The notes below the pieces were generated by a model. It was not told the DNA's origin, searched no databases, and saw only the letters and a list, made by a program, of their open reading frames with translations. The translations under genes were made by a program, and so were the position numbers. 64,000 nucleotides of DNA. Origin: Maribacter polysaccharolyticus (GTDB lineage Bacteria > Bacteroidota > Bacteroidia > Flavobacteriales > Flavobacteriaceae). The stretch lies in contig NZ_JARBUY010000007.1 in the NCBI RefSeq assembly GCF_028882255.1, forward strand, positions 62,001 to 126,000, in the 5' to 3' direction. Shown here one piece after another: positions 1 to 64,000 of this stretch (position 1 is the stretch's first letter; each line of letters begins with the position of its first letter).

Positions 1-531
1 ATCCACATTGTAAAAACCGATCATAGCTTCGTGTTTATCGGCTAAGGCCCGGTATTTATCTTTCCAGTCGGATAACTCCAAATCACCGATACGCATTCCG
101 TTTCTACCGGTTTTGTCCATATAGGTTGGACCGATACCTTTCAAGGTAGAGCCGATTTTGGCTTTTCCTTTGGAAGTTTCCGAGGCGGCATCCAATAAAC
201 GATGGGTCGGTAAAATCAAATGGGCTTTTCTACTTATGAACAACTTTGATTTTACATCAATATCAAAGACGTCCAAAGCCTCAAGTTCTTTCTTAAAGAT
301 AACGGGGTCGATGACCACGCCGTTACCGACGACATTTATGGCTTTCTTATGGAAAATGCCTGAGGGGATGGTATGTAAAACGTGTTTGATCCCATCAAAT
401 TCCAAGGTGTGCCCGGCATTTGGCCCTCCTTGAAAACGTGCTATTATATCATAGTTTTTGGTGAGTACATCGACAATTTTACCTTTTCCTTCGTCTCCCC
501 ACTGTAATCCCAACAATAAATCTACTGCCAT
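1..531 (-). CDS. purA: Adenylosuccinate synthetase, partial (N-terminal part)
   Basis: This cytosolic enzyme joins IMP and aspartate with GTP hydrolysis, the first committed step from IMP to AMP. The minus-strand translation from the ATG at 531 starts MAVDLLLGLQWGDEGKGK, the PurA P-loop signature, and continues with the RFQGGPNAGHT and GIGPTYMDK segments of the family. The reading frame stays open to base 1, so about 177 of the usual roughly 425 residues are visible and the C-terminus lies outside the window. The next gene upstream is a Fur-family regulator 12 bases away on the same strand, followed by relA/spoT. The identification is secure from sequence motifs; only the truncation by the window edge limits it. 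Confidence 0.97.
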   Translation of the reverse strand, partial: MAVDLLLGLQWGDEGKGKIVDVLTKNYDIIARFQGGPNAGHTLEFDGIKHVLHTIPSGIFHKKAINVVGNGVVIDPVIFKKELEALDVFDIDVKSKLFISRKAHLILPTHRLLDAASETSKGKAKIGSTLKGIGPTYMDKTGRNGMRIGDLELSDWKDKYRALADKHEAMIGFYNVD

Positions 532-543
532 TGTTTAGTTTGG

Positions 544-999
544 TTATTTGTTTGTTTTACCTTCTTTGTTTTTGGTTCCGTAAAAGTATAATGAGTGATT
601 GGTGATTTTTATGTCAAAAACCTCTTCGATGGTCTTTTTGATGGATTGGATCCGAGGGTCGCAGAATTCCATCACTTCCCCGGTATCGGTTAAGATCACA
701 TGATCGTGTTGACGATCAAAATAAGATTTCTCGTACTGTGCCTGATTTTTTCCAAACTGATGCTTACGCACCAATTTACACTCCAACAGAAGTTCTATGG
801 TATTGTATAAGGTGGCCCGACTTACCCGATAATTCTTGTTTTTCATGTTGATATAGAGCGATTCTATATCAAAGTGTTCATCACTTTCGTAGATTTCTTG
901 GAGAATGGCGTAGCGTTCGGGTGTTTTCCTATGCCCTTTTTCTTCTAAAAAGGTGGTGAATACGTTTTTGACAATTTCCTGGTTTTTGTTAGGAGGCAT
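544..999 (-). CDS. Fur/PerR family transcriptional regulator
   Basis: This is a metal-responsive DNA-binding repressor of the Fur superfamily. The winged-helix part ([17 protein letters not shown], then [15 protein letters not shown]) and the HDH metal-site motif in the dimerisation half are visible. The ATG at 999 is preferred over the one at 1026 because a TAnnTTTG promoter box lies at 1024-1031, placing transcription start inside the longer ORF. The result is 151 residues, normal for the family. The usual first structural zinc pair (CxxC after the HDH region) reads LTDT here, so that site is missing, although a later FCDPR cysteine remains. It may sense iron, zinc, manganese or peroxide; sequence alone does not decide. 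It lies between purA and relA/spoT. Confidence 0.9.
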
Positions 1000-1023
1000 A
1001 ACAATAATCACTGCATTAATGTA

Positions 1024-1031
1024 CAAAGGTA
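1024..1031 (-). promoter_or_regulatory. Putative -7 box (TAnnTTTG) of the fur-family gene
   Basis: On the minus strand this reads TACCTTTG, a perfect match to the Bacteroidota -7 consensus TAnnTTTG. A start site about 7 bases downstream would leave a short leader ahead of the ATG at 999. No convincing TTG -33 element is seen at the expected distance, so confidence is moderate. Confidence 0.5.
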
Positions 1032-1052
1032 CGCTTAAATTTTAATTAAGTT

Positions 1053-3257
1053 CTATACTCGGCTTACTTTATCGATCCCACTGATAAGCATTAGGTTGTT
1101 TATCAGTTTTTGAAGAATATTATTGTTCTTTACCACCACAGTGATCCTTCCGGTGAAAGTACCGCCTTCCGTACTGAAATTAAGGTTTTGCATGTTTACG
1201 TTCATGTGCGTGGATATGATCTCGGTGATTTCACTGATCAGACCCACAGTATCGATGCCCGTTAATTTTATTTCAGCTCGGAACTCTTCCTGTGATGAAT
1301 CGATCCATTTTGCGCTAATGATGCGATAAGCATAGTTGGATTGTAATGAGATGGCGTTGGGACAATTTTTTTTATGCACTTTGATGCCTTCACTAACACT
1401 GATGAATCCGAATACCGGATCCCCCGGGATCGGATTGCAGCACTGGGAAAGCGTATAGTCCAGTTTTTCCTCTTCCTTGCCAAAGACGAGCATATCATAT
1501 TTTGCGGTTATCTCATCCTTATCGATATTCTCGAGGACGGGGCTTCTCCTGATCTTGCTCTTAAAGAAACTTATGAATGCATTGTTATAAGAGGCGGTAA
1601 AGTCCTTGATTTTTTGATTGTCTATGGCACCCACCCCAACACGATAGAACAAATCAAGGCTGGTCTTTAATTTGAAGTACATGACCATCTTGTTGATGGT
1701 ATCTTCGTTAAGGGTTATTTTTTGCGATTTGAGTTTTCTTCGCAAAATTTCCTTGCCCTCATTGGCGATGACTTTCTTCTCTTCCCTTAGGGATGATTTT
1801 ATTTTGGCCCGTGCCCTAGCGGTCGTGGCATAGTCGAGCCAGTTTTGGTTTGGCTTGGCTTGGTCGGAAGTGATTATTTCTACCTGGTCACCACTTTTCA
1901 GGGTGGTGTTCAGGGGGACCAGTTTTCCGTTCACTTTGGCCCCACGGGTATGCATGCCCACCTCTGTATGGATGTTAAAAGCAAAATCAAGGGGTGTGGC
2001 ACCTTTGGGCATCGATTTCAATTCCCCCAAAGGGGTGAAAACAAAAATTTCCTTGGAATAAAGATTGAGTTTGAATTCCTCGACAAAATCAACGGCATTG
2101 GTATTCGAATTTTCCAATGCTTCCTGTAATTTGTTCAACCACTCCTCTATGCCCTGTTCTTTTTGTTCGCCATGCTTGTATTTAAAATGGGCAGCATATC
2201 CTTTTTCCGCAATCTCATGCATGCGTTCACTTCGGATCTGTACTTCTACCCATTTGCCCATGGGCCCCATTACCGTAATGTGCAAGGCTTCGTATCCTGT
2301 TGATTTCGGGGAGGAAATCCAATCCCTTAACCGAACGGGATTAGGTGTGAAGTGATCCGTGACAATGGAATAGATCTTCCAAGCCAGGAACTTTTCATTG
2401 GCGCGGTCGGATCGGTAAATGATACGAATAGCGAATTTATCGTAAATCTGGTCAAAGGAAACATTCTGTACCTTCATCTTCTTTCGTATGGAGAAGATCG
2501 ATTTCATTCGGCCTTTTATATGGTAATTAAGTCCTTCCTTATCCAGCGAATCCTGGATAATGCCGGTAAAATCATCGATATAGGCCTGTTGTTCCTCGGT
2601 AGATTCTTCGATCTTGTCCAAGATATCATTATACACTTCGGGTTCGGTATATTTTAAACTGAGGTCCTCGAGTTGTGTCTTTATATTATATAGGCCTATT
2701 CGGTGTGCCAAAGGGGCATATATATATAAGGTCTCCGATGCCATTTTTACCTGCTTATGCTCGGGCATGGACTCCAAGGTGAGCATATTGTGGTACCTGT
2801 CTGCGATTTTTATGATGATGACGCGTACATCGTCATGAAGGGTCAACAACATCTTACGGAAATTTTCCGCTTGTTGTGAAATGTTCATGTCCTTTTTAAG
2901 GTGGGCGATCTTTGTTAGACCGTCTACGATACGGGCAACCGTTTCCCCGAACATGCGTTCTATATCATCGAGCGTGTAATCGGTGTCCTCCACGACATCA
3001 TGCAATAAGGCCGATGCTATGGATACGGCATCTAGGCCTATTTCCGAAGCGACTATCTTCGCAACCGCTATGGGATGGAAAATATAGGCTTCCCCCGATT
3101 TTCTTCGCTGATCCTTATGGGCATCAACGGCAATCTCAAAGGCATGCCGAATCAGCGCTTTATCATCATCCGTAAGCGTCTGATAGCTTATTTTAAGGAG
3201 TTCCTTGTATTGCTTCGCAATTTCCTTATTCTCTTTTTCGATAGCAGTTGGTGTCAT
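1053..3257 (-). CDS. relA/spoT: Bifunctional (p)ppGpp synthetase/hydrolase, RelA/SpoT family
   Basis: This enzyme makes and degrades the stringent-response alarmone (p)ppGpp in the cytosol. At 734 residues it has the full long RSH architecture. The hydrolase HD domain contains His61 and His86-Asp87 (LLHDVVEDTD). The synthetase domain at about 240-360 includes GRMKSIFSIRKKM and SPKSTGYEALH. A TGS domain (about 403-465) follows, then a cysteine-containing zinc-finger segment (SQCCNPIPGD) and a C-terminal ACT domain from about 660. Both catalytic halves look intact, so a bifunctional Rel is likely. It is 44 bases downstream of the M48 protease on the same strand and just upstream of the Fur-family gene. 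The start ATG gives the expected N-terminus. Confidence 0.97.
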   Translation of the reverse strand: MTPTAIEKENKEIAKQYKELLKISYQTLTDDDKALIRHAFEIAVDAHKDQRRKSGEAYIFHPIAVAKIVASEIGLDAVSIASALLHDVVEDTDYTLDDIERMFGETVARIVDGLTKIAHLKKDMNISQQAENFRKMLLTLHDDVRVIIIKIADRYHNMLTLESMPEHKQVKMASETLYIYAPLAHRIGLYNIKTQLEDLSLKYTEPEVYNDILDKIEESTEEQQAYIDDFTGIIQDSLDKEGLNYHIKGRMKSIFSIRKKMKVQNVSFDQIYDKFAIRIIYRSDRANEKFLAWKIYSIVTDHFTPNPVRLRDWISSPKSTGYEALHITVMGPMGKWVEVQIRSERMHEIAEKGYAAHFKYKHGEQKEQGIEEWLNKLQEALENSNTNAVDFVEEFKLNLYSKEIFVFTPLGELKSMPKGATPLDFAFNIHTEVGMHTRGAKVNGKLVPLNTTLKSGDQVEIITSDQAKPNQNWLDYATTARARAKIKSSLREEKKVIANEGKEILRRKLKSQKITLNEDTINKMVMYFKLKTSLDLFYRVGVGAIDNQKIKDFTASYNNAFISFFKSKIRRSPVLENIDKDEITAKYDMLVFGKEEEKLDYTLSQCCNPIPGDPVFGFISVSEGIKVHKKNCPNAISLQSNYAYRIISAKWIDSSQEEFRAEIKLTGIDTVGLISEITEIISTHMNVNMQNLNFSTEGGTFTGRITVVVKNNNILQKLINNLMLISGIDKVSRV

Positions 3258-3301
3258 ACTCTAATAAATTTACGCAATCCCATTTACATCCACAACAATA
3301 A

Positions 3302-4534
3302 TTATGCCTTTAAATTTCTGACACGTGCGATCAAAGGCGGGTGTGAATAATGCATGAAAACATAAGCAGGGTGGGGGGTTAGGTTGCTTAAGCTGTTCTT
3401 TGACAGCTTTTTAAGAGAGGTTATCAGCGGTTTGGCCGCAAAAGTATGTTTTGCGAAATCATCGGCCTGGTATTCAAATTTACGCGATAGATAATTCATG
3501 ATCAGCCCGGTAATTTCGGAAATCGGACTATAAAGAATGCCAAAACCGATAAGTGCCGCATGAAAACTGGGTCTTGAAACCCCGATGGCTTTCGAAATTT
3601 CGGGGTTGTTTATGAACAGGGATAAAAGGAAAAGCGTAAACCCTGTCAACAGTATGGAGATGATAAGGTTGAATATGATATGATGGCGTTTGTAATGGCC
3701 CACTTCATGGGCCAAAACGGCCACGATTTCGTCTTCATCAAGATCGTTGATCAAGGTGTCGTATAATGTCACCCTTTTTTCTTTGCCGAAACCGGAGAAA
3801 TAGGCATTGGCCTTGGTAGACCGTTTTGATCCGTCAATGACGAAAATATTCTTGATCTCAAAGCCTACCTTGTGGGCATAGGCCTCGATCTTGCTTTTAA
3901 GACTGCCTTGTTCCAAAGGTTTCTGTTTGTTGAAAAGGGGTACGATCAATCTGCTGTAAAACAAATTCATGAATAGGGTAAATACCGCCACCACGGCCCA
4001 AGCATACACCCAAAAGTAGGTGCCTGCCCACCCAAAAAACCAGATGATCAGTGCGGTAAGGCCACCTCCGATTAGGGCCATCATCAAATACCCCTTCAAT
4101 TTATCCATAATGAATGTAGTCTTGGTGGTCTTGTTAAAACCGAATTTCTCCTCTATCACAAAGGTTTTATAGTAGCCAAAAGGCGTAGTGATCAAATCAC
4201 TGCCGATCATGATGATCGCAAAGAATACCAAAGCGACCAGTATAGGGTTGTCCGAGACACTTCGTGCAATCGTATCCAACCATTCAAAACCACCAAAAAA
4301 GAGGAATCCCAAGGTGAGCGCCAAAGAGAAAGTCGAGGTTAAAAGTCCGAATTTATAATTCGTCATTTTGTAATCCTGGGACTTCAGGTACTCCTCAATT
4401 TCATAAACGTCCTGCAATTCATCCGGTATGGGGTCATTGTAACGTTTTGAATTCAGATAGTCCAAAATGGTTTCGATAATGAATTGGACCGTCAATATGG
4501 CGATGATACTGTAAAATAATAGGGTATGGGTCAT
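3302..4534 (-). CDS. M48 family metalloprotease (Ste24/CAAX prenyl protease type)
   Basis: This is an integral-membrane zinc metalloprotease, probably acting on membrane or exported proteins at the inner membrane. From the ATG at 4534 it is 410 residues with an N-terminal helix beginning MTHTLLFYSIIAIL and several further membrane segments. The zinc motif HEVGH is at 276-280 and the third ligand, in FEYQAD, is Glu354. This matches the Ste24/CAAX protease 1 architecture, not the shorter HtpX type. The ORF can be extended 10 codons upstream to 4564, but the extension is hydrophilic and unlike the family N-terminus. Bacteria carrying this family generally lack prenylated CAAX substrates, so its true substrate is unknown. 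Confidence 0.93.
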   Translation of the reverse strand: MTHTLLFYSIIAILTVQFIIETILDYLNSKRYNDPIPDELQDVYEIEEYLKSQDYKMTNYKFGLLTSTFSLALTLGFLFFGGFEWLDTIARSVSDNPILVALVFFAIIMIGSDLITTPFGYYKTFVIEEKFGFNKTTKTTFIMDKLKGYLMMALIGGGLTALIIWFFGWAGTYFWVYAWAVVAVFTLFMNLFYSRLIVPLFNKQKPLEQGSLKSKIEAYAHKVGFEIKNIFVIDGSKRSTKANAYFSGFGKEKRVTLYDTLINDLDEDEIVAVLAHEVGHYKRHHIIFNLIISILLTGFTLFLLSLFINNPEISKAIGVSRPSFHAALIGFGILYSPISEITGLIMNYLSRKFEYQADDFAKHTFAAKPLITSLKKLSKNSLSNLTPHPAYVFMHYSHPPLIARVRNLKA

Positions 4535-4575
4535 TTTATGATTTTGATATAACTGAAATGGCAATGGGGCTGTAC

Positions 4576-5385
4576 CTATATAGCGCGTTGTCGTTTGGCC
4601 TCAAATATAAGTATTGCCGCCGATACGGAAACGTTCATGGAATCTATTTCACCTTCCATGGGGATAATGATGTTCTGCGTGGAGGCCTCCAACCACTCTT
4701 CAGAGAGGCCGGTGGCTTCAGTGCCTACGACAATGGCGCAGGCCTCGGTAAAATCGGTTTTGATATAGCTCTCCGAAGCGGACAAGGCCGCACAGAGGAT
4801 ACGTATGTTCCTTTCCTTTAGGAAAGCCAAAATTTCCGACGTACTCCCAGTGCCGATATTATTGGTGAATATACACCCCACACTCGAACGTATGATATTG
4901 GGATTGTATAAATCCCCTTTCGGATTGGCAATAAGTACGGCATCTAAATCGGCGGCATCCGCAGTACGTAAAAGAGCGCCGATGTTTCCCGGTTTTTCTG
5001 GGGCTTCCGCAACTAAGATCAACGCTTTTTGGTTGGGTAAAACAAGATTTTCCAAAGCATGGTCCTTAACCTTTACAACGGCAATGACCCCTTCGGTGGA
5101 ATCGCGGTAGGCCAATTTTTGATATACGGCCTCGGAAACCTCGATCAATTCAGGTTTGATTTTGGAATTGGCAATAGATCCCAAGGCTTCCTTATTCGAT
5201 AGGATGCCGGGGTAATAAAGTAAGGATTTGATCTCATATCCGGCCTTAATGGCCAAGGTCAATTCCCTTTTGCCTTCCATAATGAACAATCCTTGTTTGC
5301 GCCTTTCCCGTGATTTTTCCCGAAGAAGAACGATTTGCTTGATCAGCGTATTTTGAAGACTGCTAATTTGTTTTGGTGTATCCAT
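4576..5385 (-). CDS. TrmH-family (SpoU) RNA 2'-O-methyltransferase
   Basis: This is an S-adenosylmethionine-dependent methyltransferase that modifies a ribose in rRNA or tRNA. The 269-residue protein has an N-terminal substrate-binding extension with the typical VLLREKSRERRKQ-like region. It is followed by the knotted SPOUT domain with motif 1 (GNIGALLRTADAA), motif 2 (VVGTEATGLSEEW) and motif 3 (IPMEGEIDSMNVSVSAA). The exact target nucleotide cannot be read from the sequence. A TAnnTTTG-like box (TATTTTTG, minus strand, 5391-5398) lies so near the ATG that the mRNA may be almost leaderless. It is divergent from the molybdenum cofactor operon starting at 5628. Confidence 0.93.
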   Translation of the reverse strand: MDTPKQISSLQNTLIKQIVLLREKSRERRKQGLFIMEGKRELTLAIKAGYEIKSLLYYPGILSNKEALGSIANSKIKPELIEVSEAVYQKLAYRDSTEGVIAVVKVKDHALENLVLPNQKALILVAEAPEKPGNIGALLRTADAADLDAVLIANPKGDLYNPNIIRSSVGCIFTNNIGTGSTSEILAFLKERNIRILCAALSASESYIKTDFTEACAIVVGTEATGLSEEWLEASTQNIIIPMEGEIDSMNVSVSAAILIFEAKRQRAI

Positions 5386-5627
5386 TGGTACAAAAATACG
5401 GCAAAGCCATAAATACAGGTCTTTATTTTGGGACGAAGTGATGCATATAATGAATGGTCAAATGATCGTTGTGGAAAAGTTTTCAGTATTATTTTGATTG
5501 ATTTGGTTCTTTTTGACGACTAAAATGTTGGATGAATATAAAATTTACCATTTTGTATAGAGGGGATTGATCTTGAAAGTGTTATTTTTCGGTCACTTAT
5601 CATGAAAAGGATTCAGGAACTTGGGAT

Positions 5628-5870
5628 ATGGAAATATTTTTATTTGGGATAGCTAGGGACATCGTAGGGAGTTCTTCGTTGGATTTGTCCACATCAGGGG
5701 AACAACCGGAATCGGTAGGGGAATTACTCGATGTGTTGAAAGATACGTATCCGAAATTCAATACCTTGTCCTCCTTGGCGGTTGCTGTCAATGGGGAATA
5801 TGCGGCCTTGGATGAACATTTGGGGCAGGAAGACGAGATTGCAATAATTCCACCAGTAAGCGGAGGGTAA
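5628..5870 (+). CDS. moaD: Molybdopterin synthase small subunit MoaD
   Basis: MoaD is the ubiquitin-fold sulfur carrier of molybdopterin synthase. Its thiocarboxylated C-terminal glycine donates sulfur to cyclic pyranopterin monophosphate. The 80-residue length and the exposed C-terminal Gly-Gly (PPVSGG) are diagnostic. It is the first gene of the plus-strand cofactor operon and overlaps the moaE start by one base (TAATGG), which implies translational coupling of the two subunits. MoeB, its activator, is encoded four genes downstream. The 240 bases upstream hold no clear Bacteroidota promoter. Confidence 0.95.
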   Translation: MEIFLFGIARDIVGSSSLDLSTSGEQPESVGELLDVLKDTYPKFNTLSSLAVAVNGEYAALDEHLGQEDEIAIIPPVSGG

Positions 5871-6289
5871 TGGAGAAACCGATAATAGAAATCGTAGAAG
5901 CCATAGATACGGCCAAGGTGTATGATGAACTGTCAGATGCCAAAAGTGGGGGTATTTGCGTGTTTGTGGGAACCGTCAGGGATTTTACCCATACCGAAAC
6001 CGTTATCTCGCTGGAGTTTGAGGCGTATGAGTCGATGGCTTTAAAGGAAATGGCCAAAATCGTTGAACAAGCGGCTGCGAAATGGCCATTGAACAAAGTG
6101 GTCATTCGCCATGCGGTAGGTCTTAAGAAAGTACAGGAACCCGTAGTGGTCATCGGGGTTTCAACCGCGCATAGGGATGCTTGTTTTGCAGCATGTAGGT
6201 ATATGATCGATACCCTAAAGGAAACCGTACCGATATGGAAAAAGGAAATGTTCAAGGATAAATCAGTTTGGGTTTCGGCCCACCCCTAA
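5870..6289 (+). CDS. moaE: Molybdopterin synthase catalytic subunit MoaE
   Basis: MoaE is the large subunit of molybdopterin synthase and forms the dithiolene by transferring sulfur from MoaD to precursor Z. The 139 residues show family segments GGICVFVGTVRDF near residues 27-39, LEFEAYESMA, the RHAVGLKKVQEPVVVIGVS region and the active-site stretch ETVPIWKKE, which contains the conserved lysines. It overlaps moaD by one base and is followed three bases later by moaA. The order moaD-moaE-moaA-moaC is a typical cofactor operon arrangement. Confidence 0.96.
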   Translation: MEKPIIEIVEAIDTAKVYDELSDAKSGGICVFVGTVRDFTHTETVISLEFEAYESMALKEMAKIVEQAAAKWPLNKVVIRHAVGLKKVQEPVVVIGVSTAHRDACFAACRYMIDTLKETVPIWKKEMFKDKSVWVSAHP

Positions 6290-6292
6290 TAT

Positions 6293-7276
6293 ATGTTGGT
6301 AGACAATCACAATAGAAAAATCAATTATCTGCGTTTGGCCGTTACCGATCGCTGCAATCTCCGCTGTAATTATTGCATGCCGGAAAACGGGATAGACTTT
6401 TCCAAGAAAAACGCACTTTTCACCATTGAGGAACTCTCTCGATTGAGCGGTATTTTGGTGTCTCAGGGAATCGATAAAATACGGATAACCGGAGGGGAGC
6501 CCTTTGTGCGAAAAGATCTTATCGTATTGTTGCGCGATTTGACCAAGATGATAGGTTTAAAGGATATATCCATAACCACGAACGCTACTTTAATAGGGCC
6601 CTATTTAAAGGAACTCAATGCGTTGGGCATCAAGAACATCAATGTCAGTTTGGATGCCATCACCCGGGAAACCTTTGAGAAGATCACTAGGAGGGATGCC
6701 TACGATACGGTGTACGACAATATCTTGCGAATGATTGCCGAAGGCTTCAATGTGCGCATCAACTACATTGTATTGAAGGGACAGAACACAGGGGATATCC
6801 TGCCCATGTTGGCATTGGCCAAAAATTATAACGTTAGTGTCCGTTATTTGGAAGAAATGCCATTTAATGGGGGGTCACGGCATTTTGAAGCCAATGCGTG
6901 GGACTACAAACGTATTTTATCGCATATCAAGGAGGCCTATCCTGATTTTGAAGAAATTCCCTCGGAAGCAACATCGACCTCAATGAATTATAAAATTCCG
7001 GGCTTTAAGGGTACATTCGGGGTCATACCATCTTTTAGCAGAACATTTTGCGGAAGTTGTAATCGATTGCGAATTACGGCCACCGGGGACGTGATCACAT
7101 GCCTTTATGCACAACCTTGTACCAATATCCGGGATATCTTGAGAGGGGAGTCGTCCGGGGAGAAGGTAAAGGAGCAAATATTGAAGGCCATAGGAAGTAG
7201 GGCCAAAACAGGCTTTGAGGCACAACAGCAACACCAAGGGACGTATACCAATTCAATGACCACAATCGGAGGATAA
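6293..7276 (+). CDS. moaA: GTP 3',8-cyclase MoaA (radical SAM)
   Basis: MoaA converts GTP to 3',8-cyclo-GTP, the first step of molybdenum cofactor synthesis, and MoaC completes precursor Z. The 327-residue protein has the radical-SAM CxxxCxxC motif at Cys21, Cys25 and Cys28 (DRCNLRCNYC), the RITGGEP motif, and a second [4Fe-4S] ligand set near the C-terminus (FCGSCNRLRITATGDVITC). It ends in Gly-Gly, which is needed for activity in this family. Its stop codon directly abuts the moaC ATG, so these two genes are co-translated. All functional motifs are intact. Confidence 0.97.
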   Translation: MLVDNHNRKINYLRLAVTDRCNLRCNYCMPENGIDFSKKNALFTIEELSRLSGILVSQGIDKIRITGGEPFVRKDLIVLLRDLTKMIGLKDISITTNATLIGPYLKELNALGIKNINVSLDAITRETFEKITRRDAYDTVYDNILRMIAEGFNVRINYIVLKGQNTGDILPMLALAKNYNVSVRYLEEMPFNGGSRHFEANAWDYKRILSHIKEAYPDFEEIPSEATSTSMNYKIPGFKGTFGVIPSFSRTFCGSCNRLRITATGDVITCLYAQPCTNIRDILRGESSGEKVKEQILKAIGSRAKTGFEAQQQHQGTYTNSMTTIGG

Positions 7277-7750
7277 ATGGATAAAAAACTTTCACATATA
7301 GATGAAGCGGGGAATGCTTCCATGGTAGATGTTTCAGGGAAAAAGGTTACCGCCCGTATGGCTGTGGCATCGGGGATGGTACGTTTTCCTAAAGAAATAT
7401 ATGATACCTTGAAAGCCCAAGAGTTCCTGGGCAAAAAAGGCAGCATTATCCAAACGGCCATAATCGCCGGGATACAGGGCGTAAAAAGAACCTCGGATTT
7501 GATTCCCTTATGCCATCAACTAAAGCTTTCCAAAGTAGATGTCGCCATTAAACCGGGGAAGAATGCCTTGAACATTACCTGTATGGTGAAGTGCACGGAG
7601 CGAACGGGCGTGGAAATGGAGGCTTTGACCGGGGTTTCCATAGCCGCCCTGACCATTTATGATATGTGTAAGGCCTTATCTCAGGATATCACCATTTCAA
7701 ATATTCAATTATTACAAAAAACAGGAGGGAAGCATGACTTCAGTCGCTAA
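7277..7750 (+). CDS. moaC: Cyclic pyranopterin monophosphate synthase MoaC
   Basis: MoaC rearranges 3',8-cyclo-GTP to cyclic pyranopterin monophosphate. The 157 residues carry the family signatures FSHIDEAG-like start (LSHIDEAGNASMVDVSGK), the PLCHQL motif with conserved Cys and His, and the ERTGVEMEALTGVS segment followed by IYDMCKA. Its end overlaps the start of mobA by 17 bases and contains that gene's ribosome binding site. It sits fourth in the plus-strand operon. Confidence 0.97.
   Translation: MDKKLSHIDEAGNASMVDVSGKKVTARMAVASGMVRFPKEIYDTLKAQEFLGKKGSIIQTAIIAGIQGVKRTSDLIPLCHQLKLSKVDVAIKPGKNALNITCMVKCTERTGVEMEALTGVSIAALTIYDMCKALSQDITISNIQLLQKTGGKHDFSR
7723..7728 (+). promoter_or_regulatory. 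Shine-Dalgarno site that fixes the mobA start
   Basis: AGGAGG at 7723-7728, inside the 3' end of moaC, lies five bases before the ATG at 7734. It is unusually strong for this genome and supports that ATG over in-frame upstream codons from 7659. Confidence 0.7.
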
Positions 7751-8327
7751 AATATATGGGTTGGTACTTGCTGGGGGTAAAAGCACGCGAATGGGCAAGG
7801 ATAAAGGCCTTATTGCCTACCATGGAATGCCCCAACGGGAATATTTGTATCGCTTGTTGGGAAAAGTCTGTGATACTGTATTCATGAGTGTACGCAAAGA
7901 TCAGGTCGGGGCAATGGATCCCAAGTTCAAGACCGTTGTCGATGAGGACATTTTCAAAGGCCCTTTTAACGGTATCTTATCCGCACACAAAGCATATCCT
8001 GAGGTAGCTTGGTTGGTCTTGGCATGCGACTTGCCCTTATTTGATGAAAAGGCGTTGCGGGATCTTATCGGGCAGCGTAAACCCACTTCCATAGCCACCT
8101 CCTACGCCTTAAGGGAAAATCCACTTCCAGAACCGTTGTGTGCCATTTGGGAGCCGAACGGACTCAGTGCGGCTGTCTCCTATATGTCGGAAGGTCTAAA
8201 TGGATCTTGTCCGCGTAAGTTCCTGATCAATAACGATACCCATTTGGTATATCCGGAAAACGAAAACGTATTGATGAATGCCAATTCGGAATCGGAATAT
8301 GAAGAGGCATTGGCAAAATTAACTTAG
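7734..8327 (+). CDS. mobA: Molybdenum cofactor guanylyltransferase MobA-like
   Basis: MobA transfers GMP from GTP to Mo-molybdopterin, giving the bis-MGD form used by DMSO-reductase-family enzymes such as nitrate reductase. The nucleotidyltransferase loop LAGGKSTRMGKDKG is at residues 12-25 and ACDLPLFD, with the metal-binding Asp, is present. Length is 197 residues from the ATG at 7734. A longer ORF from 7659 would fuse the MoaC frame region and lacks homology. Presence of MobA predicts that the organism has at least one bis-MGD enzyme, but none is encoded in this window. The related cytidylyltransferase MocA is a less likely alternative. Confidence 0.9.
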   Translation: MTSVAKIYGLVLAGGKSTRMGKDKGLIAYHGMPQREYLYRLLGKVCDTVFMSVRKDQVGAMDPKFKTVVDEDIFKGPFNGILSAHKAYPEVAWLVLACDLPLFDEKALRDLIGQRKPTSIATSYALRENPLPEPLCAIWEPNGLSAAVSYMSEGLNGSCPRKFLINNDTHLVYPENENVLMNANSESEYEEALAKLT

Positions 8328-8329
8328 AC

Positions 8330-9400
8330 ATGCAAGGGGAACGCTATTCCAGACAATTACAGCTTAAGGATTTTGGCCCAGAGGCCCAAGCGAAATTAAC
8401 AAAAGCCAAGGTATTGGTCGTTGGTGCCGGAGGATTGGGTGTTCCCGTACTTACCTATTTGAATGCCATGGGTGTCGGTACTTTAGGTATTGTCGAGGAA
8501 GATATTGTTTCCATAACCAATTTACATCGGCAGGTATTGTATGATCGGGATGAGGTAGGGCATGCCAAATTGGATATAGCCATCGGGAAATTAAAAAAAC
8601 AAAATCCGGATACGGAATTGATCCCCTATTACGATTTTTTGACTTTGGACAATGCCTTGACCATTATCAAGGGGTATGACCTGGTTATCGATGCCACCGA
8701 TAATTTTCCGACGCGCTATCTGATCAATGACGCCTGTGTCCTATTGAAAAAGCCTTTTGTTTATGGGGCCCTACACGGTTTTGAGGGCCAGGTAAGCGTA
8801 TTCAATCACAATAACGGGCCTACCTATCGCTGCCTTTTTCCAAATATGCCCTCAGCCACTGAAGTGCCCAATTGTAATGAACATGGGGTGCTCGGCGTAA
8901 TTCCGGCAATAGTCGGAAACCTTCAGGCGCTTGAGGCCGTTAAAGTAGTAACGGGGGTGGGGGAAGTATTGTCCGGAAAATTATTGTTGTTCAATGGCCT
9001 TGATCAAACGTTCCGAAAAATAAAATTCAAAGCAATTCCTGCGAATTTGAGGATAACGGCGCTGCAAGAAGCCTACGGATTCGCATGTGGTTTTGATGAA
9101 GACAGCATTGAAACGGCTGATTTTGAGAAATTGTTGGACGATGATATACAGATCATTGATGTGCGTACGGTCGAAGAGTATGGGGAATTCCATTTGGCGA
9201 ATTCCATCAATCTTCCTTTGGAACGTATTGAGGATTGGAAAAACACCATTGATTATGATCGGCCGGTGTATGTTCTGTGCCATAGTGGATCCCGAAGTCT
9301 TGAGGCCCAATCAATACTTAAAGCGTATAGGAATGGATCGAACATCATTAATATAAACGGAGGGATCGAGCAATTGAAAAGGTATGCAATTAAGTATTGA
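8330..9400 (+). CDS. moeB: Molybdopterin-synthase adenylyltransferase MoeB with C-terminal rhodanese domain
   Basis: This E1-like enzyme adenylates the C-terminal glycine of MoaD. The fused rhodanese probably supplies sulfur, as in eukaryotic MOCS3/Uba4. The ThiF/MoeB domain occupies about residues 1-250 with nucleotide loop VGAGGLGVP, the ATDNFPTR segment and the NCNEHGV catalytic-cysteine region. The rhodanese domain, about 265-356, has the active-site loop LCHSGSRS. Unlike classical MoeB, the zinc-binding CxxC pairs look incomplete: the first reads TYRC and no second CxxC is seen. It is two bases after mobA and overlaps the permease gene by 17 bases. A ThiF role in thiamine synthesis is possible but less likely here. 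Confidence 0.92.
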   Translation: MQGERYSRQLQLKDFGPEAQAKLTKAKVLVVGAGGLGVPVLTYLNAMGVGTLGIVEEDIVSITNLHRQVLYDRDEVGHAKLDIAIGKLKKQNPDTELIPYYDFLTLDNALTIIKGYDLVIDATDNFPTRYLINDACVLLKKPFVYGALHGFEGQVSVFNHNNGPTYRCLFPNMPSATEVPNCNEHGVLGVIPAIVGNLQALEAVKVVTGVGEVLSGKLLLFNGLDQTFRKIKFKAIPANLRITALQEAYGFACGFDEDSIETADFEKLLDDDIQIIDVRTVEEYGEFHLANSINLPLERIEDWKNTIDYDRPVYVLCHSGSRSLEAQSILKAYRNGSNIININGGIEQLKRYAIKY

Positions 9401-10157
9401 GGGATTGATTCTCTTATGTTTGGGTTTTTTCGTGGTATCTACCTTATATTCCTCTGTAGGTTTCGGGGGCGGTTCCAGTTATTTGGCTTTGTTGACCCTT
9501 GTGTTCGTCAATTTTTTTGCCATTCGGTCTATTGCATTGGTCTGCAATTTGGTCGTGGTTTCTGGAAGTACGTTCCTTTACTTGAAACACGGACATACCC
9601 GGTTAAAGGACTTTTTGCCTTTCGTGATCACCAGTATTCCCATGGCATTCATAGGGGCTTCTTTCCGATTGAAGGAAGAGGTGTTTTTTATCATTCTCGG
9701 AGTGGCTTTGGTCATCTCATCCGTTTCATTGCTCTGGCAGACTTCAGGGTTTCGATGGAATGAACCCACGAAAGTTTATCCGAAATATTTCAGCTATTTG
9801 ATCGGGGGAGCCATTGGAATGTTGTCAGGATTGGTGGGCATTGGTGGAGGTATTTTTTTGGCCCCGATCCTGAATCACATCAATTGGGACAAATCCGTCA
9901 AAATTGCCGCCTTGGCAAGCTTTTTTATCTTGGTGAATTCCATTTCGGGATTAATAGGGTTGATGGTGTCAGGGACCATTGAACTTCCATGGATGGAAAC
10001 CTTGGCATTGGGGGCCACGGTATTGATTGGCGGACAATTGGGTGTAAGGCTAAGCCTTAGCAGATTGTCCGCCAATGGTATTAAAAGAATAACCGCAATA
10101 TTGGTGTTGATCGTTGGCTTGCGGGTATTTTTGGTCAATGGCCTGGGGTGGTTTTAA
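9384..10157 (+). CDS. TauE/SafE (TSUP) family membrane permease
   Basis: This is an inner-membrane protein of the sulfite exporter TauE/SafE family, 257 residues, with about eight hydrophobic segments arranged as two similar halves. Each half carries the glycine-rich family motif (SSVGFGGGSSYL near residue 24 and GLVGIGGGIFLAPIL in the middle). TSUP proteins move sulfite, sulfoacetate, sulfate or other small anions. Its start overlaps moeB by 17 bases, so it is translated with the cofactor genes. That suggests an anion linked to molybdenum cofactor metabolism, for example sulfite or molybdate. The substrate is inference only. Confidence 0.85.
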   Translation: MQLSIEGLILLCLGFFVVSTLYSSVGFGGGSSYLALLTLVFVNFFAIRSIALVCNLVVVSGSTFLYLKHGHTRLKDFLPFVITSIPMAFIGASFRLKEEVFFIILGVALVISSVSLLWQTSGFRWNEPTKVYPKYFSYLIGGAIGMLSGLVGIGGGIFLAPILNHINWDKSVKIAALASFFILVNSISGLIGLMVSGTIELPWMETLALGATVLIGGQLGVRLSLSRLSANGIKRITAILVLIVGLRVFLVNGLGWF

Positions 10158-10164
10158 ATGGGTA

Positions 10165-10179
10165 GCCCGTTATTCGGGC
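10165..10179. terminator. Short hairpin at the convergent permease/trpB ends
   Basis: A five-base-pair GC stem, GCCCG then TTATT then CGGGC, overlaps the last codons of trpB and follows the permease stop at 10157. No clear T-tract is present, so it is only a possible shared terminator. Confidence 0.3.
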
Positions 10180-11372
10180 ATTTCATAATTGTCAACCACG
10201 AAATCAATATCCTTATCGCCTCTACCGCTTAAATTCACCAAAATGGATTCCCTTGGTTTTTCCTGTGCCAGTTTAAAGGCATAGGCAACGGCATGGGCAC
10301 TTTCCAGTGCGGGTATAATGCCTTCCATTCGACTCAATTCAAAAAAGGCATCGATGGTTTCCTTGTCGGAAACGACATCGTAACTTACTTTCTTTAGGTC
10401 TTTGAGCATACTGTGTTCAGGACCTACCCCTGGATAATCCAAACCACTGGCTACGGAATAAACGGGACTGGGTTCCCCATCTTCATCCTGTAGGGTGTAG
10501 CATTTGAAACCGTGGATAATTCCTGGTTTCCCCAAAGTCATTGTTGCGGCGTGTTCCCCGTGTTCCAAGGAACGACCTCCTGGTTCTATCCCATAAAGAC
10601 TACATTCGCTATCCTCTAAAAAGGCGGAAAAAATACCCATGGCATTACTACCGCCCCCAACGCAAGCCACGATGTTATCCGGTAATTCCCCGGTCATATC
10701 AAAAAACTGTTCTTTGGCCTCAATACCGACGACACGCTGAAAATCGCGCACCATCATGGGAAAAGGATGTGGTCCTACCACAGATCCAATACAATAGATG
10801 GTATTGATAGGGTCTTTCATATAGGCTTCAAAAGCGGAGTCAACGGCCTCTTTTAAAGTTTTCAATCCGTGGGAGACCGGTACGACCTTCGCACCAAGGA
10901 TTCGCATTCGTACTACATTGGGATGTTCCTTTGCCATGTCTACTTCCCCCATATGGATTTCACATTCCAGCCCAAAGTAAGCTGCGGCCGTTGCCAAGGC
11001 GACCCCATGTTGCCCGGCGCCCGTTTCGGCGATCAATTTCTTTTTGCCTAAATGCTTGGCCAAAAGGGCCTCTCCCATGCAATGGTTCAATTTATGGGCT
11101 CCCGTATGGTTTAGATCTTCCCTTTTGAGGTAAATCCTTCCCCCATATTTTTCCGAAAGCCGGTTACAGTAATATACAGGGGTAGGACGTCCCTGATAGT
11201 GTTTGCGAATACTTCGGAGTTCCGAGATAAAACTGTGGGATTTACTGATGGCGTAATAGGCATCGGTTATCTTTTTCATTTCTTCTTCTAACATAGGGGG
11301 AATGAAAGCCCCGCCATACTCCTTGAAAAATCCTTCGTTATTCGGATACGTCTTAAAATAATTCTCGGTCAT
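10170..11372 (-). CDS. trpB: Tryptophan synthase beta-chain-like protein (orphan TrpB)
   Basis: This is a PLP enzyme of the TrpB family, 400 residues, which condenses indole and serine to tryptophan in classical members. The PLP lysine is Lys94 in [12 protein letters not shown]; the phosphate-binding glycine stretch (VGGGSNAMG) and the SGRGDKD C-terminal loop are present. The usual GAHKINN reads GAHKLNH here, and the segment [17 protein letters not shown] differs from the standard version. No trpA or other trp gene is adjacent; it is inserted between molybdenum cofactor genes on the opposite strand. It is therefore likely a stand-alone paralogue, possibly salvaging free indole or using a different nucleophile. 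Confidence 0.85.
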
Positions 11373-11495
11373 AATCTGATTTATTATATCAATTTAATTG
11401 GGTTAAAATGGTTTCATAAAATTACGGAATTTGATGTTGATGAACCCCGTTCATGGACAGCCTTTTTTTATTGGGCCTAAATTGTGAATGGCGTT

Positions 11496-11529
11496 TTTGG
11501 TACGGATGCATTTCTTATTTCTATCTTTG
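11496..11529 (+). promoter_or_regulatory. Promoter of moeA
   Basis: TTTG at 11496-11499 and TATCTTTG (TAnnTTTG) at 11522-11529 are separated by 22 bases, within the Bacteroidota promoter spacing. Transcription would begin near 11536. This supports the ATG at 11558 as the moeA start over the GTG at 11537. Confidence 0.6.
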
Positions 11530-11557
11530 GGTATAAGTGCTTAAAACAGTAATTGGG

Positions 11558-12748
11558 ATGATTGAATTTAATGAGGCTTATGCCAAAGTGTTGGAACATT
11601 CTTTGGAATTGGGGTCCGAGGTCGTTGCGTTGAGGGAAAGCGTTGGAAGGATCTTATCCGAGGATATCCTGGCGGATCGCGATTTCCCTCCTTTCGATCG
11701 GGTTACCAAGGACGGGATCGCCATAAATTCACAGGCGCTTGAAGCGGGTATCGGTACTTTTGGAATAGAAGCCCTTGCCAGTGCGGGAATGCCCCAACAA
11801 AAATTAAAGAACACCCATAATTGTATTGAGGTTATGACTGGTGCCGTGGTGCCCCAAAATACCGATACCGTGGTCATGTACGAACATATAAAAATCAAGG
11901 ATGGCCATGCGACTTTAACGAAAGAGGTAAAAAAGGGACAAGAGATACATTATAAAGGGAGTGATGTGGTCTCAGGTACGGTACTCTTGCATGAAAATTC
12001 ACGTATAGGTCCTGCTGAAATCGGGGTTTTGGCCACTGTTGGTAAATCGGAGCTTAAGGTGAAAAGACTTCCGAAGGTGATGATGCTCTCCACTGGGAAT
12101 GAACTGGTAGAGGTTTCGGAGAAGCCTAAGCCCCATCAAATTCGAAAGTCGAATGTACTTTCCCTATATGCGGCCTTACGGCAAGAAGGAATACCTACGG
12201 CATCGATGCATCTTAAGGACGATAGGTCGCTTATTAAAGAAGAACTTACCCGTATTTTGGAAATGTATGATGTGTTATTGTTGAGTGGGGGAGTGTCTAT
12301 GGGAAAGTTCGATTTTATTCCCGGGGTACTTGAAGATCTTCAGGTTGAAAAGGTGTTTCATAGGGTCGCCCAAAAACCGGGGAAGCCTTTTTGGTTTGGG
12401 AAACAAACGGCCCTGAATACCGTTGTCTTTTCATTTCCAGGTAATCCGGTTTCCACTTTCGCCAATTATCATCTGTACTTTTTACCTTGGTTATACCGCA
12501 GTTTGGGTATCGAAATCAAAAAAGGGGAAGTAGTTTTGGGCGCCTCCATTACGGTAAAACCTCCGTTGACCCGTTTTATGCAGGTGAAAATCGAAAACAG
12601 GAAAGGGTGTCTTTGGGCATTCCCCGTTCGTGAGAACGGATCGGGCGATTTGACCAGTTTGGTCCATTCTGACGGATTCGTTTGTTTGCCTCCAAGGGAA
12701 GAGCCCTATGGGAAAGGGGAGGTGGTGACTTTTGTCGGTACCCGATAG
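11558..12748 (+). CDS. moeA: Molybdopterin molybdenumtransferase MoeA
   Basis: MoeA inserts molybdate into adenylylated molybdopterin. From the ATG at 11558 it is 396 residues, normal for the family. It begins MIEFNEAYAKVLEH and contains the PPFDRVTKDG segment of the domain I/II border. The MPT-binding domain has LSTGNELVEV, LLSGGVSMGKFDF and FSFPGNPVST, and a C-terminal beta-barrel follows. The GTG at 11537 would add seven residues but lies at the predicted transcription start. It is separated from the moaD operon by the opposite-strand trpB and has its own promoter. No MogA/MoaB-type adenylyltransferase gene is seen in the window. Confidence 0.95.
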   Translation: MIEFNEAYAKVLEHSLELGSEVVALRESVGRILSEDILADRDFPPFDRVTKDGIAINSQALEAGIGTFGIEALASAGMPQQKLKNTHNCIEVMTGAVVPQNTDTVVMYEHIKIKDGHATLTKEVKKGQEIHYKGSDVVSGTVLLHENSRIGPAEIGVLATVGKSELKVKRLPKVMMLSTGNELVEVSEKPKPHQIRKSNVLSLYAALRQEGIPTASMHLKDDRSLIKEELTRILEMYDVLLLSGGVSMGKFDFIPGVLEDLQVEKVFHRVAQKPGKPFWFGKQTALNTVVFSFPGNPVSTFANYHLYFLPWLYRSLGIEIKKGEVVLGASITVKPPLTRFMQVKIENRKGCLWAFPVRENGSGDLTSLVHSDGFVCLPPREEPYGKGEVVTFVGTR

Positions 12749-12805
12749 TACCCGGTCGATTCGGAGGTAAAAAACACATCCTATAAAATCGGATGGTCAA
12801 AAAAG

Positions 12806-13093
12806 TCAATGGGACAGTACCTGTTGTAGATCCACATTCCTATCAAAGACTTTTTTTGCATATGGGCAGCGAGGTACGACCTTTAAATTGTTGTTCTTGG
12901 CAAATTCCACGGCTTTAATCACCAGTTGTTTCCCAAAACCTTTACCGCTGAATTCAGGGTCTACACTCGTATGGTCTATGATGAATTTTGTTTCTCCTGA
13001 CCAAGTATAGGTGATTTCCCCGGCCAATACCTCATTTTCATACATGATAAAACGTCCTTTTTCCTTATTGTCTTCCTGTTCGAATCGTACCAT
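12806..13093 (-). CDS. Small GNAT-like N-acetyltransferase (YjdJ type)
   Basis: This 95-residue protein belongs to the short GNAT-related group (COG2388, YjdJ-like) which keeps only the acetyl-CoA-binding core. The pattern IMYENEVLAGEITYTW, then DHTSVDPEFSGKGFGKQLV with the pyrophosphate-binding GxGxGxx-like loop, then VVPRCPYAKKVF is typical. The substrate is unknown. It converges with moeA, whose stop is 57 bases away. Confidence 0.88.
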   Translation of the reverse strand: MVRFEQEDNKEKGRFIMYENEVLAGEITYTWSGETKFIIDHTSVDPEFSGKGFGKQLVIKAVEFAKNNNLKVVPRCPYAKKVFDRNVDLQQVLSH

Positions 13094-13276
13094 CGGTTTA
13101 TGTGGTCATTAGGGTTTGTATGTATGGGTTTCCTGATTTTCAGTGCCTTTATATGGAATAAAAGTGGAAAAAACCAGTAGTGCTGCTATAAGGCAGCTCC
13201 CTTTTAATTGCGTCTTAAAGTTAAGAATGTTCTTGGATATTAAAGACCGATTTCCTTTATGGTGAATGGTTGGGAT

Positions 13277-13310
13277 AAAAAAAGCCTGATGTAAGGAACA
13301 TCAGGCTTTT
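13277..13310 (-). terminator. Rho-independent terminator (bidirectional form)
   Basis: A perfect nine-base-pair stem (GCCTGATGT at 13284-13292, ACATCAGGC at 13298-13306) with a five-base loop is flanked by A7 on one side and T4 on the other. Read on the minus strand it ends in T7 just after the gene at 13317, so it probably terminates that gene. Confidence 0.85.
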
Positions 13311-13316
13311 GCTGTT

Positions 13317-13823
13317 TTACGAATGCATCAATTGTTCATTGATGTTTTTCGACCATTGACGCATCGCGATAAGTTCACCATTGGGCTGATAGTTAATATC
13401 CGCGTTAAAAAATTCCCATTTGATTTCGGGTTCGTTTTTTACAATTGGGGTAAAACCTAATTCAAGTCTATCGATTATGGTATGGGTTCCGTTTTTATTC
13501 CCATTTTTAGTGCGGATCGTCCGCCCAGAATTGATGATCTCACAGTTTTTGATTTTAGAGAGGTCAACGAATTGTTTTTCTTCCGAATCTTTTAAACGTC
13601 TAGCGAAGAATAGGGCATTATGTTCCTTATCCATCCCTATGGCGAAATCGCCAAAAACCTCATGTTGGGTTATCTGGCAATTATGCTGGGAAGCATTGTT
13701 ATGAAGGGAGTTTAATAATTGTTTAGCTTTTTTATTTCTGCTTTTCCCCATGATTATAAAGGGGATGGTGCATATCACTATTATTAAAGCACCAATGAGG
13801 GTGCTTCCTAAATCCATGTTCAT
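13317..13823 (-). CDS. Hypothetical protein with one N-terminal membrane segment
   Basis: I do not recognise the family. From the ATG at 13823 the protein is 168 residues. It starts MNMDLGSTLIGALIIVI, a single membrane anchor of about 20 residues, followed by a basic stretch (GKSRNKKAKQLL) and a soluble domain with no catalytic motif. The ORF extends to 13874, but the additional 17 residues precede the membrane segment awkwardly and the internal ATG fits better. The polarity suggests an inner-membrane protein with a cytosolic C-terminal domain. A strong terminator follows it directly, so it is a single-gene unit or the last gene of one. Confidence 0.65.
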   Translation of the reverse strand: MNMDLGSTLIGALIIVICTIPFIIMGKSRNKKAKQLLNSLHNNASQHNCQITQHEVFGDFAIGMDKEHNALFFARRLKDSEEKQFVDLSKIKNCEIINSGRTIRTKNGNKNGTHTIIDRLELGFTPIVKNEPEIKWEFFNADINYQPNGELIAMRQWSKNINEQLMHS

Positions 13824-13928
13824 TTTTAAGTATTTAAATTTAATAAAAGGGTAATTGGGCCTATGGTATAGCAAGGCCTAACGATTTAATATCCGTCATT
13901 AAGAATTATTTGACAGCTTAAAAATGAA

Positions 13929-14306
13929 TCACCAAAAATAATGGAAGGGAAAGATAATATCCGTTGTCCGCAGTTGAATCGGCGCGTTTCCAAAAAAGAA
14001 GGTATACTGCTTGAATACCGCTCTTAAAAGGTGCTCGGTCCCTTGGGCGGATGCCCATAGTTTAACCAAGGGATTTTCAAAATTCCGGGACGGGGAGTTA
14101 TTTTGGCTATCGAACGTACTTTCATAAAATGAAAAGTGGTTGTACAGGTTGTTCAGAACAACAGGACGGTTTTGGTCGACGTTCGTAGCGTGGTCAACAA
14201 GGGGGGCATGATCTGTATGAACAGGGTAATCCGTAATGGCACCTACTGCCAAGCAGTAAATGGCCATTAATAGGGTTGCGCCAAAAATACGGACCTGATG
14301 TATCAT
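13929..14306 (-). CDS. Small exported hypothetical protein
   Basis: This is an unrecognised 125-residue protein with a hydrophobic N-terminus (MIHQVRIFGATLLMAIYCL) that looks like a signal peptide or anchor. It continues with a His/Asp/Asn-rich stretch (DYPVHTDHAPLVDHATN) and a C-terminus rich in aromatic residues ending PFHYFW. There are no enzymatic motifs. It lies between the antiporter gene and the membrane-anchored hypothetical gene, all on the minus strand. The open frame and signal-like start support a gene, but coding status is not certain. Confidence 0.5.
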   Translation of the reverse strand: MIHQVRIFGATLLMAIYCLAVGAITDYPVHTDHAPLVDHATNVDQNRPVVLNNLYNHFSFYESTFDSQNNSPSRNFENPLVKLWASAQGTEHLLRAVFKQYTFFFGNAPIQLRTTDIIFPFHYFW

Positions 14307-14363
14307 AGGGTCAAAGGTAAAGCAATTACAATTTTAAAATAAAAAGAATAACAAAACTTTATT

Positions 14364-15833
14364 TTATGTCAATTCGATGTGTAAGGTGTTGTAGACCTCT
14401 TTGATGATTTCGGGCCGTTCTGCCAAAACGATCAAATAGTCTTGGGGTTCTATGGTCGTTGAACCGTTAGGGGTTATGTAACTTTCATCCCTTTTTATCA
14501 TTGCGATGATGGCATTTTTGGGAAATCCAAGCTCTACGATCTTTTTGCTTACCGCAAAGCTATTGGGAGGGATGAATATTTCCTTCATTTCGGTTTTCGG
14601 ATTTTCCGCAAGTAATAAATCGGTAGGGGAGGGTTTCTTGGTTTCTCCAGGCATGGCTACTTTTAACCATTTCGCCACTACCGAAAGTGATGTGCCTTGG
14701 ATCAAAATGGAAGTCACGGAAATGAAAAATACGATATTGAAAATCATATTGGCCTTATCGATACCCGCCAAAAGGGGATAGGTGGCAAATACGATCGGTG
14801 CGGCGCCCCTTAAGCCTACCCAAGAAATATAGAACCGTCTTTTAAGTTTCATCCTAAAAGGTAGGAGACTGATGAACACCCCTATCGGGCGCGCTATGAC
14901 AATGAGGAACACCGAGATAAGCAAGCCTATGCCCATAATGGGAAGAATACGCGATGGGAATACGAGTAAGCCCAAAGTAAGGAACAAAACGATCTGCATC
15001 AACCAGGCCAAACCATCGTACATTTTTAGAATGGTTTTTTTATGGATCAATTCTTGATTGCCCAAGTAAACGGCGCAAATATATATGGCCAGGAATCCAT
15101 TGCCACCTATAAAGTCGGTAGCCGAAAAGGTAATGAACATCAATGCAATGACGAGGACAGGGTACAATCCTTCAAAATCGAGTTTTATTTTATTGATGAT
15201 ATATTTACTGAGTCGGCCAAAAGCCAAACCGGCAATTCCACCAATAACCATTTGTTGTACAAATAAAGGGATGATCGAGGTTACGCCTTGATCTTGGTTG
15301 ATGACCAAAGACAAGAAAGCAAGGGTCAATACATAGGCCATGGGGTCGTTACTACCGCTTTCCAATTCCAATGTGGGCCTAAGGTTCGTCCGTAGGGCAA
15401 GGTTTTTCGATCGCAGTATGGAAAATACAGCGGCCGCATCCGTTGAAGAAACAATAGATCCCAATAGCATACTCTCATAAATGGTCAACTCCGTAAAGGA
15501 CCACACAAAAACCCCCAGGGTAACGGCGGTCAATAATACCCCTAAGGTCGATAAGGCAATCCCCTCCCATAAAATAGGTTTTATGGCTGGCCAGCTGGTA
15601 TCGAGCCCCCCCGAGAACAATATAAAATTCAAGGATACGATACCGATGAATTGGGCGATTTTGGGGTTGTCGAATTGAATGCCACCTATGCCATCCGATC
15701 CGGCCAACATACCTATGGCCAAGAAGAGCAGTAAGGTCGGCACACCGAATTTATAGGTGGTCTTACCGGCTATGATACTGATGAGCAGTAATATCGAACC
15801 GACCAATAAGATGTTTTCAATGGTTATATTCAT
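14364..15833 (-). CDS. K+/H+ (Na+/H+) antiporter, CPA1 family with TrkA-C domain
   Basis: This inner-membrane cation/proton antiporter resembles NhaP2/CvrA. From the ATG at 15833 it is 489 residues; upstream in-frame sequence to 15926 is basic, lacks family resemblance and is excluded. About 12 membrane helices fill residues 5-385, with the conserved SGSNDPMAY acidic motif and the WVGLRGAAPIVFA segment. A cytosolic TrkA-C/RCK-C regulatory domain follows (FAVSKKIVELGFPKNA, then GSTTIEPQDYLIVL), which in this family senses ligand or ions. It likely exports K+ or Na+ for pH and salt homeostasis, in keeping with a marine lifestyle. Ion preference cannot be read from the sequence. Confidence 0.92.
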   Translation of the reverse strand: MNITIENILLVGSILLLISIIAGKTTYKFGVPTLLLFLAIGMLAGSDGIGGIQFDNPKIAQFIGIVSLNFILFSGGLDTSWPAIKPILWEGIALSTLGVLLTAVTLGVFVWSFTELTIYESMLLGSIVSSTDAAAVFSILRSKNLALRTNLRPTLELESGSNDPMAYVLTLAFLSLVINQDQGVTSIIPLFVQQMVIGGIAGLAFGRLSKYIINKIKLDFEGLYPVLVIALMFITFSATDFIGGNGFLAIYICAVYLGNQELIHKKTILKMYDGLAWLMQIVLFLTLGLLVFPSRILPIMGIGLLISVFLIVIARPIGVFISLLPFRMKLKRRFYISWVGLRGAAPIVFATYPLLAGIDKANMIFNIVFFISVTSILIQGTSLSVVAKWLKVAMPGETKKPSPTDLLLAENPKTEMKEIFIPPNSFAVSKKIVELGFPKNAIIAMIKRDESYITPNGSTTIEPQDYLIVLAERPEIIKEVYNTLHIELT

Positions 15834-15991
15834 CCTTTTTACTTCAATTTTCGTGAATTTATAAAGGTACGGTTTTGTTTGATTTTTGAAAGGCGTTAAT
15901 TCACACGTAAGCCTTAAAAAAAACATACCGATATAACGTTATCGAATAGGGCCGATAATCACGAATTTTTAGATTTGGCTTGGAATGAAGT

Positions 15992-17482
15992 TCAAAGCAT
16001 GGCCTGCATTATTTTTTTAACATCCGGATTTTTATAGATTTCCTGCACCATTTCGGCATATAAAGAGGCAAACTGCCCGTTTTCGGAAAGATGCCCAAAA
16101 AGGGATTCCTGCTTAATGAAAGCCAAGGGGTCGGTCTGGGTCTTCTTGGCGGATTCATGGAGCTCGTCGGCCATGGCATCGATGATTTCCAACGGTTGTC
16201 CGTTTTTGTCGATTCCTTTATCGCTATAATAACACCAAGCGGCAATGACCAAGGTGGCAAATTGTATGCTACCCTTTTTGGTCAAGTTTTCTGCCAAGGT
16301 CGCAATCAAGAATTTCGGCAGTTTGGCAGAGGTTTCGGAACAAATACGACTAACGCTATCTTTGATATTGGGATTGGCGAAACGCTCTTGAAGGCTGTCT
16401 TTGTAGTTATCGAGGTCAATGCCTTTCACTTCATCCAATGTCGGGGTGGCTTCTACGTCCATAAACCTTCTTAAATACCTGGCGAATGTCTTGTCTTCTA
16501 TACAGGCATTGATGGTTTTGTATCCATGGATGGCACCCAATAATCCCAATACGGAATGACCGGCATTGAGTAAACGGAGTTTCATTTTTTCATAGGGTTT
16601 TACATCGGGTACGAATTGTGCCCCTACCTTTTCATATTCCGGTCTCCCATTGGAAAAATTATCTTCAACCACCCATTGTAAAAAGGGTTCACAGGTAACG
16701 GGCCATTCATCTTTTATACCATGGTTGGTGCCCAAATAATCCATATCGGATTGGGAGGTCACGGGGGTTATACGGTCTACCATGCTATTTGGAAAACAAA
16801 CTTCTTTTTCAATCCACGCTGCCAATCCAGGGTCCTGTTTCTTCGCGAACGTAAGCAGCATATTCCGGGCAACATCCCCATTGTGTTCGATGTTGTCACA
16901 AGACATAACGGTGAATGCGGGCAAGCCTTCATCCCGACGTTTTTTAAGTGCAGCCGTTAGATAACCGTAAACCGTTTTCGGGCGGTCTGGATGGGATAAT
17001 TCATGCTGTATATCCGGATTTTCGAAATTGAACTCACCTGTGGCGGGATTAAAATTATATCCACCTTCGGTAATGGTGAGCGAGACGATTTTAGTATCGG
17101 GATGTGCCATACGTCCAATTATCGGGTTTGGGTCGTCTACCCCTAGCAAGAAGTCGACCAAAGACCCTATGATCTGTGGTTTTACCGTGCCATCCGGGTA
17201 TTTCACCATTAGTGTATAGAGTCCATCCTGCTTTTTTAGTACATCATGTATTTTTCGGTCTGCTTCCCGAATACCGATGCCACAGATTCCCCAATTTCGT
17301 GCGGTATCATTGTATTTTTCCAGGAGTTTATGGGTGTAGAGTGCTTGGTGGGCCCTATGGAACCCACCGACCCCGATATGTACTATTCCTATCTTTAGTC
17401 CATCCCTTTTATAGGTGGGGCAGGGAATGCGTTCAGCGATCTTTGTTAAATTCCCCTGCTTGAGTTGAAGGTTGTTTTCCAT
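15992..17482 (-). CDS. Mannitol 2-dehydrogenase (long-chain polyol dehydrogenase)
   Basis: This cytosolic NAD-dependent enzyme oxidises D-mannitol to fructose (or a similar polyol such as arabinitol). The 496-residue protein has a Rossmann loop HIGVGGFHRAHQ at about residues 35-46 and the family's catalytic pattern KLRLLNAGHS. There Lys301, Asn306 and His309 match the Lys-x4-Asn-x2-His spacing of Pseudomonas mannitol 2-dehydrogenase. Zinc is not needed in this family. It starts five bases after the NCS1-type permease stop, so the two are an operon. Mannitol is abundant in brown algae, which fits a marine flavobacterium. No fructokinase is adjacent. Polyol specificity is inferred from the family. 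Confidence 0.92.
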   Translation of the reverse strand: MENNLQLKQGNLTKIAERIPCPTYKRDGLKIGIVHIGVGGFHRAHQALYTHKLLEKYNDTARNWGICGIGIREADRKIHDVLKKQDGLYTLMVKYPDGTVKPQIIGSLVDFLLGVDDPNPIIGRMAHPDTKIVSLTITEGGYNFNPATGEFNFENPDIQHELSHPDRPKTVYGYLTAALKKRRDEGLPAFTVMSCDNIEHNGDVARNMLLTFAKKQDPGLAAWIEKEVCFPNSMVDRITPVTSQSDMDYLGTNHGIKDEWPVTCEPFLQWVVEDNFSNGRPEYEKVGAQFVPDVKPYEKMKLRLLNAGHSVLGLLGAIHGYKTINACIEDKTFARYLRRFMDVEATPTLDEVKGIDLDNYKDSLQERFANPNIKDSVSRICSETSAKLPKFLIATLAENLTKKGSIQFATLVIAAWCYYSDKGIDKNGQPLEIIDAMADELHESAKKTQTDPLAFIKQESLFGHLSENGQFASLYAEMVQEIYKNPDVKKIMQAML

Positions 17483-17487
17483 AATGA

Positions 17488-19206
17488 TTAATTGATGTTT
17501 TTTTGTTTCTTGCGTAATAGTGCCCCATATGCGGTGATAAAATAGAGTAGCGTACAGATGAATCCATAGGTGTAAAAAATTTCCCGGTTTTCTATGTATG
17601 CTTTTTCATCGGAACTGCCGAACATGGTAATACCGGCCAAAACCAAGGTGATGACCAAAGCTAGGATAGCCACGTTTTTCAAAACCTTTGATACTACCGA
17701 TCCGTCCTTTATGGTCTCGGGTTCCCGGGCCGCTTGGTGCTCTTGGAACCTTGCTATTTTTTCATTGCGCAATTTTTCCTTTTCTTCAGCTTCGGGGTAT
17801 TTGTTCTTGGCGCCATAGCGGGAGGCCAAAAAGGTATAGACCATAATCGTAAAAATCCAAGTAGGGATAAAGAGGTAAAAGAACGACATGACATTCAGGG
17901 CGTTAAGTCCAAACCCGAACAGCAAGCCAAGACCCCAAGAGGCTATGGCGGGCGTACTGAATTTAAGGTCACGGTAAGACGACCAATAACGGGTGAATCC
18001 TATTTTCGGAAAAATCTGATGCTCGGCGAATACAATGCCCCCTACGGGAACGACCAGGAGTCCGGCATAGGTGAGCAGGGGAAGTATTTGTGAAAATACA
18101 AAAGGGAAACAGGCCACACCTACCGTGACCATTCCTACCGTAAGGGTGGTTTTTTTGCGGGAATGTCTATGGAATATGGCTTGTGCCGCCAATCCTGCCC
18201 TATAGAGATTGGTAATGGCAGTGGTCCATCCGGCCACGATAACGATAACGAAACCTGACCATCCCAGGGCATAATAAGCCACATCCCCCGGGTCGAGTTC
18301 CACAATGGTCTTTCCTAAAATAACCGCAGCCCCCGCACCCATGATACCTGCCGCGATCCAGGCTACATAATGACCGAACATCATGCCCGTACTTGTAGCT
18401 AGTCCATAGATTTTCTTTTTGGCGAATCGTAATAGTGCCATATCGATCAAACCAAAATGCGTAATCGTATTTGCGGCCCAAGCGAAACCGATGACCTCGA
18501 CCAGACCAATGCCAGGTTGACCGTTACTGTTAATCCCGGTCCATATGGATTGATTCCCGATGGCTATAAAATCATTCCAGTCAGAAGGTAGGGTCTTACC
18601 CAGAACATCCAATGATAATGCGGGTAAAAGCACCAATGCCCCACTGGTAAACATAACAAACAGCCAAGGAGCGCAGATGCCCGAAAATTCGGAAACCGCA
18701 TTAAAACCATATATGGCTATTGATACCACCACGATCCCCACACCAAAAACAATCAGGATAAACCATAAATTGGTCGGGTACCAATTGAGTTGGGCCGGAA
18801 TGTCAAAGGCAAAACGCACAGCCGTCGCCGACACGGTGACCATTGCAGCGGATATGACCGTAAAAATGATGACATTGGCCCAATTGTACAGTTTTGTCAT
18901 CGAATCCCCGGCCACCTTATTAAGGTAGGTGTATAAACTTAACCGGGTGTCGACTGCAATCGGAGAGGTAATGAGCGTCCAACTGAGTACGGCGAGGATA
19001 TTCCCTATCAATAACCCCAAAAGGATGTCATTTGTCTTTGCTCCCAGGGCCACAAAGGTCGCCCCTATGACAAACTCCGTTGCCGCAACATGCTCTGCGG
19101 CATAGAGGCCTGCAAAATGGGTCCAATCATGCAATTTATTCTTAGGAACCGGCAGTTGTTCCGTGGCTAGGTTCTCCAACTGTTGAAAATCTTCGGTTTT
19201 ATCCAT
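17488..19206 (-). CDS. NCS1-family (purine/cytosine permease-like) transporter
   Basis: This 572-residue inner-membrane protein has about 12 hydrophobic helices and an N-terminal cytosolic stretch with LHDWTHFAGLYAAEH. It belongs to the nucleobase:cation symporter-1 fold (cytosine permease-like) and has an extended hydrophilic segment near 460-510 (KNKYPEAEEKEKLRNEK), coiled and charged, before two last helices. Known NCS1 members carry cytosine, allantoin, hydantoins or vitamins. Here it is in one operon with mannitol 2-dehydrogenase, five bases apart, and no nucleobase enzyme is near. A polyol or polyol-derived substrate is therefore a reasonable inference. Two inverted repeats lie in its leader. 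Confidence 0.85.
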   Translation of the reverse strand: MDKTEDFQQLENLATEQLPVPKNKLHDWTHFAGLYAAEHVAATEFVIGATFVALGAKTNDILLGLLIGNILAVLSWTLITSPIAVDTRLSLYTYLNKVAGDSMTKLYNWANVIIFTVISAAMVTVSATAVRFAFDIPAQLNWYPTNLWFILIVFGVGIVVVSIAIYGFNAVSEFSGICAPWLFVMFTSGALVLLPALSLDVLGKTLPSDWNDFIAIGNQSIWTGINSNGQPGIGLVEVIGFAWAANTITHFGLIDMALLRFAKKKIYGLATSTGMMFGHYVAWIAAGIMGAGAAVILGKTIVELDPGDVAYYALGWSGFVIVIVAGWTTAITNLYRAGLAAQAIFHRHSRKKTTLTVGMVTVGVACFPFVFSQILPLLTYAGLLVVPVGGIVFAEHQIFPKIGFTRYWSSYRDLKFSTPAIASWGLGLLFGFGLNALNVMSFFYLFIPTWIFTIMVYTFLASRYGAKNKYPEAEEKEKLRNEKIARFQEHQAAREPETIKDGSVVSKVLKNVAILALVITLVLAGITMFGSSDEKAYIENREIFYTYGFICTLLYFITAYGALLRKKQKNIN

Positions 19207-19220
19207 AAGTGTTGTCTTGC

Positions 19221-19241
19221 TTAGGGATTCCTGTTCCCTAA
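19221..19241. promoter_or_regulatory. Inverted repeat in the leader of the permease operon
   Basis: TTAGGGA, a seven-base loop, then TCCCTAA forms a perfect seven-base-pair hairpin ending 15 bases before the permease ATG at 19206. It could mask the translation start or be an operator. No function is proven. Confidence 0.4.
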
Positions 19242-19280
19242 AAATTCATTGAACGGAGTTTATATCTTAAAAAATGGGTT

Positions 19281-19318
19281 TACCCTATTGATTGGAACAA
19301 TACCTAATCAATAGGGTA
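19281..19318. promoter_or_regulatory. 13-bp perfect inverted repeat between DUF1566 gene and permease operon
   Basis: TACCCTATTGATT at 19281-19293 pairs perfectly with AATCAATAGGGTA at 19306-19318 across a 12-base loop. On the minus strand it is followed by AACCCATTTTTT, so it could terminate the DUF1566 gene upstream. Equally, it lies 75 bases before the permease start and could be an operator or attenuator. Both readings remain open. Confidence 0.55.
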
Positions 19319-19386
19319 GACACCGTACTTAAGTCAAGTAAGTGGTATATTCTTATAAATTTAATATTTTCATTTCGTTTTCCCCA

Positions 19387-19404
19387 TAAAATCAATGGAT
19401 TTTA
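19387..19404. terminator. AT-rich hairpin after the DUF1566 gene
   Basis: TAAAATC, AATG, GATTTTA forms a perfect seven-base-pair stem 17 bases after the stop of the gene ending at 19421. It has no GC-rich core or T-tract, so it is a weak terminator candidate. Confidence 0.25.
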
Positions 19405-19420
19405 GGACCGGGTATTGAAT

Positions 19421-20623
19421 CTAATCAATATTCCGTACCAACCTCACGTAATTGCGAATTCGAACGGAATCCGCGGCATTGATCGATTCCATGAGATAAT
19501 CTTCCACATTGCCCGATTTAGGGTCTGATCGTTGGGCGCCCGCCCCATGCCAATCATAATATTCCTTTGCCTTGCTGTTGTCTTTACTGTAAGCTTTTCC
19601 AAAGGCGATATAGCAGGCCGTATATTTAAAATCACCTTGTGTCGTACTGGTCCAGAACCAACTGTCTTTCTCGGTGCAGTTGAAAAAGTTTTCATCTATG
19701 GCAGGAATCGTTTTCTTTTCGTAATCCACAATACTCTGTAATTCTTTGGTATTGGGTAGCCGCCAATCGGAATAGGAAGCCAGATGGCTGTTTTTGGCAT
19801 ATTCGAGGGCCCCTTTCCAATCGTATGTCTTTCCGTCATCCACTTTTTGCCACATCAATCCCGTAGCCTTGTCGGAAATGGTACCGTCATTGTTGTCCAC
19901 AAAGTCATTTACCCCATATACATTTTCGGTACCCCGTACGGCCCTGACCAAACAACCCGGGTTTCTAACGCCCTCTGTACCGTTAAAATATAAGCCGGTT
20001 TCATAGGCTTTTATATGGCCGTCGGCAAAATTGAAACCAAAGGCACCTTCAATGTTCTTGTCTTGGATGCCGCCTTTTACGTATTTGGTACTCGACCAAT
20101 ATTGACCGGCAAAGGGCATTCTGCGGTCGTATTCAAAATCGAAATACGCCGTATCGAGGTAAGGTTGTGAGCCGGATAGGTTTCTTGGATGCAATTCTCC
20201 ATTGAAATTGCTGATGGAATACAATTCTTTTATCGTGGGCATTCTCCAATCGGTGTATCCTCCGGTTTCCAGTTCTTCGACATACGTGAAGGCATCATAA
20301 AAATTATACCGCTCATTGTCCGAGGTCTTTTGCCACATGAGACCGGTATTTAAATCGGTAACGGTTCCATCGCCATTATCTCGATAGGAGGAAGGGGTAC
20401 CGCTATATTGGGCATCCTGTCCATAATATTCCCCATCCTCGGTAGGTTGGGAAATGGAATTCCCTTGGTCATCATAGAACCTATCTTGGCCTGTATCCGT
20501 TAAAACGAAACGGATATCGTTATTGGGTTGGGATTCCTTCTTTTTTTTGGTGCTTATACAGCCCATAAAAAATAAAGCAATGCCGAAAGTTGCCAAGCGT
20601 AGGAGGTATTTTATAGGGTACAT
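19421..20623 (-). CDS. DUF1566 (Lcl C-terminal domain) lipoprotein, copy 1
   Basis: This exported lipoprotein is 400 residues. A signal peptide ends in the lipobox FFMG/Cys22, followed by a basic linker (STKKKKES). Two DUF1566-type modules follow, each opening with a repeated calcium-loop-like motif: DNGDGTVTDLNTGLMWQ and DNNDGTISDKATGLMWQ. Each continues with a TDWRMPTIKEL or SDWRLPNTKEL segment and an FWTSTT or YWSSTKY segment. DUF1566 is related to the C-type-lectin/FGE-like fold and is found in surface and adhesin-like proteins; no catalytic role is known. A close paralogue lies 117 bases upstream on the same strand. The function is unknown. Confidence 0.85.
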   Translation of the reverse strand: MYPIKYLLRLATFGIALFFMGCISTKKKKESQPNNDIRFVLTDTGQDRFYDDQGNSISQPTEDGEYYGQDAQYSGTPSSYRDNGDGTVTDLNTGLMWQKTSDNERYNFYDAFTYVEELETGGYTDWRMPTIKELYSISNFNGELHPRNLSGSQPYLDTAYFDFEYDRRMPFAGQYWSSTKYVKGGIQDKNIEGAFGFNFADGHIKAYETGLYFNGTEGVRNPGCLVRAVRGTENVYGVNDFVDNNDGTISDKATGLMWQKVDDGKTYDWKGALEYAKNSHLASYSDWRLPNTKELQSIVDYEKKTIPAIDENFFNCTEKDSWFWTSTTQGDFKYTACYIAFGKAYSKDNSKAKEYYDWHGAGAQRSDPKSGNVEDYLMESINAADSVRIRNYVRLVRNID

Positions 20624-20681
20624 ATTTATTGTTTTTACGGTGAATATTCAATAGTAAAAGTGTACGTAGTTTTCAACAGGA

Positions 20682-20715
20682 AGCTAAGTTGGGGAAAGGT
20701 ATCCCCAACCTAGCT
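20682..20715. terminator. Hairpin between the two DUF1566 genes
   Basis: AGCTAAGTTGGGG and CCCCAACCTAGCT pair over 13 positions with one G-T type mismatch around an eight-base loop. It begins 25 bases after the stop of copy 2 (minus strand). The T-tract is poor, yet the stability suggests transcription termination or mRNA 3'-end protection. Confidence 0.55.
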
Positions 20716-20740
20716 GTTTTCAATAACCTATTTGGGGAGT

Positions 20741-21973
20741 TCAATCTCTGACCAATCGGACATAGTTTCTGATTCTGAGGGAGTCGGAAGCATTGACCGA
20801 TTCCAAGATGTAATCATCGATATCCCCGGTTTTGGGATCTGACCGTTGTGCGCCGGCCCCATGCCAATCGTAATATTCCGTGGCATCACTATTATCCTTA
20901 CTATAGGCCTTTCCAAAAGCAAGGTAACAGGCCGTATATTTATAATCGCCTTGTGTCGTACTGGTCCAGAACCAGCTGTCGCTATCGGTACAGGTAAAAT
21001 AGTCCTCATCAATGGCGGGGAAGGTCGTCTTGTCATAGTCAACAATGCTTTGTAGCTCTTTGGTGTTTGGCAGACGCCAGTCGGTATACCCGGCCAACTC
21101 ACTTTCAGAAGCATAGGCAAGCGCATCGATCCAATCGTAGGAGTTTCCATCATCCACCTGTTGCCACATAAGTCCGGTAGCATTATCGGTCACCGTACCG
21201 TCGCCATTATCTTCAAAATCATTTACCCCATAAACATTTTCGGTTCCCCTTACGGCCCTGACAAAGCATCCTGGATCCTCTACCCCGGAGGTCCCGTCAT
21301 AATATAAGCCGGTCTCATAGGCTTTTATATGTCCGTCGGCAAAATTGAACCCAAATGCCCCTTCGATGTTCGTTGATTGTAAACCGCCTTTGACGTATTT
21401 GGTACTCGACCAGTATTGGCCGGCGTACAGCATATTCTCTTCATATTCAAAGTCAAAATATTCGTCGTACAGGTAAGGTTGTGAACCCGCGGATCCCGAA
21501 GCGTCCAAAGATCCATTGGAATAAAGCAATGAATAGAGTTCTTTGATCGTGGGGAGTCTCCAATCGGTATATCCCCCTATTTCAAGTTCGTCAACATAAT
21601 CGAAGGCATCGTAATAATTATGGCGTTCAAAATCGGGGGTTTGTTGCCACATTAATCCAGTGTTGAGGTCGGTAACCGTACCATCCCCATTATCCTGGAA
21701 GGAAGAGGCGATACCGGTATATTGTGCATCCTGCCCATAATATTCATCACCCTCGCTTGGTTCGGATATTTCATTTCCGTCAGCGTCATAAAATACATCC
21801 TGACCCGTATCGGATAGGGTAAAGCTAATGGATAAGGTGTCCGAATCCTCCTCAGTGGTGTCGGTCGATTCATCGGTAATCTCCTCATCGTCGCTACACG
21901 AATAAGTAAGTAATAAAAAACTACATAAAGCAGTGCATACCGTTCTTGTGATATTGGTTTTTCTTTTAGTCAT
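20741..21973 (-). CDS. DUF1566 (Lcl C-terminal domain) lipoprotein, copy 2
   Basis: This is a tandem paralogue of the gene at 19421, 410 residues. The signal peptide ends in a lipobox-like LLTYSC with Cys26. It is followed by a very acidic linker (EEITDESTDTTEEDSD), where copy 1 has a basic one. The two DUF1566 modules are nearly the same as in copy 1, for example GLMWQ, YWSSTKYVKGG, FGFNFADGHIKAYETGLY and WFWTSTTQGD. The conservation extends to DNA level over long stretches, so the duplication looks fairly recent. A -7-like box (TACTTTTG, minus strand, 22001-22008) lies just before the gene. A membrane-anchored AraC regulator is next upstream on the same strand and may control the pair. Confidence 0.85.
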   Translation of the reverse strand: MTKRKTNITRTVCTALCSFLLLTYSCSDDEEITDESTDTTEEDSDTLSISFTLSDTGQDVFYDADGNEISEPSEGDEYYGQDAQYTGIASSFQDNGDGTVTDLNTGLMWQQTPDFERHNYYDAFDYVDELEIGGYTDWRLPTIKELYSLLYSNGSLDASGSAGSQPYLYDEYFDFEYEENMLYAGQYWSSTKYVKGGLQSTNIEGAFGFNFADGHIKAYETGLYYDGTSGVEDPGCFVRAVRGTENVYGVNDFEDNGDGTVTDNATGLMWQQVDDGNSYDWIDALAYASESELAGYTDWRLPNTKELQSIVDYDKTTFPAIDEDYFTCTDSDSWFWTSTTQGDYKYTACYLAFGKAYSKDNSDATEYYDWHGAGAQRSDPKTGDIDDYILESVNASDSLRIRNYVRLVRD

Positions 21974-22111
21974 TATTTAAGGATTTATAAATTAATGATC
22001 CAAAAGTAAGATAGGGTACCATGGGATGCGCTTATGCTTATAAGGTGCTACTTGTTTTTCGGGGTGTACAGGTGTCTACTTGCAAGATGACACTTTGTAA
22101 TGTGTTATAAG

Positions 22112-23239
22112 TTAGGTTTTTAGGCTGTTTTTGAATTCCAAAGGGGTCATTCCGGTTTCAAGCTTGAAATTTTTGTTGAAACCCGATTTTGAGTTGAAAC
22201 CGGAGTCCATCGCAATGGCCAACAAGGTAAATCGATCATGTTGGTCTTCCATGATCCTTTCCTTGACTTCCTTCACGCGATACGAATTGATCAAGGAATA
22301 AAAGGTATGGTTCAAGGAATCGTTGATGATCTGCGAGAGAAAATGTTTGGGGATGTCCAATGTAGTGGATAGGTCATCAATACACAATTTGGGCTGTAAA
22401 TAGGGCTTTTCATTCGCTAAATGCTCCAACAATCGGGATTGGTACTCATCCTTTAAGGTATCGTTTAGTTTGTTTTTGGAATATTTCCCTTTACTGCTTT
22501 CGTCCGAACCTTCGTTCATTGCGGCATCGGTATCGTTTTCCATACTCAGGTATACGGGGTTTTGTTTAAGGCCCAGATAACCCAGGACATAGATAAAAGT
22601 ACTTATAAGGATAATGTGCAGATCAAAAGGGATGTTATCGGCGATTTTGGTTTTAAAAAGGGTTGAAATTACTACCAAAAGGTAAGCCGAGACAAAAAAC
22701 AGTATTATGATATAAGACCAACGTATGGTCAAGTAGACATCCTTATACGAATAATGATCTTGAATTTGCTTATTGTGTTTATTCAGGATATACAAGGTGA
22801 CAATCGAATACCCCAAAAGGGATAGGCTTTGGAGTAATGTATAAATCAATTCGGTATTGGAATTCCTGTCCATAGGGCCTTGTAAGTCCACATTTGGAGG
22901 CTTTGGTAGAATATCATAATCGAAGAACGCCGTTAGCATAAAGTAGACGGCAAAAGGTAAAAAGTGTAAAGGGAGAAATTTAAAATTGATTTTTGCCTTT
23001 AACAGGGATATGATATAGAAATACAATAATGGTCCCCATAATAAACCAAAACTGGCATTCATCCAAAAGGGCGGAAAAATATCAAAATCATTCAAGATTA
23101 CGGGTAGGAGCGATGTGCTAAGCAGTATGATAAACGATAATAGTAGGTATTTGTTTATAGGTCTTGTACCCGAAAAAAGGACAACAATGACATAAAAAAG
23201 GCACGTAACGCAACCTGCACTGGCAAATACTAGATCCAC
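22112..23239 (-). CDS. AraC-family transcriptional regulator with membrane-embedded N-terminus
   Basis: This 375-residue protein has about seven hydrophobic helices in residues 1-235 (for example LFYVIVVLF, KYLLLSFIILLS, LLWGPLLYFYII). After a charged linker comes a C-terminal AraC DNA-binding domain (about 275-370) with two helix-turn-helix units (LSTTLDIPKHFLSQIIND and AMDSGFNSKSGFNKNFK) and the closing GMTPLEFK. Such proteins are common in Flavobacteriia and probably convert a membrane signal directly into transcription. The start codon is GTG at 23239, just 6 bases from a TAnnTTTG-type box (23245-23252, minus strand), suggesting a short or absent leader. The likely targets are the adjacent DUF1566 genes, by position only. 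Confidence 0.87.
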   Translation of the reverse strand: MDLVFASAGCVTCLFYVIVVLFSGTRPINKYLLLSFIILLSTSLLPVILNDFDIFPPFWMNASFGLLWGPLLYFYIISLLKAKINFKFLPLHFLPFAVYFMLTAFFDYDILPKPPNVDLQGPMDRNSNTELIYTLLQSLSLLGYSIVTLYILNKHNKQIQDHYSYKDVYLTIRWSYIIILFFVSAYLLVVISTLFKTKIADNIPFDLHIILISTFIYVLGYLGLKQNPVYLSMENDTDAAMNEGSDESSKGKYSKNKLNDTLKDEYQSRLLEHLANEKPYLQPKLCIDDLSTTLDIPKHFLSQIINDSLNHTFYSLINSYRVKEVKERIMEDQHDRFTLLAIAMDSGFNSKSGFNKNFKLETGMTPLEFKNSLKT

Positions 23240-23259
23240 TTATCCAAATTTATTTTCAA

Positions 23260-23376
23260 CTAAAGTAGTTTTTGATCGCTTTGACGGGTGAAATACCACA
23301 GCTTCCCGTCTTTGTCAAAGATATAACAAATGTAGGGTAATTCGCGGGAAGTCCTATGGGGGTAAAGGGTTGGCAC
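23260..23376 (-). pseudogene. Short ORF or gene remnant between acyl-CoA synthetase and AraC regulator
   Basis: An open frame on the minus strand reads to the stop at 23260 and ends YIFDKDGKLWYFTRQSDQ plus KLL, a composition typical of real protein. The only start codons are non-ATG (GTG at 23376), and it gives about 38 residues. I do not recognise it. It may be the C-terminal remnant of a lost gene or a tiny unannotated protein. Two -7-like boxes in the same stretch make a regulatory role possible as well. Confidence 0.3.
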
Positions 23377-23412
23377 CCTTGATTGAATGATACAAATCCT
23401 TTACCGTTGCTA

Positions 23413-25224
23413 CTAAAAAATATACTTGCCGTCCATGATCCCATGTAAAAGGCTTTCATCCATCTGTACGTATTCGTGGCTTTTAGGGTGTCTTACGAAT
23501 ACGGTGTCCGAACAATTAAAGCCTTCTTTCTTCAAATCGAATTTCTTGATCTTATGGGTATGCGTAACCTCCATTTCATTTTTTATTCGAATGAATATGG
23601 GGACGGCATATTTGGGGAGTTCTTTTTGTAGGTATTCCGTAAGGGTACCGATATCGAAATGATGGCCTTGATGCCTTACGATAGTGACCATCCCGGCCCT
23701 ACCGTCATTATTGGGGATTTGCACCCCGTAGACCGCACACATGGCAACCCCTTTGATTTGCCCTATGATCCCTTCAACTTCTGCCGTTGCCACGTTTTCC
23801 CCTTTCCAACGAAAGGTATCCCCGATCCTATCTACAAAACGGGCATGCTTATAACCGATATTTTGGAGAAGGTCACCACTGTTGAACCAAAGATCTCCCG
23901 GTTTAAAGACATTGCGAAGGATCTTATCCTCATTACGGTCGGTATTCACATAACCGTCAAAGGCTGATTTTTTACTTATTTCCGAAATCAACAATCCGGT
24001 TTCCCCTTTACGGACGGGAATGCCATGGCCATTGCTGTTTTTTATATAGGTGTCATTCCCAATATCGTATTTAATGATCTTGAATTTTTGAGGGCACCAA
24101 CCGATAGTGCAATCATAATTCAGGGTGTTGGTAAAGCTGGTATTCCCATCGGCAGCCCCATAGAATTCAAAAATGTTCTTGATTTTAAAGCGTTCTTTGA
24201 AAGGGTGCCAAATATCTGGCCGTAGTCCATTGCCCATTATTTTTTTTATCCTGTGTTCCGTCTCTAGATCTGAAGGAGGGGCATTCAAGAGGTACCGGCA
24301 CAATTCCCCGATGTATATAAAAGCGGAGACATTGTATTTAGCCACATCTTCCCAGAAATGGGAGACCGAGAATTTTCTTCTCATCACCATGGTACAAGGC
24401 GCTGCAAGTGCGGTAGGCCAACCGACAATGAGTGAATTGGTGTGGTAAAAGGGCAAGGGCACGTACATGACATCCCTTGGATTGAGGTTCATGTTGACCT
24501 TTCCGAACCAATAGTAAGTTGCCATCCATTTCCTGTTCGTTTGTCGCGATGCTTTTGGCAGCCCCGTTGTACCCGATGTAAAAACATTCGCATAGACTTG
24601 ACCGGCTTTTATCTTGGCCGTCGTATCCGGGTTGGAGGTGTCCATCCCCAATACTTCCTTTTTAAGGTCGATATGGTCATGGGGGCAATCGGTTATGCCT
24701 TGGTCGGTTATCCAATAAAAGGTAGGGTGGGACAGGGTGGCAATTGAATTTTTAACGTCATCGAAATAAGGAACCAACTCTTCCCCGATAAAGTAGTAGT
24801 TGGACTTTGTCAGTTCCATGGCGTGTATCAAGGTCTGTTCCCTTTGATTGGGGTTGATCAATGATGCAATTGCCCCGATTTTCGCACAGGCGGCTATTAC
24901 AAATAAGAGTTCGGGCCTATTTTCAATAAAAACGTTGATGGTATCCCCATTTTCAACCCCTATCTTAAGAAGGTAGTGGGCATAGCGGTTTATGGTCTTG
25001 TTGAATTCGACATACGTATAACTTTGTTCTTCAAATCTCAAAGCAACTACGTTCCCATGTGTACGGGCATTGGATGCTATGATCTTCCCAATGGATACAT
25101 GGCTATCGGGGTTGATGGCCTTCGCTTTTCTAACGTTTTTTAGGATTCTTGGAAACTGGGGGATACGTTTCAATATTTTTCCGATCAGGTTGACCGGATT
25201 GGGATGCTGCAAGGTTTTAGCCAT
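23413..25224 (-). CDS. Long-chain acyl-CoA synthetase (FadD6/FATP-like)
   Basis: This is an AMP-forming enzyme that activates long-chain fatty acids to acyl-CoA; homologues (FadD6, FATP/SLC27) couple activation to uptake. The 603-residue protein has the AMP-binding motif TSGTTGLPK at about 216-224, EFYGAADGN, and the C-terminal hinge region GDLWFNSGDLL and VDRIGDTFRWKGENV. A lysine near the C-terminus (THKIKKFDLKKEG) matches the catalytic A10 motif. It is not in an obvious operon with beta-oxidation genes, but acetyl-CoA from its products would feed the glyoxylate genes further right. The family assignment is firm; the chain-length preference is inference. Confidence 0.9.
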   Translation of the reverse strand: MAKTLQHPNPVNLIGKILKRIPQFPRILKNVRKAKAINPDSHVSIGKIIASNARTHGNVVALRFEEQSYTYVEFNKTINRYAHYLLKIGVENGDTINVFIENRPELLFVIAACAKIGAIASLINPNQREQTLIHAMELTKSNYYFIGEELVPYFDDVKNSIATLSHPTFYWITDQGITDCPHDHIDLKKEVLGMDTSNPDTTAKIKAGQVYANVFTSGTTGLPKASRQTNRKWMATYYWFGKVNMNLNPRDVMYVPLPFYHTNSLIVGWPTALAAPCTMVMRRKFSVSHFWEDVAKYNVSAFIYIGELCRYLLNAPPSDLETEHRIKKIMGNGLRPDIWHPFKERFKIKNIFEFYGAADGNTSFTNTLNYDCTIGWCPQKFKIIKYDIGNDTYIKNSNGHGIPVRKGETGLLISEISKKSAFDGYVNTDRNEDKILRNVFKPGDLWFNSGDLLQNIGYKHARFVDRIGDTFRWKGENVATAEVEGIIGQIKGVAMCAVYGVQIPNNDGRAGMVTIVRHQGHHFDIGTLTEYLQKELPKYAVPIFIRIKNEMEVTHTHKIKKFDLKKEGFNCSDTVFVRHPKSHEYVQMDESLLHGIMDGKYIF

Positions 25225-25400
25225 TGATCAATATCTTCGAAAGTGTTTTAATCATCCCGTATAAAGGGTATGGGATGGTGCTTTATTTTAGGAGGGAAAA
25301 GATAGTGATTTCGGTTAAAAATATAGGGGAATCCAGGTATAATAATTTGAAGGGCTGTAGGCTAAGCACGAGGCTTTCAAAACCATTACCGGGGTTCGGG

Positions 25401-25436
25401 AAAAAAAGCGGGACCCCATGAGGGATCCCGTTTTTT
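25401..25436. terminator. Rho-independent terminator (bidirectional)
   Basis: A7, a GC-rich stem (CGGGA/CCC paired with GGGATCCCG with one bulge) and T6 form a bidirectional terminator between the VOC gene, ending at 25504 on minus, and the acyl-CoA synthetase promoter region. Confidence 0.8.
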
Positions 25437-25503
25437 AAGTGCTTATGATCGTGTCATTACCCATACCGAGTTACCGGAGTATGCACAAGGGGGTATAACT
25501 TTT

Positions 25504-26016
25504 TTAAGACGTGTAGGCGCCTGAAGAATACGTTAGTTCATAGCTATGGGTATAGATTTCGAAAACGATCCCGAAGGGGTCTTCCACATAACACATTCTG
25601 TAGGGTTTGTCTCCGGGATAATAGGCCCTAATGGGCATACGTTGTTTACCGCCATGGGCTACGATTTTATCTATTAACCCTTCGATATCCGGGTCTTGTA
25701 CAGAAAAATGGAAAAGTCCCGTGTTGAAAGGGTTGAATTCAGGAGCTTCTTTTATGCCGTGGGGAAATGAAAACAGCTCGATCCCAATACCATCCGATGT
25801 GGCTAAATGGGCGATTTCGAATGTTTCCCAATCCTCACCGAATACGTCGATACACATTTGTCCTATAGCCGTTTCGCTTTCTTTTTTCACCTTTGAGGGC
25901 TCCATGATCACATACCATCCCATTACTTCCGAATAGAATTTTGCGGCCTTTTCAATATCAGGGACCGTAATCCCAATATGTGAGAATGATTTCGGATAAT
26001 TTTTATTTGATGTCAT
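25504..26016 (-). CDS. VOC family (glyoxalase/dioxygenase-like) protein
   Basis: This 170-residue protein of the vicinal-oxygen-chelate superfamily begins with FSHIGITVPDIEKAAKFYSEVMG, the first beta-alpha-beta-beta-beta module with a metal-ligand His. A second module contains FHFSVQDPDIEGLIDKI and the ligand-type segment DPFGIVFEIYTHS. It may be a glyoxalase, ring-cleavage dioxygenase or detoxification protein; a C-terminal extension past FEIYTHSYEL is unremarkable. It is divergent from an HxlR-type regulator with a shared 119-base control region containing a perfect palindrome, so HxlR probably regulates it. Electrophile detoxification is the most natural hypothesis given the thiol-type regulator. 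Confidence 0.88.
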   Translation of the reverse strand: MTSNKNYPKSFSHIGITVPDIEKAAKFYSEVMGWYVIMEPSKVKKESETAIGQMCIDVFGEDWETFEIAHLATSDGIGIELFSFPHGIKEAPEFNPFNTGLFHFSVQDPDIEGLIDKIVAHGGKQRMPIRAYYPGDKPYRMCYVEDPFGIVFEIYTHSYELTYSSGAYTS

Positions 26017-26034
26017 AACTTATAATTTAAGTTG

Positions 26035-26066
26035 CAAAATTAGACTATATTTGCCTATTAGGCAAT
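26035..26066 (-). promoter_or_regulatory. Promoter of the VOC gene
   Basis: On the minus strand ATTG (26066-26063) and TAATTTTG (TAnnTTTG, 26042-26035) are separated by 20 bases, matching the Bacteroidota consensus. The -33 element overlaps the palindrome at 26051-26065, so a bound repressor would block it. Confidence 0.6.
26051..26065. promoter_or_regulatory. Perfect palindrome, probable HxlR operator
   Basis: TTGCCTA-T-TAGGCAA is a perfect 7-1-7 inverted repeat in the shared VOC/HxlR control region. A second short inverted repeat TACT-AAAA-AGTA follows at 26071-26082. A plus-strand TAnnTTTG box (TATATTTG, 26046-26053) for the regulator also overlaps it, which suits autoregulation. Confidence 0.6.
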
Positions 26067-26135
26067 AACTTACTAAAAAGTAGTATAGTTACCTAAAAGA
26101 GTAAATTGCTGATAATAAGATAATTGAAAATTTAT

Positions 26136-26444
26136 ATGGATAAAAATAATTACTGTCCACTTAACTATACCATAGGATTGATCGGTACCAAATGGAAACC
26201 TTTGGTATTGTTCCATTTGTTGGAAGGCCCGCTGCGTTCGGGAATGCTTCAGAAGCAAGTACCGGGTATTTCCAACAAAATGTTTACCCAAACCTTGAGG
26301 GAATTGGAAAAGGACGGACTTATTTTCCGTAAGGTGTATCCTGTGGTTCCTCCTAAGGTGGAATACGGATTGAGTAAGCGGGGAAAAACACTCGAACCCA
26401 TTCTGAAAAGTTTGGATCAATGGGGTGTCGAAAACCACGAATAA
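26136..26444 (+). CDS. HxlR-family winged-helix transcriptional regulator
   Basis: This 102-residue DNA-binding protein has the HxlR core: IGLIGTKWKPLVLFHLLEGPLR, then FTQTLRELEKDGLIFRKVY and VEYGLSKRGKTLEPIL. Cys7 in NNYCPLNY corresponds to the N-terminal redox-sensing cysteine of YodB/HypR-type members. The ATG at 26136 is chosen; a TTG four codons upstream is less plausible and the protein then begins at the usual distance from the cysteine. It is divergent from the VOC gene and probably represses it and itself through the palindrome between them. Confidence 0.9.
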   Translation: MDKNNYCPLNYTIGLIGTKWKPLVLFHLLEGPLRSGMLQKQVPGISNKMFTQTLRELEKDGLIFRKVYPVVPPKVEYGLSKRGKTLEPILKSLDQWGVENHE

Positions 26445-26537
26445 GGAATAGGTCCTAATTGTCGGGGAAATCGGATACCCTGTAAATAGGGGAATTCAGG
26501 GTCGGGGTCAACTGTCTTTGTTCCTAGGGTTTCCCAT

Positions 26538-27731
26538 TCAATTTGTCACTGGGTTTAGGGGAACGGTATTTAAGAGCTCATTTTGGAACGCCTGTAAGCT
26601 TTTTCCCGAAGCTATAGGATGCCCCAATGCGAGCAACGCACATTCCAAAGCATGTAATACGGCCATTAGGTCATTGGATGAGACCGACCCCATATGGCCT
26701 ATCCTGAAATAGGAGGATTTGATCCCAGCGAGCAATCCTCCTGCCAGGATTACGTTTTTCTCGGTTATTTTAGCCCGCAATGCTGCACCATCGATGCCTT
26801 TTGGATAGTAAACCGCTGATAGGGTATGGGCTGCCAAATGGGTTGTTTTTGGCAATATCCTTAACTTCAATGCCGCAATTCCCGCTCTAAAGGCCTTGGC
26901 CAAATTTTGATGTCTTTGGATCCTTTTATCCATGCCTTCGGTACAGATGATCTTTAAACTGGTTTCAAGGGCCACGATCAAATTAACGGCAGGGGTCCCG
27001 AAATAAGAAGGTCTTCTTTCTTCGTACGCTTGCATTATGGGTAGCCAATTGTTCCAATCCGCATAATAATTGCCAACGGGCGTTTTTCTGTTTTTGAACA
27101 CTCCCATGGCTTTTTGGGAGGCCATTAAAAGGGCGAGACCGGGAGGTACCCCGATGGCTTTTTGCGAAGCGGTCAAAACAACATCGATACCCCATTCGTC
27201 TTGCTTCAGTTCTTCCCCGGCAACGGAACATACGCCATCCAAAATGGAGAGTACATGGTATTTTTTGGCCAAATCCGCAATGGGTTTCGGGTCTATCAAT
27301 ATTCCTGTGGAAGTGTCGACATGGGTAAGGGTAAGTACTTTATAGGGTTTTGATCGGAGTTCGTTTTCAATGGCGTCAAGGCTTACCACTTCCCCTATCG
27401 GGGCTTCTAAAATGGTGGTGTTCGCACCATACCGATCCAAAATGTCCTTAAACCGATGGCCAAAGTAACCGGAGGAAATAACGAGGGCGTTATCGCCATG
27501 TTCAATAAGGTTGGCCGCGGCCATATCCATGGCCAAGGTGCCCGTACCCGCAACGATAAAAGGTTGGCCCGAGGGCGATTGCCATACCTCCCTCATGAGT
27601 TCAAGGCTATTTCCAAAAACTTCGATAAATTTAGGGGCAATATGACTTGTTGTCGCCTGGCCCATGGCTTGTAAGACTTCCGGTTCAAATTCGATAGGAC
27701 CGGGAATCATGAGTAGTTTTCTTCCTTTCAT
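26538..27731 (-). CDS. Class V aminotransferase, alanine-glyoxylate type
   Basis: This PLP enzyme probably converts glyoxylate to glycine using alanine or serine as donor (AGXT/serine-pyruvate transaminase group). The 397-residue protein starts with the family segment KLLMIPGPIEFEPEVL. It has the PLP-binding Asp165 in SILDGVCSVAG and the Schiff-base Lys191 in TASQKAIGVPPGLALL, followed by PSYFGTPAVN and the YFRIGHMG C-terminal motif. It lies five bases after the RraA-like gene in a series with isocitrate lyase and malate synthase. That strongly suggests it drains glyoxylate made by isocitrate lyase. A role with phosphonate (2-AEP) substrates is less likely. Confidence 0.88.
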   Translation of the reverse strand: MKGRKLLMIPGPIEFEPEVLQAMGQATTSHIAPKFIEVFGNSLELMREVWQSPSGQPFIVAGTGTLAMDMAAANLIEHGDNALVISSGYFGHRFKDILDRYGANTTILEAPIGEVVSLDAIENELRSKPYKVLTLTHVDTSTGILIDPKPIADLAKKYHVLSILDGVCSVAGEELKQDEWGIDVVLTASQKAIGVPPGLALLMASQKAMGVFKNRKTPVGNYYADWNNWLPIMQAYEERRPSYFGTPAVNLIVALETSLKIICTEGMDKRIQRHQNLAKAFRAGIAALKLRILPKTTHLAAHTLSAVYYPKGIDGAALRAKITEKNVILAGGLLAGIKSSYFRIGHMGSVSSNDLMAVLHALECALLALGHPIASGKSLQAFQNELLNTVPLNPVTN

Positions 27732-27736
27732 GGCTA

Positions 27737-28213
27737 TTACACTAAATTTTGTTTGCTGATCAATATGCCGTCATGATCCACATAAATATATTCATCCTGT
27801 ATAAAAGTAACACCTCCAAATTCAACAGCGACCCCGATTTCCCCATTATTTCGTTTTATACTCTTAACGGGGGAAGTGTTTAGCGCCCTGATACCGATGT
27901 TCATGGTATTGATGGGCTGACTATCGCGAAGGCACCCATTGATGATGATCCCGTTCCAGTTATTTTGAATCGCCAACGTGGCCAATCGATCTCCGACCAA
28001 GGCACAACGTAGGGAGCCACCCCCGTCCACGACGAGTACTTTTCCCTTTCCGTCGGATTCGAGTTGTTTCCGTACCAATGAATTGTCTTCAAAGAGCTTT
28101 AAGGTCGATATTTTTCCCGTAAATGCCTTTTTGTTCCCGAAAGGCCGAAAAATGGGATCGACACAAGTGAGTTGTAAATGGTATTCATCCCAAAGGTCTG
28201 CAGTGGTGAACAT
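27737..28213 (-). CDS. RraA-family protein, probable 4-hydroxy-4-methyl-2-oxoglutarate aldolase
   Basis: This 158-residue protein has the RraA/HMG aldolase fold. The substrate-binding loop GGGSLRCALVGDRLA is followed by the active-site segment GIIINGCLRDS with conserved Arg-Asp. Many RraA homologues outside Enterobacteria are divalent-metal class II pyruvate aldolases or oxaloacetate decarboxylases, not RNase E inhibitors. The ATG at 28213 gives MFTTADLWDEYH, the family start, and the upstream 26 codons to 28291 overlap a stable hairpin and are excluded. It is tightly coupled with the aminotransferase and follows aceA, so a carbon-metabolism role is favoured. Many databases will call it RNase E activity regulator RraA. 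Confidence 0.87.
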   Translation of the reverse strand: MFTTADLWDEYHLQLTCVDPIFRPFGNKKAFTGKISTLKLFEDNSLVRKQLESDGKGKVLVVDGGGSLRCALVGDRLATLAIQNNWNGIIINGCLRDSQPINTMNIGIRALNTSPVKSIKRNNGEIGVAVEFGGVTFIQDEYIYVDHDGILISKQNLV

Positions 28214-28256
28214 GTTTATTGGTTTTGGTAAAAGGGTTCTTTTGGGTAACTGAAAT

Positions 28257-28290
28257 TGGTAAAGGCGACATCCAAATGTCGCCTTTACCA
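28257..28290. terminator. Strong 15-bp hairpin after isocitrate lyase
   Basis: TGGTAAAGGCGACAT, a CCAA loop and ATGTCGCCTTTACCA form a perfect 15-base-pair stem 16 bases after the aceA stop (28307, minus strand). No T-tract follows, so it may stabilise the aceA mRNA 3' end or cause partial termination before the RraA-like gene. Confidence 0.65.
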
Positions 28291-28306
28291 TAGAACTGGA
28301 TCGGAT

Positions 28307-29917
28307 TTATTTGGTTAGGACAAGTTCTATCGTTTCTTCCTTTTCATTCAGTTCAAACTGATTGCTGGTGTTTTTCGCTCCACCCGCTTTTAAGGCCTTA
28401 TCCCCGGCAAAGAACGTTTTATGATCGTCACCCAGGTCAGAACCGGCCATACGTTGGTGTTTCACACAGGAAACCCCTTTTCGTATTTCCTGTCGCTGCA
28501 CCCCTTTAACGTATGCCAACATCCCTTCTTCCCCAAAATACCCTGCTGTAAGGTCGTTCATTTGAAGGGCTGCCGTATGATAGGTGGGCAATGTGATCAA
28601 ATGGTGGAATACCCCGGCATTTTTGGCGGCATCCATTTGAAAGGTGCGGATCATTTCATCGGCCCGGTCCGATAGTGGCGTACCATCGTATTTGGCATCC
28701 ATTAAATTCTCGCGAGAATAGAAAGATACATCCTTACCCGATTTTTTCATGGCATCATATGCCTGCTGGCGAAAATTGAGCGTCCAGTTGAAAGAAGGGG
28801 AATTGTTATATACCAATTTTGCATTGGGTACCTCCTTTTTGACCCTGTTCACCATATGGGCAATCTGTTCCACATTTGGGGTTGGGGTCTCTATCCAAAG
28901 TAAGTCCGCCCCGTTGTTAAGGCTTGTAATACAATCAAGTACCACCCGATCGATATTGGAGTTTTCCTTGAACTTGTAAAGTCCATTGGGCATACGTAAA
29001 GGACGCACTAATTTGCCATTGCGTTTGAACAAAACATCATTCTCATTGACATCGTCCATGGTCACCTCCTCGGCCTCCACAAAATCCATATATTGGGATG
29101 CCAAATCACCTTCTTCTTGGGATACCGGAAGTTTTTGGGTAAGTCCGGCCCCTTCGGAATCCGTTCGTGCCACAATGATACCTTCTTCAACCCCCAATTC
29201 CAAAAAGGCATACCGCAAGGCGTTTAATTTTGCGATGAAATCCTCATGGGGTACCGTAACCTTTCCATCTTGGTGACCACATTGTTTGGCATCGGATACT
29301 TGATTTTCGATTTGAAGGGCACAGGCCCCTGCTTCTATCATCTTTTTTCCTAAAAGGTAGGTGGCCTCTTCGTTACCGAAACCGGCATCGATATCGGCGA
29401 TGATGGGGACCACATGGGTTTCAAAATTGTCGATCTCCGATTGTACATCCTCTCCCGCATCCAAACGACGGAAAAGGTCGTTCAGTTCCACGGCATCGGC
29501 CTGTTTCAAGAAAGTGTATATTTCTTCGATCAGTTTTGGTACGGCCGTTTTCTCATGCATGGATTGGTCGGGCAAAGGTCCCAATTCGGAACGTAACGCC
29601 GCAACCATCCAACCCGAAAGATAAAGGTACTTTTTGTTCGTACTGCCATGATGCTTTTTAACGGCGATCATTTTTTGTTGGGCAATAAAACCATGCCAGC
29701 ATCCTAGGGATTGGGTGTATTGGGTAGGGTCCGCATCATATTCGGCCATATCCTTTCTCATAATACCAGCGGTATATTTGGCAATGTCCAACCCTGTTTT
29801 AAACCTGTTTTGCAAGGCAATGCGCGCTGCGTTTTCCGGACTTATACTAGCCCAGGTATTTCCGTGTTTCGCTTTTAAGTTTCGTACTACTTCCAAGGCG
29901 TTGTTATACTGTGTCAT
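28307..29917 (-). CDS. aceA: Isocitrate lyase
   Basis: This glyoxylate-cycle enzyme cleaves isocitrate to glyoxylate and succinate in the cytosol. The 536-residue protein is of the longer isocitrate lyase type. The catalytic loop reads KQCGHQDGKV with Cys213; this is KKCGH in E. coli, and the Lys-to-Gln change is in the second position only. Other conserved segments are WHGFIAQQ, IADIDAGFGN, GIIVARTDSEGAG and LVYNNSPSFNW. It follows malate synthase on the same strand by 210 bases, with a 41-codon ORF in the gap. Expression is probably controlled by the divergent RamB-like regulator, because the genes let the cell grow on acetate or fatty acids. Confidence 0.97.
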   Translation of the reverse strand: MTQYNNALEVVRNLKAKHGNTWASISPENAARIALQNRFKTGLDIAKYTAGIMRKDMAEYDADPTQYTQSLGCWHGFIAQQKMIAVKKHHGSTNKKYLYLSGWMVAALRSELGPLPDQSMHEKTAVPKLIEEIYTFLKQADAVELNDLFRRLDAGEDVQSEIDNFETHVVPIIADIDAGFGNEEATYLLGKKMIEAGACALQIENQVSDAKQCGHQDGKVTVPHEDFIAKLNALRYAFLELGVEEGIIVARTDSEGAGLTQKLPVSQEEGDLASQYMDFVEAEEVTMDDVNENDVLFKRNGKLVRPLRMPNGLYKFKENSNIDRVVLDCITSLNNGADLLWIETPTPNVEQIAHMVNRVKKEVPNAKLVYNNSPSFNWTLNFRQQAYDAMKKSGKDVSFYSRENLMDAKYDGTPLSDRADEMIRTFQMDAAKNAGVFHHLITLPTYHTAALQMNDLTAGYFGEEGMLAYVKGVQRQEIRKGVSCVKHQRMAGSDLGDDHKTFFAGDKALKAGGAKNTSNQFELNEKEETIELVLTK

Positions 29918-29928
29918 AATTCTAGGCT

Positions 29929-30054
29929 TTAAAGTTTAATGAAATTGGGAGGGGTTGAACTCAATGTTGTGGGTGTTCGATGGGCATTGTAGTCAACCTT
30001 GTTGCTGATTGCCCAATTTGTGACCAGGGTTCGTGTTTTCTCTAGATTTTCCAT
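29929..30054 (-). CDS. Possible 41-residue small protein between aceB and aceA
   Basis: An uninterrupted ATG-to-TAA frame on the minus strand encodes 41 residues beginning MENLEKTRTLVTNWAISNKV and continuing DYNAHRTP. It stops 11 bases before the aceA ATG, in the exact position of a leader peptide or a conserved small protein. I do not recognise the sequence and know of no family. The arrangement with aceA suggests translational coupling if it is real. Coding status needs comparison with related genomes; random occurrence of a 42-codon frame is quite possible. Confidence 0.35.
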   Translation of the reverse strand: MENLEKTRTLVTNWAISNKVDYNAHRTPTTLSSTPPNFIKL

Positions 30055-30087
30055 AGTTTTGTAATATGTTATTATTAGTAATAATTA

Positions 30088-30129
30088 AATCCTGTTGATT
30101 GTTACCGCAATCGCAGGATTGCTTTTTTT
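30088..30129. terminator. Hairpin after malate synthase
   Basis: AATCCTG (30088-30094) pairs with CAGGATT (30114-30120), and inside the loop ATTG pairs with CAAT, giving an extended two-part stem. Seven T follow on the plus strand, equal to an A-tract before the stem when read in the aceB direction. It may reduce read-through from aceB into aceA. Confidence 0.55.
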
Positions 30130-31726
30130 AAATGTATTGATAGGCCGGAATCGTAAGGAACTCCTCGAAATTTTCCGAGAGTACCAATTGATCAAAAAGG
30201 CTGAAAGCCAATTGAAACTTGGTGTTTTTTATATGGTCCTCGCCATATTCCGTTATGATTTTTTCTATTTCATGGTCAAAAAGTTTCGCATACAATTCAA
30301 TGTTGAATGTTCTGCCATCCTCCAACTGTACCCCGTTCTTTAACCATTGCCACACCTGTGTCCGGGATATTTCGGCGGTCGCGGCGTCTTCCATTAGATT
30401 ATAGAGGGCAACTGCTCCGTAACCACGTAACCAGGATTCAAGATAAAGGATACCGACATTGATGTTTTTTCTGATTCCCGCTTCGGTAATGGTCCCTTTT
30501 GGGATTTCCACAAGATCCGCTTCGGTAATTCGTACATCGTCACGGGTAACATGTAATTGGTTCGGCGTAGGCATATGTTGATCGAATTCGGATAGGGCCA
30601 CGGCAACTAGGGCAGGATGGGCCACCCAAGTACCATCATGTCCGTTTTTGACTTCCCGTTCTTTGTCTTTCCTTACCTTTTCCAAAGCCTCGGCATTGGC
30701 GGATTCATTGTTCTTGATCGGAATTTGCGCAGCCATTCCACCAATCGCAAGTATGCCCCGTTTGTGGCAACGTTGGATGACCAATTTTGAATACGCCTCC
30801 ATAAAAGGGGTCGTCATGGTTACTTGATCGCGGTTGGGAACGACAAACTCGGGTCGATTCCTGAATTTTTTGATGTACGAAAAGATATAATCCCAACGCC
30901 CACAGTTCAATCCTACAATATGGTCTTTAAGTTCGTATATTATTTCATCCAACTGAAAGCTGGCCGTTATCGTTTCTATCAATACCGTAGCCTTGAAGGT
31001 ACCTTTGGGCACACCAAGGTATTCCTGGGCGAAGGTGAATACCGCATTCCACCAACGGGCTTCGGTATAGTGTTCCAATTTAGGAAGATAGAAGTAAGGG
31101 GCCGTATGCTGTTTTAACAGTGTTTCCGTATTGTGGAACACGTATAGGCCGAAATCCAATAAGCTTCCGGACAGTTCCTCACCATTGATGAAGATATGCC
31201 TTTCGTTTAAATGCAAGCCCCTTGGTCTAACCAGCAATACGGCGGTTTCCGGGTTTAGGGTGTACGATTTGCCCGTATCGGGATTAACGAACGAGATGTC
31301 GTTTTTGTTCGCATCGATGAGGTTTTGTTGGCCTTCCATGACATTTTTCCAAGAAGGGGCCGTACTGTCCTCTAAATCCGCCATAAACGTTTTCGCTCCC
31401 GAGTTCAGGGCGTTGATGATCATTTTTCGGTCTACGGGACCGGTGATTTCCACCCGTCGGTCCTGTAGGTCCTGTGGAATGGCACCGGCTTTCCATTCCC
31501 CGTTACGGATAGTGGTGGTTTCATCGGGGAAGGTGGGAAGCATTCCACTATCGAATAGCTTTTGTTGTTCGTTGCGTTTTTCCAATAGTGAAAGTCGTTG
31601 CGCATTGAATTTTTCATGCAGTGCGGTGATGAAACCAAGGGCCTCCTCGGTCAAAATTTCCGGATAGGTGTTTCTTACCTCATTAGAGAAAGTGATTTTG
31701 GATTGTTTTAAAAGTGTGTGTTCCAT
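30128..31726 (-). CDS. aceB: Malate synthase A
   Basis: This enzyme condenses glyoxylate and acetyl-CoA to malate, completing the glyoxylate bypass. From the ATG at 31726 it is 532 residues; the TTG extension to 31750 would run into the promoter and is rejected. Conserved segments include ITGPVDRKMIINALNSGA, FMADLEDSTAPSW with acidic metal ligands, VRPRGLHLNERH, LNCGRWDYIFSYIKKF and GTWVAHPALV. It is the first gene of the minus-strand glyoxylate series and diverges from the ScfR/RamB-like regulator; the 120 bases between them contain a promoter and repeated operator-like motifs. Confidence 0.97.
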   Translation of the reverse strand: MEHTLLKQSKITFSNEVRNTYPEILTEEALGFITALHEKFNAQRLSLLEKRNEQQKLFDSGMLPTFPDETTTIRNGEWKAGAIPQDLQDRRVEITGPVDRKMIINALNSGAKTFMADLEDSTAPSWKNVMEGQQNLIDANKNDISFVNPDTGKSYTLNPETAVLLVRPRGLHLNERHIFINGEELSGSLLDFGLYVFHNTETLLKQHTAPYFYLPKLEHYTEARWWNAVFTFAQEYLGVPKGTFKATVLIETITASFQLDEIIYELKDHIVGLNCGRWDYIFSYIKKFRNRPEFVVPNRDQVTMTTPFMEAYSKLVIQRCHKRGILAIGGMAAQIPIKNNESANAEALEKVRKDKEREVKNGHDGTWVAHPALVAVALSEFDQHMPTPNQLHVTRDDVRITEADLVEIPKGTITEAGIRKNINVGILYLESWLRGYGAVALYNLMEDAATAEISRTQVWQWLKNGVQLEDGRTFNIELYAKLFDHEIEKIITEYGEDHIKNTKFQLAFSLFDQLVLSENFEEFLTIPAYQYI

Positions 31727-31747
31727 GGTGTTATAGAATTTATTCGA

Positions 31748-31778
31748 CAATAATAAAACAAAGTTTTTGAAAAAACAA
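31748..31778 (-). promoter_or_regulatory. Promoter of malate synthase
   Basis: On the minus strand TTG (31778-31776) and TATTATTG (31755-31748, one mismatch to TAnnTTTG) are separated by exactly 20 bases. Transcription would start near 31741, leaving a leader of about 15 bases. The palindrome at 31779-31790 touches the -33 element. Confidence 0.6.
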
Positions 31779-31827
31779 GCGAACGTTCGCTAAAAATAAA
31801 AATTCGCAAAATATCAATGTTCGCAAA
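31779..31827. promoter_or_regulatory. Operator-like array: palindrome plus three TTCGC motifs at 17-bp spacing
   Basis: GCGAACGTTCGC (31779-31790) is a perfect 12-bp palindrome. TTCGCTAA, TTCGCAAA and TTCGCAAA start at 31786, 31803 and 31820, exactly 17 bases apart. They resemble the TTTGCAAA core bound by RamB/ScfR regulators of actinobacteria, and the adjacent gene encodes a member of that family. Confidence 0.6.
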
Positions 31828-31833
31828 AATGGG

Positions 31834-31841
31834 TATATTTG
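31834..31841 (+). promoter_or_regulatory. Putative -7 box of the ScfR-like regulator
   Basis: TATATTTG matches TAnnTTTG and lies six bases before the ATG at 31847, so the transcript would be leaderless or almost so. The three TTCGC motifs immediately upstream would place a bound regulator across this promoter. Confidence 0.5.
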
Positions 31842-31846
31842 TGTTT

Positions 31847-33325
31847 ATGCAGGAAGATTACATTAAATTGATTTTTGGGTTAAAGCTAAAGCAGATAAGG
31901 ACTGACAAGAATTTGTCCTTGTTTGGGCTGTCCAAACTTTCCGGGCTTTCAAAGTCGTATTTAAACGAAATCGAAAACGGAAAAAAATATCCGAAACCGG
32001 ATAAAATCGCCATCCTTTCAGAGAAATTGGACGTGCCTTATGATCAAATGGTGTCTTTGAAGTTGGATAAAAACCTGGCGCCGATCGGAAATCTGTTAAA
32101 GTCCAAGATCTTGAAAGAGATTCCGTTAGAGCTTTTTGGGATCAAAGAAAGTACCTTGATCGATATTGTGGCCAATGCCCCCGTAAAAGTGAATGCTTTT
32201 ATCAATACCATCATTGAGATAGCCCAAAATTATAATTTTAGCAGGGAAAGTTTTTTCCTGGCATCGGTTCGTTCTTTTCAACAATCGAACAACAATTATT
32301 TTGACGATCTGGAACAAAGTGTGCTGCGGTTCGCCAAAGCCTACCAAATTAATCTGGAAAAGATTCTGTCCTCCAAGGAACTCGAGGAAATATTGATCGA
32401 AGAGTATGGTTATAAGATCAATGGGGACGAGTTGTCCAAGTTTGAGGCATTGGGCAGTTTGCGCTCGGTTTTTATCCCAAAGTCCAAAACGCTTTTGCTT
32501 ACCGATGGAATCGATGAGGCACAGCGCACCTTCATTTATGCCAAGGAAATCGCCTATAATTATTTAGAGACCAAAGAGCGTCTGTTCACCTTCCCGTGGA
32601 TCAAGTTCGATACCTTCGATCAGGTCCTCAATAATTTATATGCTTCTTATTTTGCCGGAGCCTTGGTCATTCCCAAAGACCGGCTTACCAAACAATTGAT
32701 CGGTATTTTCGAAAAGGAAACCTTTGATGCGGATTTGTTCCTTGAGGCCATCAACGCCTTCAATGCTTCGCCGGAATCCTTTTACCAACGATTGACCAAT
32801 ATTTTGCCTAAGGAATTCAATATCCAGAATTTGTTTTTTTTACGGTTTTCGCATAAAGCCAACAGCGATAGGTACTATTTGAAAAAAGAATTGCATTTGT
32901 CGCACCAACATTCACCCCACGCGAACGAAACCGATGAACATTACTGTAGGCGGTGGGTCTCCATAAAAATGTTGAAGGATATTCGTAAAGGTAGGAAGGA
33001 ACATGAATTTGACATGCAGATTTCCAATTATGTAAGCGATGGAATGAAATATCTGGTGTTTGCCTCGGCAACGAAAGATCCCTTTAAAGAAGATTACTAT
33101 CGAAGTATCAGTATTGGTCTACTGATAAACAAACAGTTGGAGCGAAAGGTGAAATTTTTGGAGGATCCCAAGATCGTTACCCGCAATGTAGGGGTCACCT
33201 GCGAACGTTGTGCCATTACCGATTGTAAGGATAGGAAAGTACCGCCAATCGCATTGGAGAAAAGTGCTAAAAACCAAAAGATAGAGAAAATCGTTGAAGA
33301 ATTGAACCAAAGGTTCGGTTCCTGA
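31847..33325 (+). CDS. RamB/PrpR-like short-chain fatty acyl regulator (XRE-type ScfR)
   Basis: This is a DNA-binding regulator of acetate/propionate-type metabolism by family. From the ATG at 31847 it is 492 residues. An N-terminal XRE helix-turn-helix (NLSLFGLSKLSGLSKSYLNEIE) is followed by an IrrE-like (DUF955) region without a HExxH motif. A C-terminal DUF2083 region has the cysteine cluster VTCERCAITDCKDR, which binds iron-sulfur in Mycobacterium PrpR. The ATG at 31817 is less likely because a TATATTTG box (31834-31841) lies between the two, implying a nearly leaderless mRNA from 31847. It diverges from aceB, so it probably controls aceB, aceA and itself. Confidence 0.88.
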   Translation: MQEDYIKLIFGLKLKQIRTDKNLSLFGLSKLSGLSKSYLNEIENGKKYPKPDKIAILSEKLDVPYDQMVSLKLDKNLAPIGNLLKSKILKEIPLELFGIKESTLIDIVANAPVKVNAFINTIIEIAQNYNFSRESFFLASVRSFQQSNNNYFDDLEQSVLRFAKAYQINLEKILSSKELEEILIEEYGYKINGDELSKFEALGSLRSVFIPKSKTLLLTDGIDEAQRTFIYAKEIAYNYLETKERLFTFPWIKFDTFDQVLNNLYASYFAGALVIPKDRLTKQLIGIFEKETFDADLFLEAINAFNASPESFYQRLTNILPKEFNIQNLFFLRFSHKANSDRYYLKKELHLSHQHSPHANETDEHYCRRWVSIKMLKDIRKGRKEHEFDMQISNYVSDGMKYLVFASATKDPFKEDYYRSISIGLLINKQLERKVKFLEDPKIVTRNVGVTCERCAITDCKDRKVPPIALEKSAKNQKIEKIVEELNQRFGS

Positions 33326-33655
33326 AAAACACTTGCCGGCCCTATAAGCGAATTTCACCCATATAGGACGCTTGGCCCCCTAAAGGCCTTGAAGATATAG
33401 GCGATGTGCGATTTTTAAAAAGCATCGCATCCGGTTTATGGCAAGTGCCGTGCCATAAGGTCCAAAATAAGTGGACCCATAAATGAAGATCAATGGTTTT
33501 TCCATACGGTGGAAATACCCTTTAAGATCATCAATCTGACAAAAAGTAACTGCTGTTAGTTTTTTATCTATAAAAGTTAGGGTTAAAATATGCCTCCTTG
33601 AAAAGGTTGCTTATTTTAGGCTTATCTTAGGCAACACTGAAAATCCAACTTCCAA
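33326..33655. other. 330-base intergenic region with clustered inverted repeats
   Basis: No gene is evident. Three short hairpins follow each other: TATGGCA/TGCCATA (33437-33457), GGTCC/GGACC (33459-33477) and TTTCCA/TGGAAA (33499-33515). A further near-palindrome GCGATG/CATCGC lies at 33401-33428. They sit 140-250 bases before the transglutaminase operon and might be a structured leader or the regulator gene's terminator region. No clear TAnnTTTG promoter was found. Confidence 0.4.
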
Positions 33656-36600
33656 ATGGCATTAAAAGTAGTAATCGCACATAAAACCCGTTATAAATAT
33701 GACCGAAGGGTCAATCTTTCTCCCCATATTTTTAGGTTGAGGCCAGCCCCTCATTGTAGGACGCCCATAGCGGCATATTCCATAAAGATAAAGCCGGAAA
33801 CCCATTTTTTCAATTGGCAACAAGACCCTTTCGGAAATTATTTGGCACGTATAGTTTTTCCTGAAAAAACGGAAGAACTATCGGTAGAGGTAGAGATCAT
33901 AGCGGATTTAAAGACCATAAATCCTTTCGATTTTTTTGTGGAGGAAGCTGTTGAGGAATTTCCCTTCGCTTATTCCAACGATCTGAAAAAAGAACTTATG
34001 CCTTATCTGGAAGTCACCGAAGACGGTCCTTTGTTAAAGGAATGGATAAGCAAGCTAGATCTGACCCCCATACGCACCATCGATTTTCTTACCGGTCTGA
34101 ACCAGAAAATATACGAGTATCTGGATTATACCATACGCATGGAACCTGGGGTGCAGAGTTCGGAGGAGACCTTGGAACGTCGGTTGGGATCGTGTAGGGA
34201 TTTTGCCTGGTTGTTGGTACAGACCCTAAGACATTTGGGATTGGCAGCGCGTTTTGTTTCGGGATACCTGGTCCAATTGAAGTCGGACGAAAAATCATTG
34301 GACGGACCATCGGGTCCGGAAGAGGATTTTACCGATCTGCATGCATGGGCCGAGGTCTATATACCAGGGGCCGGATGGATCGGTTTGGATGCCACTTCCG
34401 GACTTTTGGCAGGGGAGGGGCATATTCCCTTGGCATGTACCCCTTCGTTTGAAAGTGCCGCTCCGGTTTACGGATTGACCGATCCGTGTGAAACCGAATT
34501 TGAGTTCGATAATTCGGTAACCCGGATATTTGAATCCCCTCGGGTGACCAAACCGTATACCGACGACCAATGGAACGCCATTTATAATTTAGGCTTTGCA
34601 GTGGAAGAGGAACTACAGGCCAATGATGTGCGGCTTACCATGGGTGGCGAACCGACCTTCGTTTCGATCGATGATATGGAAGGGGAAGAATGGAATACCG
34701 CCGCGGATGGGGAAAACAAGAGGGAATTGGCAAGTTCCCTTTCCTTGCGACTGTTGGATGCTTTTGGGAAGGGTGGAATGCTGCATCATGCGCAGGGCAA
34801 ATGGTACCCCGGGGAACCTTTACCCCGTTGGCTTATTGGGATCCATTGGCGTAAGGATGGTAAAACGATTTGGAAAGACCCCAAATGGTTGGCTTCTTTT
34901 ACGGAAACCTATACGTTGCCCGAAGGTATTACAAGTACCTTCCTGCATACCTTATCGAAGAAATTGGCTTGTCCGGACAAATCCATTATACCCGCCTATG
35001 AAGATGCGTTTTATTTCTTATGGGAAGAAGGTAAACTTCCTGTGGATGTTGACCCAACCGAATATGACAAAAAAGATACGGCCTTAAGGCGAAAGCTGGG
35101 GGAAGTAATGGAACAAGGCTTGGGCAAAACCGTAGGGCACGTTTTACCGCTGGCAAAAAGCAATGGGCTTTGGATCACCAATACCTGGGAGTTCAGGGGG
35201 GGACATCTTTATTTAACGCCCGGAAACTCACCGGTAGGATTGCGCTTACCTTTGGAATCCTTACCCAAAGACCCCGAAGTGCCCTCAACACCAACGGCGG
35301 AACCCGAGTTGTTCGAACCAAAACCGGACCTAAAGGCCTATGGGGAAGAACTGCAAAAAAGATTGGAGGCGAAAGCGCCCATAACCACTTTGGAAAAACA
35401 GCCTTATGTACGAACCGCTTTATGTGCTGAGGTAAGGGACGATAAGTTGTTCCTTTTCTTACCGCCTTTGGACAGTGCAGAGGACTTTCTCGATTTGGTG
35501 GCAAGTATTGAAGCAACGGCAAAGGAATTGGAAGTGCCCGTAATTATCGAAGGGTACGAACCACCAAGGGACAACCGATTGGAAGTGCTTAAGATCACTC
35601 CGGATCCCGGGGTCATCGAGGTGAATGTTCACCCGGCAAAGAATTGGCAAGAACTTACCGCCAATACCTTTACTTTGTATGAGGAAGCGAAAAAATCGCG
35701 TTTGGGTACCGAGAAATTCATGTTGGATGGCAAACATACGGGTACAGGAGGGGGCAACCACGTTACCTTGGGCGGTACTACCCCAGCGGATAGTCCGTTA
35801 CTCCGAAATCCCCAACTTCTTCGTAGTTTACTCACATTTTGGCAGCATCACCCTGGGCTTTCGTATTTGTTTTCAGGGGCCTTTATCGGCCCGACGAGTC
35901 AGGCTCCCCGTGTCGATGAAGCGCGACTTGAGAATCTTTACGAGCTTGAAATCGCATTTTCACAGATTCCCGATGATGAAGAAGTACCGTTTTGGTTGAC
36001 CGACCGTTTATTCCGTCATTTACTGACCGATATTACCGGGAATACCCATAGGGCGGAATTTTGTATCGATAAATTATATTCCCCGGATTCTTCCTCTGGG
36101 CGGCTCGGTATTTTGGAGTTGCGTGCTTTTGATATGCCGCCACATGCCCAGATGGGACTTATGCAGATGCTTTTGGTGCGAACCTTGGTATCCTGGTTTT
36201 GGAAAAAGCCTTATAAGCATAATTTGGTGCGATGGGGTACCGAACTGCACGATAAATTTTTATTGGAACATTACGTCAAGGAAGATATCAAGGATATTGT
36301 TGGCCAGTTGAACGAGGCCGGATATCCCTTTAAATTGGATTGGTTCGATCCGTTTTTCGAATTTCGGTTCCCGTTATACGGTATGGTAGAGATCAACTCC
36401 ATGCATATCGAACTGCGTATGGCCATAGAACCATGGAATGTTTTGGGGGAAGAAATGTCAGGTCGTGGAACGGCACGTTATGTCGATTCCTCCTTGGAAA
36501 GGGTGCAGATAAAAATAACCAACTTTATCAAAGAGCGGTATATTCTGACCTGTAACGGGGTGAAAATAGAACTGAGCCCGACCGGAGTCAAGGGGGAATA

Positions 36601-36982
36601 TGTTGCCGGGGTACGTTATAAGGCTTGGGAACCATGGTCCGCATTACACCCAACAATCGGGGTAGATGTACCTTTGGTCTTTGATGTGGTGGATCAGTGG
36701 AATAAGAAATCCATTGGCGGATGTACCTATTTTGTAGCCCATCCAGGAGGGCGCTCTTATGACACCTATCCCGTGAACAGTTATGAGGCGGAATCGAGGA
36801 GGATCAACCGTTTTTGGGATTTTGGGCACTCCCAAGGAGAAGTGACACCGACGGAAACGGGCCCTATGACCATTTTTACGGGTAGGATGGTTGAACCTAA
36901 GGAAGCTTCCGGTATTTTTGAGTACAAAGAAGTTCCCGTTAATCATGAATACCCACATGTGTTGGATTTGCGAAAGAAATAA
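33656..36982 (+). CDS. Transglutaminase-DUF2126 fusion (predicted peptide ligase component)
   Basis: This large cytosolic protein has 1108 residues and two parts. Residues 1-300 form a bacterial transglutaminase-like unit: an N-terminal Bact_transglu_N beta domain, then Cys180 (GSCRDFAWLL), His229 (DLHAWAEVYIPG) and Asp245 (GLDATSG) as an intact Cys-His-Asp triad. From about 320 to the end is DUF2126, starting RLTMGGEPTFVSIDD and containing KHTGTGGGNHVTLGG and ELRAFDMPPHAQM. Iyer and Aravind predicted this to be a circularly permuted glutamine-synthetase-like amidoligase. It starts a three-gene operon with an ATP-grasp/alpha-E protein 12 bases downstream and a second transglutaminase. A peptide- or protein-tagging role is predicted, not proven. 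Confidence 0.9.
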   Translation: MALKVVIAHKTRYKYDRRVNLSPHIFRLRPAPHCRTPIAAYSIKIKPETHFFNWQQDPFGNYLARIVFPEKTEELSVEVEIIADLKTINPFDFFVEEAVEEFPFAYSNDLKKELMPYLEVTEDGPLLKEWISKLDLTPIRTIDFLTGLNQKIYEYLDYTIRMEPGVQSSEETLERRLGSCRDFAWLLVQTLRHLGLAARFVSGYLVQLKSDEKSLDGPSGPEEDFTDLHAWAEVYIPGAGWIGLDATSGLLAGEGHIPLACTPSFESAAPVYGLTDPCETEFEFDNSVTRIFESPRVTKPYTDDQWNAIYNLGFAVEEELQANDVRLTMGGEPTFVSIDDMEGEEWNTAADGENKRELASSLSLRLLDAFGKGGMLHHAQGKWYPGEPLPRWLIGIHWRKDGKTIWKDPKWLASFTETYTLPEGITSTFLHTLSKKLACPDKSIIPAYEDAFYFLWEEGKLPVDVDPTEYDKKDTALRRKLGEVMEQGLGKTVGHVLPLAKSNGLWITNTWEFRGGHLYLTPGNSPVGLRLPLESLPKDPEVPSTPTAEPELFEPKPDLKAYGEELQKRLEAKAPITTLEKQPYVRTALCAEVRDDKLFLFLPPLDSAEDFLDLVASIEATAKELEVPVIIEGYEPPRDNRLEVLKITPDPGVIEVNVHPAKNWQELTANTFTLYEEAKKSRLGTEKFMLDGKHTGTGGGNHVTLGGTTPADSPLLRNPQLLRSLLTFWQHHPGLSYLFSGAFIGPTSQAPRVDEARLENLYELEIAFSQIPDDEEVPFWLTDRLFRHLLTDITGNTHRAEFCIDKLYSPDSSSGRLGILELRAFDMPPHAQMGLMQMLLVRTLVSWFWKKPYKHNLVRWGTELHDKFLLEHYVKEDIKDIVGQLNEAGYPFKLDWFDPFFEFRFPLYGMVEINSMHIELRMAIEPWNVLGEEMSGRGTARYVDSSLERVQIKITNFIKERYILTCNGVKIELSPTGVKGEYVAGVRYKAWEPWSALHPTIGVDVPLVFDVVDQWNKKSIGGCTYFVAHPGGRSYDTYPVNSYEAESRRINRFWDFGHSQGEVTPTETGPMTIFTGRMVEPKEASGIFEYKEVPVNHEYPHVLDLRKK

Positions 36983-36994
36983 TTCAATTATTAT

Positions 36995-39556
36995 ATGCCG
37001 ATAACAAGTACCAACTGGTTAAGTAATTATATCACTGAATATAAGAATGACGAAATGTTCACCCCAAATAACGGGGTGAAACCGTATTGGAATAAGTTAC
37101 TCACGGAATTTGATAAGTTGGGTGTCAACGGTTTGATGGCGCGCCAAAAAGATATCGATTGGCTGTTATCCGAAAATGGGGTCACCTACAATGTGTATAA
37201 CGATCCCAATGGGATGCATCGCCCGTGGAACCTTAACGTAGTTCCATTTTTATTGCATCAGCGCGAATGGCAGACCATCGAGGTCGGTTTAAAACAACGG
37301 GCCGAATTGTTGAATTTGGTCCTAAAGGATATCTATGGGGAGGGTAACCTCATCAAAAACGGTATTGTTCCCTACGAAGTGATTTATGGTCACCGTGGAT
37401 TTTTGAGGCAATGTGCGGGGATCGAATATCCGACCGATAAATTCCTTTCGATGTATGCCGCCGAATTGGCACGGGGTACAGACGGACGGTTATGGATAGT
37501 GAATGATAGGGCGGAGGCCCCTTCAGGAATGGGTTATGCCCTCGAAAACAGGTCAACGACCAGTAGGATCTTACCGGAGATGTATGCTAAAATGAACGTG
37601 AAGCGCATATCGGGGTTCTTTAGGGAATTGAACCAAATGCTGGTCGATGCTTCCCCAGTGAAAAAGGAGAACCCGAATATCGTTATTTTAACCCCAGGTT
37701 CCCGCAATGAGACCTATTTTGAGCATGCTTACCTCTCTTCCTTTTTAGGGTATCCTTTAGTGCAGGGCAATGATCTTGTGGTTAGGGATGGTTTCCTTTG
37801 GATGAAATCCTTGCAAGGACTCAAACGTATTGATGTCGTCCTCAGAAGGGTCGATGATGCGTATACGGATCCCTTGGAACTTCGTGAAGATTCCCACTTG
37901 GGGGTGGCCGGCCTGTTGGATGTGGTACGAAGAAAGAATGTTTCGATAATCAATCCCGTGGGGAGTGGGGTTATCGAAAACCCGGGGTTGATCCCTTTTA
38001 TGCCTGCCATAGCCCGATATTTTTTCAATGAGGAGTTGATCTTGCCACAAATAGCCTCTTGGTGGTGTGGGCAAGAACAGGAAAAAAAATATGTATTGGA
38101 CAATTTACCACAATTGGTAATCAAGAAAATAGACCGTACCAATAGGGAAAGTATACGCTTCGGGGAATTTTTGACCCAGCGGGAATTGAACGACCTTAAA
38201 AATGACATAGAACAAAGTCCGTATAGTTATGTCGCACAGGAAAAAATAAGCTTTTCCACCGCTCCGAATTTGGTCCAAGGGACTATTGAGTCCAGGAACT
38301 TGGTAACCCGAGCCTTCTGTATTGCCTCCGCTGGGGGGTATAGTGTAATGCCCGGCGGATTGGTCCGGGTAGCACCAGATCGGAAAACCGTAAGGGTCTC
38401 CAATCAAAGGGGGGGCACGAGTAAGGATTTTTGGGTTTTGGAAGATCGTCCCATCAAGGCAGATCAGCTTAGACATTGGCAAAAAAGGAGTCCGGTTGCC
38501 ATATCGGGTTTAAAGGATTTACCTAGTCTTACCGCTGAAAACCTGTATTGGGCAGGTCGGTATGTAGGGCGTACCTTGGTCAACGCGCGATTTTTACGGA
38601 TGGTAATGCGGCAAATAGCTTTGGTACAGAATAGGAACGAGACTCCCGATTCGGTGAAGCTCGAGGTCCTGTTCAAGGCAGTGACCCATTTAACGGGTAC
38701 ATACCCGGGTTTTGCTGAGAAAACCAAAGAAGGCAAATTGGCCATGGAAAATCCCATGGAAGAATTACTTTCGGTAATATTGGACAAGGATCGGCCCGGA
38801 AGTTTGGCGCATACCATAGCCATGTTCAGTAATTCCTATTATGCCATAAGAAACCTTTGGTCATCGGATATGTGGCGGGTTTTCGATAATATTCAAAAAA
38901 CATGGCAAAGTTTCGAAGATAGTAACGATCGTTCGGTAAATAAGATTTTAAAAGTCCTCAACCAACTCATTACCCGTTTAATCGCCTTTATGGGATTGAT
39001 AGAGGAAAGTATCTTGGTACAGCAGGGACTGCTGCTCTATTTTATAGGGTTGCAATTGGAACAAAGTATGCTCACCATCTCCAAATGTCGCTCCCTACTT
39101 ACCATAGAATATGAGGAACAGGTAGAATATGACCTTTTGGAGTACCTTTTGACCAGTCACGAAAGTCTTAATATTTATAGGTACAGCTATCGGTCCTATA
39201 TACAATTGGAGAATGTTTTGGATCTTGTGGTGTTAGACCTGGAATATCCCCGATCTTTGACCTTTATGTTGAACAGGATCCAGAAGGATATAGCCCGTTT
39301 ACCCCATTCCCAGGAAGATCATTCATTGTGCAACTATCAAAAATATATTTTTGAGGCCTTCTCGAAATTACGATTGGCAGAATCCTCCCAATTGATCAAA
39401 ACAAAATCGGGGTCCGATTTCTTTCGGGCCGATCTCGATCGCTTGTTGAAGGAACTCTCGGGGCTTTTGTACGAAACCTCAAAATCGATTACCAGCACCT
39501 ATTTTAACCATACCGATAACCAAAATCAATTGGTTATGCAATCATTTCCTATTTAA
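36995..39556 (+). CDS. Circularly permuted ATP-grasp plus alpha-E domain protein
   Basis: This 853-residue cytosolic protein combines two domains usually encoded by separate neighbouring genes. The N-terminal part (about 1-480) is a circularly permuted type-2 ATP-grasp ligase: MHRPWNLNVVPFLL, LNLVLKDIYGEGNLIKNG, VILTPGSRNETYFEH, and later SFSTAPNLVQG and GGLVRVAPDRK. The C-terminal part from about residue 505 is the all-helical alpha-E (DUF403) domain, opening SLTAENLYWAGRYVGRTL. ATP-grasp enzymes form amide bonds through acyl phosphates; alpha-E is a partner of unknown chemistry. It starts 12 bases after the DUF2126 gene and its stop is one base before the next ATG, so the three are one transcription unit. 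Confidence 0.9.
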   Translation: MPITSTNWLSNYITEYKNDEMFTPNNGVKPYWNKLLTEFDKLGVNGLMARQKDIDWLLSENGVTYNVYNDPNGMHRPWNLNVVPFLLHQREWQTIEVGLKQRAELLNLVLKDIYGEGNLIKNGIVPYEVIYGHRGFLRQCAGIEYPTDKFLSMYAAELARGTDGRLWIVNDRAEAPSGMGYALENRSTTSRILPEMYAKMNVKRISGFFRELNQMLVDASPVKKENPNIVILTPGSRNETYFEHAYLSSFLGYPLVQGNDLVVRDGFLWMKSLQGLKRIDVVLRRVDDAYTDPLELREDSHLGVAGLLDVVRRKNVSIINPVGSGVIENPGLIPFMPAIARYFFNEELILPQIASWWCGQEQEKKYVLDNLPQLVIKKIDRTNRESIRFGEFLTQRELNDLKNDIEQSPYSYVAQEKISFSTAPNLVQGTIESRNLVTRAFCIASAGGYSVMPGGLVRVAPDRKTVRVSNQRGGTSKDFWVLEDRPIKADQLRHWQKRSPVAISGLKDLPSLTAENLYWAGRYVGRTLVNARFLRMVMRQIALVQNRNETPDSVKLEVLFKAVTHLTGTYPGFAEKTKEGKLAMENPMEELLSVILDKDRPGSLAHTIAMFSNSYYAIRNLWSSDMWRVFDNIQKTWQSFEDSNDRSVNKILKVLNQLITRLIAFMGLIEESILVQQGLLLYFIGLQLEQSMLTISKCRSLLTIEYEEQVEYDLLEYLLTSHESLNIYRYSYRSYIQLENVLDLVVLDLEYPRSLTFMLNRIQKDIARLPHSQEDHSLCNYQKYIFEAFSKLRLAESSQLIKTKSGSDFFRADLDRLLKELSGLLYETSKSITSTYFNHTDNQNQLVMQSFPI

Positions 39557-39557
39557 T

Positions 39558-40448
39558 ATGGTTTTCAACGTTACGCATATTACGAAATATGAATATAATG
39601 CCCCTGTAAATTATTGCCATAATATGGCCACTTTAAGGCCAAGGGAATCTGAGGGGCAATCGCTGTTGGATTATAAAATCTTGATTTCGCCCGATCCTGC
39701 GGAAATTTCGGAGCGGATTGATTTTTTCGGGAATTATATTACCCGGTTTTCCATACAGACCGAGCATAAGATCTTGGAAGTGACCACCCAGAGTAAAATA
39801 GTGCGCGATTATATGCCGTATCGGGAATCTTTTTCCTCACAAGCTTGCAGGGGAGTTACCATGGAGGGGGCACTTATGGCCTTACAAAGTGCCGATGCCT
39901 CGGTGTTGGATGCCAAACAATACATTTTGGAATCGATTTTTATCAGACGTTCCGATGCGGGTATACGTGAATATGCCGAGGTTTCCTTCAAAAGGAACCG
40001 TTCGGTTTTCGATGCCGCTTTTGAGCTGATGCAACGTATTTATACCGATTTTAAATTTGTGCCTGGTTTTACCAGTATAGCTACCCCTGTTGCCGAGGTC
40101 ATGAAAGAGAGGAAAGGGGTTTGCCAGGATTTTGCACAAATAGCCATTGCCTGCATCCGTTCGGTGGGGTTGCCTGCACGGTATATCAGCGGTTATATTG
40201 AAACCGTGCCTCCCGAAGGCAAGGAAAAATTGGTCGGGGCAGATGCCTCCCATGCTTGGTTTGCCATTTTCATTCCAGGGTTCGGGTGGGTCGATTTTGA
40301 CCCTACCAACAATCTTATCCCCGCCGATCAGCATATAGTGGTAGGTTGGGGAAGGGACTATTATGACGTACCTCCTTTAAAAGGGGTGGTCTATGGTAGT
40401 GGCAAAAGTAAGCTTAAGGTGGCCGTTGATATTTCGGCAGTGGGGTAA
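39558..40448 (+). CDS. Transglutaminase-like cysteine peptidase/transferase
   Basis: This 296-residue protein has a Bact_transglu_N domain (MVFNVTHITKYEYNAPVNYC start) and a transglutaminase core with Cys189 in KGVCQDFAQ, His232 in DASHAWFAIF and Asp248 in VDFDPTNN. The triad is intact. It has no signal peptide, so it acts in the cytosol. Such proteins in ATP-grasp/alpha-E clusters may hydrolyse the isopeptide or peptide made by the ligases, or transfer it to an amine. Its ATG is two bases after the ATP-grasp stop. In other bacteria an Anbu-type NTN hydrolase often fills the peptidase place; none is encoded here. Confidence 0.9.
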   Translation: MVFNVTHITKYEYNAPVNYCHNMATLRPRESEGQSLLDYKILISPDPAEISERIDFFGNYITRFSIQTEHKILEVTTQSKIVRDYMPYRESFSSQACRGVTMEGALMALQSADASVLDAKQYILESIFIRRSDAGIREYAEVSFKRNRSVFDAAFELMQRIYTDFKFVPGFTSIATPVAEVMKERKGVCQDFAQIAIACIRSVGLPARYISGYIETVPPEGKEKLVGADASHAWFAIFIPGFGWVDFDPTNNLIPADQHIVVGWGRDYYDVPPLKGVVYGSGKSKLKVAVDISAVG

Positions 40449-40595
40449 TCGTTGGGGCGGATTCAAGGTTTGTCCAAGGGCCATACCTTTCATGGCGTAA
40501 AAGGGTTGTCTGGCACTAAGATCCCATAAACAACGTGCCATTACTAAAGTAGGGTATTTTTGTGACCACGAAGAGGTGCCATATGGTACTCTAAT

Positions 40596-40775
40596 TCATT
40601 CGTCCTTTGTTTCCGTCTTTGTCGTAAGATTGCTTATGGCGACCACTGCCCCAACAACAGCACCTGAAATTCCCATAATGAATTGCCCCATAAACATCAG
40701 CACAATTCCCCCTAATACCGCTATAATACCGAAAGCTGTGTTCACTTTCCCATAATTTATCTTATTCTTTACCAT
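40596..40775 (-). CDS. Small membrane protein, 59 residues
   Basis: An intact frame from the ATG at 40775 to the TGA at 40596 encodes MVKNKINYGKVNTAFGIIAV and then LGGIVLMFMGQFIMG followed by a second glycine- and valine-rich helix, ending with a charged tail TTKTETKDE. It has two hydrophobic segments with a short turn and positively charged N-terminus, a typical small inner-membrane protein. I do not recognise the family. It lies convergent to the transglutaminase operon. The organised hydrophobic pattern and terminal charge support a real gene. Confidence 0.6.
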   Translation of the reverse strand: MVKNKINYGKVNTAFGIIAVLGGIVLMFMGQFIMGISGAVVGAVVAISNLTTKTETKDE

Positions 40776-40946
40776 AATCCTGTTCTCAAAAGAGGTAATT
40801 GATTTCTTGTAATTGATGTTTTTGGTATCGGGTTATACACCCTTCTTATTGCTATTCCCATCCTCAAGTTAACGCATAGGCGGGTAATGGGGAATAGGTG
40901 TTTGCAAAGGTACGTAATTCGGATTTTCTTAGGGCAGTGGTACAAT

Positions 40947-41420
40947 TCACATCCCTTGGGATATCAGTTTTTTGATCAGTACGATCTGTCCAAGATGATA
41001 ATAACCGTGTTCTATCATCCCATTGATGTTTCTTTCGTACGTGCCGTATTTATGATCCACAAAGACATCCGACAACTTTTCTTCGGGCAGTTGGCCTATC
41101 GAGGTAACGAGTTGTTCCGTTTGCTGCCAAAAATCGGAGAGGAAACTTTCCCATTCATCCTGTGAACCCATAGGGGGGAAGTCAAAACTGAACTTGTCCC
41201 TTATTTCAAGTGGTCCACCTTGGAATACCTTTAAGACCCCTTTTAGGTAATAGTGGATGTGTTGGGCCAAATCAGCGATGGTATGCAAAGACCCTATTTG
41301 GGTGGTAGCTGTTTTCAAGTCCAAATTTTCCAACTGGTCTTTATAATTGGTATTCGCGACCCAAGTGCCGTTCAGGATGATTTCTTCAAGGCGAAGGGCG
41401 AGTTGGTTTGTGGTTTCCAT
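40947..41420 (-). CDS. DinB/DUF1572-like protein
   Basis: This four-helix-bundle protein is of the DinB/YfiT superfamily, 157 residues from the ATG at 41420 (METTNQLALRLEEII). The His residues that form the metal site are in HTIADLAQHIHYY and EHGYYHLGQIVLIKK. Members are metal-dependent thiol transferases or proteins of unknown function; in Flavobacteriia many are orphan genes. The ORF extends to 41465, but the preceding 15 residues are basic and not conserved-looking. Neighbours give no functional clue. Confidence 0.85.
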   Translation of the reverse strand: METTNQLALRLEEIILNGTWVANTNYKDQLENLDLKTATTQIGSLHTIADLAQHIHYYLKGVLKVFQGGPLEIRDKFSFDFPPMGSQDEWESFLSDFWQQTEQLVTSIGQLPEEKLSDVFVDHKYGTYERNINGMIEHGYYHLGQIVLIKKLISQGM

Positions 41421-41562
41421 AGGCTTTCGGTATTGATCATCATGCCTAAAGTTAAGGATTTTCATTGACCGTTCATTGGCCTTGACCGAGTAGAAGTACG
41501 CTCCAAGGGTGTGCCAAGGCGTATTTCACGATGCCCAAATGGGGAGCCTACTGCCGATAGGT

Positions 41563-42447
41563 TTAGAGATTGGTTGGTTCCGATTCGACTTCCACTTTAT
41601 GTTTTTTGGAAAAGGAGTTCCGATTGTTTCCGTTGTAATAGCGGAGTTGGTCCTCTTTTTTATCTTTCCCACTTTTTAAAGGAAACACATAGCCATAAAG
41701 TATTCCGACAAAGATGCCGCCCCCGACAATGTTGCCAAGTGTTGCTGGGATGAGGTTGTTGATGATAAAAGTAGCCCAGGTAATGTCGGCCCCTTCAAAG
41801 ATGGCCAAAGGAATAAAATACATATTGGCAATACTGTGCTCAAAACCCATGGTGACAAATGCCATTACAGGGAACCAAACCCCAAGGACCTTGCCTGTAG
41901 TGCTTTTGGCTGCCATACCTTGCCATACGGCTAAACAAACCAACCAGTTGGCTCCGATTCCTTTTAAAAAGGTCGTCAAAAAGGTATGACTTGTTTTACC
42001 TAAAGCCACATTATGGACCGTATTGATAAAAGGGGCTTCACTTACGATATGGGTCAAATGGGTTATGGCATAAGCCACAAAAATGGAACCGACAAAATTA
42101 CCGACATATACCAATCCCCAATTTTTGAGCATATCGCTTACCGGTTGTTTTTTCGCAAGGATATTTGGAAAGAAATAAGCATTGTTCCCCGTAAAAAGCT
42201 CTGCCCCTGCGATGACCACGAGAATAAGGCCCAAGGGGAAAGTCGCCCCGAAAAGGAACTTTGCCATACCAGGGTTTTCCGCTGCTATACCCGGTGATCC
42301 ACCTCCTACGATAATGGCCAACAAGCCGCCAAAAGCAACATATGCGCCGGCCAAAAAGGCTAATATCAACGTTTTTCTTTTAGGATATTTACTTTTGTTG
42401 ATCGCTAGATTACTTACGATGTCTATTACCTCTTTTGGAGTGTTCAT
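41563..42447 (-). CDS. focA: Formate/nitrite transporter family channel (FocA-like)
   Basis: This inner-membrane pentameric channel is of the FNT family, 294 residues, with six helices. It contains FLAGAYVAFGGLLAIIVGG at the N-terminus, GAELFTGNNAY, GNFVGSIFVAYAITH and FEHSIANMYFIPLAIF, which are FNT signatures. A basic cytosolic tail of about 35 residues follows the last helix. The gene begins 20 bases after the pflA stop, so they are one operon, as in pfl regions. Formate export or import is the likely activity, although nitrite and hydrosulfide channels share the fold. No pflB is between or beside them. Confidence 0.9.
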   Translation of the reverse strand: MNTPKEVIDIVSNLAINKSKYPKRKTLILAFLAGAYVAFGGLLAIIVGGGSPGIAAENPGMAKFLFGATFPLGLILVVIAGAELFTGNNAYFFPNILAKKQPVSDMLKNWGLVYVGNFVGSIFVAYAITHLTHIVSEAPFINTVHNVALGKTSHTFLTTFLKGIGANWLVCLAVWQGMAAKSTTGKVLGVWFPVMAFVTMGFEHSIANMYFIPLAIFEGADITWATFIINNLIPATLGNIVGGGIFVGILYGYVFPLKSGKDKKEDQLRYYNGNNRNSFSKKHKVEVESEPTNL

Positions 42448-42467
42448 GGCTGTTGTTCAAAAAAATT

Positions 42468-43142
42468 CTAATTGATTTTTACTTCTTTAAAATAGTTGGC
42501 TAGGATTTTTGTGGCTTCTTCTATCTCTTCGGGGGTATTTTCCCTAGCATCTTTTAACTGATACTCCCAGCCCAAAGATTCCCATTTGTGTATTCCCAAC
42601 TTGTGATAGGGTTGGATCTCGATTTTTTCAATGGTGCGGTAATCCTTGAAATGTTCCCCTAAGGCATGCAATAATTCCGGTTTGTTGGTTATGCCCGGTA
42701 TCAAAACATAACGCAGCCACATAGGTTTGCCTGATTCCTCACGGTATTTGGCAAAGGTGAAGGTGGTTTCCTTGTTCCGCATTCCCGTTAGATATTCATA
42801 ACCTTCTTCGGTCATATGCTTAATATCGAGCATTACCAAGTCGGCATGGTCGTCCAATAATTCCTTGGTAAAATGATTAAGGATACGGCCGTTGGTATCT
42901 ATATTGGTATGGATCCCTTCTTCCTTTAATCTTTTGAATAATGGGATCAGCTGTTTGGATTGCAATAGGGGTTCCCCACCCGATACGGTTACACCACCTT
43001 TTTTACCAAAATAAGACCTCATATCCAAAGCCCGCGCTACCAGTTCCTCTACATCATATTCCGTGCCACCGGTCATTTGAATGGTATCCGGATTATGGCA
43101 ATACAAACACTTTAGCTTGCAGCCTTGCAAGAATATGACCAT
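42468..43142 (-). CDS. pflA: Pyruvate formate-lyase activating enzyme, N-terminus without standard start
   Basis: This radical-SAM glycyl-radical activase has the CxxxCxxC cluster in LQGCKLKCLYCHNPDT, TVSGGEP and the C-terminal KIEIQPYHKLG. The first ATG is at 43142, but homologous sequence continues upstream in frame: LSVHSIESFGTHDGPGIR is encoded at about 43143-43196. This is the conserved beta-1 segment of PflA. No ATG, GTG or TTG exists between that segment and the in-frame stop at 43230-43232. Either a rare start codon is used (ATT or ATC are available) or the gene has lost its start. It is followed by focA but no pyruvate formate-lyase gene is adjacent. Confidence 0.85.
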   Translation of the reverse strand: MVIFLQGCKLKCLYCHNPDTIQMTGGTEYDVEELVARALDMRSYFGKKGGVTVSGGEPLLQSKQLIPLFKRLKEEGIHTNIDTNGRILNHFTKELLDDHADLVMLDIKHMTEEGYEYLTGMRNKETTFTFAKYREESGKPMWLRYVLIPGITNKPELLHALGEHFKDYRTIEKIEIQPYHKLGIHKWESLGWEYQLKDARENTPEEIEEATKILANYFKEVKIN

Positions 43143-43582
43143 GCGGATTCCCGGTCCATCATGGGTCCCAAAAGATTCAATGGAGTGAACGCTTAATTTG
43201 TTATCTGGTGTTTTGATATTTAGCTTTTTTTAGATCAAGCTTCCAAAAATTGCCTTCAAACAATTTGTGGAGCTTTCATTACTATTCAATTACATATGGT
43301 CTTACATCGATTCGTGGAACTCACTTATAATTACCCCCGATTGTCGTTCTTTTACCAATCGCACAGGGCTTTCGGTTTATAAGAATCCATATGTAAAAAA
43401 ATAAAGCTGCAAATATAGTCAATTATCGCGTTAGTTGTTGGTGGAGTGTGCTGAATATAAAGGGTTAAGGATGTTGCCCTAGGGTATGGCCCTATGTGAA
43501 ATGCATGTATTTTTTTGATTTTCTGAAAAGGCTATGGCTTTAAGCGCTTCTTTTGTTAAAGAAATCCAAATATTCTACGATT
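43143..43582. other. Region upstream of pflA, no intact gene
   Basis: The first 55 bases encode the conserved N-terminal segment of PflA in frame but without a start codon. Beyond that no gene is supported. A seven-codon ATG frame (MKAPQIV) with stop, and short stop-riddled fragments, are present on the minus strand. Pyruvate formate-lyase sequence, expected here in many genomes, is not recognisable. Confidence 0.5.
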
Positions 43583-43735
43583 TTATTGCCTAAATGATAA
43601 ATCGTAGGTGAAAATCATACCGAAGTTGGTTTTATAACCAACGACTTTGTTTTTGTTGTAGAACATCAAAGAAATGCACTGATAGCCGGTTTTGACTTGC
43701 ATCGTATAAGCATCATAAAGGATGAGGCGACACAT
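43583..43735 (-). CDS. Possible 50-residue protein or gene remnant
   Basis: A frame from the ATG at 43735 to the TAA at 43583 encodes MCRLILYDAYTMQVKTGYQC and ends KTNFGMIFTYDLSFRQ. Amino-acid composition and aromatic spacing look like genuine protein, perhaps the C-terminus of a beta-rich protein. A perfect inverted repeat (GTTGGTT/AACCAAC, 43625-43642) lies within it. I do not recognise it, and no upstream coding continues past the stop before the ATG. It may be a small intact gene or a remnant. Confidence 0.35.
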   Translation of the reverse strand: MCRLILYDAYTMQVKTGYQCISLMFYNKNKVVGYKTNFGMIFTYDLSFRQ

Positions 43736-43816
43736 AATGCCCTATTTCAACACATAGGTATAGCGTGAAGATAAATAATTGGTTATCAGCGTTGCGCAGT
43801 TAAAAATGATCTAGGA

Positions 43817-45037
43817 TTATGGACAGTTGTCGATTTTGGCATCGATCTGTTGCATTAAAGCCCAAAGGTAAATATGGTAATCTTTGGTATGATACCCCCA
43901 AAAGGGATAGTTGATATGGTCTGCCGCTTCTTCCAGATCATTGGGTCTTTGGTCATTGGGCAGGGGGTCATATTGAACCGTTAAGGCAACCTGGTGTACA
44001 TCGTCCCTGCGTTGCCTAATCTTATAAAGGTCATTAAAGGCGATGAAGTTATTGCCGTTCCCTAAATTATAGCCCGCATTGGGCGTTATGTAATTTTGTA
44101 AAGGCTGTGATTGTTCATTGTAATAGGCATCGTCCTGTACAAACCAATCTTGATCGGCATCGAATTCCCTATAAACGAAGGCTTGGGCAATCAGATACGG
44201 ATTGAATTCCGGTAAACCGTAGTTAATTTCGGGTATGGATTGTGTTTCGTCAAAGCTTCTCCAATTTTGAATGCAGCCGCACTCATCGGCAGTGGTACAT
44301 AAGGGTATATTTTGCCACCAGCCTCCTTCATATTGTCCTTCTTCGGCATAAACATAGCCTATTCCCCCTAAAGCGGCCGTTACCAATTTATTCCGTAATA
44401 CTTCGTCATTGTCAAAAACATCCCTTAACAATAGGGCGAGTAGGAACGATCCTTGGGAATGCCCTGCCAACAGTATTTTATTCCCGTTGTTGTAGTTTTC
44501 AAGGTAGTGTAAAAAAGCGGCTTTGATATCGCTGTATGATTCTGCGATCACCTCGGCCTGTATTTTCTTTTCTGTACTGTTGCCATACGTAATCCCTGTA
44601 GACTGCCTATAACGGGGTGCGAACATCCTACCATATTTAGCCAATAATCCGCCTTGCGCCAAAATCGTTAGCGATACTTGTACGGCATCCTGTTCCTCAA
44701 TGGGAATCGTTCCGATACTACTGCTATTCTGTGTGGTAGTGAGAAGGGTTGGGTGTACAAAAAATACATCGGTACCCGTATCCGTTCCCGAGTTGTTGGT
44801 TATGGGAACCACATGGTCTACCTCGAGGTTTTCATCGATAACGGCAATGTCCAAGGCATAATTGGATAGTAGGGTCGTTTTTTGGGGATGAAAAGCCCAA
44901 TTACCCAACGCGCTGTAATCTACCGTAGAAGTAGGGACTTCCATGGTTTCCTCCGGGGCACCCTGATAATCCTTGTCTTTTGAACAGCTAATGAAGGTAA
45001 AGAGAATAAAAGGCAATAGGATATTTTTAGCTTTCAT
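43817..45037 (-). CDS. DUF3089 alpha/beta-hydrolase-like lipoprotein
   Basis: This exported lipoprotein of 406 residues has the signal peptide MKAKNILLPFILFTFIS and Cys18. DUF3089 segments are clear: WAFHPQK, DVFFVHPTLL, FAPRYRQ, then the nucleophile-elbow motif LLAGHSQGSFLL and a late histidine region (GYHTKDYHIYLW). The fold is an alpha/beta hydrolase and Ser in GHSQG is the presumed nucleophile. The substrate is unknown; an extracytoplasmic ester or lipid is possible. It is a single gene with long intergenic stretches on both sides. Confidence 0.88.
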   Translation of the reverse strand: MKAKNILLPFILFTFISCSKDKDYQGAPEETMEVPTSTVDYSALGNWAFHPQKTTLLSNYALDIAVIDENLEVDHVVPITNNSGTDTGTDVFFVHPTLLTTTQNSSSIGTIPIEEQDAVQVSLTILAQGGLLAKYGRMFAPRYRQSTGITYGNSTEKKIQAEVIAESYSDIKAAFLHYLENYNNGNKILLAGHSQGSFLLALLLRDVFDNDEVLRNKLVTAALGGIGYVYAEEGQYEGGWWQNIPLCTTADECGCIQNWRSFDETQSIPEINYGLPEFNPYLIAQAFVYREFDADQDWFVQDDAYYNEQSQPLQNYITPNAGYNLGNGNNFIAFNDLYKIRQRRDDVHQVALTVQYDPLPNDQRPNDLEEAADHINYPFWGYHTKDYHIYLWALMQQIDAKIDNCP

Positions 45038-45669
45038 GTTTATCTTGGTTAAAGCATCCCTCTTGATGTATTTTTAAAAGAGATCTATAAACAATGCATT
45101 GCATAAGTTGATATAATTGATGTACCTATAACGGTTTGATAGTTAATTTGTTGTAAAAAAACCAATGGACGTTCCCTTAGTGTAATCGGTGTATTTGTGT
45201 TTAGGTACAAAATGACAGTGCTCCTACAGCTGCCTATTGTCCTTGGGTTGGCATATCGGCCCTAAATTAATGGTAGCTCAAAATTAAGGGGTAAGACCCT
45301 GATTGGAAAAGGAAGTACGATGGTTCGGTAGGAAGGCTCCTTTACAAGGCGGTGTTTTTATCAATGATCGATCCATTCACCAAGAAAATGGGGACTGTAC
45401 CCTTGACTTTTTCACTATTGGTTTTGTGCGCAGAACCTTGGGCACCACTTTTACAGCCGTAATCAAAATCAAGATCGCTGGGAAAAGAGGGGGTTTTGCG
45501 TTTTTCCAATTCCCTCTATCCCCCAGATTGGAACATGGGTTATCCTGGTTGAATGGCCCACGCCATCAATCGCCCCATCGTCTACATGGGCAATCTCCTA
45601 AATGGATTTCCAATACATAGAGTTGGTGTAAATATCATGGAAAAATAGGAAATTACCCCTTTGGTGGCA
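45038..45669. other. 632-base region without a supported gene
   Basis: I see no intact gene. A plus-strand frame of 105 codons (45303-45620) has unlikely composition. In the neighbouring plus frame two protein-like stretches, ending MGNLLNGFPIHRVGVNIMEK, are broken by stop codons, so a decayed gene is possible but unproven. A CAATGCATTG palindrome lies at 45092-45101, upstream of the DUF3089 gene. Confidence 0.35.
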
Positions 45670-46137
45670 TCAACAACAACCGCTACCGGGCGCACAGGAA
45701 TTCGTCGCCTGTAATTCGGATAGTTTCCGTTTTGGTTTTTCGGCAGGAATGCCACATTGGTCTTTGGCCAAACAATCGGTCTGTTTGGTGGTCAATAGAA
45801 AGTGGGTGCCATCAAAATCCAAACCGAATTTCCCAATAGTATCCCCTTGATACTCCACTTCGATTTCAAGATCTTCGATACCTAAAACTTTTTCTGAAAG
45901 GTCTATGATATGCACCAGTTTTTCGGGATGCAATCTATGGTCGTAGTCATCGGCCTGCCAAAGTTGAAAATTCACCACTTCTTCCTTACGTACCGTACCA
46001 CCGCAATCGATAAAGTTTTTGGTGACTTTTCCCACTTCGGTAACGTGAAAATGTCTTGGAACCAATGTTCCGTTCGGTAATTGAAAGGCAAGGGTATCCA
46101 AAGTTCCCAGGAGTGTTTTTATTTCTGAAAGTCTCAT
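45670..46137 (-). CDS. DUF6428 family protein
   Basis: This 155-residue protein of the DUF6428 group is recognisable by LSEIKTLLGTLDTLAFQLPN, the HFHVTEVGKVTKNFIDCGG segment, and QLWQADDYDHRLHPEKL. Such genes in Bacteroidota are repeatedly found beside arsR, arsenate-reductase-type phosphatase and arsenite exporter genes. It has many cysteines, including a C-terminal pair (APGSGCC), which suggests thiol or metalloid binding. It follows the secreted phosphatase-like gene by 10 bases on the same strand, forming a two-gene unit that echoes an ars operon without the other genes. The family link is from memory; biochemical function is not established. Confidence 0.82.
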   Translation of the reverse strand: MRLSEIKTLLGTLDTLAFQLPNGTLVPRHFHVTEVGKVTKNFIDCGGTVRKEEVVNFQLWQADDYDHRLHPEKLVHIIDLSEKVLGIEDLEIEVEYQGDTIGKFGLDFDGTHFLLTTKQTDCLAKDQCGIPAEKPKRKLSELQATNSCAPGSGCC

Positions 46138-46147
46138 AGTTATGTAT

Positions 46148-46786
46148 TTATAGTTCTTTTTTTAATAAGTTATCCATTCGTGTGGCCATATATAGCATTT
46201 CTTTTGCAATAGCGGTGGGATCTGAATAGGGTAAAGCTATCTTATTTTTTGATGCTTTGTCGTCATTTGCCCGCTCCAAATAGATCTTAAGGGTATTGTT
46301 TCCGTTGTTTTTTAATTGATTCACCGATTTCGGGGTAACCGTCCAACTGCCCGAACCATATTTTATTCGATACGATACCTGATTGTTTTTTGACACGTCT
46401 TTCACATTAAAGCCATATTCATTCAGTGCTTGCAAGCTGGGTATTGTTTTATTTTCCGGTGTTAGCCCTGCCGATTGTATATCGAACAAATCCCCATGCC
46501 CATAGTAAAATAAGCCGGTCTGTAGCCAAATCATGGCTAATTGACTGATTTCCCTGTTTTTGTTATCAATAAAGATTACCTGTCCGGTATTTTGCCCATG
46601 GAGTTTTTTGATCATTGTAAATGCGATTTGATCAAGGGCCTTTAGTCGTTCAACGGGAATCTCGGTAAATGTATTTCCGATAGCGACTACCGAATTTTGA
46701 ATTTTATCCTTTAATTTTTGCGCATTGACCGTCTGAAGAAGACAAAGCAAGATGATTAGGGTAGGAATGGACATTTTTGTTTTCAT
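46148..46786 (-). CDS. Secreted, catalytically dead low-molecular-weight phosphatase/arsenate-reductase-like protein
   Basis: The protein has 212 residues and a signal peptide (MKTKMSIPTLIILLCLL, then VNAQ). Its body aligns by pattern with the long LMW phosphatase-like arsenate reductases of Bacteroidota: IPVERLKALDQIA, then VIFIDNKNREISQLAMIWLQ, and PYSDPTAIAKEMLYMA. In active members the loop reads ICTHNSRRS. Here the nucleophile Cys is Asp74 and the loop Arg is Ile80, while the later Asp-Pro (general acid) remains. It should therefore be unable to form a phosphocysteine or reduce arsenate by the normal route. It is paired with DUF6428 10 bases downstream. A binding or regulatory role outside the cytosol is an inference. 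Confidence 0.6.
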   Translation of the reverse strand: MKTKMSIPTLIILLCLLQTVNAQKLKDKIQNSVVAIGNTFTEIPVERLKALDQIAFTMIKKLHGQNTGQVIFIDNKNREISQLAMIWLQTGLFYYGHGDLFDIQSAGLTPENKTIPSLQALNEYGFNVKDVSKNNQVSYRIKYGSGSWTVTPKSVNQLKNNGNNTLKIYLERANDDKASKNKIALPYSDPTAIAKEMLYMATRMDNLLKKEL

Positions 46787-47243
46787 GACTGTTGATTTTG
46801 ATTGGCTATTATATTTAGATATTGCAATAAAACGATTAATTGTTCAAATTTTTTTAGCTATAACCGTATGACTGTAAATGTATGGTCTACAGGTACGGGA
46901 AGCTTAACTATCAGGGACTTGAAACCCATTTTTAAGGGATGTATTTCCTTAAAATCCAATCCCCATTCAACTACATTGTATCATTGCAATATTACGATTA
47001 AATATGGAGCATGCAAAAATATTTGAACATTTTTGAAGGAATTATGGATCGATGCCCTAGGTATGGCGTACCGAATGCAAACCGTCTATGGAATTCTTTT
47101 GTCTTGTGTACCGTTCTTTTTGGCATCACCTAGTAAGAACCAGAAATCGCCGGTTTATTTTTCTTTTCTTGAAACCCATGGTATGGGTAAGGGGGTCGAA
47201 GGTCACTCGGAAAGCAGTACATCATGGATAAGGAAATCGGGTT
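46787..47243. other. 457-base intergenic region with repeated motifs
   Basis: No gene is supported. Two near-identical direct repeats, ATTGCAATA-nn-ACGATTAA, occur at 46821-46839 and 46983-47001. A TGTTCAAAT at 46841-46849 has its reverse complement at 47021-47029. The pattern resembles operator sites for an ArsR-like repressor, but no arsR gene remains between them. Confidence 0.4.
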
Positions 47244-47879
47244 TTAACGGACTTGTCGTTTTTTTACCCAGACCACGGCCAAAACGAGCATTAAGAGAAC
47301 GGCAACCGATGGGAGCAACCATACCGAATTGTCTTTAAGTCCATCTGCCTGGGTTATGGGTATTAATTCGCTCCCCGTAACCTTTAGGTTAAGCATGAAA
47401 TCAGTGTCCTTAGTAAGGGAAAATCGATTTTTATCGAGTCCGTTTTTTAGGACGAACAGGATATTTTTACTGCGGTAAATACTCTTGAACACCGCATTTT
47501 TGAAGGTAACCGCATCTAGCTTGTCGGGACCTTTAAACTGATAGACCACTAAGGTTTCATGTCTGAGTTTTATTTGCGGATCTTTTAAGGTAATAGGGGG
47601 TAAGCCGTCAAAGGACAAGACCACATCCGATGCCAGAATACGCCCCATCAGTTCTTTGAAACCTTCCGGGGTGGAATAGCTATCTTGGGAATATCGGGCG
47701 TGTACTTCCTCTTCAAAGGCAGATAGGGCTGCCCGTATCTGTAGCATCCACATCCCGTTTTGTCCCTCTACCAAAAGCGAACTTGAATTTGTGGGGGAAT
47801 GTGCAAAAACAATCGCATGGGATGCGATAAGGAAAAGACATGGGATCAGCCATTTTTTTAATGTATTAATCCACTGCAT
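47244..47879 (-). CDS. Exported protein with C-terminal membrane anchor, unknown function
   Basis: This 211-residue protein has a signal peptide (WLIPCLFLIASHAIVFAHS) and a single C-terminal hydrophobic helix (VWLLPSVAVLLMLVLAVVW) followed by a short basic tail. The extracytoplasmic domain contains SSLLVEGQNGMWMLQIRAALSAFEEEVH and SYSTPEGFKELMG, seen in small flavobacterial exported proteins near YHYH or HupE-type genes. There are no catalytic residues to name. The start overlaps the upstream YHYH gene by 14 bases, so the two proteins are likely partners at the cell surface or inner-membrane periplasmic face. A role in metal handling is a guess. Confidence 0.75.
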   Translation of the reverse strand: MQWINTLKKWLIPCLFLIASHAIVFAHSPTNSSSLLVEGQNGMWMLQIRAALSAFEEEVHARYSQDSYSTPEGFKELMGRILASDVVLSFDGLPPITLKDPQIKLRHETLVVYQFKGPDKLDAVTFKNAVFKSIYRSKNILFVLKNGLDKNRFSLTKDTDFMLNLKVTGSELIPITQADGLKDNSVWLLPSVAVLLMLVLAVVWVKKRQVR

Positions 47880-48993
47880 AAGCCCCTTTTAACCCGTTGA
47901 TAAAATTATTGTTTCCAGCCGCATCCACATGATAATGGTAACCCCTTATGGCATCATAATGCCCTCTGGCTTCATCAAGATCGGTGGGTGCATTGCCATT
48001 TTTGTCCAATTGTCCGTAGATACCGATGCCATCCAAAGCGTATCCGATCAAGGCACTATGATCGTCATTTTGGTCAATGGAATGACTTACTCCCGTTGCG
48101 GTATGGTAATGGTATCCTTGGTGTACATTAATATGTCCTCCGGCGTCATCAAAAGGGGCGATGGTATACGCACTTAAAATATTGTTGACCGGTGCAGGAG
48201 CGGAAAATTCCACTCCGTTCAATGCGATACCCCTTGTGGATGGAGCTGTATTTTGGTCGTTTCCAGGTCCTCCCGGACCTCCAGGACCCCTTTCCCCATC
48301 AGGTCGGGGACCTCTTTCCCCATCGGGACGCTCAGGACGGTCACCGTTGTCGGGACGCTCAGGGCGATCGGGACGATCCGCTCCACCGGGACCTCCAGGA
48401 CCACCGCCCCCATGGCCTCTTGAAAATAGGGTAAGTTCATCTTGCAACACCGGGGTTATGGGTATTAAATAGCTTTGGGTAACTTCGGTAATATAGGACG
48501 GTATACATTCTACACAAAAGTTTTGGTATTCCTCCCCGACATTCGGATTGGCGGCATTATTACAATCTTCCTCAGTTTTGGTAATGAATATATTTCCTTC
48601 GTCATCATACATTTGCCAAGTACTGTCCCCATAGAATTCGGACAGGTTTTCAATAAAAGCACCATCCACATCATAAACTTCCCCATTTTTTAGCCAAATA
48701 CCCCCGGCTTCAGCATCGTCGGTAATATGCTCTGGGCACCATGGTCCCATTTGATGGTCGGATGGGGTGCTATTGGTAACGATTTTATAACACTCCGTTT
48801 CGGTACCATCCGAAAGGGTACATGGGACTTTGGTAAGGGTAACGCCATCGGTAAAGTTCGCTGCGGAGACATCCAGCGTCGCCATATCGGTATTATTATG
48901 GGTTGCTTTTTTACCGTTTTTACAGGAAGCTATTACGGTTGCTGCCGTAATGATCACTAATGATAATTTTCTAAACTCCATGTTCCATTCCAT
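47866..48993 (-). CDS. YHYH-domain lipoprotein with Gly/Pro/Asp-rich linker
   Basis: This exported lipoprotein of 375 residues has an N-terminal signal ending at Cys24 (VIASC). A cysteine-containing domain spans residues 40-170. A low-complexity linker, about 192-245, is made of GPGG and RPD/ERPDGERG repeats. The C-terminal YHYH domain has two GYHYH motifs (293-297 and 351-355) plus GHINVHQ and DHSALIG. YHYH proteins are thought to be periplasmic or surface metal-binding proteins; their function is not known. A second ATG at 48981 would also work. It is co-transcribed with the anchored protein that overlaps its end, and has a clear promoter at 49091-49121. Confidence 0.85.
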   Translation of the reverse strand: MEWNMEFRKLSLVIITAATVIASCKNGKKATHNNTDMATLDVSAANFTDGVTLTKVPCTLSDGTETECYKIVTNSTPSDHQMGPWCPEHITDDAEAGGIWLKNGEVYDVDGAFIENLSEFYGDSTWQMYDDEGNIFITKTEEDCNNAANPNVGEEYQNFCVECIPSYITEVTQSYLIPITPVLQDELTLFSRGHGGGGPGGPGGADRPDRPERPDNGDRPERPDGERGPRPDGERGPGGPGGPGNDQNTAPSTRGIALNGVEFSAPAPVNNILSAYTIAPFDDAGGHINVHQGYHYHTATGVSHSIDQNDDHSALIGYALDGIGIYGQLDKNGNAPTDLDEARGHYDAIRGYHYHVDAAGNNNFINGLKGAYAVD

Positions 48994-49318
48994 TTGCTGT
49001 TATTGATTTTACGAAAAATAAAAGGTGCGGCATTTACTATTTTGTATTGGGATTGGACGGCAAACTAAATCTTATGTGCCAATATTTAAACAAACATAGA
49101 CCATCAAAGGTATAATGTCAACGAATCGATGGTTTTTATCCTTTTTAGCAATGTTTATATCCTACGGATTTGAATAAATGGCAATGCTTCTTATCATGAT
49201 AGTCCCGTCACGGTTTTTTGGGAAGTGTACCCCTTGGGTTTCCCTATGGGGCGGATACCTTACAGTGAACATAATGAAGTTGTGAATATCACCTGTGGTA
49301 GTGCACAAAAAGGATTTC
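48994..49318. other. Intergenic region before the YHYH gene
   Basis: Apart from the promoter at 49091-49121, no gene or strong repeat is seen in this 325-base stretch. It includes the 3' side of the serine hydrolase gene that ends at 49319 on the minus strand, with no obvious terminator hairpin. Confidence 0.5.
49091..49121 (-). promoter_or_regulatory. Promoter of the YHYH gene
   Basis: On the minus strand TTG (49121-49119) and TATGTTTG (TAnnTTTG, 49098-49091) are separated by exactly 20 bases. This is a full match to the Bacteroidota consensus. The leader to the start codon at 48993 would be about 90 bases. Confidence 0.75.
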
Positions 49319-50383
49319 TTAATTAGTGGTCAATAGAAAGTCCAAGAATTCACTGTCCTCAAAGGTGTCTTCCTCAAGCAGGGTCTGTCTGATAATAACG
49401 GCATTCAGTGACGGAATCAAATACATCCTATTTTTGCCCGCACCTAAGCCTCCGATAATGTCGGTATATCCATTATAATAAATAAAACCGCCCAATTCAC
49501 CTTCTGGGGCAGTGTCATGGGTGTTGAAGCCATACCCCTCCACGTTGTTCAACCAGCAAAACTTACCATGTCCGGGGTTTGGTCCGGTAGGGATCGACAT
49601 TTCTTCCACTAGGGCCGATTCAATGATTTGATCCCCGTTCCAGTTTCCTTTATCGAGCATGAATTGTCCGAACTTCACCCAGTTCCTAGGTGTTATATAG
49701 CAACCATTCGGTAAATTGGGGTTACCCGATGCGTCATGGCTCCAACCTTCATAGTCCAACCCTATTTTATCGAAAATTTCCGTTTCGAGGTATTCCAATG
49801 GATTTTTTGAGATACCCTTTTGGTTCAATTTTCTTTCCAATAGGACACCGAATACATAATAATTGCTGGGACCATAAGAAAACTGTTCGTTTGGGGTGCT
49901 TACCATGTCCAATTCATCCACAACATATTGATAGGTGTTTTCTTCTTCGGACAAGGTTAAAAAATCCTGCGAAAGTCCGGATGAAAGCGTTAACAGATGT
50001 TTTATCCTGATTTGGTTTTTACCGGGATGTAGGGCTGTGTCCTGCCATTCGGTCAGGGTATTCGAAACATATTCCCCGTAGTCCGCAATAAGGCCCTGTT
50101 GTTTTGCCAAAGCAGCAACCGATGACCAGAAAAGTTTGGTCGCACTATAAATATGGGGTGCCGTATGTTGGTCAGCGCCATTGTGGTAATCTTCGAAAAT
50201 TATATTGCCGTTTTCCATGATCAATACCGCACTTCCGCCTTTTTCTTTGGAGTAATTGGCGGCATCGGCAAGTTGATCGGTATGGAAGGTACTTTCAGGA
50301 ACCGCAATGGTTTTTCCATCATCCCCGGAACATCCGAGTAGTAATGACGATACGATCACCGATACGAAAAAACAGTTTTTCAT
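49319..50383 (-). CDS. Serine hydrolase, beta-lactamase class C/DD-peptidase-like lipoprotein
   Basis: This 354-residue exported lipoprotein has the signal MKNCFFVSVIVSSLLLG and Cys18. The catalytic SxxK motif is SATK at 80-83; a tyrosine motif FSYGPSNYYVFG supplies the second active-site element, and the third family motif (KTG-like) corresponds to the GGLGAGKN region. This is the beta-lactamase/penicillin-binding-protein clan, in which many flavobacterial members are esterases or peptidases and not resistance enzymes. It is in a run of exported minus-strand genes with an S9 peptidase upstream. The substrate is unknown. Confidence 0.88.
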   Translation of the reverse strand: MKNCFFVSVIVSSLLLGCSGDDGKTIAVPESTFHTDQLADAANYSKEKGGSAVLIMENGNIIFEDYHNGADQHTAPHIYSATKLFWSSVAALAKQQGLIADYGEYVSNTLTEWQDTALHPGKNQIRIKHLLTLSSGLSQDFLTLSEEENTYQYVVDELDMVSTPNEQFSYGPSNYYVFGVLLERKLNQKGISKNPLEYLETEIFDKIGLDYEGWSHDASGNPNLPNGCYITPRNWVKFGQFMLDKGNWNGDQIIESALVEEMSIPTGPNPGHGKFCWLNNVEGYGFNTHDTAPEGELGGFIYYNGYTDIIGGLGAGKNRMYLIPSLNAVIIRQTLLEEDTFEDSEFLDFLLTTN

Positions 50384-50536
50384 AGTATACCTTTTTATGG
50401 TTAGACCCGAAAAAAGTATTAACGTTTAATTGCATACGGTATTGTAATAGCCTCATATACACGTACGATCAGCTATGGAAACGGTGTGGTTTTTTCTTTG
50501 TGTTTAACCAAATTCCTTTGATATCGGTTTTCGGGA

Positions 50537-52441
50537 TCAGGGTACGCTATTGGCGTTCGGAGCTTTAAGGTGGGTATCCAAAAATTTCAATATCCTACTA
50601 TAGGCTTCTATCTGATTTTCCTTTTTGACAAATCCATGTCCTTCATCCTCGAACAGCACATATTCTACCGGAACATTGTTTTTTTTGACCCCTGCTACGA
50701 TTTCATCGGATTCTACCTGTAAAACCCTTGGGTCTTCGGAACCTTGTAAAACGATCAAGGGTTTGGTTACCTTGTCGGTATGGAATAGAGGGGAAATTCG
50801 TTTTAGACGGACGGAATCTGCGGAATATGGGTCACCCAATTCCAAATACAACGCCTCCCGGAACGATTCCCAATACGGTGGAATACTCTTTAGGGTACGC
50901 AACCAATTGGTGACCCCGAAGAGGTTTACACCCACATCAAACTCTTCCGGGGTATAGGTCAATGCGGCCATGGTCATATAACCGCCATACGATCCCCCGA
51001 GGATGCCTATATTACCACCATCGATTTCAGGCTGTTGTGCCAGCCAGTTTTTTCCTTCCACGCAGTCCTGCAAATCCTTTTCGCCATGGTTTTTATCATC
51101 CATTTTAAAAAAGGTCTTGCCATAACCACTACTGCCCCGGTTATTAACGGCAAGTACGGCGTAACCATGATTGACCAAATACTGTATCAACGGATTGAAG
51201 TTTTGACGTGATTGACCGCCTGGGCCACCATGCACCCATACCATCGCAGGTACTTTATTTTCTGTGGTCGCTTGGTGGGGCAAATAGTAAATAGCGGGAA
51301 TTTCTGTACCGTCAAACGATTTGAATCGAATGACTTCGGCGGTAACCAGATCTTCTACGTCAATGGCTTCGTTCAATACATCGGTCAACTTGTGCTGTTC
51401 CTGGGTCTCTAGATTATAGGTGTATAGGTCCGAGGGTACATTGGAACCGCCCACATACATTCTCATCCAAGTTTCATCATCACTGAATCCGACACTGGTA
51501 ATGCTTTTGCCACCAAAATCGGGTAGGGGTATAGGTTGCATGGTTTTTGCATCCAGGATGTCTATTGCATTTTTTCCGTCTTCATTCACATAGATATACA
51601 TGTATTTTCCTTCGGAAGTGAATCCACAGCCCATAATATCCCATGGTTTTTCAAGGACTGTTTTCTTTTCTTTGGACGCTAGGTCGTAGGCCATTAAATA
51701 GGAGAATTCGGCCCCGTCATCGGTCGTATAGTAAAACGTGGTATTGTCCACTGAAAAATCCTGGGCAGCATTGGCACTTTGGTTTTCATTGATTTTGGTC
51801 ATTTCCTTCGTTTTTACATTGTAAAGGAACAAGTCGGTATCATTGGTGTTTATGGTTTTGGATAAAGCGAAATGGTTCTCGTCATCAGACATGCCACTAA
51901 AATCAAGGCCATCATTGTTCTGGTAGATCATTTGGGTGGTATACTCATCGACGGACAGTTTATAAACATCGAAAAAACGGGGGTCCCTTTTGTTCGAACC
52001 ATAATACAGATGTTTATCATCTTTTGACCATCCGTAAAAATCGGATTTAGCCCCTTCTTCCGGGGTAATATCCGTTATGGTCCCATCCAATTCCCGTACA
52101 TATAAATGGTCGATTTCATCCCCGTTCCCATCCGCACGCAATACCATTCTGTCGTCTTTTGGAAAGTATGACTCCGCGAAAAAAGAGGTGCTGTCGGATT
52201 GTGTGATCGGCATCATATCCCCTCCTTGGGCAGGAATGGTATAGGCATTGTAAATTCCGGAACGATTGCTTGAAACCAATAGGTTGCCATTGTCCGGAGA
52301 AAAACTCCCACCTCCAATGGCTTCATTGTCCATAAATTGTTCTATGGTATAGGATTTTATTTCCCTTTGGGCCGTTTCGGGTTTTTCCTTGCAGGAAAAT
52401 AGAAGCGCTACCATGATGAGTGCTGAAATTCCGGTTTTCAT
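50537..52441 (-). CDS. S9 family peptidase (prolyl oligopeptidase-like) lipoprotein
   Basis: This 634-residue exported serine peptidase has a lipobox signal (MVALLFSCKEK). A seven-bladed propeller with WD40-like repeats spans residues 30-365. A C-terminal alpha/beta-hydrolase domain carries the nucleophile GGSYGGYM near residue 490, the Asp in GSEDPRVLQVESD and His in EDEGHGF. This is a dipeptidyl/acylaminoacyl peptidase-type enzyme acting on short peptides outside the cytoplasm. It likely contributes to peptide scavenging. The gene stands alone between the serine hydrolase and the PL8 lyase. Confidence 0.93.
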   Translation of the reverse strand: MKTGISALIMVALLFSCKEKPETAQREIKSYTIEQFMDNEAIGGGSFSPDNGNLLVSSNRSGIYNAYTIPAQGGDMMPITQSDSTSFFAESYFPKDDRMVLRADGNGDEIDHLYVRELDGTITDITPEEGAKSDFYGWSKDDKHLYYGSNKRDPRFFDVYKLSVDEYTTQMIYQNNDGLDFSGMSDDENHFALSKTINTNDTDLFLYNVKTKEMTKINENQSANAAQDFSVDNTTFYYTTDDGAEFSYLMAYDLASKEKKTVLEKPWDIMGCGFTSEGKYMYIYVNEDGKNAIDILDAKTMQPIPLPDFGGKSITSVGFSDDETWMRMYVGGSNVPSDLYTYNLETQEQHKLTDVLNEAIDVEDLVTAEVIRFKSFDGTEIPAIYYLPHQATTENKVPAMVWVHGGPGGQSRQNFNPLIQYLVNHGYAVLAVNNRGSSGYGKTFFKMDDKNHGEKDLQDCVEGKNWLAQQPEIDGGNIGILGGSYGGYMTMAALTYTPEEFDVGVNLFGVTNWLRTLKSIPPYWESFREALYLELGDPYSADSVRLKRISPLFHTDKVTKPLIVLQGSEDPRVLQVESDEIVAGVKKNNVPVEYVLFEDEGHGFVKKENQIEAYSRILKFLDTHLKAPNANSVP

Positions 52442-52638
52442 GAGTATAAGTGTTTTAGGTTATGTTTCATTTAAAAGTTTCCCAAATGGCCGAATGCCAG
52501 ATTTCCCGGGACATTTATCATGATCACGAACTGAATTAAAAGTACTTACATACCGGGGTTTTTTAATTTGTGTGTCCTAAGTTACTAATAACCAATGGTA
52601 ACGCCAACAACAATACTGAAGGGTTTTGGGAAAAAGGA

Positions 52639-54711
52639 TCAGTCGGCAATCAATACCGTGGTCTGTTTCTTTCCTTTGTCCTCGATGTTTGTTGGCAGTG
52701 GGATGTCAAAAAATGTGACCTCCCCTTTAATTTTGGCATCGGATCCGCCTTGTGACCGGTACTTGCCGGTTATTTCAAAGGAAAGCTTTTCAAGTTGTTG
52801 GGTGGGGTCAACGGCTTCTATCTGCCATCCATTGTCAAGCTTTTCCAAATGCAATAAACAAGGGAATTTTATGACCAATTTCTGCTTTTTGCCAATCGTG
52901 ATCTCACTGGGGCCAAAAGCAGTGATGGCGATTATTCTACCTTGGTCGAAGCTTAGGGCGTGGATCTCTTTTCGAAGGGTCATAAGCTTACCCAGTTGTT
53001 TTTTCGTGGCTTTTCCCACTTCCTTTTTTGGGACACCGATGATACTTACATAGGCATAGGTTCCATTATTGGGCTGTATGCCATGATCCACTTCCAAATC
53101 GAATACGGCTTTGGTGATCAGGCTATCGGTATGCCAAGTCAGCACCCTTTGCCAATTGCCGCTTTGCATGCCTTGTTTAACGTTCAAGCGTTGTTTGCCC
53201 AGACTCACGTACGCAATACTATCGTGCCATACCGAAGTGATATTGCCTTTGTTCTTCGCAATAAGTACATCACCCTGCTTATAGCACTGATTGATCGTCG
53301 TTACGACATTGAATTTCCGATCGGTTTGTATGGCAGACCCTAAGGCATAGACTTTGTTATCGATAAAAAAGTAGGATTTATTTGCCTGTAGGCTATCCCT
53401 TCGATATTTAAAGGCGGTCATCCCTGATTGTTTACTTTTTAGGCCCCCAGCGAAATGGGAGCCGTTTTTGTATCCGTCCCAAGATAAAACAGGGAGTTTG
53501 GATGTATCCTGTACGGTTGTGGTACCGGGCAATTTCCTCCAGTTCCAAACGGGATAAATTTCATGGTATTCATCCCCGCGGCGGTAGATCAAGTTTGTAC
53601 CATCGCCCAAATGGTATCCCATTTGGTTTTCACCATTACCGGCTTCGGCCCCGATTACCCGTTGGGAGGACATACGCACGGCAGAGAAAAAACCATCCGT
53701 TCGATACAGGCTGTAATCGGAATTTCGAAAATGAACGTACCCATTGGGAGCACTGCTCGGATTTTCTTGGGTGTCAAATAGGTTGAATATCCGCTCTAAA
53801 TTTTTATAAAGCTTGTATTTGGATGCTGGTCCGCGATAGGGAACACCGTTTACGTACTCTGGGAATATTTGCCGTCCTGTGGCCAAAATTTCGTATTTGC
53901 CCCTGTACACGACTTTTTGCTGTCCTTCGAACATGAGTTTACGCATCAAATCGATTTTTTCCGGGGAAAAGGCAATGTCCGTTTTGTTGAAAATGAACAT
54001 CCACTTAATGATATCTTCGGCAAAATGCAATCCATAATTACCGAACTGCGGTTGTGGGCCGTGTTGATGGAACGAATAATCGGGCTGAATGCCTTCTTCA
54101 TACGGTTTTGAGGGAATCACGACGGACTTGATGGTATCCGCGGCAGCGGTCATCAACTGTTGGTTGCCACGAACCAATTCACGCATAAAAACATTGCCGC
54201 TCAGCCATATTTTGTTTTGGCCGGTCATATATATTTTGGATTTGTCCATTACGGCCAAGGACTTGGTCATGGTCGAATCGGGAATGATGGCCTCGCATAG
54301 GACAAGGGTAGGCCCAATACTTTGGGGGACCCCTATTTCCTGGTGCCACCAGTTGTCGCTATAAAAATCGTTGTAACTCCAATAGTTCAATCCGCCTACG
54401 ATCGATTTGGCCAATGCATCACTCCGGTAAAACGTACTGTCCTCATTTTCAAAGGCAGTGGCAAGGACGATCAGTCGTTTAAGATGTTCCCGGGGTTGCC
54501 AATTGCTTTTACGGTGCATGGTGTAATCAATATCGGAAAAGGAGAAATCCCGATCCATACGATCAAGTAGCTGTTGTACTTCTATATCGCTGACTTCTTC
54601 AAGCAAATAAAATTCCTTTAAATTTTGTTTGAGTTTATCCAGATCGTTCGCATAAATCAGGTGATTCAAAAAGATCATTGCGATGATCAAAAAGAGGGAA
54701 TGGATTTTCAT
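52639..54711 (-). CDS. Polysaccharide lyase family 8 protein
   Basis: This exported beta-eliminating lyase of 690 residues has a signal peptide (MKIHSLFLIIAMIFLNHLI). The alpha/alpha toroid contains NWWHQEIGVPQSIGPTLVL and the catalytic trio Asn166 (MTGQNK), His217 and Tyr226 (DYSFHQHGPQPQFGNYG). His-to-Tyr spacing of nine equals that of chondroitin AC lyase, and the central beta domain includes GAEAGNGENQMGYHLGDG and IYPVWNWRKLPGTT. Family members cut hyaluronan, chondroitin, xanthan or alginate-like uronic acid polymers. No SusC/SusD, sulfatase or unsaturated-glucuronyl hydrolase gene is adjacent, so this is not a classical utilisation locus, and the substrate is open. Confidence 0.9.
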   Translation of the reverse strand: MKIHSLFLIIAMIFLNHLIYANDLDKLKQNLKEFYLLEEVSDIEVQQLLDRMDRDFSFSDIDYTMHRKSNWQPREHLKRLIVLATAFENEDSTFYRSDALAKSIVGGLNYWSYNDFYSDNWWHQEIGVPQSIGPTLVLCEAIIPDSTMTKSLAVMDKSKIYMTGQNKIWLSGNVFMRELVRGNQQLMTAAADTIKSVVIPSKPYEEGIQPDYSFHQHGPQPQFGNYGLHFAEDIIKWMFIFNKTDIAFSPEKIDLMRKLMFEGQQKVVYRGKYEILATGRQIFPEYVNGVPYRGPASKYKLYKNLERIFNLFDTQENPSSAPNGYVHFRNSDYSLYRTDGFFSAVRMSSQRVIGAEAGNGENQMGYHLGDGTNLIYRRGDEYHEIYPVWNWRKLPGTTTVQDTSKLPVLSWDGYKNGSHFAGGLKSKQSGMTAFKYRRDSLQANKSYFFIDNKVYALGSAIQTDRKFNVVTTINQCYKQGDVLIAKNKGNITSVWHDSIAYVSLGKQRLNVKQGMQSGNWQRVLTWHTDSLITKAVFDLEVDHGIQPNNGTYAYVSIIGVPKKEVGKATKKQLGKLMTLRKEIHALSFDQGRIIAITAFGPSEITIGKKQKLVIKFPCLLHLEKLDNGWQIEAVDPTQQLEKLSFEITGKYRSQGGSDAKIKGEVTFFDIPLPTNIEDKGKKQTTVLIAD

Positions 54712-55024
54712 TGCGGAAAGTGGTTTTTGTTTATGCGCTTTGTTTGGTTCTTTCTATTTCCTTGGGTTACCTGTTTTTCCACGATAGCGACATTTACGGT
54801 ACTGTTTTTATCGCCCCATGCAAAGTTGAAGGAAAGCCTAAATTAAACAAGAAATGGTCCATTTCAAAGCTTAATCCCTTATAGTTTGTATAAGGTTTTG
54901 TGTGATTCAAAAACCATGGGGTAGTTGGGGGGGGGCACACGGAAATTCGATCAATGACCCTTTGCCCTATTGTGGTTTTACTGCTATGGTCAAAGTTGTT
55001 TTCTTGAATGAATTTTACAGGTAT
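54712..55024. other. Intergenic region upstream of the PL8 lyase
   Basis: No gene is supported. A run of nine G lies at 54927-54935, about 215 bases before the PL8 start. A TAnnTTTG promoter is not evident. The region also holds the 3' flank of the VanZ-like gene. Confidence 0.4.
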
Positions 55025-55597
55025 TCAATTTTTTTTGGATCTGTCGAAACGCTTGCGTGCCCAATTCAAAAGTAAACCCGATAGGATGGCCATGGTTGCG
55101 GCGATCATATTGAAAAGGATGTCTTGTAGGTCGAACACCCGATTGGGCATTACGATTTGAAGGCATTCATCAAGTACACCGATAAAGATCGTCATGGCCA
55201 GCGCACAAAAAGCGGGCTTCAAAATCAGCTTTTTTTTACGCGCCCTTTCGACCAATGCCTTGTGGATGAAAATGGCCAACACACTATATTCAATTAAGTG
55301 ACTGCGTTCAGGTGCCCCCATCCTGAAAATCAGCATCATATAGACCGCGATAATCCCTAAAAGTATGGATACCTCCATACCGCTGGGTTTCGCTAGGAGT
55401 CCGTGTGCGATAATCGCTGCAGTGGTTAACAGCATTCCCGCCACAAAAAATATGGCCTGTACATCCTGGTCCTGTAGTAGATTTGCCAATGGTTTTCCAA
55501 TAAAAAGCGTTGAATAAATGGCTGCGAATACAGCCAAAGCCCCCATCCAAAGACGTTTTTCCCGTAAAGAAGTGAATAGCTTAGGCATACTTTTCAT
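55025..55597 (-). CDS. VanZ-like membrane protein
   Basis: This 190-residue inner-membrane protein has about five helices. The VanZ signature ERSHLIEYSVLAIFIHKAL is present, followed by the acidic motif GVLDECLQIVMPNRVFDLQDILFN. VanZ-like proteins are linked to envelope functions; teicoplanin resistance in enterococci is one example, but most bacterial members are uncharacterised. The C-terminal tail is basic. An ATG three codons in would also be possible. A short hairpin (TTCCACCG/CGGTGGAA, 55740-55768) lies in the intergenic region upstream. Confidence 0.85.
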   Translation of the reverse strand: MKSMPKLFTSLREKRLWMGALAVFAAIYSTLFIGKPLANLLQDQDVQAIFFVAGMLLTTAAIIAHGLLAKPSGMEVSILLGIIAVYMMLIFRMGAPERSHLIEYSVLAIFIHKALVERARKKKLILKPAFCALAMTIFIGVLDECLQIVMPNRVFDLQDILFNMIAATMAILSGLLLNWARKRFDRSKKN

Positions 55598-55834
55598 TTG
55601 TTGATTCGTAACCCAACGCCTTTTATGCCGAATTACTCCATGGTCATTGTTTCTTGGCCCAACAGGTCTCCCCGTCGGCGGATGGGTTATATAAAGAAAG
55701 CAAGAAGGTACTGATTTTTGGTCATACCCTGTGGTATCCTTCCACCGGTCTCCTGGGAATCGGTGGAACGAAATGGGCGAACCCCAAAGGTCTTGTTTAA
55801 AATGAGGTCATTGATCCATTTCCATGGCATATGA

Positions 55835-56755
55835 TCATTTATACTGCCAATTCGCCAAAACGTCGGCAACTTCTTTCCCGACTTCCTTTTCCAAACGGAT
55901 TATCAGTTCAGCGTCTGAAAGTTTATCGGTGGTGCTCAAATCGGTCTGGATCAAAAAGTTTCGGAGCTTTGCCAAGATGGCATCCCCATTGGACTCGATG
56001 ATCGATTTGGCGTTTTTGTAGAATTGCATTTGAAACCATTCGTAGTTTTGCGGGCTTAACTTCTGAACATATTTTTCCTCAAAATCATTGAGTGTTTTAA
56101 ATTCAGCCCTGCCATCCCCGGATCGTAAGGTAAATTCCGGGTAGGTATCCATCATTTCGTAGCATGCATCGCAATTGTATTTGCTAAACGCATACATAGC
56201 CATGGTCGCAAATAATTCCTGTAGCCACTTTCTTTGGGGTTCGGTCCCTTTTTTGAAATGATAAAGATGCGCAAGTTCATGAATGGATAAGGTCTCTCTA
56301 TAAAAAAGGTCCAAATCAATATTCTTCCCATAAACAGGCTTTAATGCATTCAGGTATTCATCTGGCAATTGGGTGATCATTTTTTCAACTTCCTTTGAAA
56401 CAACCGATTTATCCAATCCTAAAATGACATTGCCATTTCCCGCTTGGGGCATACCTGGTGGCGGAAAATAGGCGTAGGTGTTCCATTTGTGGTTTTCTAT
56501 GAACAATACCGCAAAGTCCAAATCGGTTTGAAAGATAGTGTCAAAGTATTTCTTTGCATTATTGATGTTTTTAAGGGTCTTGGAGGTGTTTTTAATGGTA
56601 TCATTTGAAACCAATGCTTTAAAGTCATATTCGGTGTTCAATGTGATCAATCCCTTATGGATGGAATCATCGATCCAAGATTCCTGGGCCATTAATCGGG
56701 GGGTAAAGCAACCTATAAAAACAGCGATCAGAATGGTTAATGTTTGTTTTTCCAT
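55835..56755 (-). CDS. Exported HExxH protein, predicted gluzincin-type metallopeptidase
   Basis: This 306-residue protein has a signal peptide (MEKQTLTILIAVFIGCF, cleaved near MAQES). The zinc motif HELAH lies at 159-163, and Glu180 in KWLQELFA sits 16 residues past the motif, as in gluzincin metallopeptidases. The upstream stretch has a beta-hairpin-like region (AVLFIENHKWNTYAYF). I cannot name the family with confidence. It likely acts in the periplasm or outside on proteins or cell-wall peptides. Neighbours are exported proteins of unknown function. Confidence 0.7.
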   Translation of the reverse strand: MEKQTLTILIAVFIGCFTPRLMAQESWIDDSIHKGLITLNTEYDFKALVSNDTIKNTSKTLKNINNAKKYFDTIFQTDLDFAVLFIENHKWNTYAYFPPPGMPQAGNGNVILGLDKSVVSKEVEKMITQLPDEYLNALKPVYGKNIDLDLFYRETLSIHELAHLYHFKKGTEPQRKWLQELFATMAMYAFSKYNCDACYEMMDTYPEFTLRSGDGRAEFKTLNDFEEKYVQKLSPQNYEWFQMQFYKNAKSIIESNGDAILAKLRNFLIQTDLSTTDKLSDAELIIRLEKEVGKEVADVLANWQYK

Positions 56756-57154
56756 AGTATGGTACGATTTTTTTAGTTACGCGGCGCCATACATCGTTAG
56801 GTCCGGTGGGTGGTGCTAATATGTATTTAAATATACAAAGTGTAGGTAAAGTTCACTAAATAACTTCTAGATTATTGAGGTAGTGCATCTTACATCAGTA
56901 GAAACCAAAGTATCCAAATCAAGCGATTCGTGGGGCAATCAAAGCGGAGGGGAGTAATGAAAAAATCATAGGAAAGGCAGGTAAACCGGAAGGTAAAGGG
57001 GAATAGTCGGGACTGGACAAGGGTTTACAAGGATGCCTTGTCGTACTTTAGGAATACCTACATCCAATAAGCCAAAAACCTTAACGGACCATTGGTCCAT
57101 AATTTATCCATTCGAATATGGCCATTGGAAAAAGAAAATCTTTTTCAGTGCATA
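56756..57154. other. 399-base intergenic region
   Basis: No gene is supported. Visible structures are a short palindrome GGACCATTGGTCC (57086-57098), a seven-base-pair GACAAGG/CCTTGTC pair, and an AT-rich hairpin GAAAAAGA/TCTTTTTC (57128-57146) just after the stop of the gene ending at 57155, possibly a weak terminator. Confidence 0.4.
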
Positions 57155-58171
57155 TTACTTCACGGTATAACGTACCAACACTTCATTATCAAGTATGATG
57201 TTGGTGGCCCAAATAAATTTTGCATCATTGGATGCCTCATCAAAAATGGAAGTAAAATTGGTATACGCCGGCTTATTGTCTACCCCAATGGTGCTGTTGG
57301 TATAGGTAGACGCATTGGGCCATTTTGAATCATCAAAATCGGATTGCATCCAATCCATGGGAATTTCCCAGTGCAAGGCATAAAATGAAGTTCCGTCTTG
57401 ACCTCCTTGTGTAGGGCAGTTTTTGGAATAGCGGTAAGCACCTTCTTCGTAGGCACAATTTAAATCCGTGATAGGGGCGGTGTAAAAAGTCTGGGCTTTC
57501 CAGTTTTCATCGGTGATGGCAACAATATTATCCTGTTCGTCTTTAATGACGGCTACCATACCGCCATCCCCGGCATGAAAAGCTTTTCCCCGGTTCGCTT
57601 CACAGCCAACGCCCAGGTGTTCTTCCCAATCTACCAACTTCATGGCTATGGTAAATGGTCTACGGACTTTAAATTGTATGATACTGGAATTGAATTGGGT
57701 AAACGGTACTTTATCCTTACCGACCGCTACCCCGTTGACATACATTTCAAAATAATTATCGGCAAAAATATAAGCGGTATACACCGCTCCATGTGCATCA
57801 ACTTTCACGATGTTCGACGCATCAAGATTGGACAGGGCTTCTTCGGGCGTTGCATGGTTTTTTCCTTCACATGAATTGTACAGATCGGGGGCAAATGGAA
57901 AATCGTTATTGGAATAGTTGGTTTCCGCAGGAACCGTCCATTTATTACCATCTGATGAAGTAATCTCCCCGACATCGGTTTTCCTGCCCCACTCGCAGGT
58001 ATAAATGTCTTCCGCCACGGTATTGGCCAATCCTTGGGTAACGCTTGCCGTTCCCTTATAATCGGCGAATTCGGACGTTTTTGCGATTTCGTTTGTTGGC
58101 TTTTGGGATTTTTTGTCCGAACAACCGATAAGCACCAATAGCAAAATGAGCAAAGGAAATCTGTTCTTCAT
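57155..58171 (-). CDS. Exported lipoprotein, galactose-binding-like fold, unknown function
   Basis: This 338-residue lipoprotein has a signal peptide ending LLLVLIG with Cys17. Body segments such as FADNYFEMYVNGVAVGKDKV and DWMQSDFDDSKWPNA resemble beta-sandwich, carbohydrate-binding-like modules of the rhamnosidase-N type. It contains about five further cysteines (YTCEW, NSCEG, GVGCEANRGKAFHAGDGG, LNCAY, KNCPT), suggesting disulfides in the periplasm or metal binding. It follows the thioredoxin-like genes by 74 bases on the same strand, so those proteins may keep it folded. I do not recognise the family. Confidence 0.75.
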   Translation of the reverse strand: MKNRFPLLILLLVLIGCSDKKSQKPTNEIAKTSEFADYKGTASVTQGLANTVAEDIYTCEWGRKTDVGEITSSDGNKWTVPAETNYSNNDFPFAPDLYNSCEGKNHATPEEALSNLDASNIVKVDAHGAVYTAYIFADNYFEMYVNGVAVGKDKVPFTQFNSSIIQFKVRRPFTIAMKLVDWEEHLGVGCEANRGKAFHAGDGGMVAVIKDEQDNIVAITDENWKAQTFYTAPITDLNCAYEEGAYRYSKNCPTQGGQDGTSFYALHWEIPMDWMQSDFDDSKWPNASTYTNSTIGVDNKPAYTNFTSIFDEASNDAKFIWATNIILDNEVLVRYTVK

Positions 58172-58245
58172 CCGTCATTGGATTAATGGTCAATAGCTAA
58201 CATCGTTCAAAAATGGGGCATTCATTCAATGCCGTGAAAGCAGGT

Positions 58246-58989
58246 TTAGATGGCTTTTACCGGACAACCGATGGCTTTTGTGAAATTTGGGTCTGGTTTT
58301 GAACCATTTTCCAATGCTTCGATGGCTTTTTCCACATAGTTCACTTTAACATCCCCTGCAGATCTTGCATTGTCATCTATGGTACCGATGTATTGCACTT
58401 TGCGTTCACTATCAAGTAAAAACACATGTGGGGTTCTTACGGCCCCATATTGAGGGAATATTTCATGTTCTTCATCGGCCAAATAGGCGAAAGGGAAGTC
58501 TTTTTCTTCCGCTCTTTTTTGCATGGCAGCAAAGCTTTCCTTTTTATTGTTTTCATCAACATTGGGGTTGATGGCGATTACGGGATATCCCTTTGGGGAA
58601 TAGGTGTTATGTAAGGCTATTAAACGATCTTCGTACATTTTTGCAAACGGGCATTCGTTACAGGTAAAGACGACGATATAACCTTTGGCGTCATTATAAT
58701 CGGACAATGAAACCATGGTGCCATCAACATTTTTAAGTTTAAAATCAGTTGCGGTATCCCCAAACTTATAGCCTCCGATTTCATCAAGGGTTTTTGTTTG
58801 CTCCGGACTGTGACCTCCACGAGGCGGACCTTTTCTATCGCCATCATGTTTGGGAGGATGTTCAGGGCCTTTGTGATGTTGGTCCGTTGTAGTCAATTCT
58901 TTTCCTTTTCCCTCTTTCCTGTCCTTACAAGAAACAGAAACTCCTGCTATGAATATAAATGCAATAATGAGTACGCTGATTTTTTTCAT
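58246..58989 (-). CDS. Exported thioredoxin-fold lipoprotein (AhpC/TSA redoxin) with His/Pro-rich linker
   Basis: This 247-residue lipoprotein has Cys21 after a signal peptide. Residues about 37-63 are unusually rich in His, Pro, Gly and Lys (HHKGPEHPPKHDGDRKGPP), a possible metal-binding or flexible linker. A redoxin domain then starts at DIGGYKFG-like IGGYKFGDTATDFKL; the active-site motif is CNEC at 110-113 in VFTCNECPFAKMY. The second domain motif AYLADEEHEIFPQYGAVRTPHVF with the cis-Pro is intact. It lies four bases after a TlpA-like gene, so both thiol proteins are made together. It likely works in thiol-disulfide exchange outside the cytosol. Confidence 0.87.
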   Translation of the reverse strand: MKKISVLIIAFIFIAGVSVSCKDRKEGKGKELTTTDQHHKGPEHPPKHDGDRKGPPRGGHSPEQTKTLDEIGGYKFGDTATDFKLKNVDGTMVSLSDYNDAKGYIVVFTCNECPFAKMYEDRLIALHNTYSPKGYPVIAINPNVDENNKKESFAAMQKRAEEKDFPFAYLADEEHEIFPQYGAVRTPHVFLLDSERKVQYIGTIDDNARSAGDVKVNYVEKAIEALENGSKPDPNFTKAIGCPVKAI

Positions 58990-58993
58990 TCTT

Positions 58994-59527
58994 TTATTTT
59001 TTATTAAAGGTAAGGTTTATTTCATTTTCTAAATCTTCCAAGCTTTCAAACGTCCTTTCATGAAAGGTACGGGATTTGCCGTTATGGATTATGGTGAAGG
59101 GCAATGCTCCCGACCAATTGGGGTCGATCTTGTCGATCCAACTATTGGCGTCGGGATCATCCAAGAGTACGACATGGGAAGTAATGCCTTTTTTCTTTAA
59201 AAAGGGTTTCAACTTTGATTCAATGTCTGCGGGAAAATCAAGGCTTACCAATAAAATTTCCGTATCGGGGTTGTTTTTTGCATAGGCTTCGATTATCGGT
59301 AATTCCTTCACACAGGGCGCACACCACATGGCCCAAAAATTAACAATGTGGGTTTTTTCAGCATCCGTATATAACAAAGGTTCCAAAGCATTGAAGTCAT
59401 ATACGTCAACAGTATCCGATCTACTTCGGTCTATATCCGAATGTACTTCATTACCCTTGTTTTTACAACCCATGAAAAATATGGGTAGACTGAACAATAG
59501 TACTAAAACACCTTTCTGTTTTGTCAT
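58994..59527 (-). CDS. TlpA-like thioredoxin-family lipoprotein
   Basis: This exported disulfide reductase-type protein is 177 residues from the ATG at 59527. The signal peptide MTKQKGVLVLLFSLPIFFMG ends at Cys21. The thioredoxin active site WCAPC spans 68-72 and the cis-proline segment ALPFTIIHNGK is present. Two in-frame ATGs at 59551 and 59533 give longer N-termini without better signal structure. It is the first gene of a three-gene unit with the His/Pro-rich redoxin and the cysteine-containing lipoprotein. By analogy with TlpA/ResA it keeps periplasmic cysteines reduced, maybe for cytochrome c or copper-site maturation; that is inference. Confidence 0.88.
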   Translation of the reverse strand: MTKQKGVLVLLFSLPIFFMGCKNKGNEVHSDIDRSRSDTVDVYDFNALEPLLYTDAEKTHIVNFWAMWCAPCVKELPIIEAYAKNNPDTEILLVSLDFPADIESKLKPFLKKKGITSHVVLLDDPDANSWIDKIDPNWSGALPFTIIHNGKSRTFHERTFESLEDLENEINLTFNKK

Positions 59528-59680
59528 GTGCATAGAGAATTCACTGGACATTGGACGTTATTTCATTTAAAAGGTTTAATCGGTCTTTGTTTTTTAACAT
59601 CCTCCAGGATGCTTATGGGCCAATTCGGTTATAAATGCCATGGATAGGGCGAACCAATTGGCAGAGGCCGGTTAGGAGCA

Positions 59681-60019
59681 TTAGGTTACCGTAGTTCGGT
59701 CATCAGTGGTCGATGGTTGGGAGATGACGAGGAAATCCAATTCCTTTCCCGATTCATTGGCGATATAGTGAACCGTTTTAGGGTCGATTAAAATCCCTTG
59801 ATTTTTGCTTACGGATTCAATTTTGTCGTCGAGATAAAAAGTCGCCCTTCCTTTTAGGATGAAAAAGAATTGTTGTGCCATCGCATGGAAATGCATTTTT
59901 TCCTTCGTTCCGCTTGGCATCGATTCCATTTTTACGGACAAATTCGGATGGTCTACCATCACCCAACTATCGCAATTATCGCCCCATTTGTACGTTTTTG
60001 AATTTTCCTTGTTGATCAT
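59681..60019 (-). CDS. Cupin domain protein
   Basis: This small cytosolic beta-barrel protein is 112 residues from the ATG at 60019 (MINKENSKTYKWGDNCDSW). The cupin metal motifs are visible: GTKEKMHFHAMAQQFFFILKG for motif 1 and PKTVHYIANESGKELDFLV for motif 2. The ORF can run up to 60067 but the added residues are not family-like. Members bind a metal and often act as isomerases, dioxygenases or sensors; no substrate can be assigned. It stands as a single gene. Confidence 0.82.
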   Translation of the reverse strand: MINKENSKTYKWGDNCDSWVMVDHPNLSVKMESMPSGTKEKMHFHAMAQQFFFILKGRATFYLDDKIESVSKNQGILIDPKTVHYIANESGKELDFLVISQPSTTDDRTTVT

Positions 60020-60314
60020 ATTATATGCGTAATTATTCATGTTCATGAACCATTCCATTTGGTTCAAACTTACTATGTCTATTCCCTACATCTCCTGGAA
60101 CGAATCGTCTTTTCCAAATTTCGGTATTTTGTCCGGTTCGCCCCGTACTTTTTTCCATAGGTGCCGTTCCTAACGGTGTACTCGTTTTTGCAGTTGTTTT
60201 CGAAGGTGTGGTTAGTGAATGACCCCAAGATGGTTCAAATTCCGACCAAAACACCTAAGATACTATTCGGGGATCCCATCACCGAAATTGACAGGAAGTT
60301 CGTGTACATCCTGA

Positions 60315-60767
60315 TTAGGATTCCGATTCACAGACTTTCTTAAAGTACTCCAAGGCCTTTGGCCATGTGCCATCGAACATTTTTTGGAACGCTTCATCAA
60401 CGGTCATCACGATTTCGAGCTTTGTTACGGTGTCATTGACTTTTTTGAAAAAGTATTCTTCCAAAGAACCGATCCACTTTTGCATCATTTCATCCTTTGA
60501 CGCAACTTCGACATTCTCCGAATTTACCATGGCAATATGTTTGGCCCTAATGCATGTATGGGGGTCCAATGCCTCGAAAACCACCTTTGTACCACCTTGG
60601 GTACGATCAAAGAAAGACATATGCCCTCCTTTTTTCCATTCCCCCTCGTAGGTCATTCCTTCGCCCCATGCTTTGGCCCAGTCGGCATAGCCCCTTTTAT
60701 CCATGATTTTCTTAAATACAAATTCTTGTGGTTTATTGATCGATATGGAATATTTCAGTGTTTTCAT
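60315..60767 (-). CDS. SRPBCC (AHSA1/polyketide-cyclase-like) protein
   Basis: This 150-residue protein has the START/SRPBCC helix-grip fold: KTLKYSISINKPQEFVFKKIMD, WAKAWGEGMTYEGEWKKGG, FEALDPHTCIRAKHIAMV and VTKLEIVMTVDEAFQKMFDG. The fold binds hydrophobic ligands or works as a chaperone cofactor (AHSA1). No catalytic residues are seen. A short intergenic stretch separates it from the nitrilase-type gene and there is no strong operon signal. Confidence 0.85.
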   Translation of the reverse strand: MKTLKYSISINKPQEFVFKKIMDKRGYADWAKAWGEGMTYEGEWKKGGHMSFFDRTQGGTKVVFEALDPHTCIRAKHIAMVNSENVEVASKDEMMQKWIGSLEEYFFKKVNDTVTKLEIVMTVDEAFQKMFDGTWPKALEYFKKVCESES

Positions 60768-60902
60768 AGCTTATTTTTTATCGTGAATTCCCTTTTTGAA
60801 ACCGAATACGCCCTTAGGTTTACTTATAATCCGCCTTGTGGTGTCTGTGTATCGAACCTACCTTGGGAATATGCACTATCGTTTATATCCAAAAGGTATG
60901 GA

Positions 60903-61646
60903 TTAGGTGCCGACACCCGTAATATTGTTTGTTTGTACGGTACCCAAATCAGTATCATAAACCAATATTCCTTGGTTCTCATTTTCAAGTCGACCCAGCA
61001 ATTTACCGTTTTTGTCCCACACGGCACTTTGGCCCACACTCATAAAGTTATCGCAAAACCCTATACAATTCGCCATTAGGACGGGGATGTTGAATTCACT
61101 TGCGATATGGGGAAAGTGCGCATAGGCATTTACGATTCCACTTTTTGATTTTGCCACACTGGCGATGTATATATCCGCACCATCTTGTGCCGCATTCATA
61201 AAGTGTTGCCGTTGTAAGGTCTCGTAACAGATCCCAACAGCGATTTTCTTTCCATTCAGGTATAGATAAGTTTGGGTGTTTCCCGGAACGAAAAAAGGTA
61301 GTTCGTCTGAATGGAGCATTTGTTTGGCATACCCCCTCCGTTTTTTATTTGGCTGAAAGATCGGCATACCGATATGTATTCCGTTACTCCCATTGATTGG
61401 CATTCCTATTGCAATCGTCAAAGCATTCTTATCGGCCATATCCTGAAATGGATCGAAAATGCCGTTTTCCACATCGGTTGCCAGTGCTTTGGCCAGACCG
61501 GGTTCATAGCCCGTGATGGATAATTCGGGAAATACGATAAGGTCGGGATTCGATGTCAAGGCACGCTCGATAATATCCATGTGATTTTGAATATTCTTTC
61601 GAATATTTCCTTTAATGGCTGCTGTTTGTGCCATGCAGATTTTCAT
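60903..61646 (-). CDS. Carbon-nitrogen hydrolase (nitrilase superfamily)
   Basis: This amidase-type enzyme of 247 residues has the catalytic triad Glu41 (FPELSITGYE), Lys109 (YAKQMLHSDELPFF) and Cys140 (AVGICYET). It begins MKICMAQTAAIKGNI, typical of the superfamily, and ends soon after the last strand, so it is a single-domain protein with no glutamine-binding partner. Substrates might be omega-amides, beta-ureidopropionate-like compounds or N-carbamoyl amines. No dedicated pathway genes lie next to it. Confidence 0.92.
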   Translation of the reverse strand: MKICMAQTAAIKGNIRKNIQNHMDIIERALTSNPDLIVFPELSITGYEPGLAKALATDVENGIFDPFQDMADKNALTIAIGMPINGSNGIHIGMPIFQPNKKRRGYAKQMLHSDELPFFVPGNTQTYLYLNGKKIAVGICYETLQRQHFMNAAQDGADIYIASVAKSKSGIVNAYAHFPHIASEFNIPVLMANCIGFCDNFMSVGQSAVWDKNGKLLGRLENENQGILVYDTDLGTVQTNNITGVGT

Positions 61647-61810
61647 TTCATTCAGCGATTTGTTTGATGGCCTAAGGCCTTGTATATCTTATCGTTTCCG
61701 GTTTTTGAGTTTCGGAATTCCAAAAAGGAGGATGTTCACCTTTTTGATCTGTTCACACTGTCTCAAGCGGGCTAATTCGTGGTATTGAATTGTTTTATGT
61801 TCATTTATGA

Positions 61811-62263
61811 TCAAATGGCAATATAGATTTCGACTTCGGCGTTTTCCCCGTTCCTTGATTTTTGTCCGTAAACCTCAAAGTCTGCGGTATAGGTTCGTTT
61901 CAATTCGTTGTCTTTTTTCCAAATTTCCTGCCACGTTTCCAAAACCGCATTCGGCATTTTCCCTTTCGCCACGAATTTTCGGTAATTCCCACCTTTAAAT
62001 TCCCTACCGACCATTCCGTTCGGGATTTGGTCAAGAGCGTTTACTTTCAATCCGATTATCGTAGTGTATTTTCCCTTATGGTCCGATTCATAGTCCGTAT
62101 AAATCGAATAAATATCATCACTTATTTTATTCGGGATTTTACTTGGGATATTTTCGGTATAAAATTGTTCCCAAAGCTTGCCCAGATCTACGGCGGCCCT
62201 ACCATTTTCGTTGGTCGTTTCAATTTTGATCCCGATGATGTTGAAATGGGCTATTTTTTCCAT
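61811..62263 (-). CDS. GyrI-like/AraC effector-binding domain protein
   Basis: This free-standing small-molecule-binding domain is 150 residues from the ATG at 62263 (MEKIAHFNIIGIKIETTNE). Typical GyrI/Rob-type segments include LGKLWEQFYTENI, IYSIYTDYESDHKGKYTTIIG, VGREFKGGNYRKFVAKG and TADFEVYGQKS. It may bind hydrophobic cations or protect gyrase-like targets; the function is not settled. The ORF extends to 62305 but the first 14 residues are not conserved-looking. Confidence 0.86.
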   Translation of the reverse strand: MEKIAHFNIIGIKIETTNENGRAAVDLGKLWEQFYTENIPSKIPNKISDDIYSIYTDYESDHKGKYTTIIGLKVNALDQIPNGMVGREFKGGNYRKFVAKGKMPNAVLETWQEIWKKDNELKRTYTADFEVYGQKSRNGENAEVEIYIAI

Positions 62264-62514
62264 TTTATGATTAGGTACGTTTTGATATTGAATGATATTG
62301 CTCAAAAAAATCGTAGTCCAATTTACTCATTTTTTGTCATCGATCACCGTTTTCTTGAAGCACTTCCAACACGGATAAATTGTAACTAGCAGGGCAGGGT
62401 CGATTTAAATGATCGAAGGATATAAAGTCTTCCTAAAAAGTCACCTCGGTGGCTGTATCCATTGTTTTGCCCATAGGCAGGGGATTACCGTTGTTGTGCG
62501 AGCGTAAGGTTCAT

Positions 62515-63108
62515 TCATACGGTCTCTTTATTGATCCATTTTCCGATGGTGGGGGCTTCGTATTCCTTCATTTTGGTTAGCAGATCCTCTATATTTTCGC
62601 TAACTAAGACCATTTGTCGGTTGATGTTTTTTAAAAAACCTTTTTCCACCATGGAATCAAGTAGATCGATCAGTTCATCGTAAAACCCATTGATATTGAG
62701 TATTCCAATCGGTTTTTGATGAAGTCCCAATTGTCCCCAGGTCAGCATTTCGAAAAATTCTTCCATTGTCCCAAATCCGCCCGGTAACGATATAACTCCG
62801 TCACAGAGGTCGTTCATTTTGGTCTTTCTTTCGTGCATGGTATCGACCAATATCAATTCGGTCAATTTTTCGTGCGCGATTTCTTTTGATTTAAGGAAGT
62901 TCGGCAAAACACCGATAACCTTTCCCCCTTCGGCCAAGGCGCCATCCGCAATGGCCCCCATTAAACCTACTTTGGCCCCACCATAGACTACCCCTATGTT
63001 TTCGGAAGCTAATTTTTTCCCTAGTTCCCGGGCCTTATTTTTAAAAATCTCCTGGGTTCCAAGACTTGAACCGCAAAAAACGGTAATGTGATGTATCTGG
63101 TTTGCCAT
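62515..63108 (-). CDS. LOG family protein (nucleoside 5'-monophosphate phosphoribohydrolase)
   Basis: This cytosolic protein of the LOG/YvdD family is 197 residues. Signatures are FCGSSLGT at the start, GGAKVGLMGAIADGALAEGG and the PGGFGTMEEFFE motif with the catalytic Glu. Family members split AMP or cytokinin ribotides into base and ribose phosphate; in bacteria they often act as AMP or pyrimidine-nucleotide hydrolases. It is divergent from no gene and sits between the GyrI-like and YdeI-like genes on the same strand. Confidence 0.93.
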   Translation of the reverse strand: MANQIHHITVFCGSSLGTQEIFKNKARELGKKLASENIGVVYGGAKVGLMGAIADGALAEGGKVIGVLPNFLKSKEIAHEKLTELILVDTMHERKTKMNDLCDGVISLPGGFGTMEEFFEMLTWGQLGLHQKPIGILNINGFYDELIDLLDSMVEKGFLKNINRQMVLVSENIEDLLTKMKEYEAPTIGKWINKETV

Positions 63109-63198
63109 TTATTATAGGTGTTTTTCATTGTTGGCGTTGTACAAAATCGAATCAGTAGTTGCTGTTACTACATTGGCGATGGTGTATCGCCCGCTTTT

Positions 63199-63765
63199 TT
63201 ATCTAAATGGTTTTGGTTTGGTGTTTTTACTTGCATTTTTCGCAATTTCCGAAATTCTCTTTTGTCTTGTTTCCTTTTTCTTTGCAAAGGTCACCCAGTG
63301 CAATAGGCCTTTTTTGGCCGATTTGCTCAAGTTCTCAAAGTATTCCATCGCCCCTTGGTACCTTGCGAATTCTTCTTCTAAATCTTTGGGGATAATACAA
63401 GCCTCAACTTCATCCAAAATGGTCCACGAGCCATTTTCTTTCGCGATTTCAATGCTTTTATAGCCTGCATCTTCCATAAGTCCGTTTTCGATCAAATGGG
63501 TTACTTTCGCTTTATTGATCTTTGACCACGTACTTTTTGGTTTTCTTTTACTGAAATATTGCATGTATTTTTCATCATCGATTGACTTTTTCACACTGTC
63601 GATCCACCCAAAGCAAAGCGCTACATCAACGGCTTCATTCCAATCCAAATTAGGGTTGGGAGCGCTTTTTTTGGTGATTATCAGCCATGTCGAATCTTTG
63701 GTCAAATGGTTTTTTTGAAGCCATTTCCTCCATGCCATTTTATTTAAAGGGTGAAAGCTGTCCAT
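63199..63765 (-). CDS. YdeI/OmpD-associated family protein
   Basis: This 188-residue cytosolic protein has the YdeI/OmpD-associated pattern: AWRKWLQKNHLTKDSTWLI, LDWNEAVDVALCFGWIDS, KRKPKSTWSKINKAKV and YFENLSKSAKKGLLHWVTFAK with a basic C-terminal tail. The family is linked to bacteriocin or stress protection in some bacteria but lacks a defined biochemistry. The ATG at 63765 (MDSFHPLNK) is chosen; upstream in-frame sequence to 63831 is not protein-like. Confidence 0.87.
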   Translation of the reverse strand: MDSFHPLNKMAWRKWLQKNHLTKDSTWLIITKKSAPNPNLDWNEAVDVALCFGWIDSVKKSIDDEKYMQYFSKRKPKSTWSKINKAKVTHLIENGLMEDAGYKSIEIAKENGSWTILDEVEACIIPKDLEEEFARYQGAMEYFENLSKSAKKGLLHWVTFAKKKETRQKRISEIAKNASKNTKPKPFR

Positions 63766-63852
63766 ATTGAAGGGTGATATTTTTTGATGCTTATTACGGA
63801 TTGGGCCACTAGGGTTCAACCGATAAATCAATCGGCTTAAAAATAGTGATTT

Positions 63853-64000
63853 TCAAGTTAGGGTAGGGCGGATATGGATTTTGGTATTCCCATCATTCTT
63901 TAATCCATTTTGAGGAAAATCAGGGTCTCCTTCCAAAAGCCCATCATTCATTTCATGGACTTCATGGGTATCTGCTTTTCCGTAAGACTTTTTACCACAA
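63853..64000 (-). CDS. Truncated gene at the right edge (C-terminal part)
   Basis: A frame open to the window end finishes at the TGA at 63853-63855. The visible 48 residues begin CGKKSYGKADTHEV and end NDGNTKIHIRPTLT, with acidic Asp-Gly-rich stretches (EMNDGLLEGDPDFPQNG). The composition looks like a genuine C-terminus of an exported or small protein. The 5' part is outside the window, so the family is not recognised. Confidence 0.5.
   Translation of the reverse strand, partial: CGKKSYGKADTHEVHEMNDGLLEGDPDFPQNGLKNDGNTKIHIRPTLT

Follow-up and report, generated by a model that had tools for sequence, protein, structure and literature searches.

Acyl-CoA control of the glyoxylate bypass by regulators of the ScfR type has been described before. 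In Corynebacterium glutamicum, RamB represses the bypass. PccR of Rhodobacter sphaeroides, an ScfR family member with pccB as its target, reportedly has an operator of paired boxes, TTTGCAAA-N4-TTTGCAAA, whose box sequence and spacing differ from those of the locus studied here. RamB of Mycobacterium tuberculosis represses icl1, a gene of the bypass, as well as its own gene, and the box recognized by PrpR, a regulator of the methylcitrate cycle, is the octameric palindrome TTTGCAAA (PMC3420887). A further report describes PrpR as a tetramer that locks CoA and contains a [4Fe4S] hinge (PMC6765138). The closest match in gene layout is RamB of Paracoccus, which activates the divergent glyoxylate-bypass operon, binds CoA esters and has a motif with an 18 bp spacer (PMC10370305). 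The open-licence literature yielded no published account of glyoxylate bypass control in Bacteroidota, and none of ScfR control in this phylum or of the operator described below. What is new in the present analysis is a regulator clade together with its putative operator.

The window, a stretch of 64,000 nucleotides from Maribacter polysaccharolyticus, contains aceB (malate synthase A, 532 aa; 30128-31726, minus strand, ATG at 31726; Pfam MS_N, MS_TIM-barrel and MS_C), followed in the same direction by the open reading frame of aceA (isocitrate lyase, 536 aa; 28307-29917, minus strand; Pfam ICL). Divergent from aceB lies the gene of an XRE/ScfR-like regulator (492 aa; 31847-33325, plus strand), recognized by Pfam, fold and cysteines, with the cluster motif CERCAITDC. 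In the intergenic region, the initial annotation had pointed to a perfect palindrome and to three TTCGC motifs spaced by exactly 17 bp. Both are present. The palindrome GCGAACGTTCGC occupies 31779-31790 and widens to the 14-bp word AGCGAACGTTCGCT at 31778-31791, which sequence and conservation mark as the probable core operator, with no strand of its own. The TTCGC motifs start at 31786, 31803 and 31820 and are thus 17 bp apart in both steps. The second and third belong to TTCGCAAA words; they form array half-sites 2 (31803-31810, plus strand) and 3 (31820-31827, plus strand), at +17 and +34 from the right arm of the palindrome.

The Bacteroidetes promoter consensus is TTTG/TAnnTTTG. On the minus strand, a TTG (31778-31776) and TATTATTG (31755-31748) are separated by 20 bp and together form a near match to this consensus, TATTATTG being imperfect; they are the putative -33 and -7 elements of aceB. 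The first base of the TTG is also the outermost base of the palindrome, which fits the statement that the palindrome touches the -33 element, and the putative -7 element lies 29 bp from the operator centre. On the other side, the putative -7 element of the regulator gene, TATATTTG (31834-31841, plus strand), lies 14 bp after the third box, which places this box inside the regulator promoter. The element ends 5 nt before the regulator ATG, a distance that suggests a leaderless or near-leaderless transcript, and the regulator mRNA is probably of this kind. Many listed relatives of the regulator have a similar TATATTTG-to-ATG arrangement. Two open reading frames of 1108 aa (33656-36982) and 853 aa (36995-39556) lie 3' of the regulator on the same strand. 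The genes 3' of aceA (26538-28291) are BhcA-like, i.e., resembling aspartate-glyoxylate aminotransferase (216 bits, under the cut-off of 650), and RraA-like (215.5 bits, over the cut-off of 136), and possibly are a glyoxylate-handling extension of the aceBA operon.

The ScfR architecture ascribed to the divergent protein was borne out: it combines an HTH_3 domain, M78/IrrE-like and ScfRs (DUF2083) matches slightly short of the Pfam cut-offs, a predicted PrpR-like fold and the four cysteines of a [4Fe4S] cluster. The N-terminal HTH domain (PF01381) was found in the window regulator and in 24 of 24 relatives. For the middle part, all 24 relatives also matched the IrrE-like model PF06114 (E up to 0.001), for which the window protein scored 20 bits against a cut-off of 22; the HExxH protease motif was absent from 77 of 77 regulators. 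The model of the C-terminal ScfRs domain, PF09856, matched 18 of the 24 relatives (E up to 0.001); the score of the window protein was 22.8 bits, where the cut-off is 24, and 25.4 bits in the genome search. This Pfam model is insensitive for the clade, as it detected 13 of 395 class genomes, compared with 61 of 395 for a purpose-built profile. An AlphaFold2 model of the regulator (pLDDT 85.5) had as top Foldseek matches in the PDB the entries 6cz6, 6cyy and 6cyj, with M. tuberculosis PrpR as the best (E 6e-13 to 7e-12), and a profile of the part following the HTH matched the same PrpR entries.

PrpR (MccR; PDB 6cz6/6cyj/6d2s) and the window regulator share the predicted fold, the four cysteines and the adenine contact F240, whereas identity over the structural alignment is only about 19%, H319 is mostly lost in the clade, and box and target pathway differ. 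The cluster cysteines of PrpR (C363 plus C-X2-C-X4-C; residue numbers from PMC6765138) align with C367, C452, C455 and C460 of the window protein. Comparisons across the clade were made on 149 Bacteroidota regulators, one row standing for one genome place, after leaving out L008 and L010 (repeats), L009 (a fragment), L064 (at a contig end) and ten repeated places. All four cluster cysteines occur in 144 of these regulators. The CoA contact F240 is a phenylalanine in 147/149, whereas the contact H319 is a histidine in 34/149 and mostly Q (58) or Y (49), which counts against the proposed reading. Among the 144, 16 have another cysteine spacing (L213, L216, L217, L221 and others; C-X2-C-X6-C in those listed). 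In L259, L261, L257 and L258 (family labels f25 and f24) the C-terminal cluster cysteines are missing, and these proteins may be natural [4Fe4S]-free versions; L259 and L261 have a perfect operator beside aceB despite this.

The regulator is not RamB itself. Its best NCBIfam model was RamB (NF038139), which requires 700 bits and gave 48.8, and phylogeny puts it in a separate clade. Two midpoint-rooted trees were built, of 40 and 36 rows, with 13 and 7 classical ScfRs, respectively, all from plasmids; the Persicobacter row L136 was left out of both, its product being 12 residues long due to the choice of start codon. In both trees a long branch with 100/100 support splits the clade from the classical ScfRs included. 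A tblastn search of plasmids with the window protein gave two Persicobacter records only, and the classical ScfRs were retrieved with a PrpR stretch. On the best reading, the regulator would belong to a clade that is sister to the acyl-CoA regulators of the ScfR/RamB/PrpR group and split off deeply from them. L093, the regulator of a genome outside the order (G621), branches among the Flavobacteriaceae and shares 78% identity with the window regulator, as would result from transfer or mis-binning.

RamB of class 1 (Corynebacterium/Mycobacterium) belongs to the ScfR family like the window regulator and likewise targets the glyoxylate bypass; it differs by the NCBIfam RamB score just given. RamB of class 2 from Rhodobacterales (Paracoccus denitrificans) shows the same divergent regulator-aceB-aceA layout at seven plasmid loci, but differs in its boxes, its helix (SxSY(V/I)TLIE) and its separate clade (100/100). 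In the seven Rhodobacterales intergenic regions, TAATGTCA is found in 6/7 and TTGTAA repeats in 7/7; these regions contain no palindrome and no TTCGC, and a single GCGAA (L135). The similarity of the boxes to the actinobacterial TTTGCAAA core thus needs qualification. The array boxes are indeed one base off this core, reading TTTGCGAA on the other strand (7/8 to TTTGCAAA), but a different motif accompanies the Rhodobacterales RamB that shares the gene layout. The core of the window sites is TTCGC(T/A)AA; only the two array boxes come within one base of TTTGCAAA, the palindrome half-sites match fewer positions, and the TTTGCAAA core itself is absent. The helix stretch SxSYLN is common to the window protein, an MccR-like protein of P. 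aminophilus and Streptomyces rows. The recognition helix reads SKSYLNEIE in the window protein, SPSYLNQIE in the MccR-like P. aminophilus protein and SASYVTLIE in a class 2 RamB, and these few rows suggest that recognition helix and box sequence may be linked.

The palindrome is widely conserved next to this regulator. Within 300 nt upstream of the 149 regulators, AGCGAANNTTCGCT was found 111 times in perfect form and 23 times with one change, i.e., 134/149 regions have at most 1 of 12 positions changed. In 2980 dinucleotide-preserving shuffles there were no perfect copies and three with one change. Conservation at this level indicates that the palindrome is more than a rare coincidence. Among relatives of the same order, the motif was perfect in 54 of 68 loci and one change away in 13. 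The outer letters of the 111 perfect sites are fixed by construction, so what informs is how far the counts exceed the shuffles and which bases fill the unconstrained central pair. This pair was CG in 51, AT in 28, TT in 19, TA in 6, AA in 3, GT in 3 and CT in 1. All these conservation counts come from related genomes and do not represent independent events.

With a high degree of confidence, the palindrome can be regarded as the putative operator of the divergent ScfR-like regulator, and it is quite probable that the two are paired in the control of aceBA. Acyl-CoA sensing by the regulator appears likely. That the bound regulator activates aceBA is favored with modest confidence, and the same modest confidence applies to repression of its own gene. 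In the proposed mechanism, a regulator dimer would bind to AGCGAANNTTCGCT, the palindrome, with additional subunits, as part of a tetramer, occupying TTCGC half-sites on a grid of 17-18 bp; half-sites lie at 0, +17 and +34 in the window and on both sides of the dyad in some genomes. If the aceB transcript starts about 6 nt after the -7 box, the palindrome centre would be located some 42 bp before this start. Related HTH activators such as lambda cI contact RNA polymerase from about -42. Protein at the +34 half-site, which falls in the stretch separating the -33 region of the regulator promoter from its -7 region, would bring about self-repression, and the switch would be an acyl-CoA bound in a pocket like that of PrpR, under a [4Fe4S] lid. 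The tetramer, the acyl-CoA switch, aceBA activation and self-repression are suggested by the position of the sites relative to the two promoters, by the PrpR tetramer with its CoA lock and by the activation and CoA-ester binding reported for Paracoccus RamB. What the sequence itself supports is the operator with its conservation and its link to the regulator, along with the predicted fold and the cysteines; binding, oligomeric state, direction of control and ligand are predictions.

The position of the operator relative to the promoters recurs in other genomes. In 93/134 regions, a TANN[AT]TTG box begins at a distance of 23-29 bp from the centre of the operator, compared with a mean of 1.6 in shuffles preserving composition only (92/134 if only the first match is counted). 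The two bases after TTCGCT are TG in 65/134 regions, and in 13/134 the last TTCGC lies 14 bp from TANNTTTG, the -7 box on the regulator side. The same operator and regulator could also act in the opposite sense, with aceBA repressed and an acyl-CoA ligand altering the repression, which we regard as possible but on balance doubtful. The example for such repression is M. tuberculosis RamB, acting on icl1 and on its own gene (PMC3420887). Since the palindrome touches the -33 box, a bound protein could hinder the polymerase here as well. However, the operator abuts the promoter instead of covering it, the distance of 23-29 bp between its centre and the -7 box in 93/134 regions corresponds to a usual place of an activator, and an aceB -7 box that is imperfect relative to the consensus (TATTATTG) does not favor repression. 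Moreover, Paracoccus RamB, with the same layout, is an activator (PMC10370305). Activation of aceBA by the bound regulator is the reading retained here.

The arrangement of the half-sites was analyzed for the 134 regions whose palindrome is perfect or one change away, using shuffles that keep base composition only. A TTCGC at +17 is present in 27/134 regions, spread over 12 family labels, where 0.035 would be expected. It occurs at +34 in 14, at +35 in 9 and at +18 in 6 of the 134 regions, with expected values of 0.025-0.085 per tested offset. An inverted GCGAA/T at +28 or +29 was found in another 26 of the 134 regions, including f5 loci, a direct (T/A)TCGC at +35 in 18/134, and GCGAA on the other side of the palindrome, at 17, 18 or 19, in 27/134. 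The exact 17-bp spacing is therefore real and recurs across lineages, but it is optional and differs between them; with a 17-bp box in only about one fifth of the regions, it is not essential. The box array that had been put forward as the main feature gives way to the palindrome as the conserved core. A chance origin of the palindrome and the +17 box was rejected on the shuffle comparisons. The related view that only the palindrome matters, the 17-bp spacing of the TTCGC boxes having arisen locally by coincidence, can point to many lineages in which the array is missing; most listed loci of genus label g46 have the palindrome alone. It is nevertheless highly improbable, given the 27 regions with TTCGC at +17 against 0.035 expected, in 12 family labels, and given that a pattern containing the +17 box recovers the regulator in metagenome-assembled genomes (MAGs) labelled Bdellovibrionota and Chloroflexota. 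Within the window, TTCGCAAA by itself is unremarkable (7 matches vs 3.65 expected, 8/100 shuffles reaching 7), and both the perfect TTCGCAAA pair at 17 bp and the palindrome occur once.

Operator and regulator also stay together when aceB is not adjacent. The operator is present in 110/114 regions with a divergent aceB and in 24/35 loci lacking aceB in the fetched flank. The 15 of 149 regulators that have no good palindrome within 300 nt, four with a divergent aceB and 11 without aceB, count against the pairing of operator and regulator; one of the four, L088, has a palindrome about 961 bp upstream, beside aceB, and the acetate-CoA ligase loci L257 and L258, which have none, belong to the 11. 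In the own genome (4.76 Mb), the 14-mer is found a single time, and the scan for arrays proposed in the initial annotation found exact matches to TTCGCWAA-N9-TTCGC, two overlapping ones, only at this locus. The sole copy of the 12-mer with a single mismatch is inside an open frame of 1147 residues. Searches of the same genome for a second site gave no excess, neither with up to two mismatches (93 matches on each strand vs 114 for the reversed control) nor with the array pattern (110/113 vs 119/107 for the control). Six candidate second sites were inspected, and five lie within an open frame of at least 80 codons; L102 does not.

Second copies were also searched in 40 regulator-bearing genomes, 39 of which were chosen for carrying the exact 14-mer, whereas the remaining one, G084, has a variant. 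The choice excluded genomes whose sites have a GTAC or TT centre, so this test says nothing on site frequency. None of the 39 carrier genomes has a second copy of the 14-mer. It is also absent from 40 regulator-less genomes, an observation that is weak alone because none of the 80 genomes contains the reversed control word either. These counts point to a single dedicated site and not, by themselves, to co-occurrence. This bears on the possibility that the palindrome is bound by another protein, for example a global regulator, and that the neighbouring regulator acts elsewhere. The 15/149 regulators without a good palindrome nearby leave some room for it, but at loci where aceB is not adjacent the palindrome is still found next to the regulator (24/35), and the exact 14-mer has no second copy in the 39 carrier genomes, making this reading very improbable. 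A global regulator as the binder, in particular, was rejected, as the single copy does not fit such a protein. That the palindrome is an intrinsic terminator or an RNA hairpin deserves next to no credence and was rejected: a terminator scan does report the palindrome, read on the minus strand and followed by a T-rich run, but the same scan gives 10 sites vs 9.1 in shuffles, such a run is found in only 45/134 regions, no gene ends there, the palindrome is upstream of both inferred start sites, and half-sites recur about 17 bp on either side. The palindrome as operator of the divergent regulator remains our preferred reading.

The regulator was detected in 91/395 order, 61/395 class and 70/395 phylum genomes, in samples that overlap. 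Among the first 78 loci, two of which repeat a place, aceB was found in 75 and was always divergent. At genome level, aceB (E 1e-60) was present in 27/27 regulator-bearing genomes searched and in 0/46 plus 0/80 (0/126) regulator-less genomes; these 126 are a part of the regulator-less genomes in the samples, and 54 of the 80 are at least 90% complete. Patchiness of the glyoxylate cycle within Flavobacterium has also been reported (PMC10655711). In genome G024, where aceB was not found, a regulator fragment (residues 219-490; L009) comes directly after a fragment of aceA; a single deletion appears to have taken aceB, the operator and the regulator N-terminus together. At loci without aceB, the divergent partners identified by HMM include a FadD-like acyl-CoA ligase (L214, L218, L220; by eye also at L219, L222, L223 and L229), isocitrate lyase (L226), PEP carboxykinase (L254), acetate-CoA ligase (L257; by eye also L258), adenylate kinase (L234, L236) and an M16-like protein (L234, L240).

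A scan of genome contigs with the DNA pattern only (AGCGAANNTTCGCT-N11-TTCGC) gave at least 119 stretches, 80 of which are listed. Among the 80 matches listed, a regulator starts at most 600 bp from the site in 64, and the regulator match is short or slightly further off in L286, L288 and L334. For 13 of the 80 the regulator was not found in the fetched stretch; some of these resemble chance matches in GC-rich DNA, and they count against the pairing of operator and regulator. The matches listed include site plus regulator in MAGs labelled Bdellovibrionota, Chloroflexota, Calditrichota, Ignavibacteriota and Rhodothermota, as well as in a Lambdaproteobacterium and a Bacillota bacterium, with labels that are fallible, since the 'Rickettsiales' L306 falls among Bacteroidota in the tree. 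The initial annotation had suggested that control of the bypass by a RamB-type regulator with a similar motif is shared between distant phyla. Inside this regulator clade the suggestion holds, because the motif lies beside the same type of regulator in MAGs labelled Bdellovibrionota, Chloroflexota and Calditrichota; it does not extend to Rhodobacterales RamB, which has another motif. Sites lacking a regulator in the fetched stretch were seen next to genes for an acyl-CoA dehydrogenase (L340), isocitrate lyase (L337) and a peptide transporter (L313), which may be unlinked targets of the operator.

At some loci of Hymenobacteraceae and Bacteriovoracaceae the scan pattern matches both strands, i.e., there are four half-sites arranged symmetrically about the dyad. 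We tentatively consider, without giving it even chances, that a grid operator is common to several phyla, combining a palindrome of 14 bp with half-sites spaced on a grid of 17-18 bp and read by an acyl-CoA-locked tetramer. If so, this tetramer would come from a sister clade of ScfR that has no name as yet, and one DNA word would govern aceBA and, elsewhere, isocitrate lyase, a FadD-like ligase, PEP carboxykinase and acyl-CoA dehydrogenase. It would then be an old switch of C2 and fatty-acid metabolism in which the DNA word remained constant while the targets moved. Because operator and regulator can be traced together over deep branches, joint changes of operator and recognition helix become testable. 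For a cultivable flavobacterium, the analysis provides a regulator, an exact putative operator of 50 bp and testable predictions. The palindrome between aceB and the regulator gene is very probably the landing site of its regulator and would be an old control switch of acetate metabolism.
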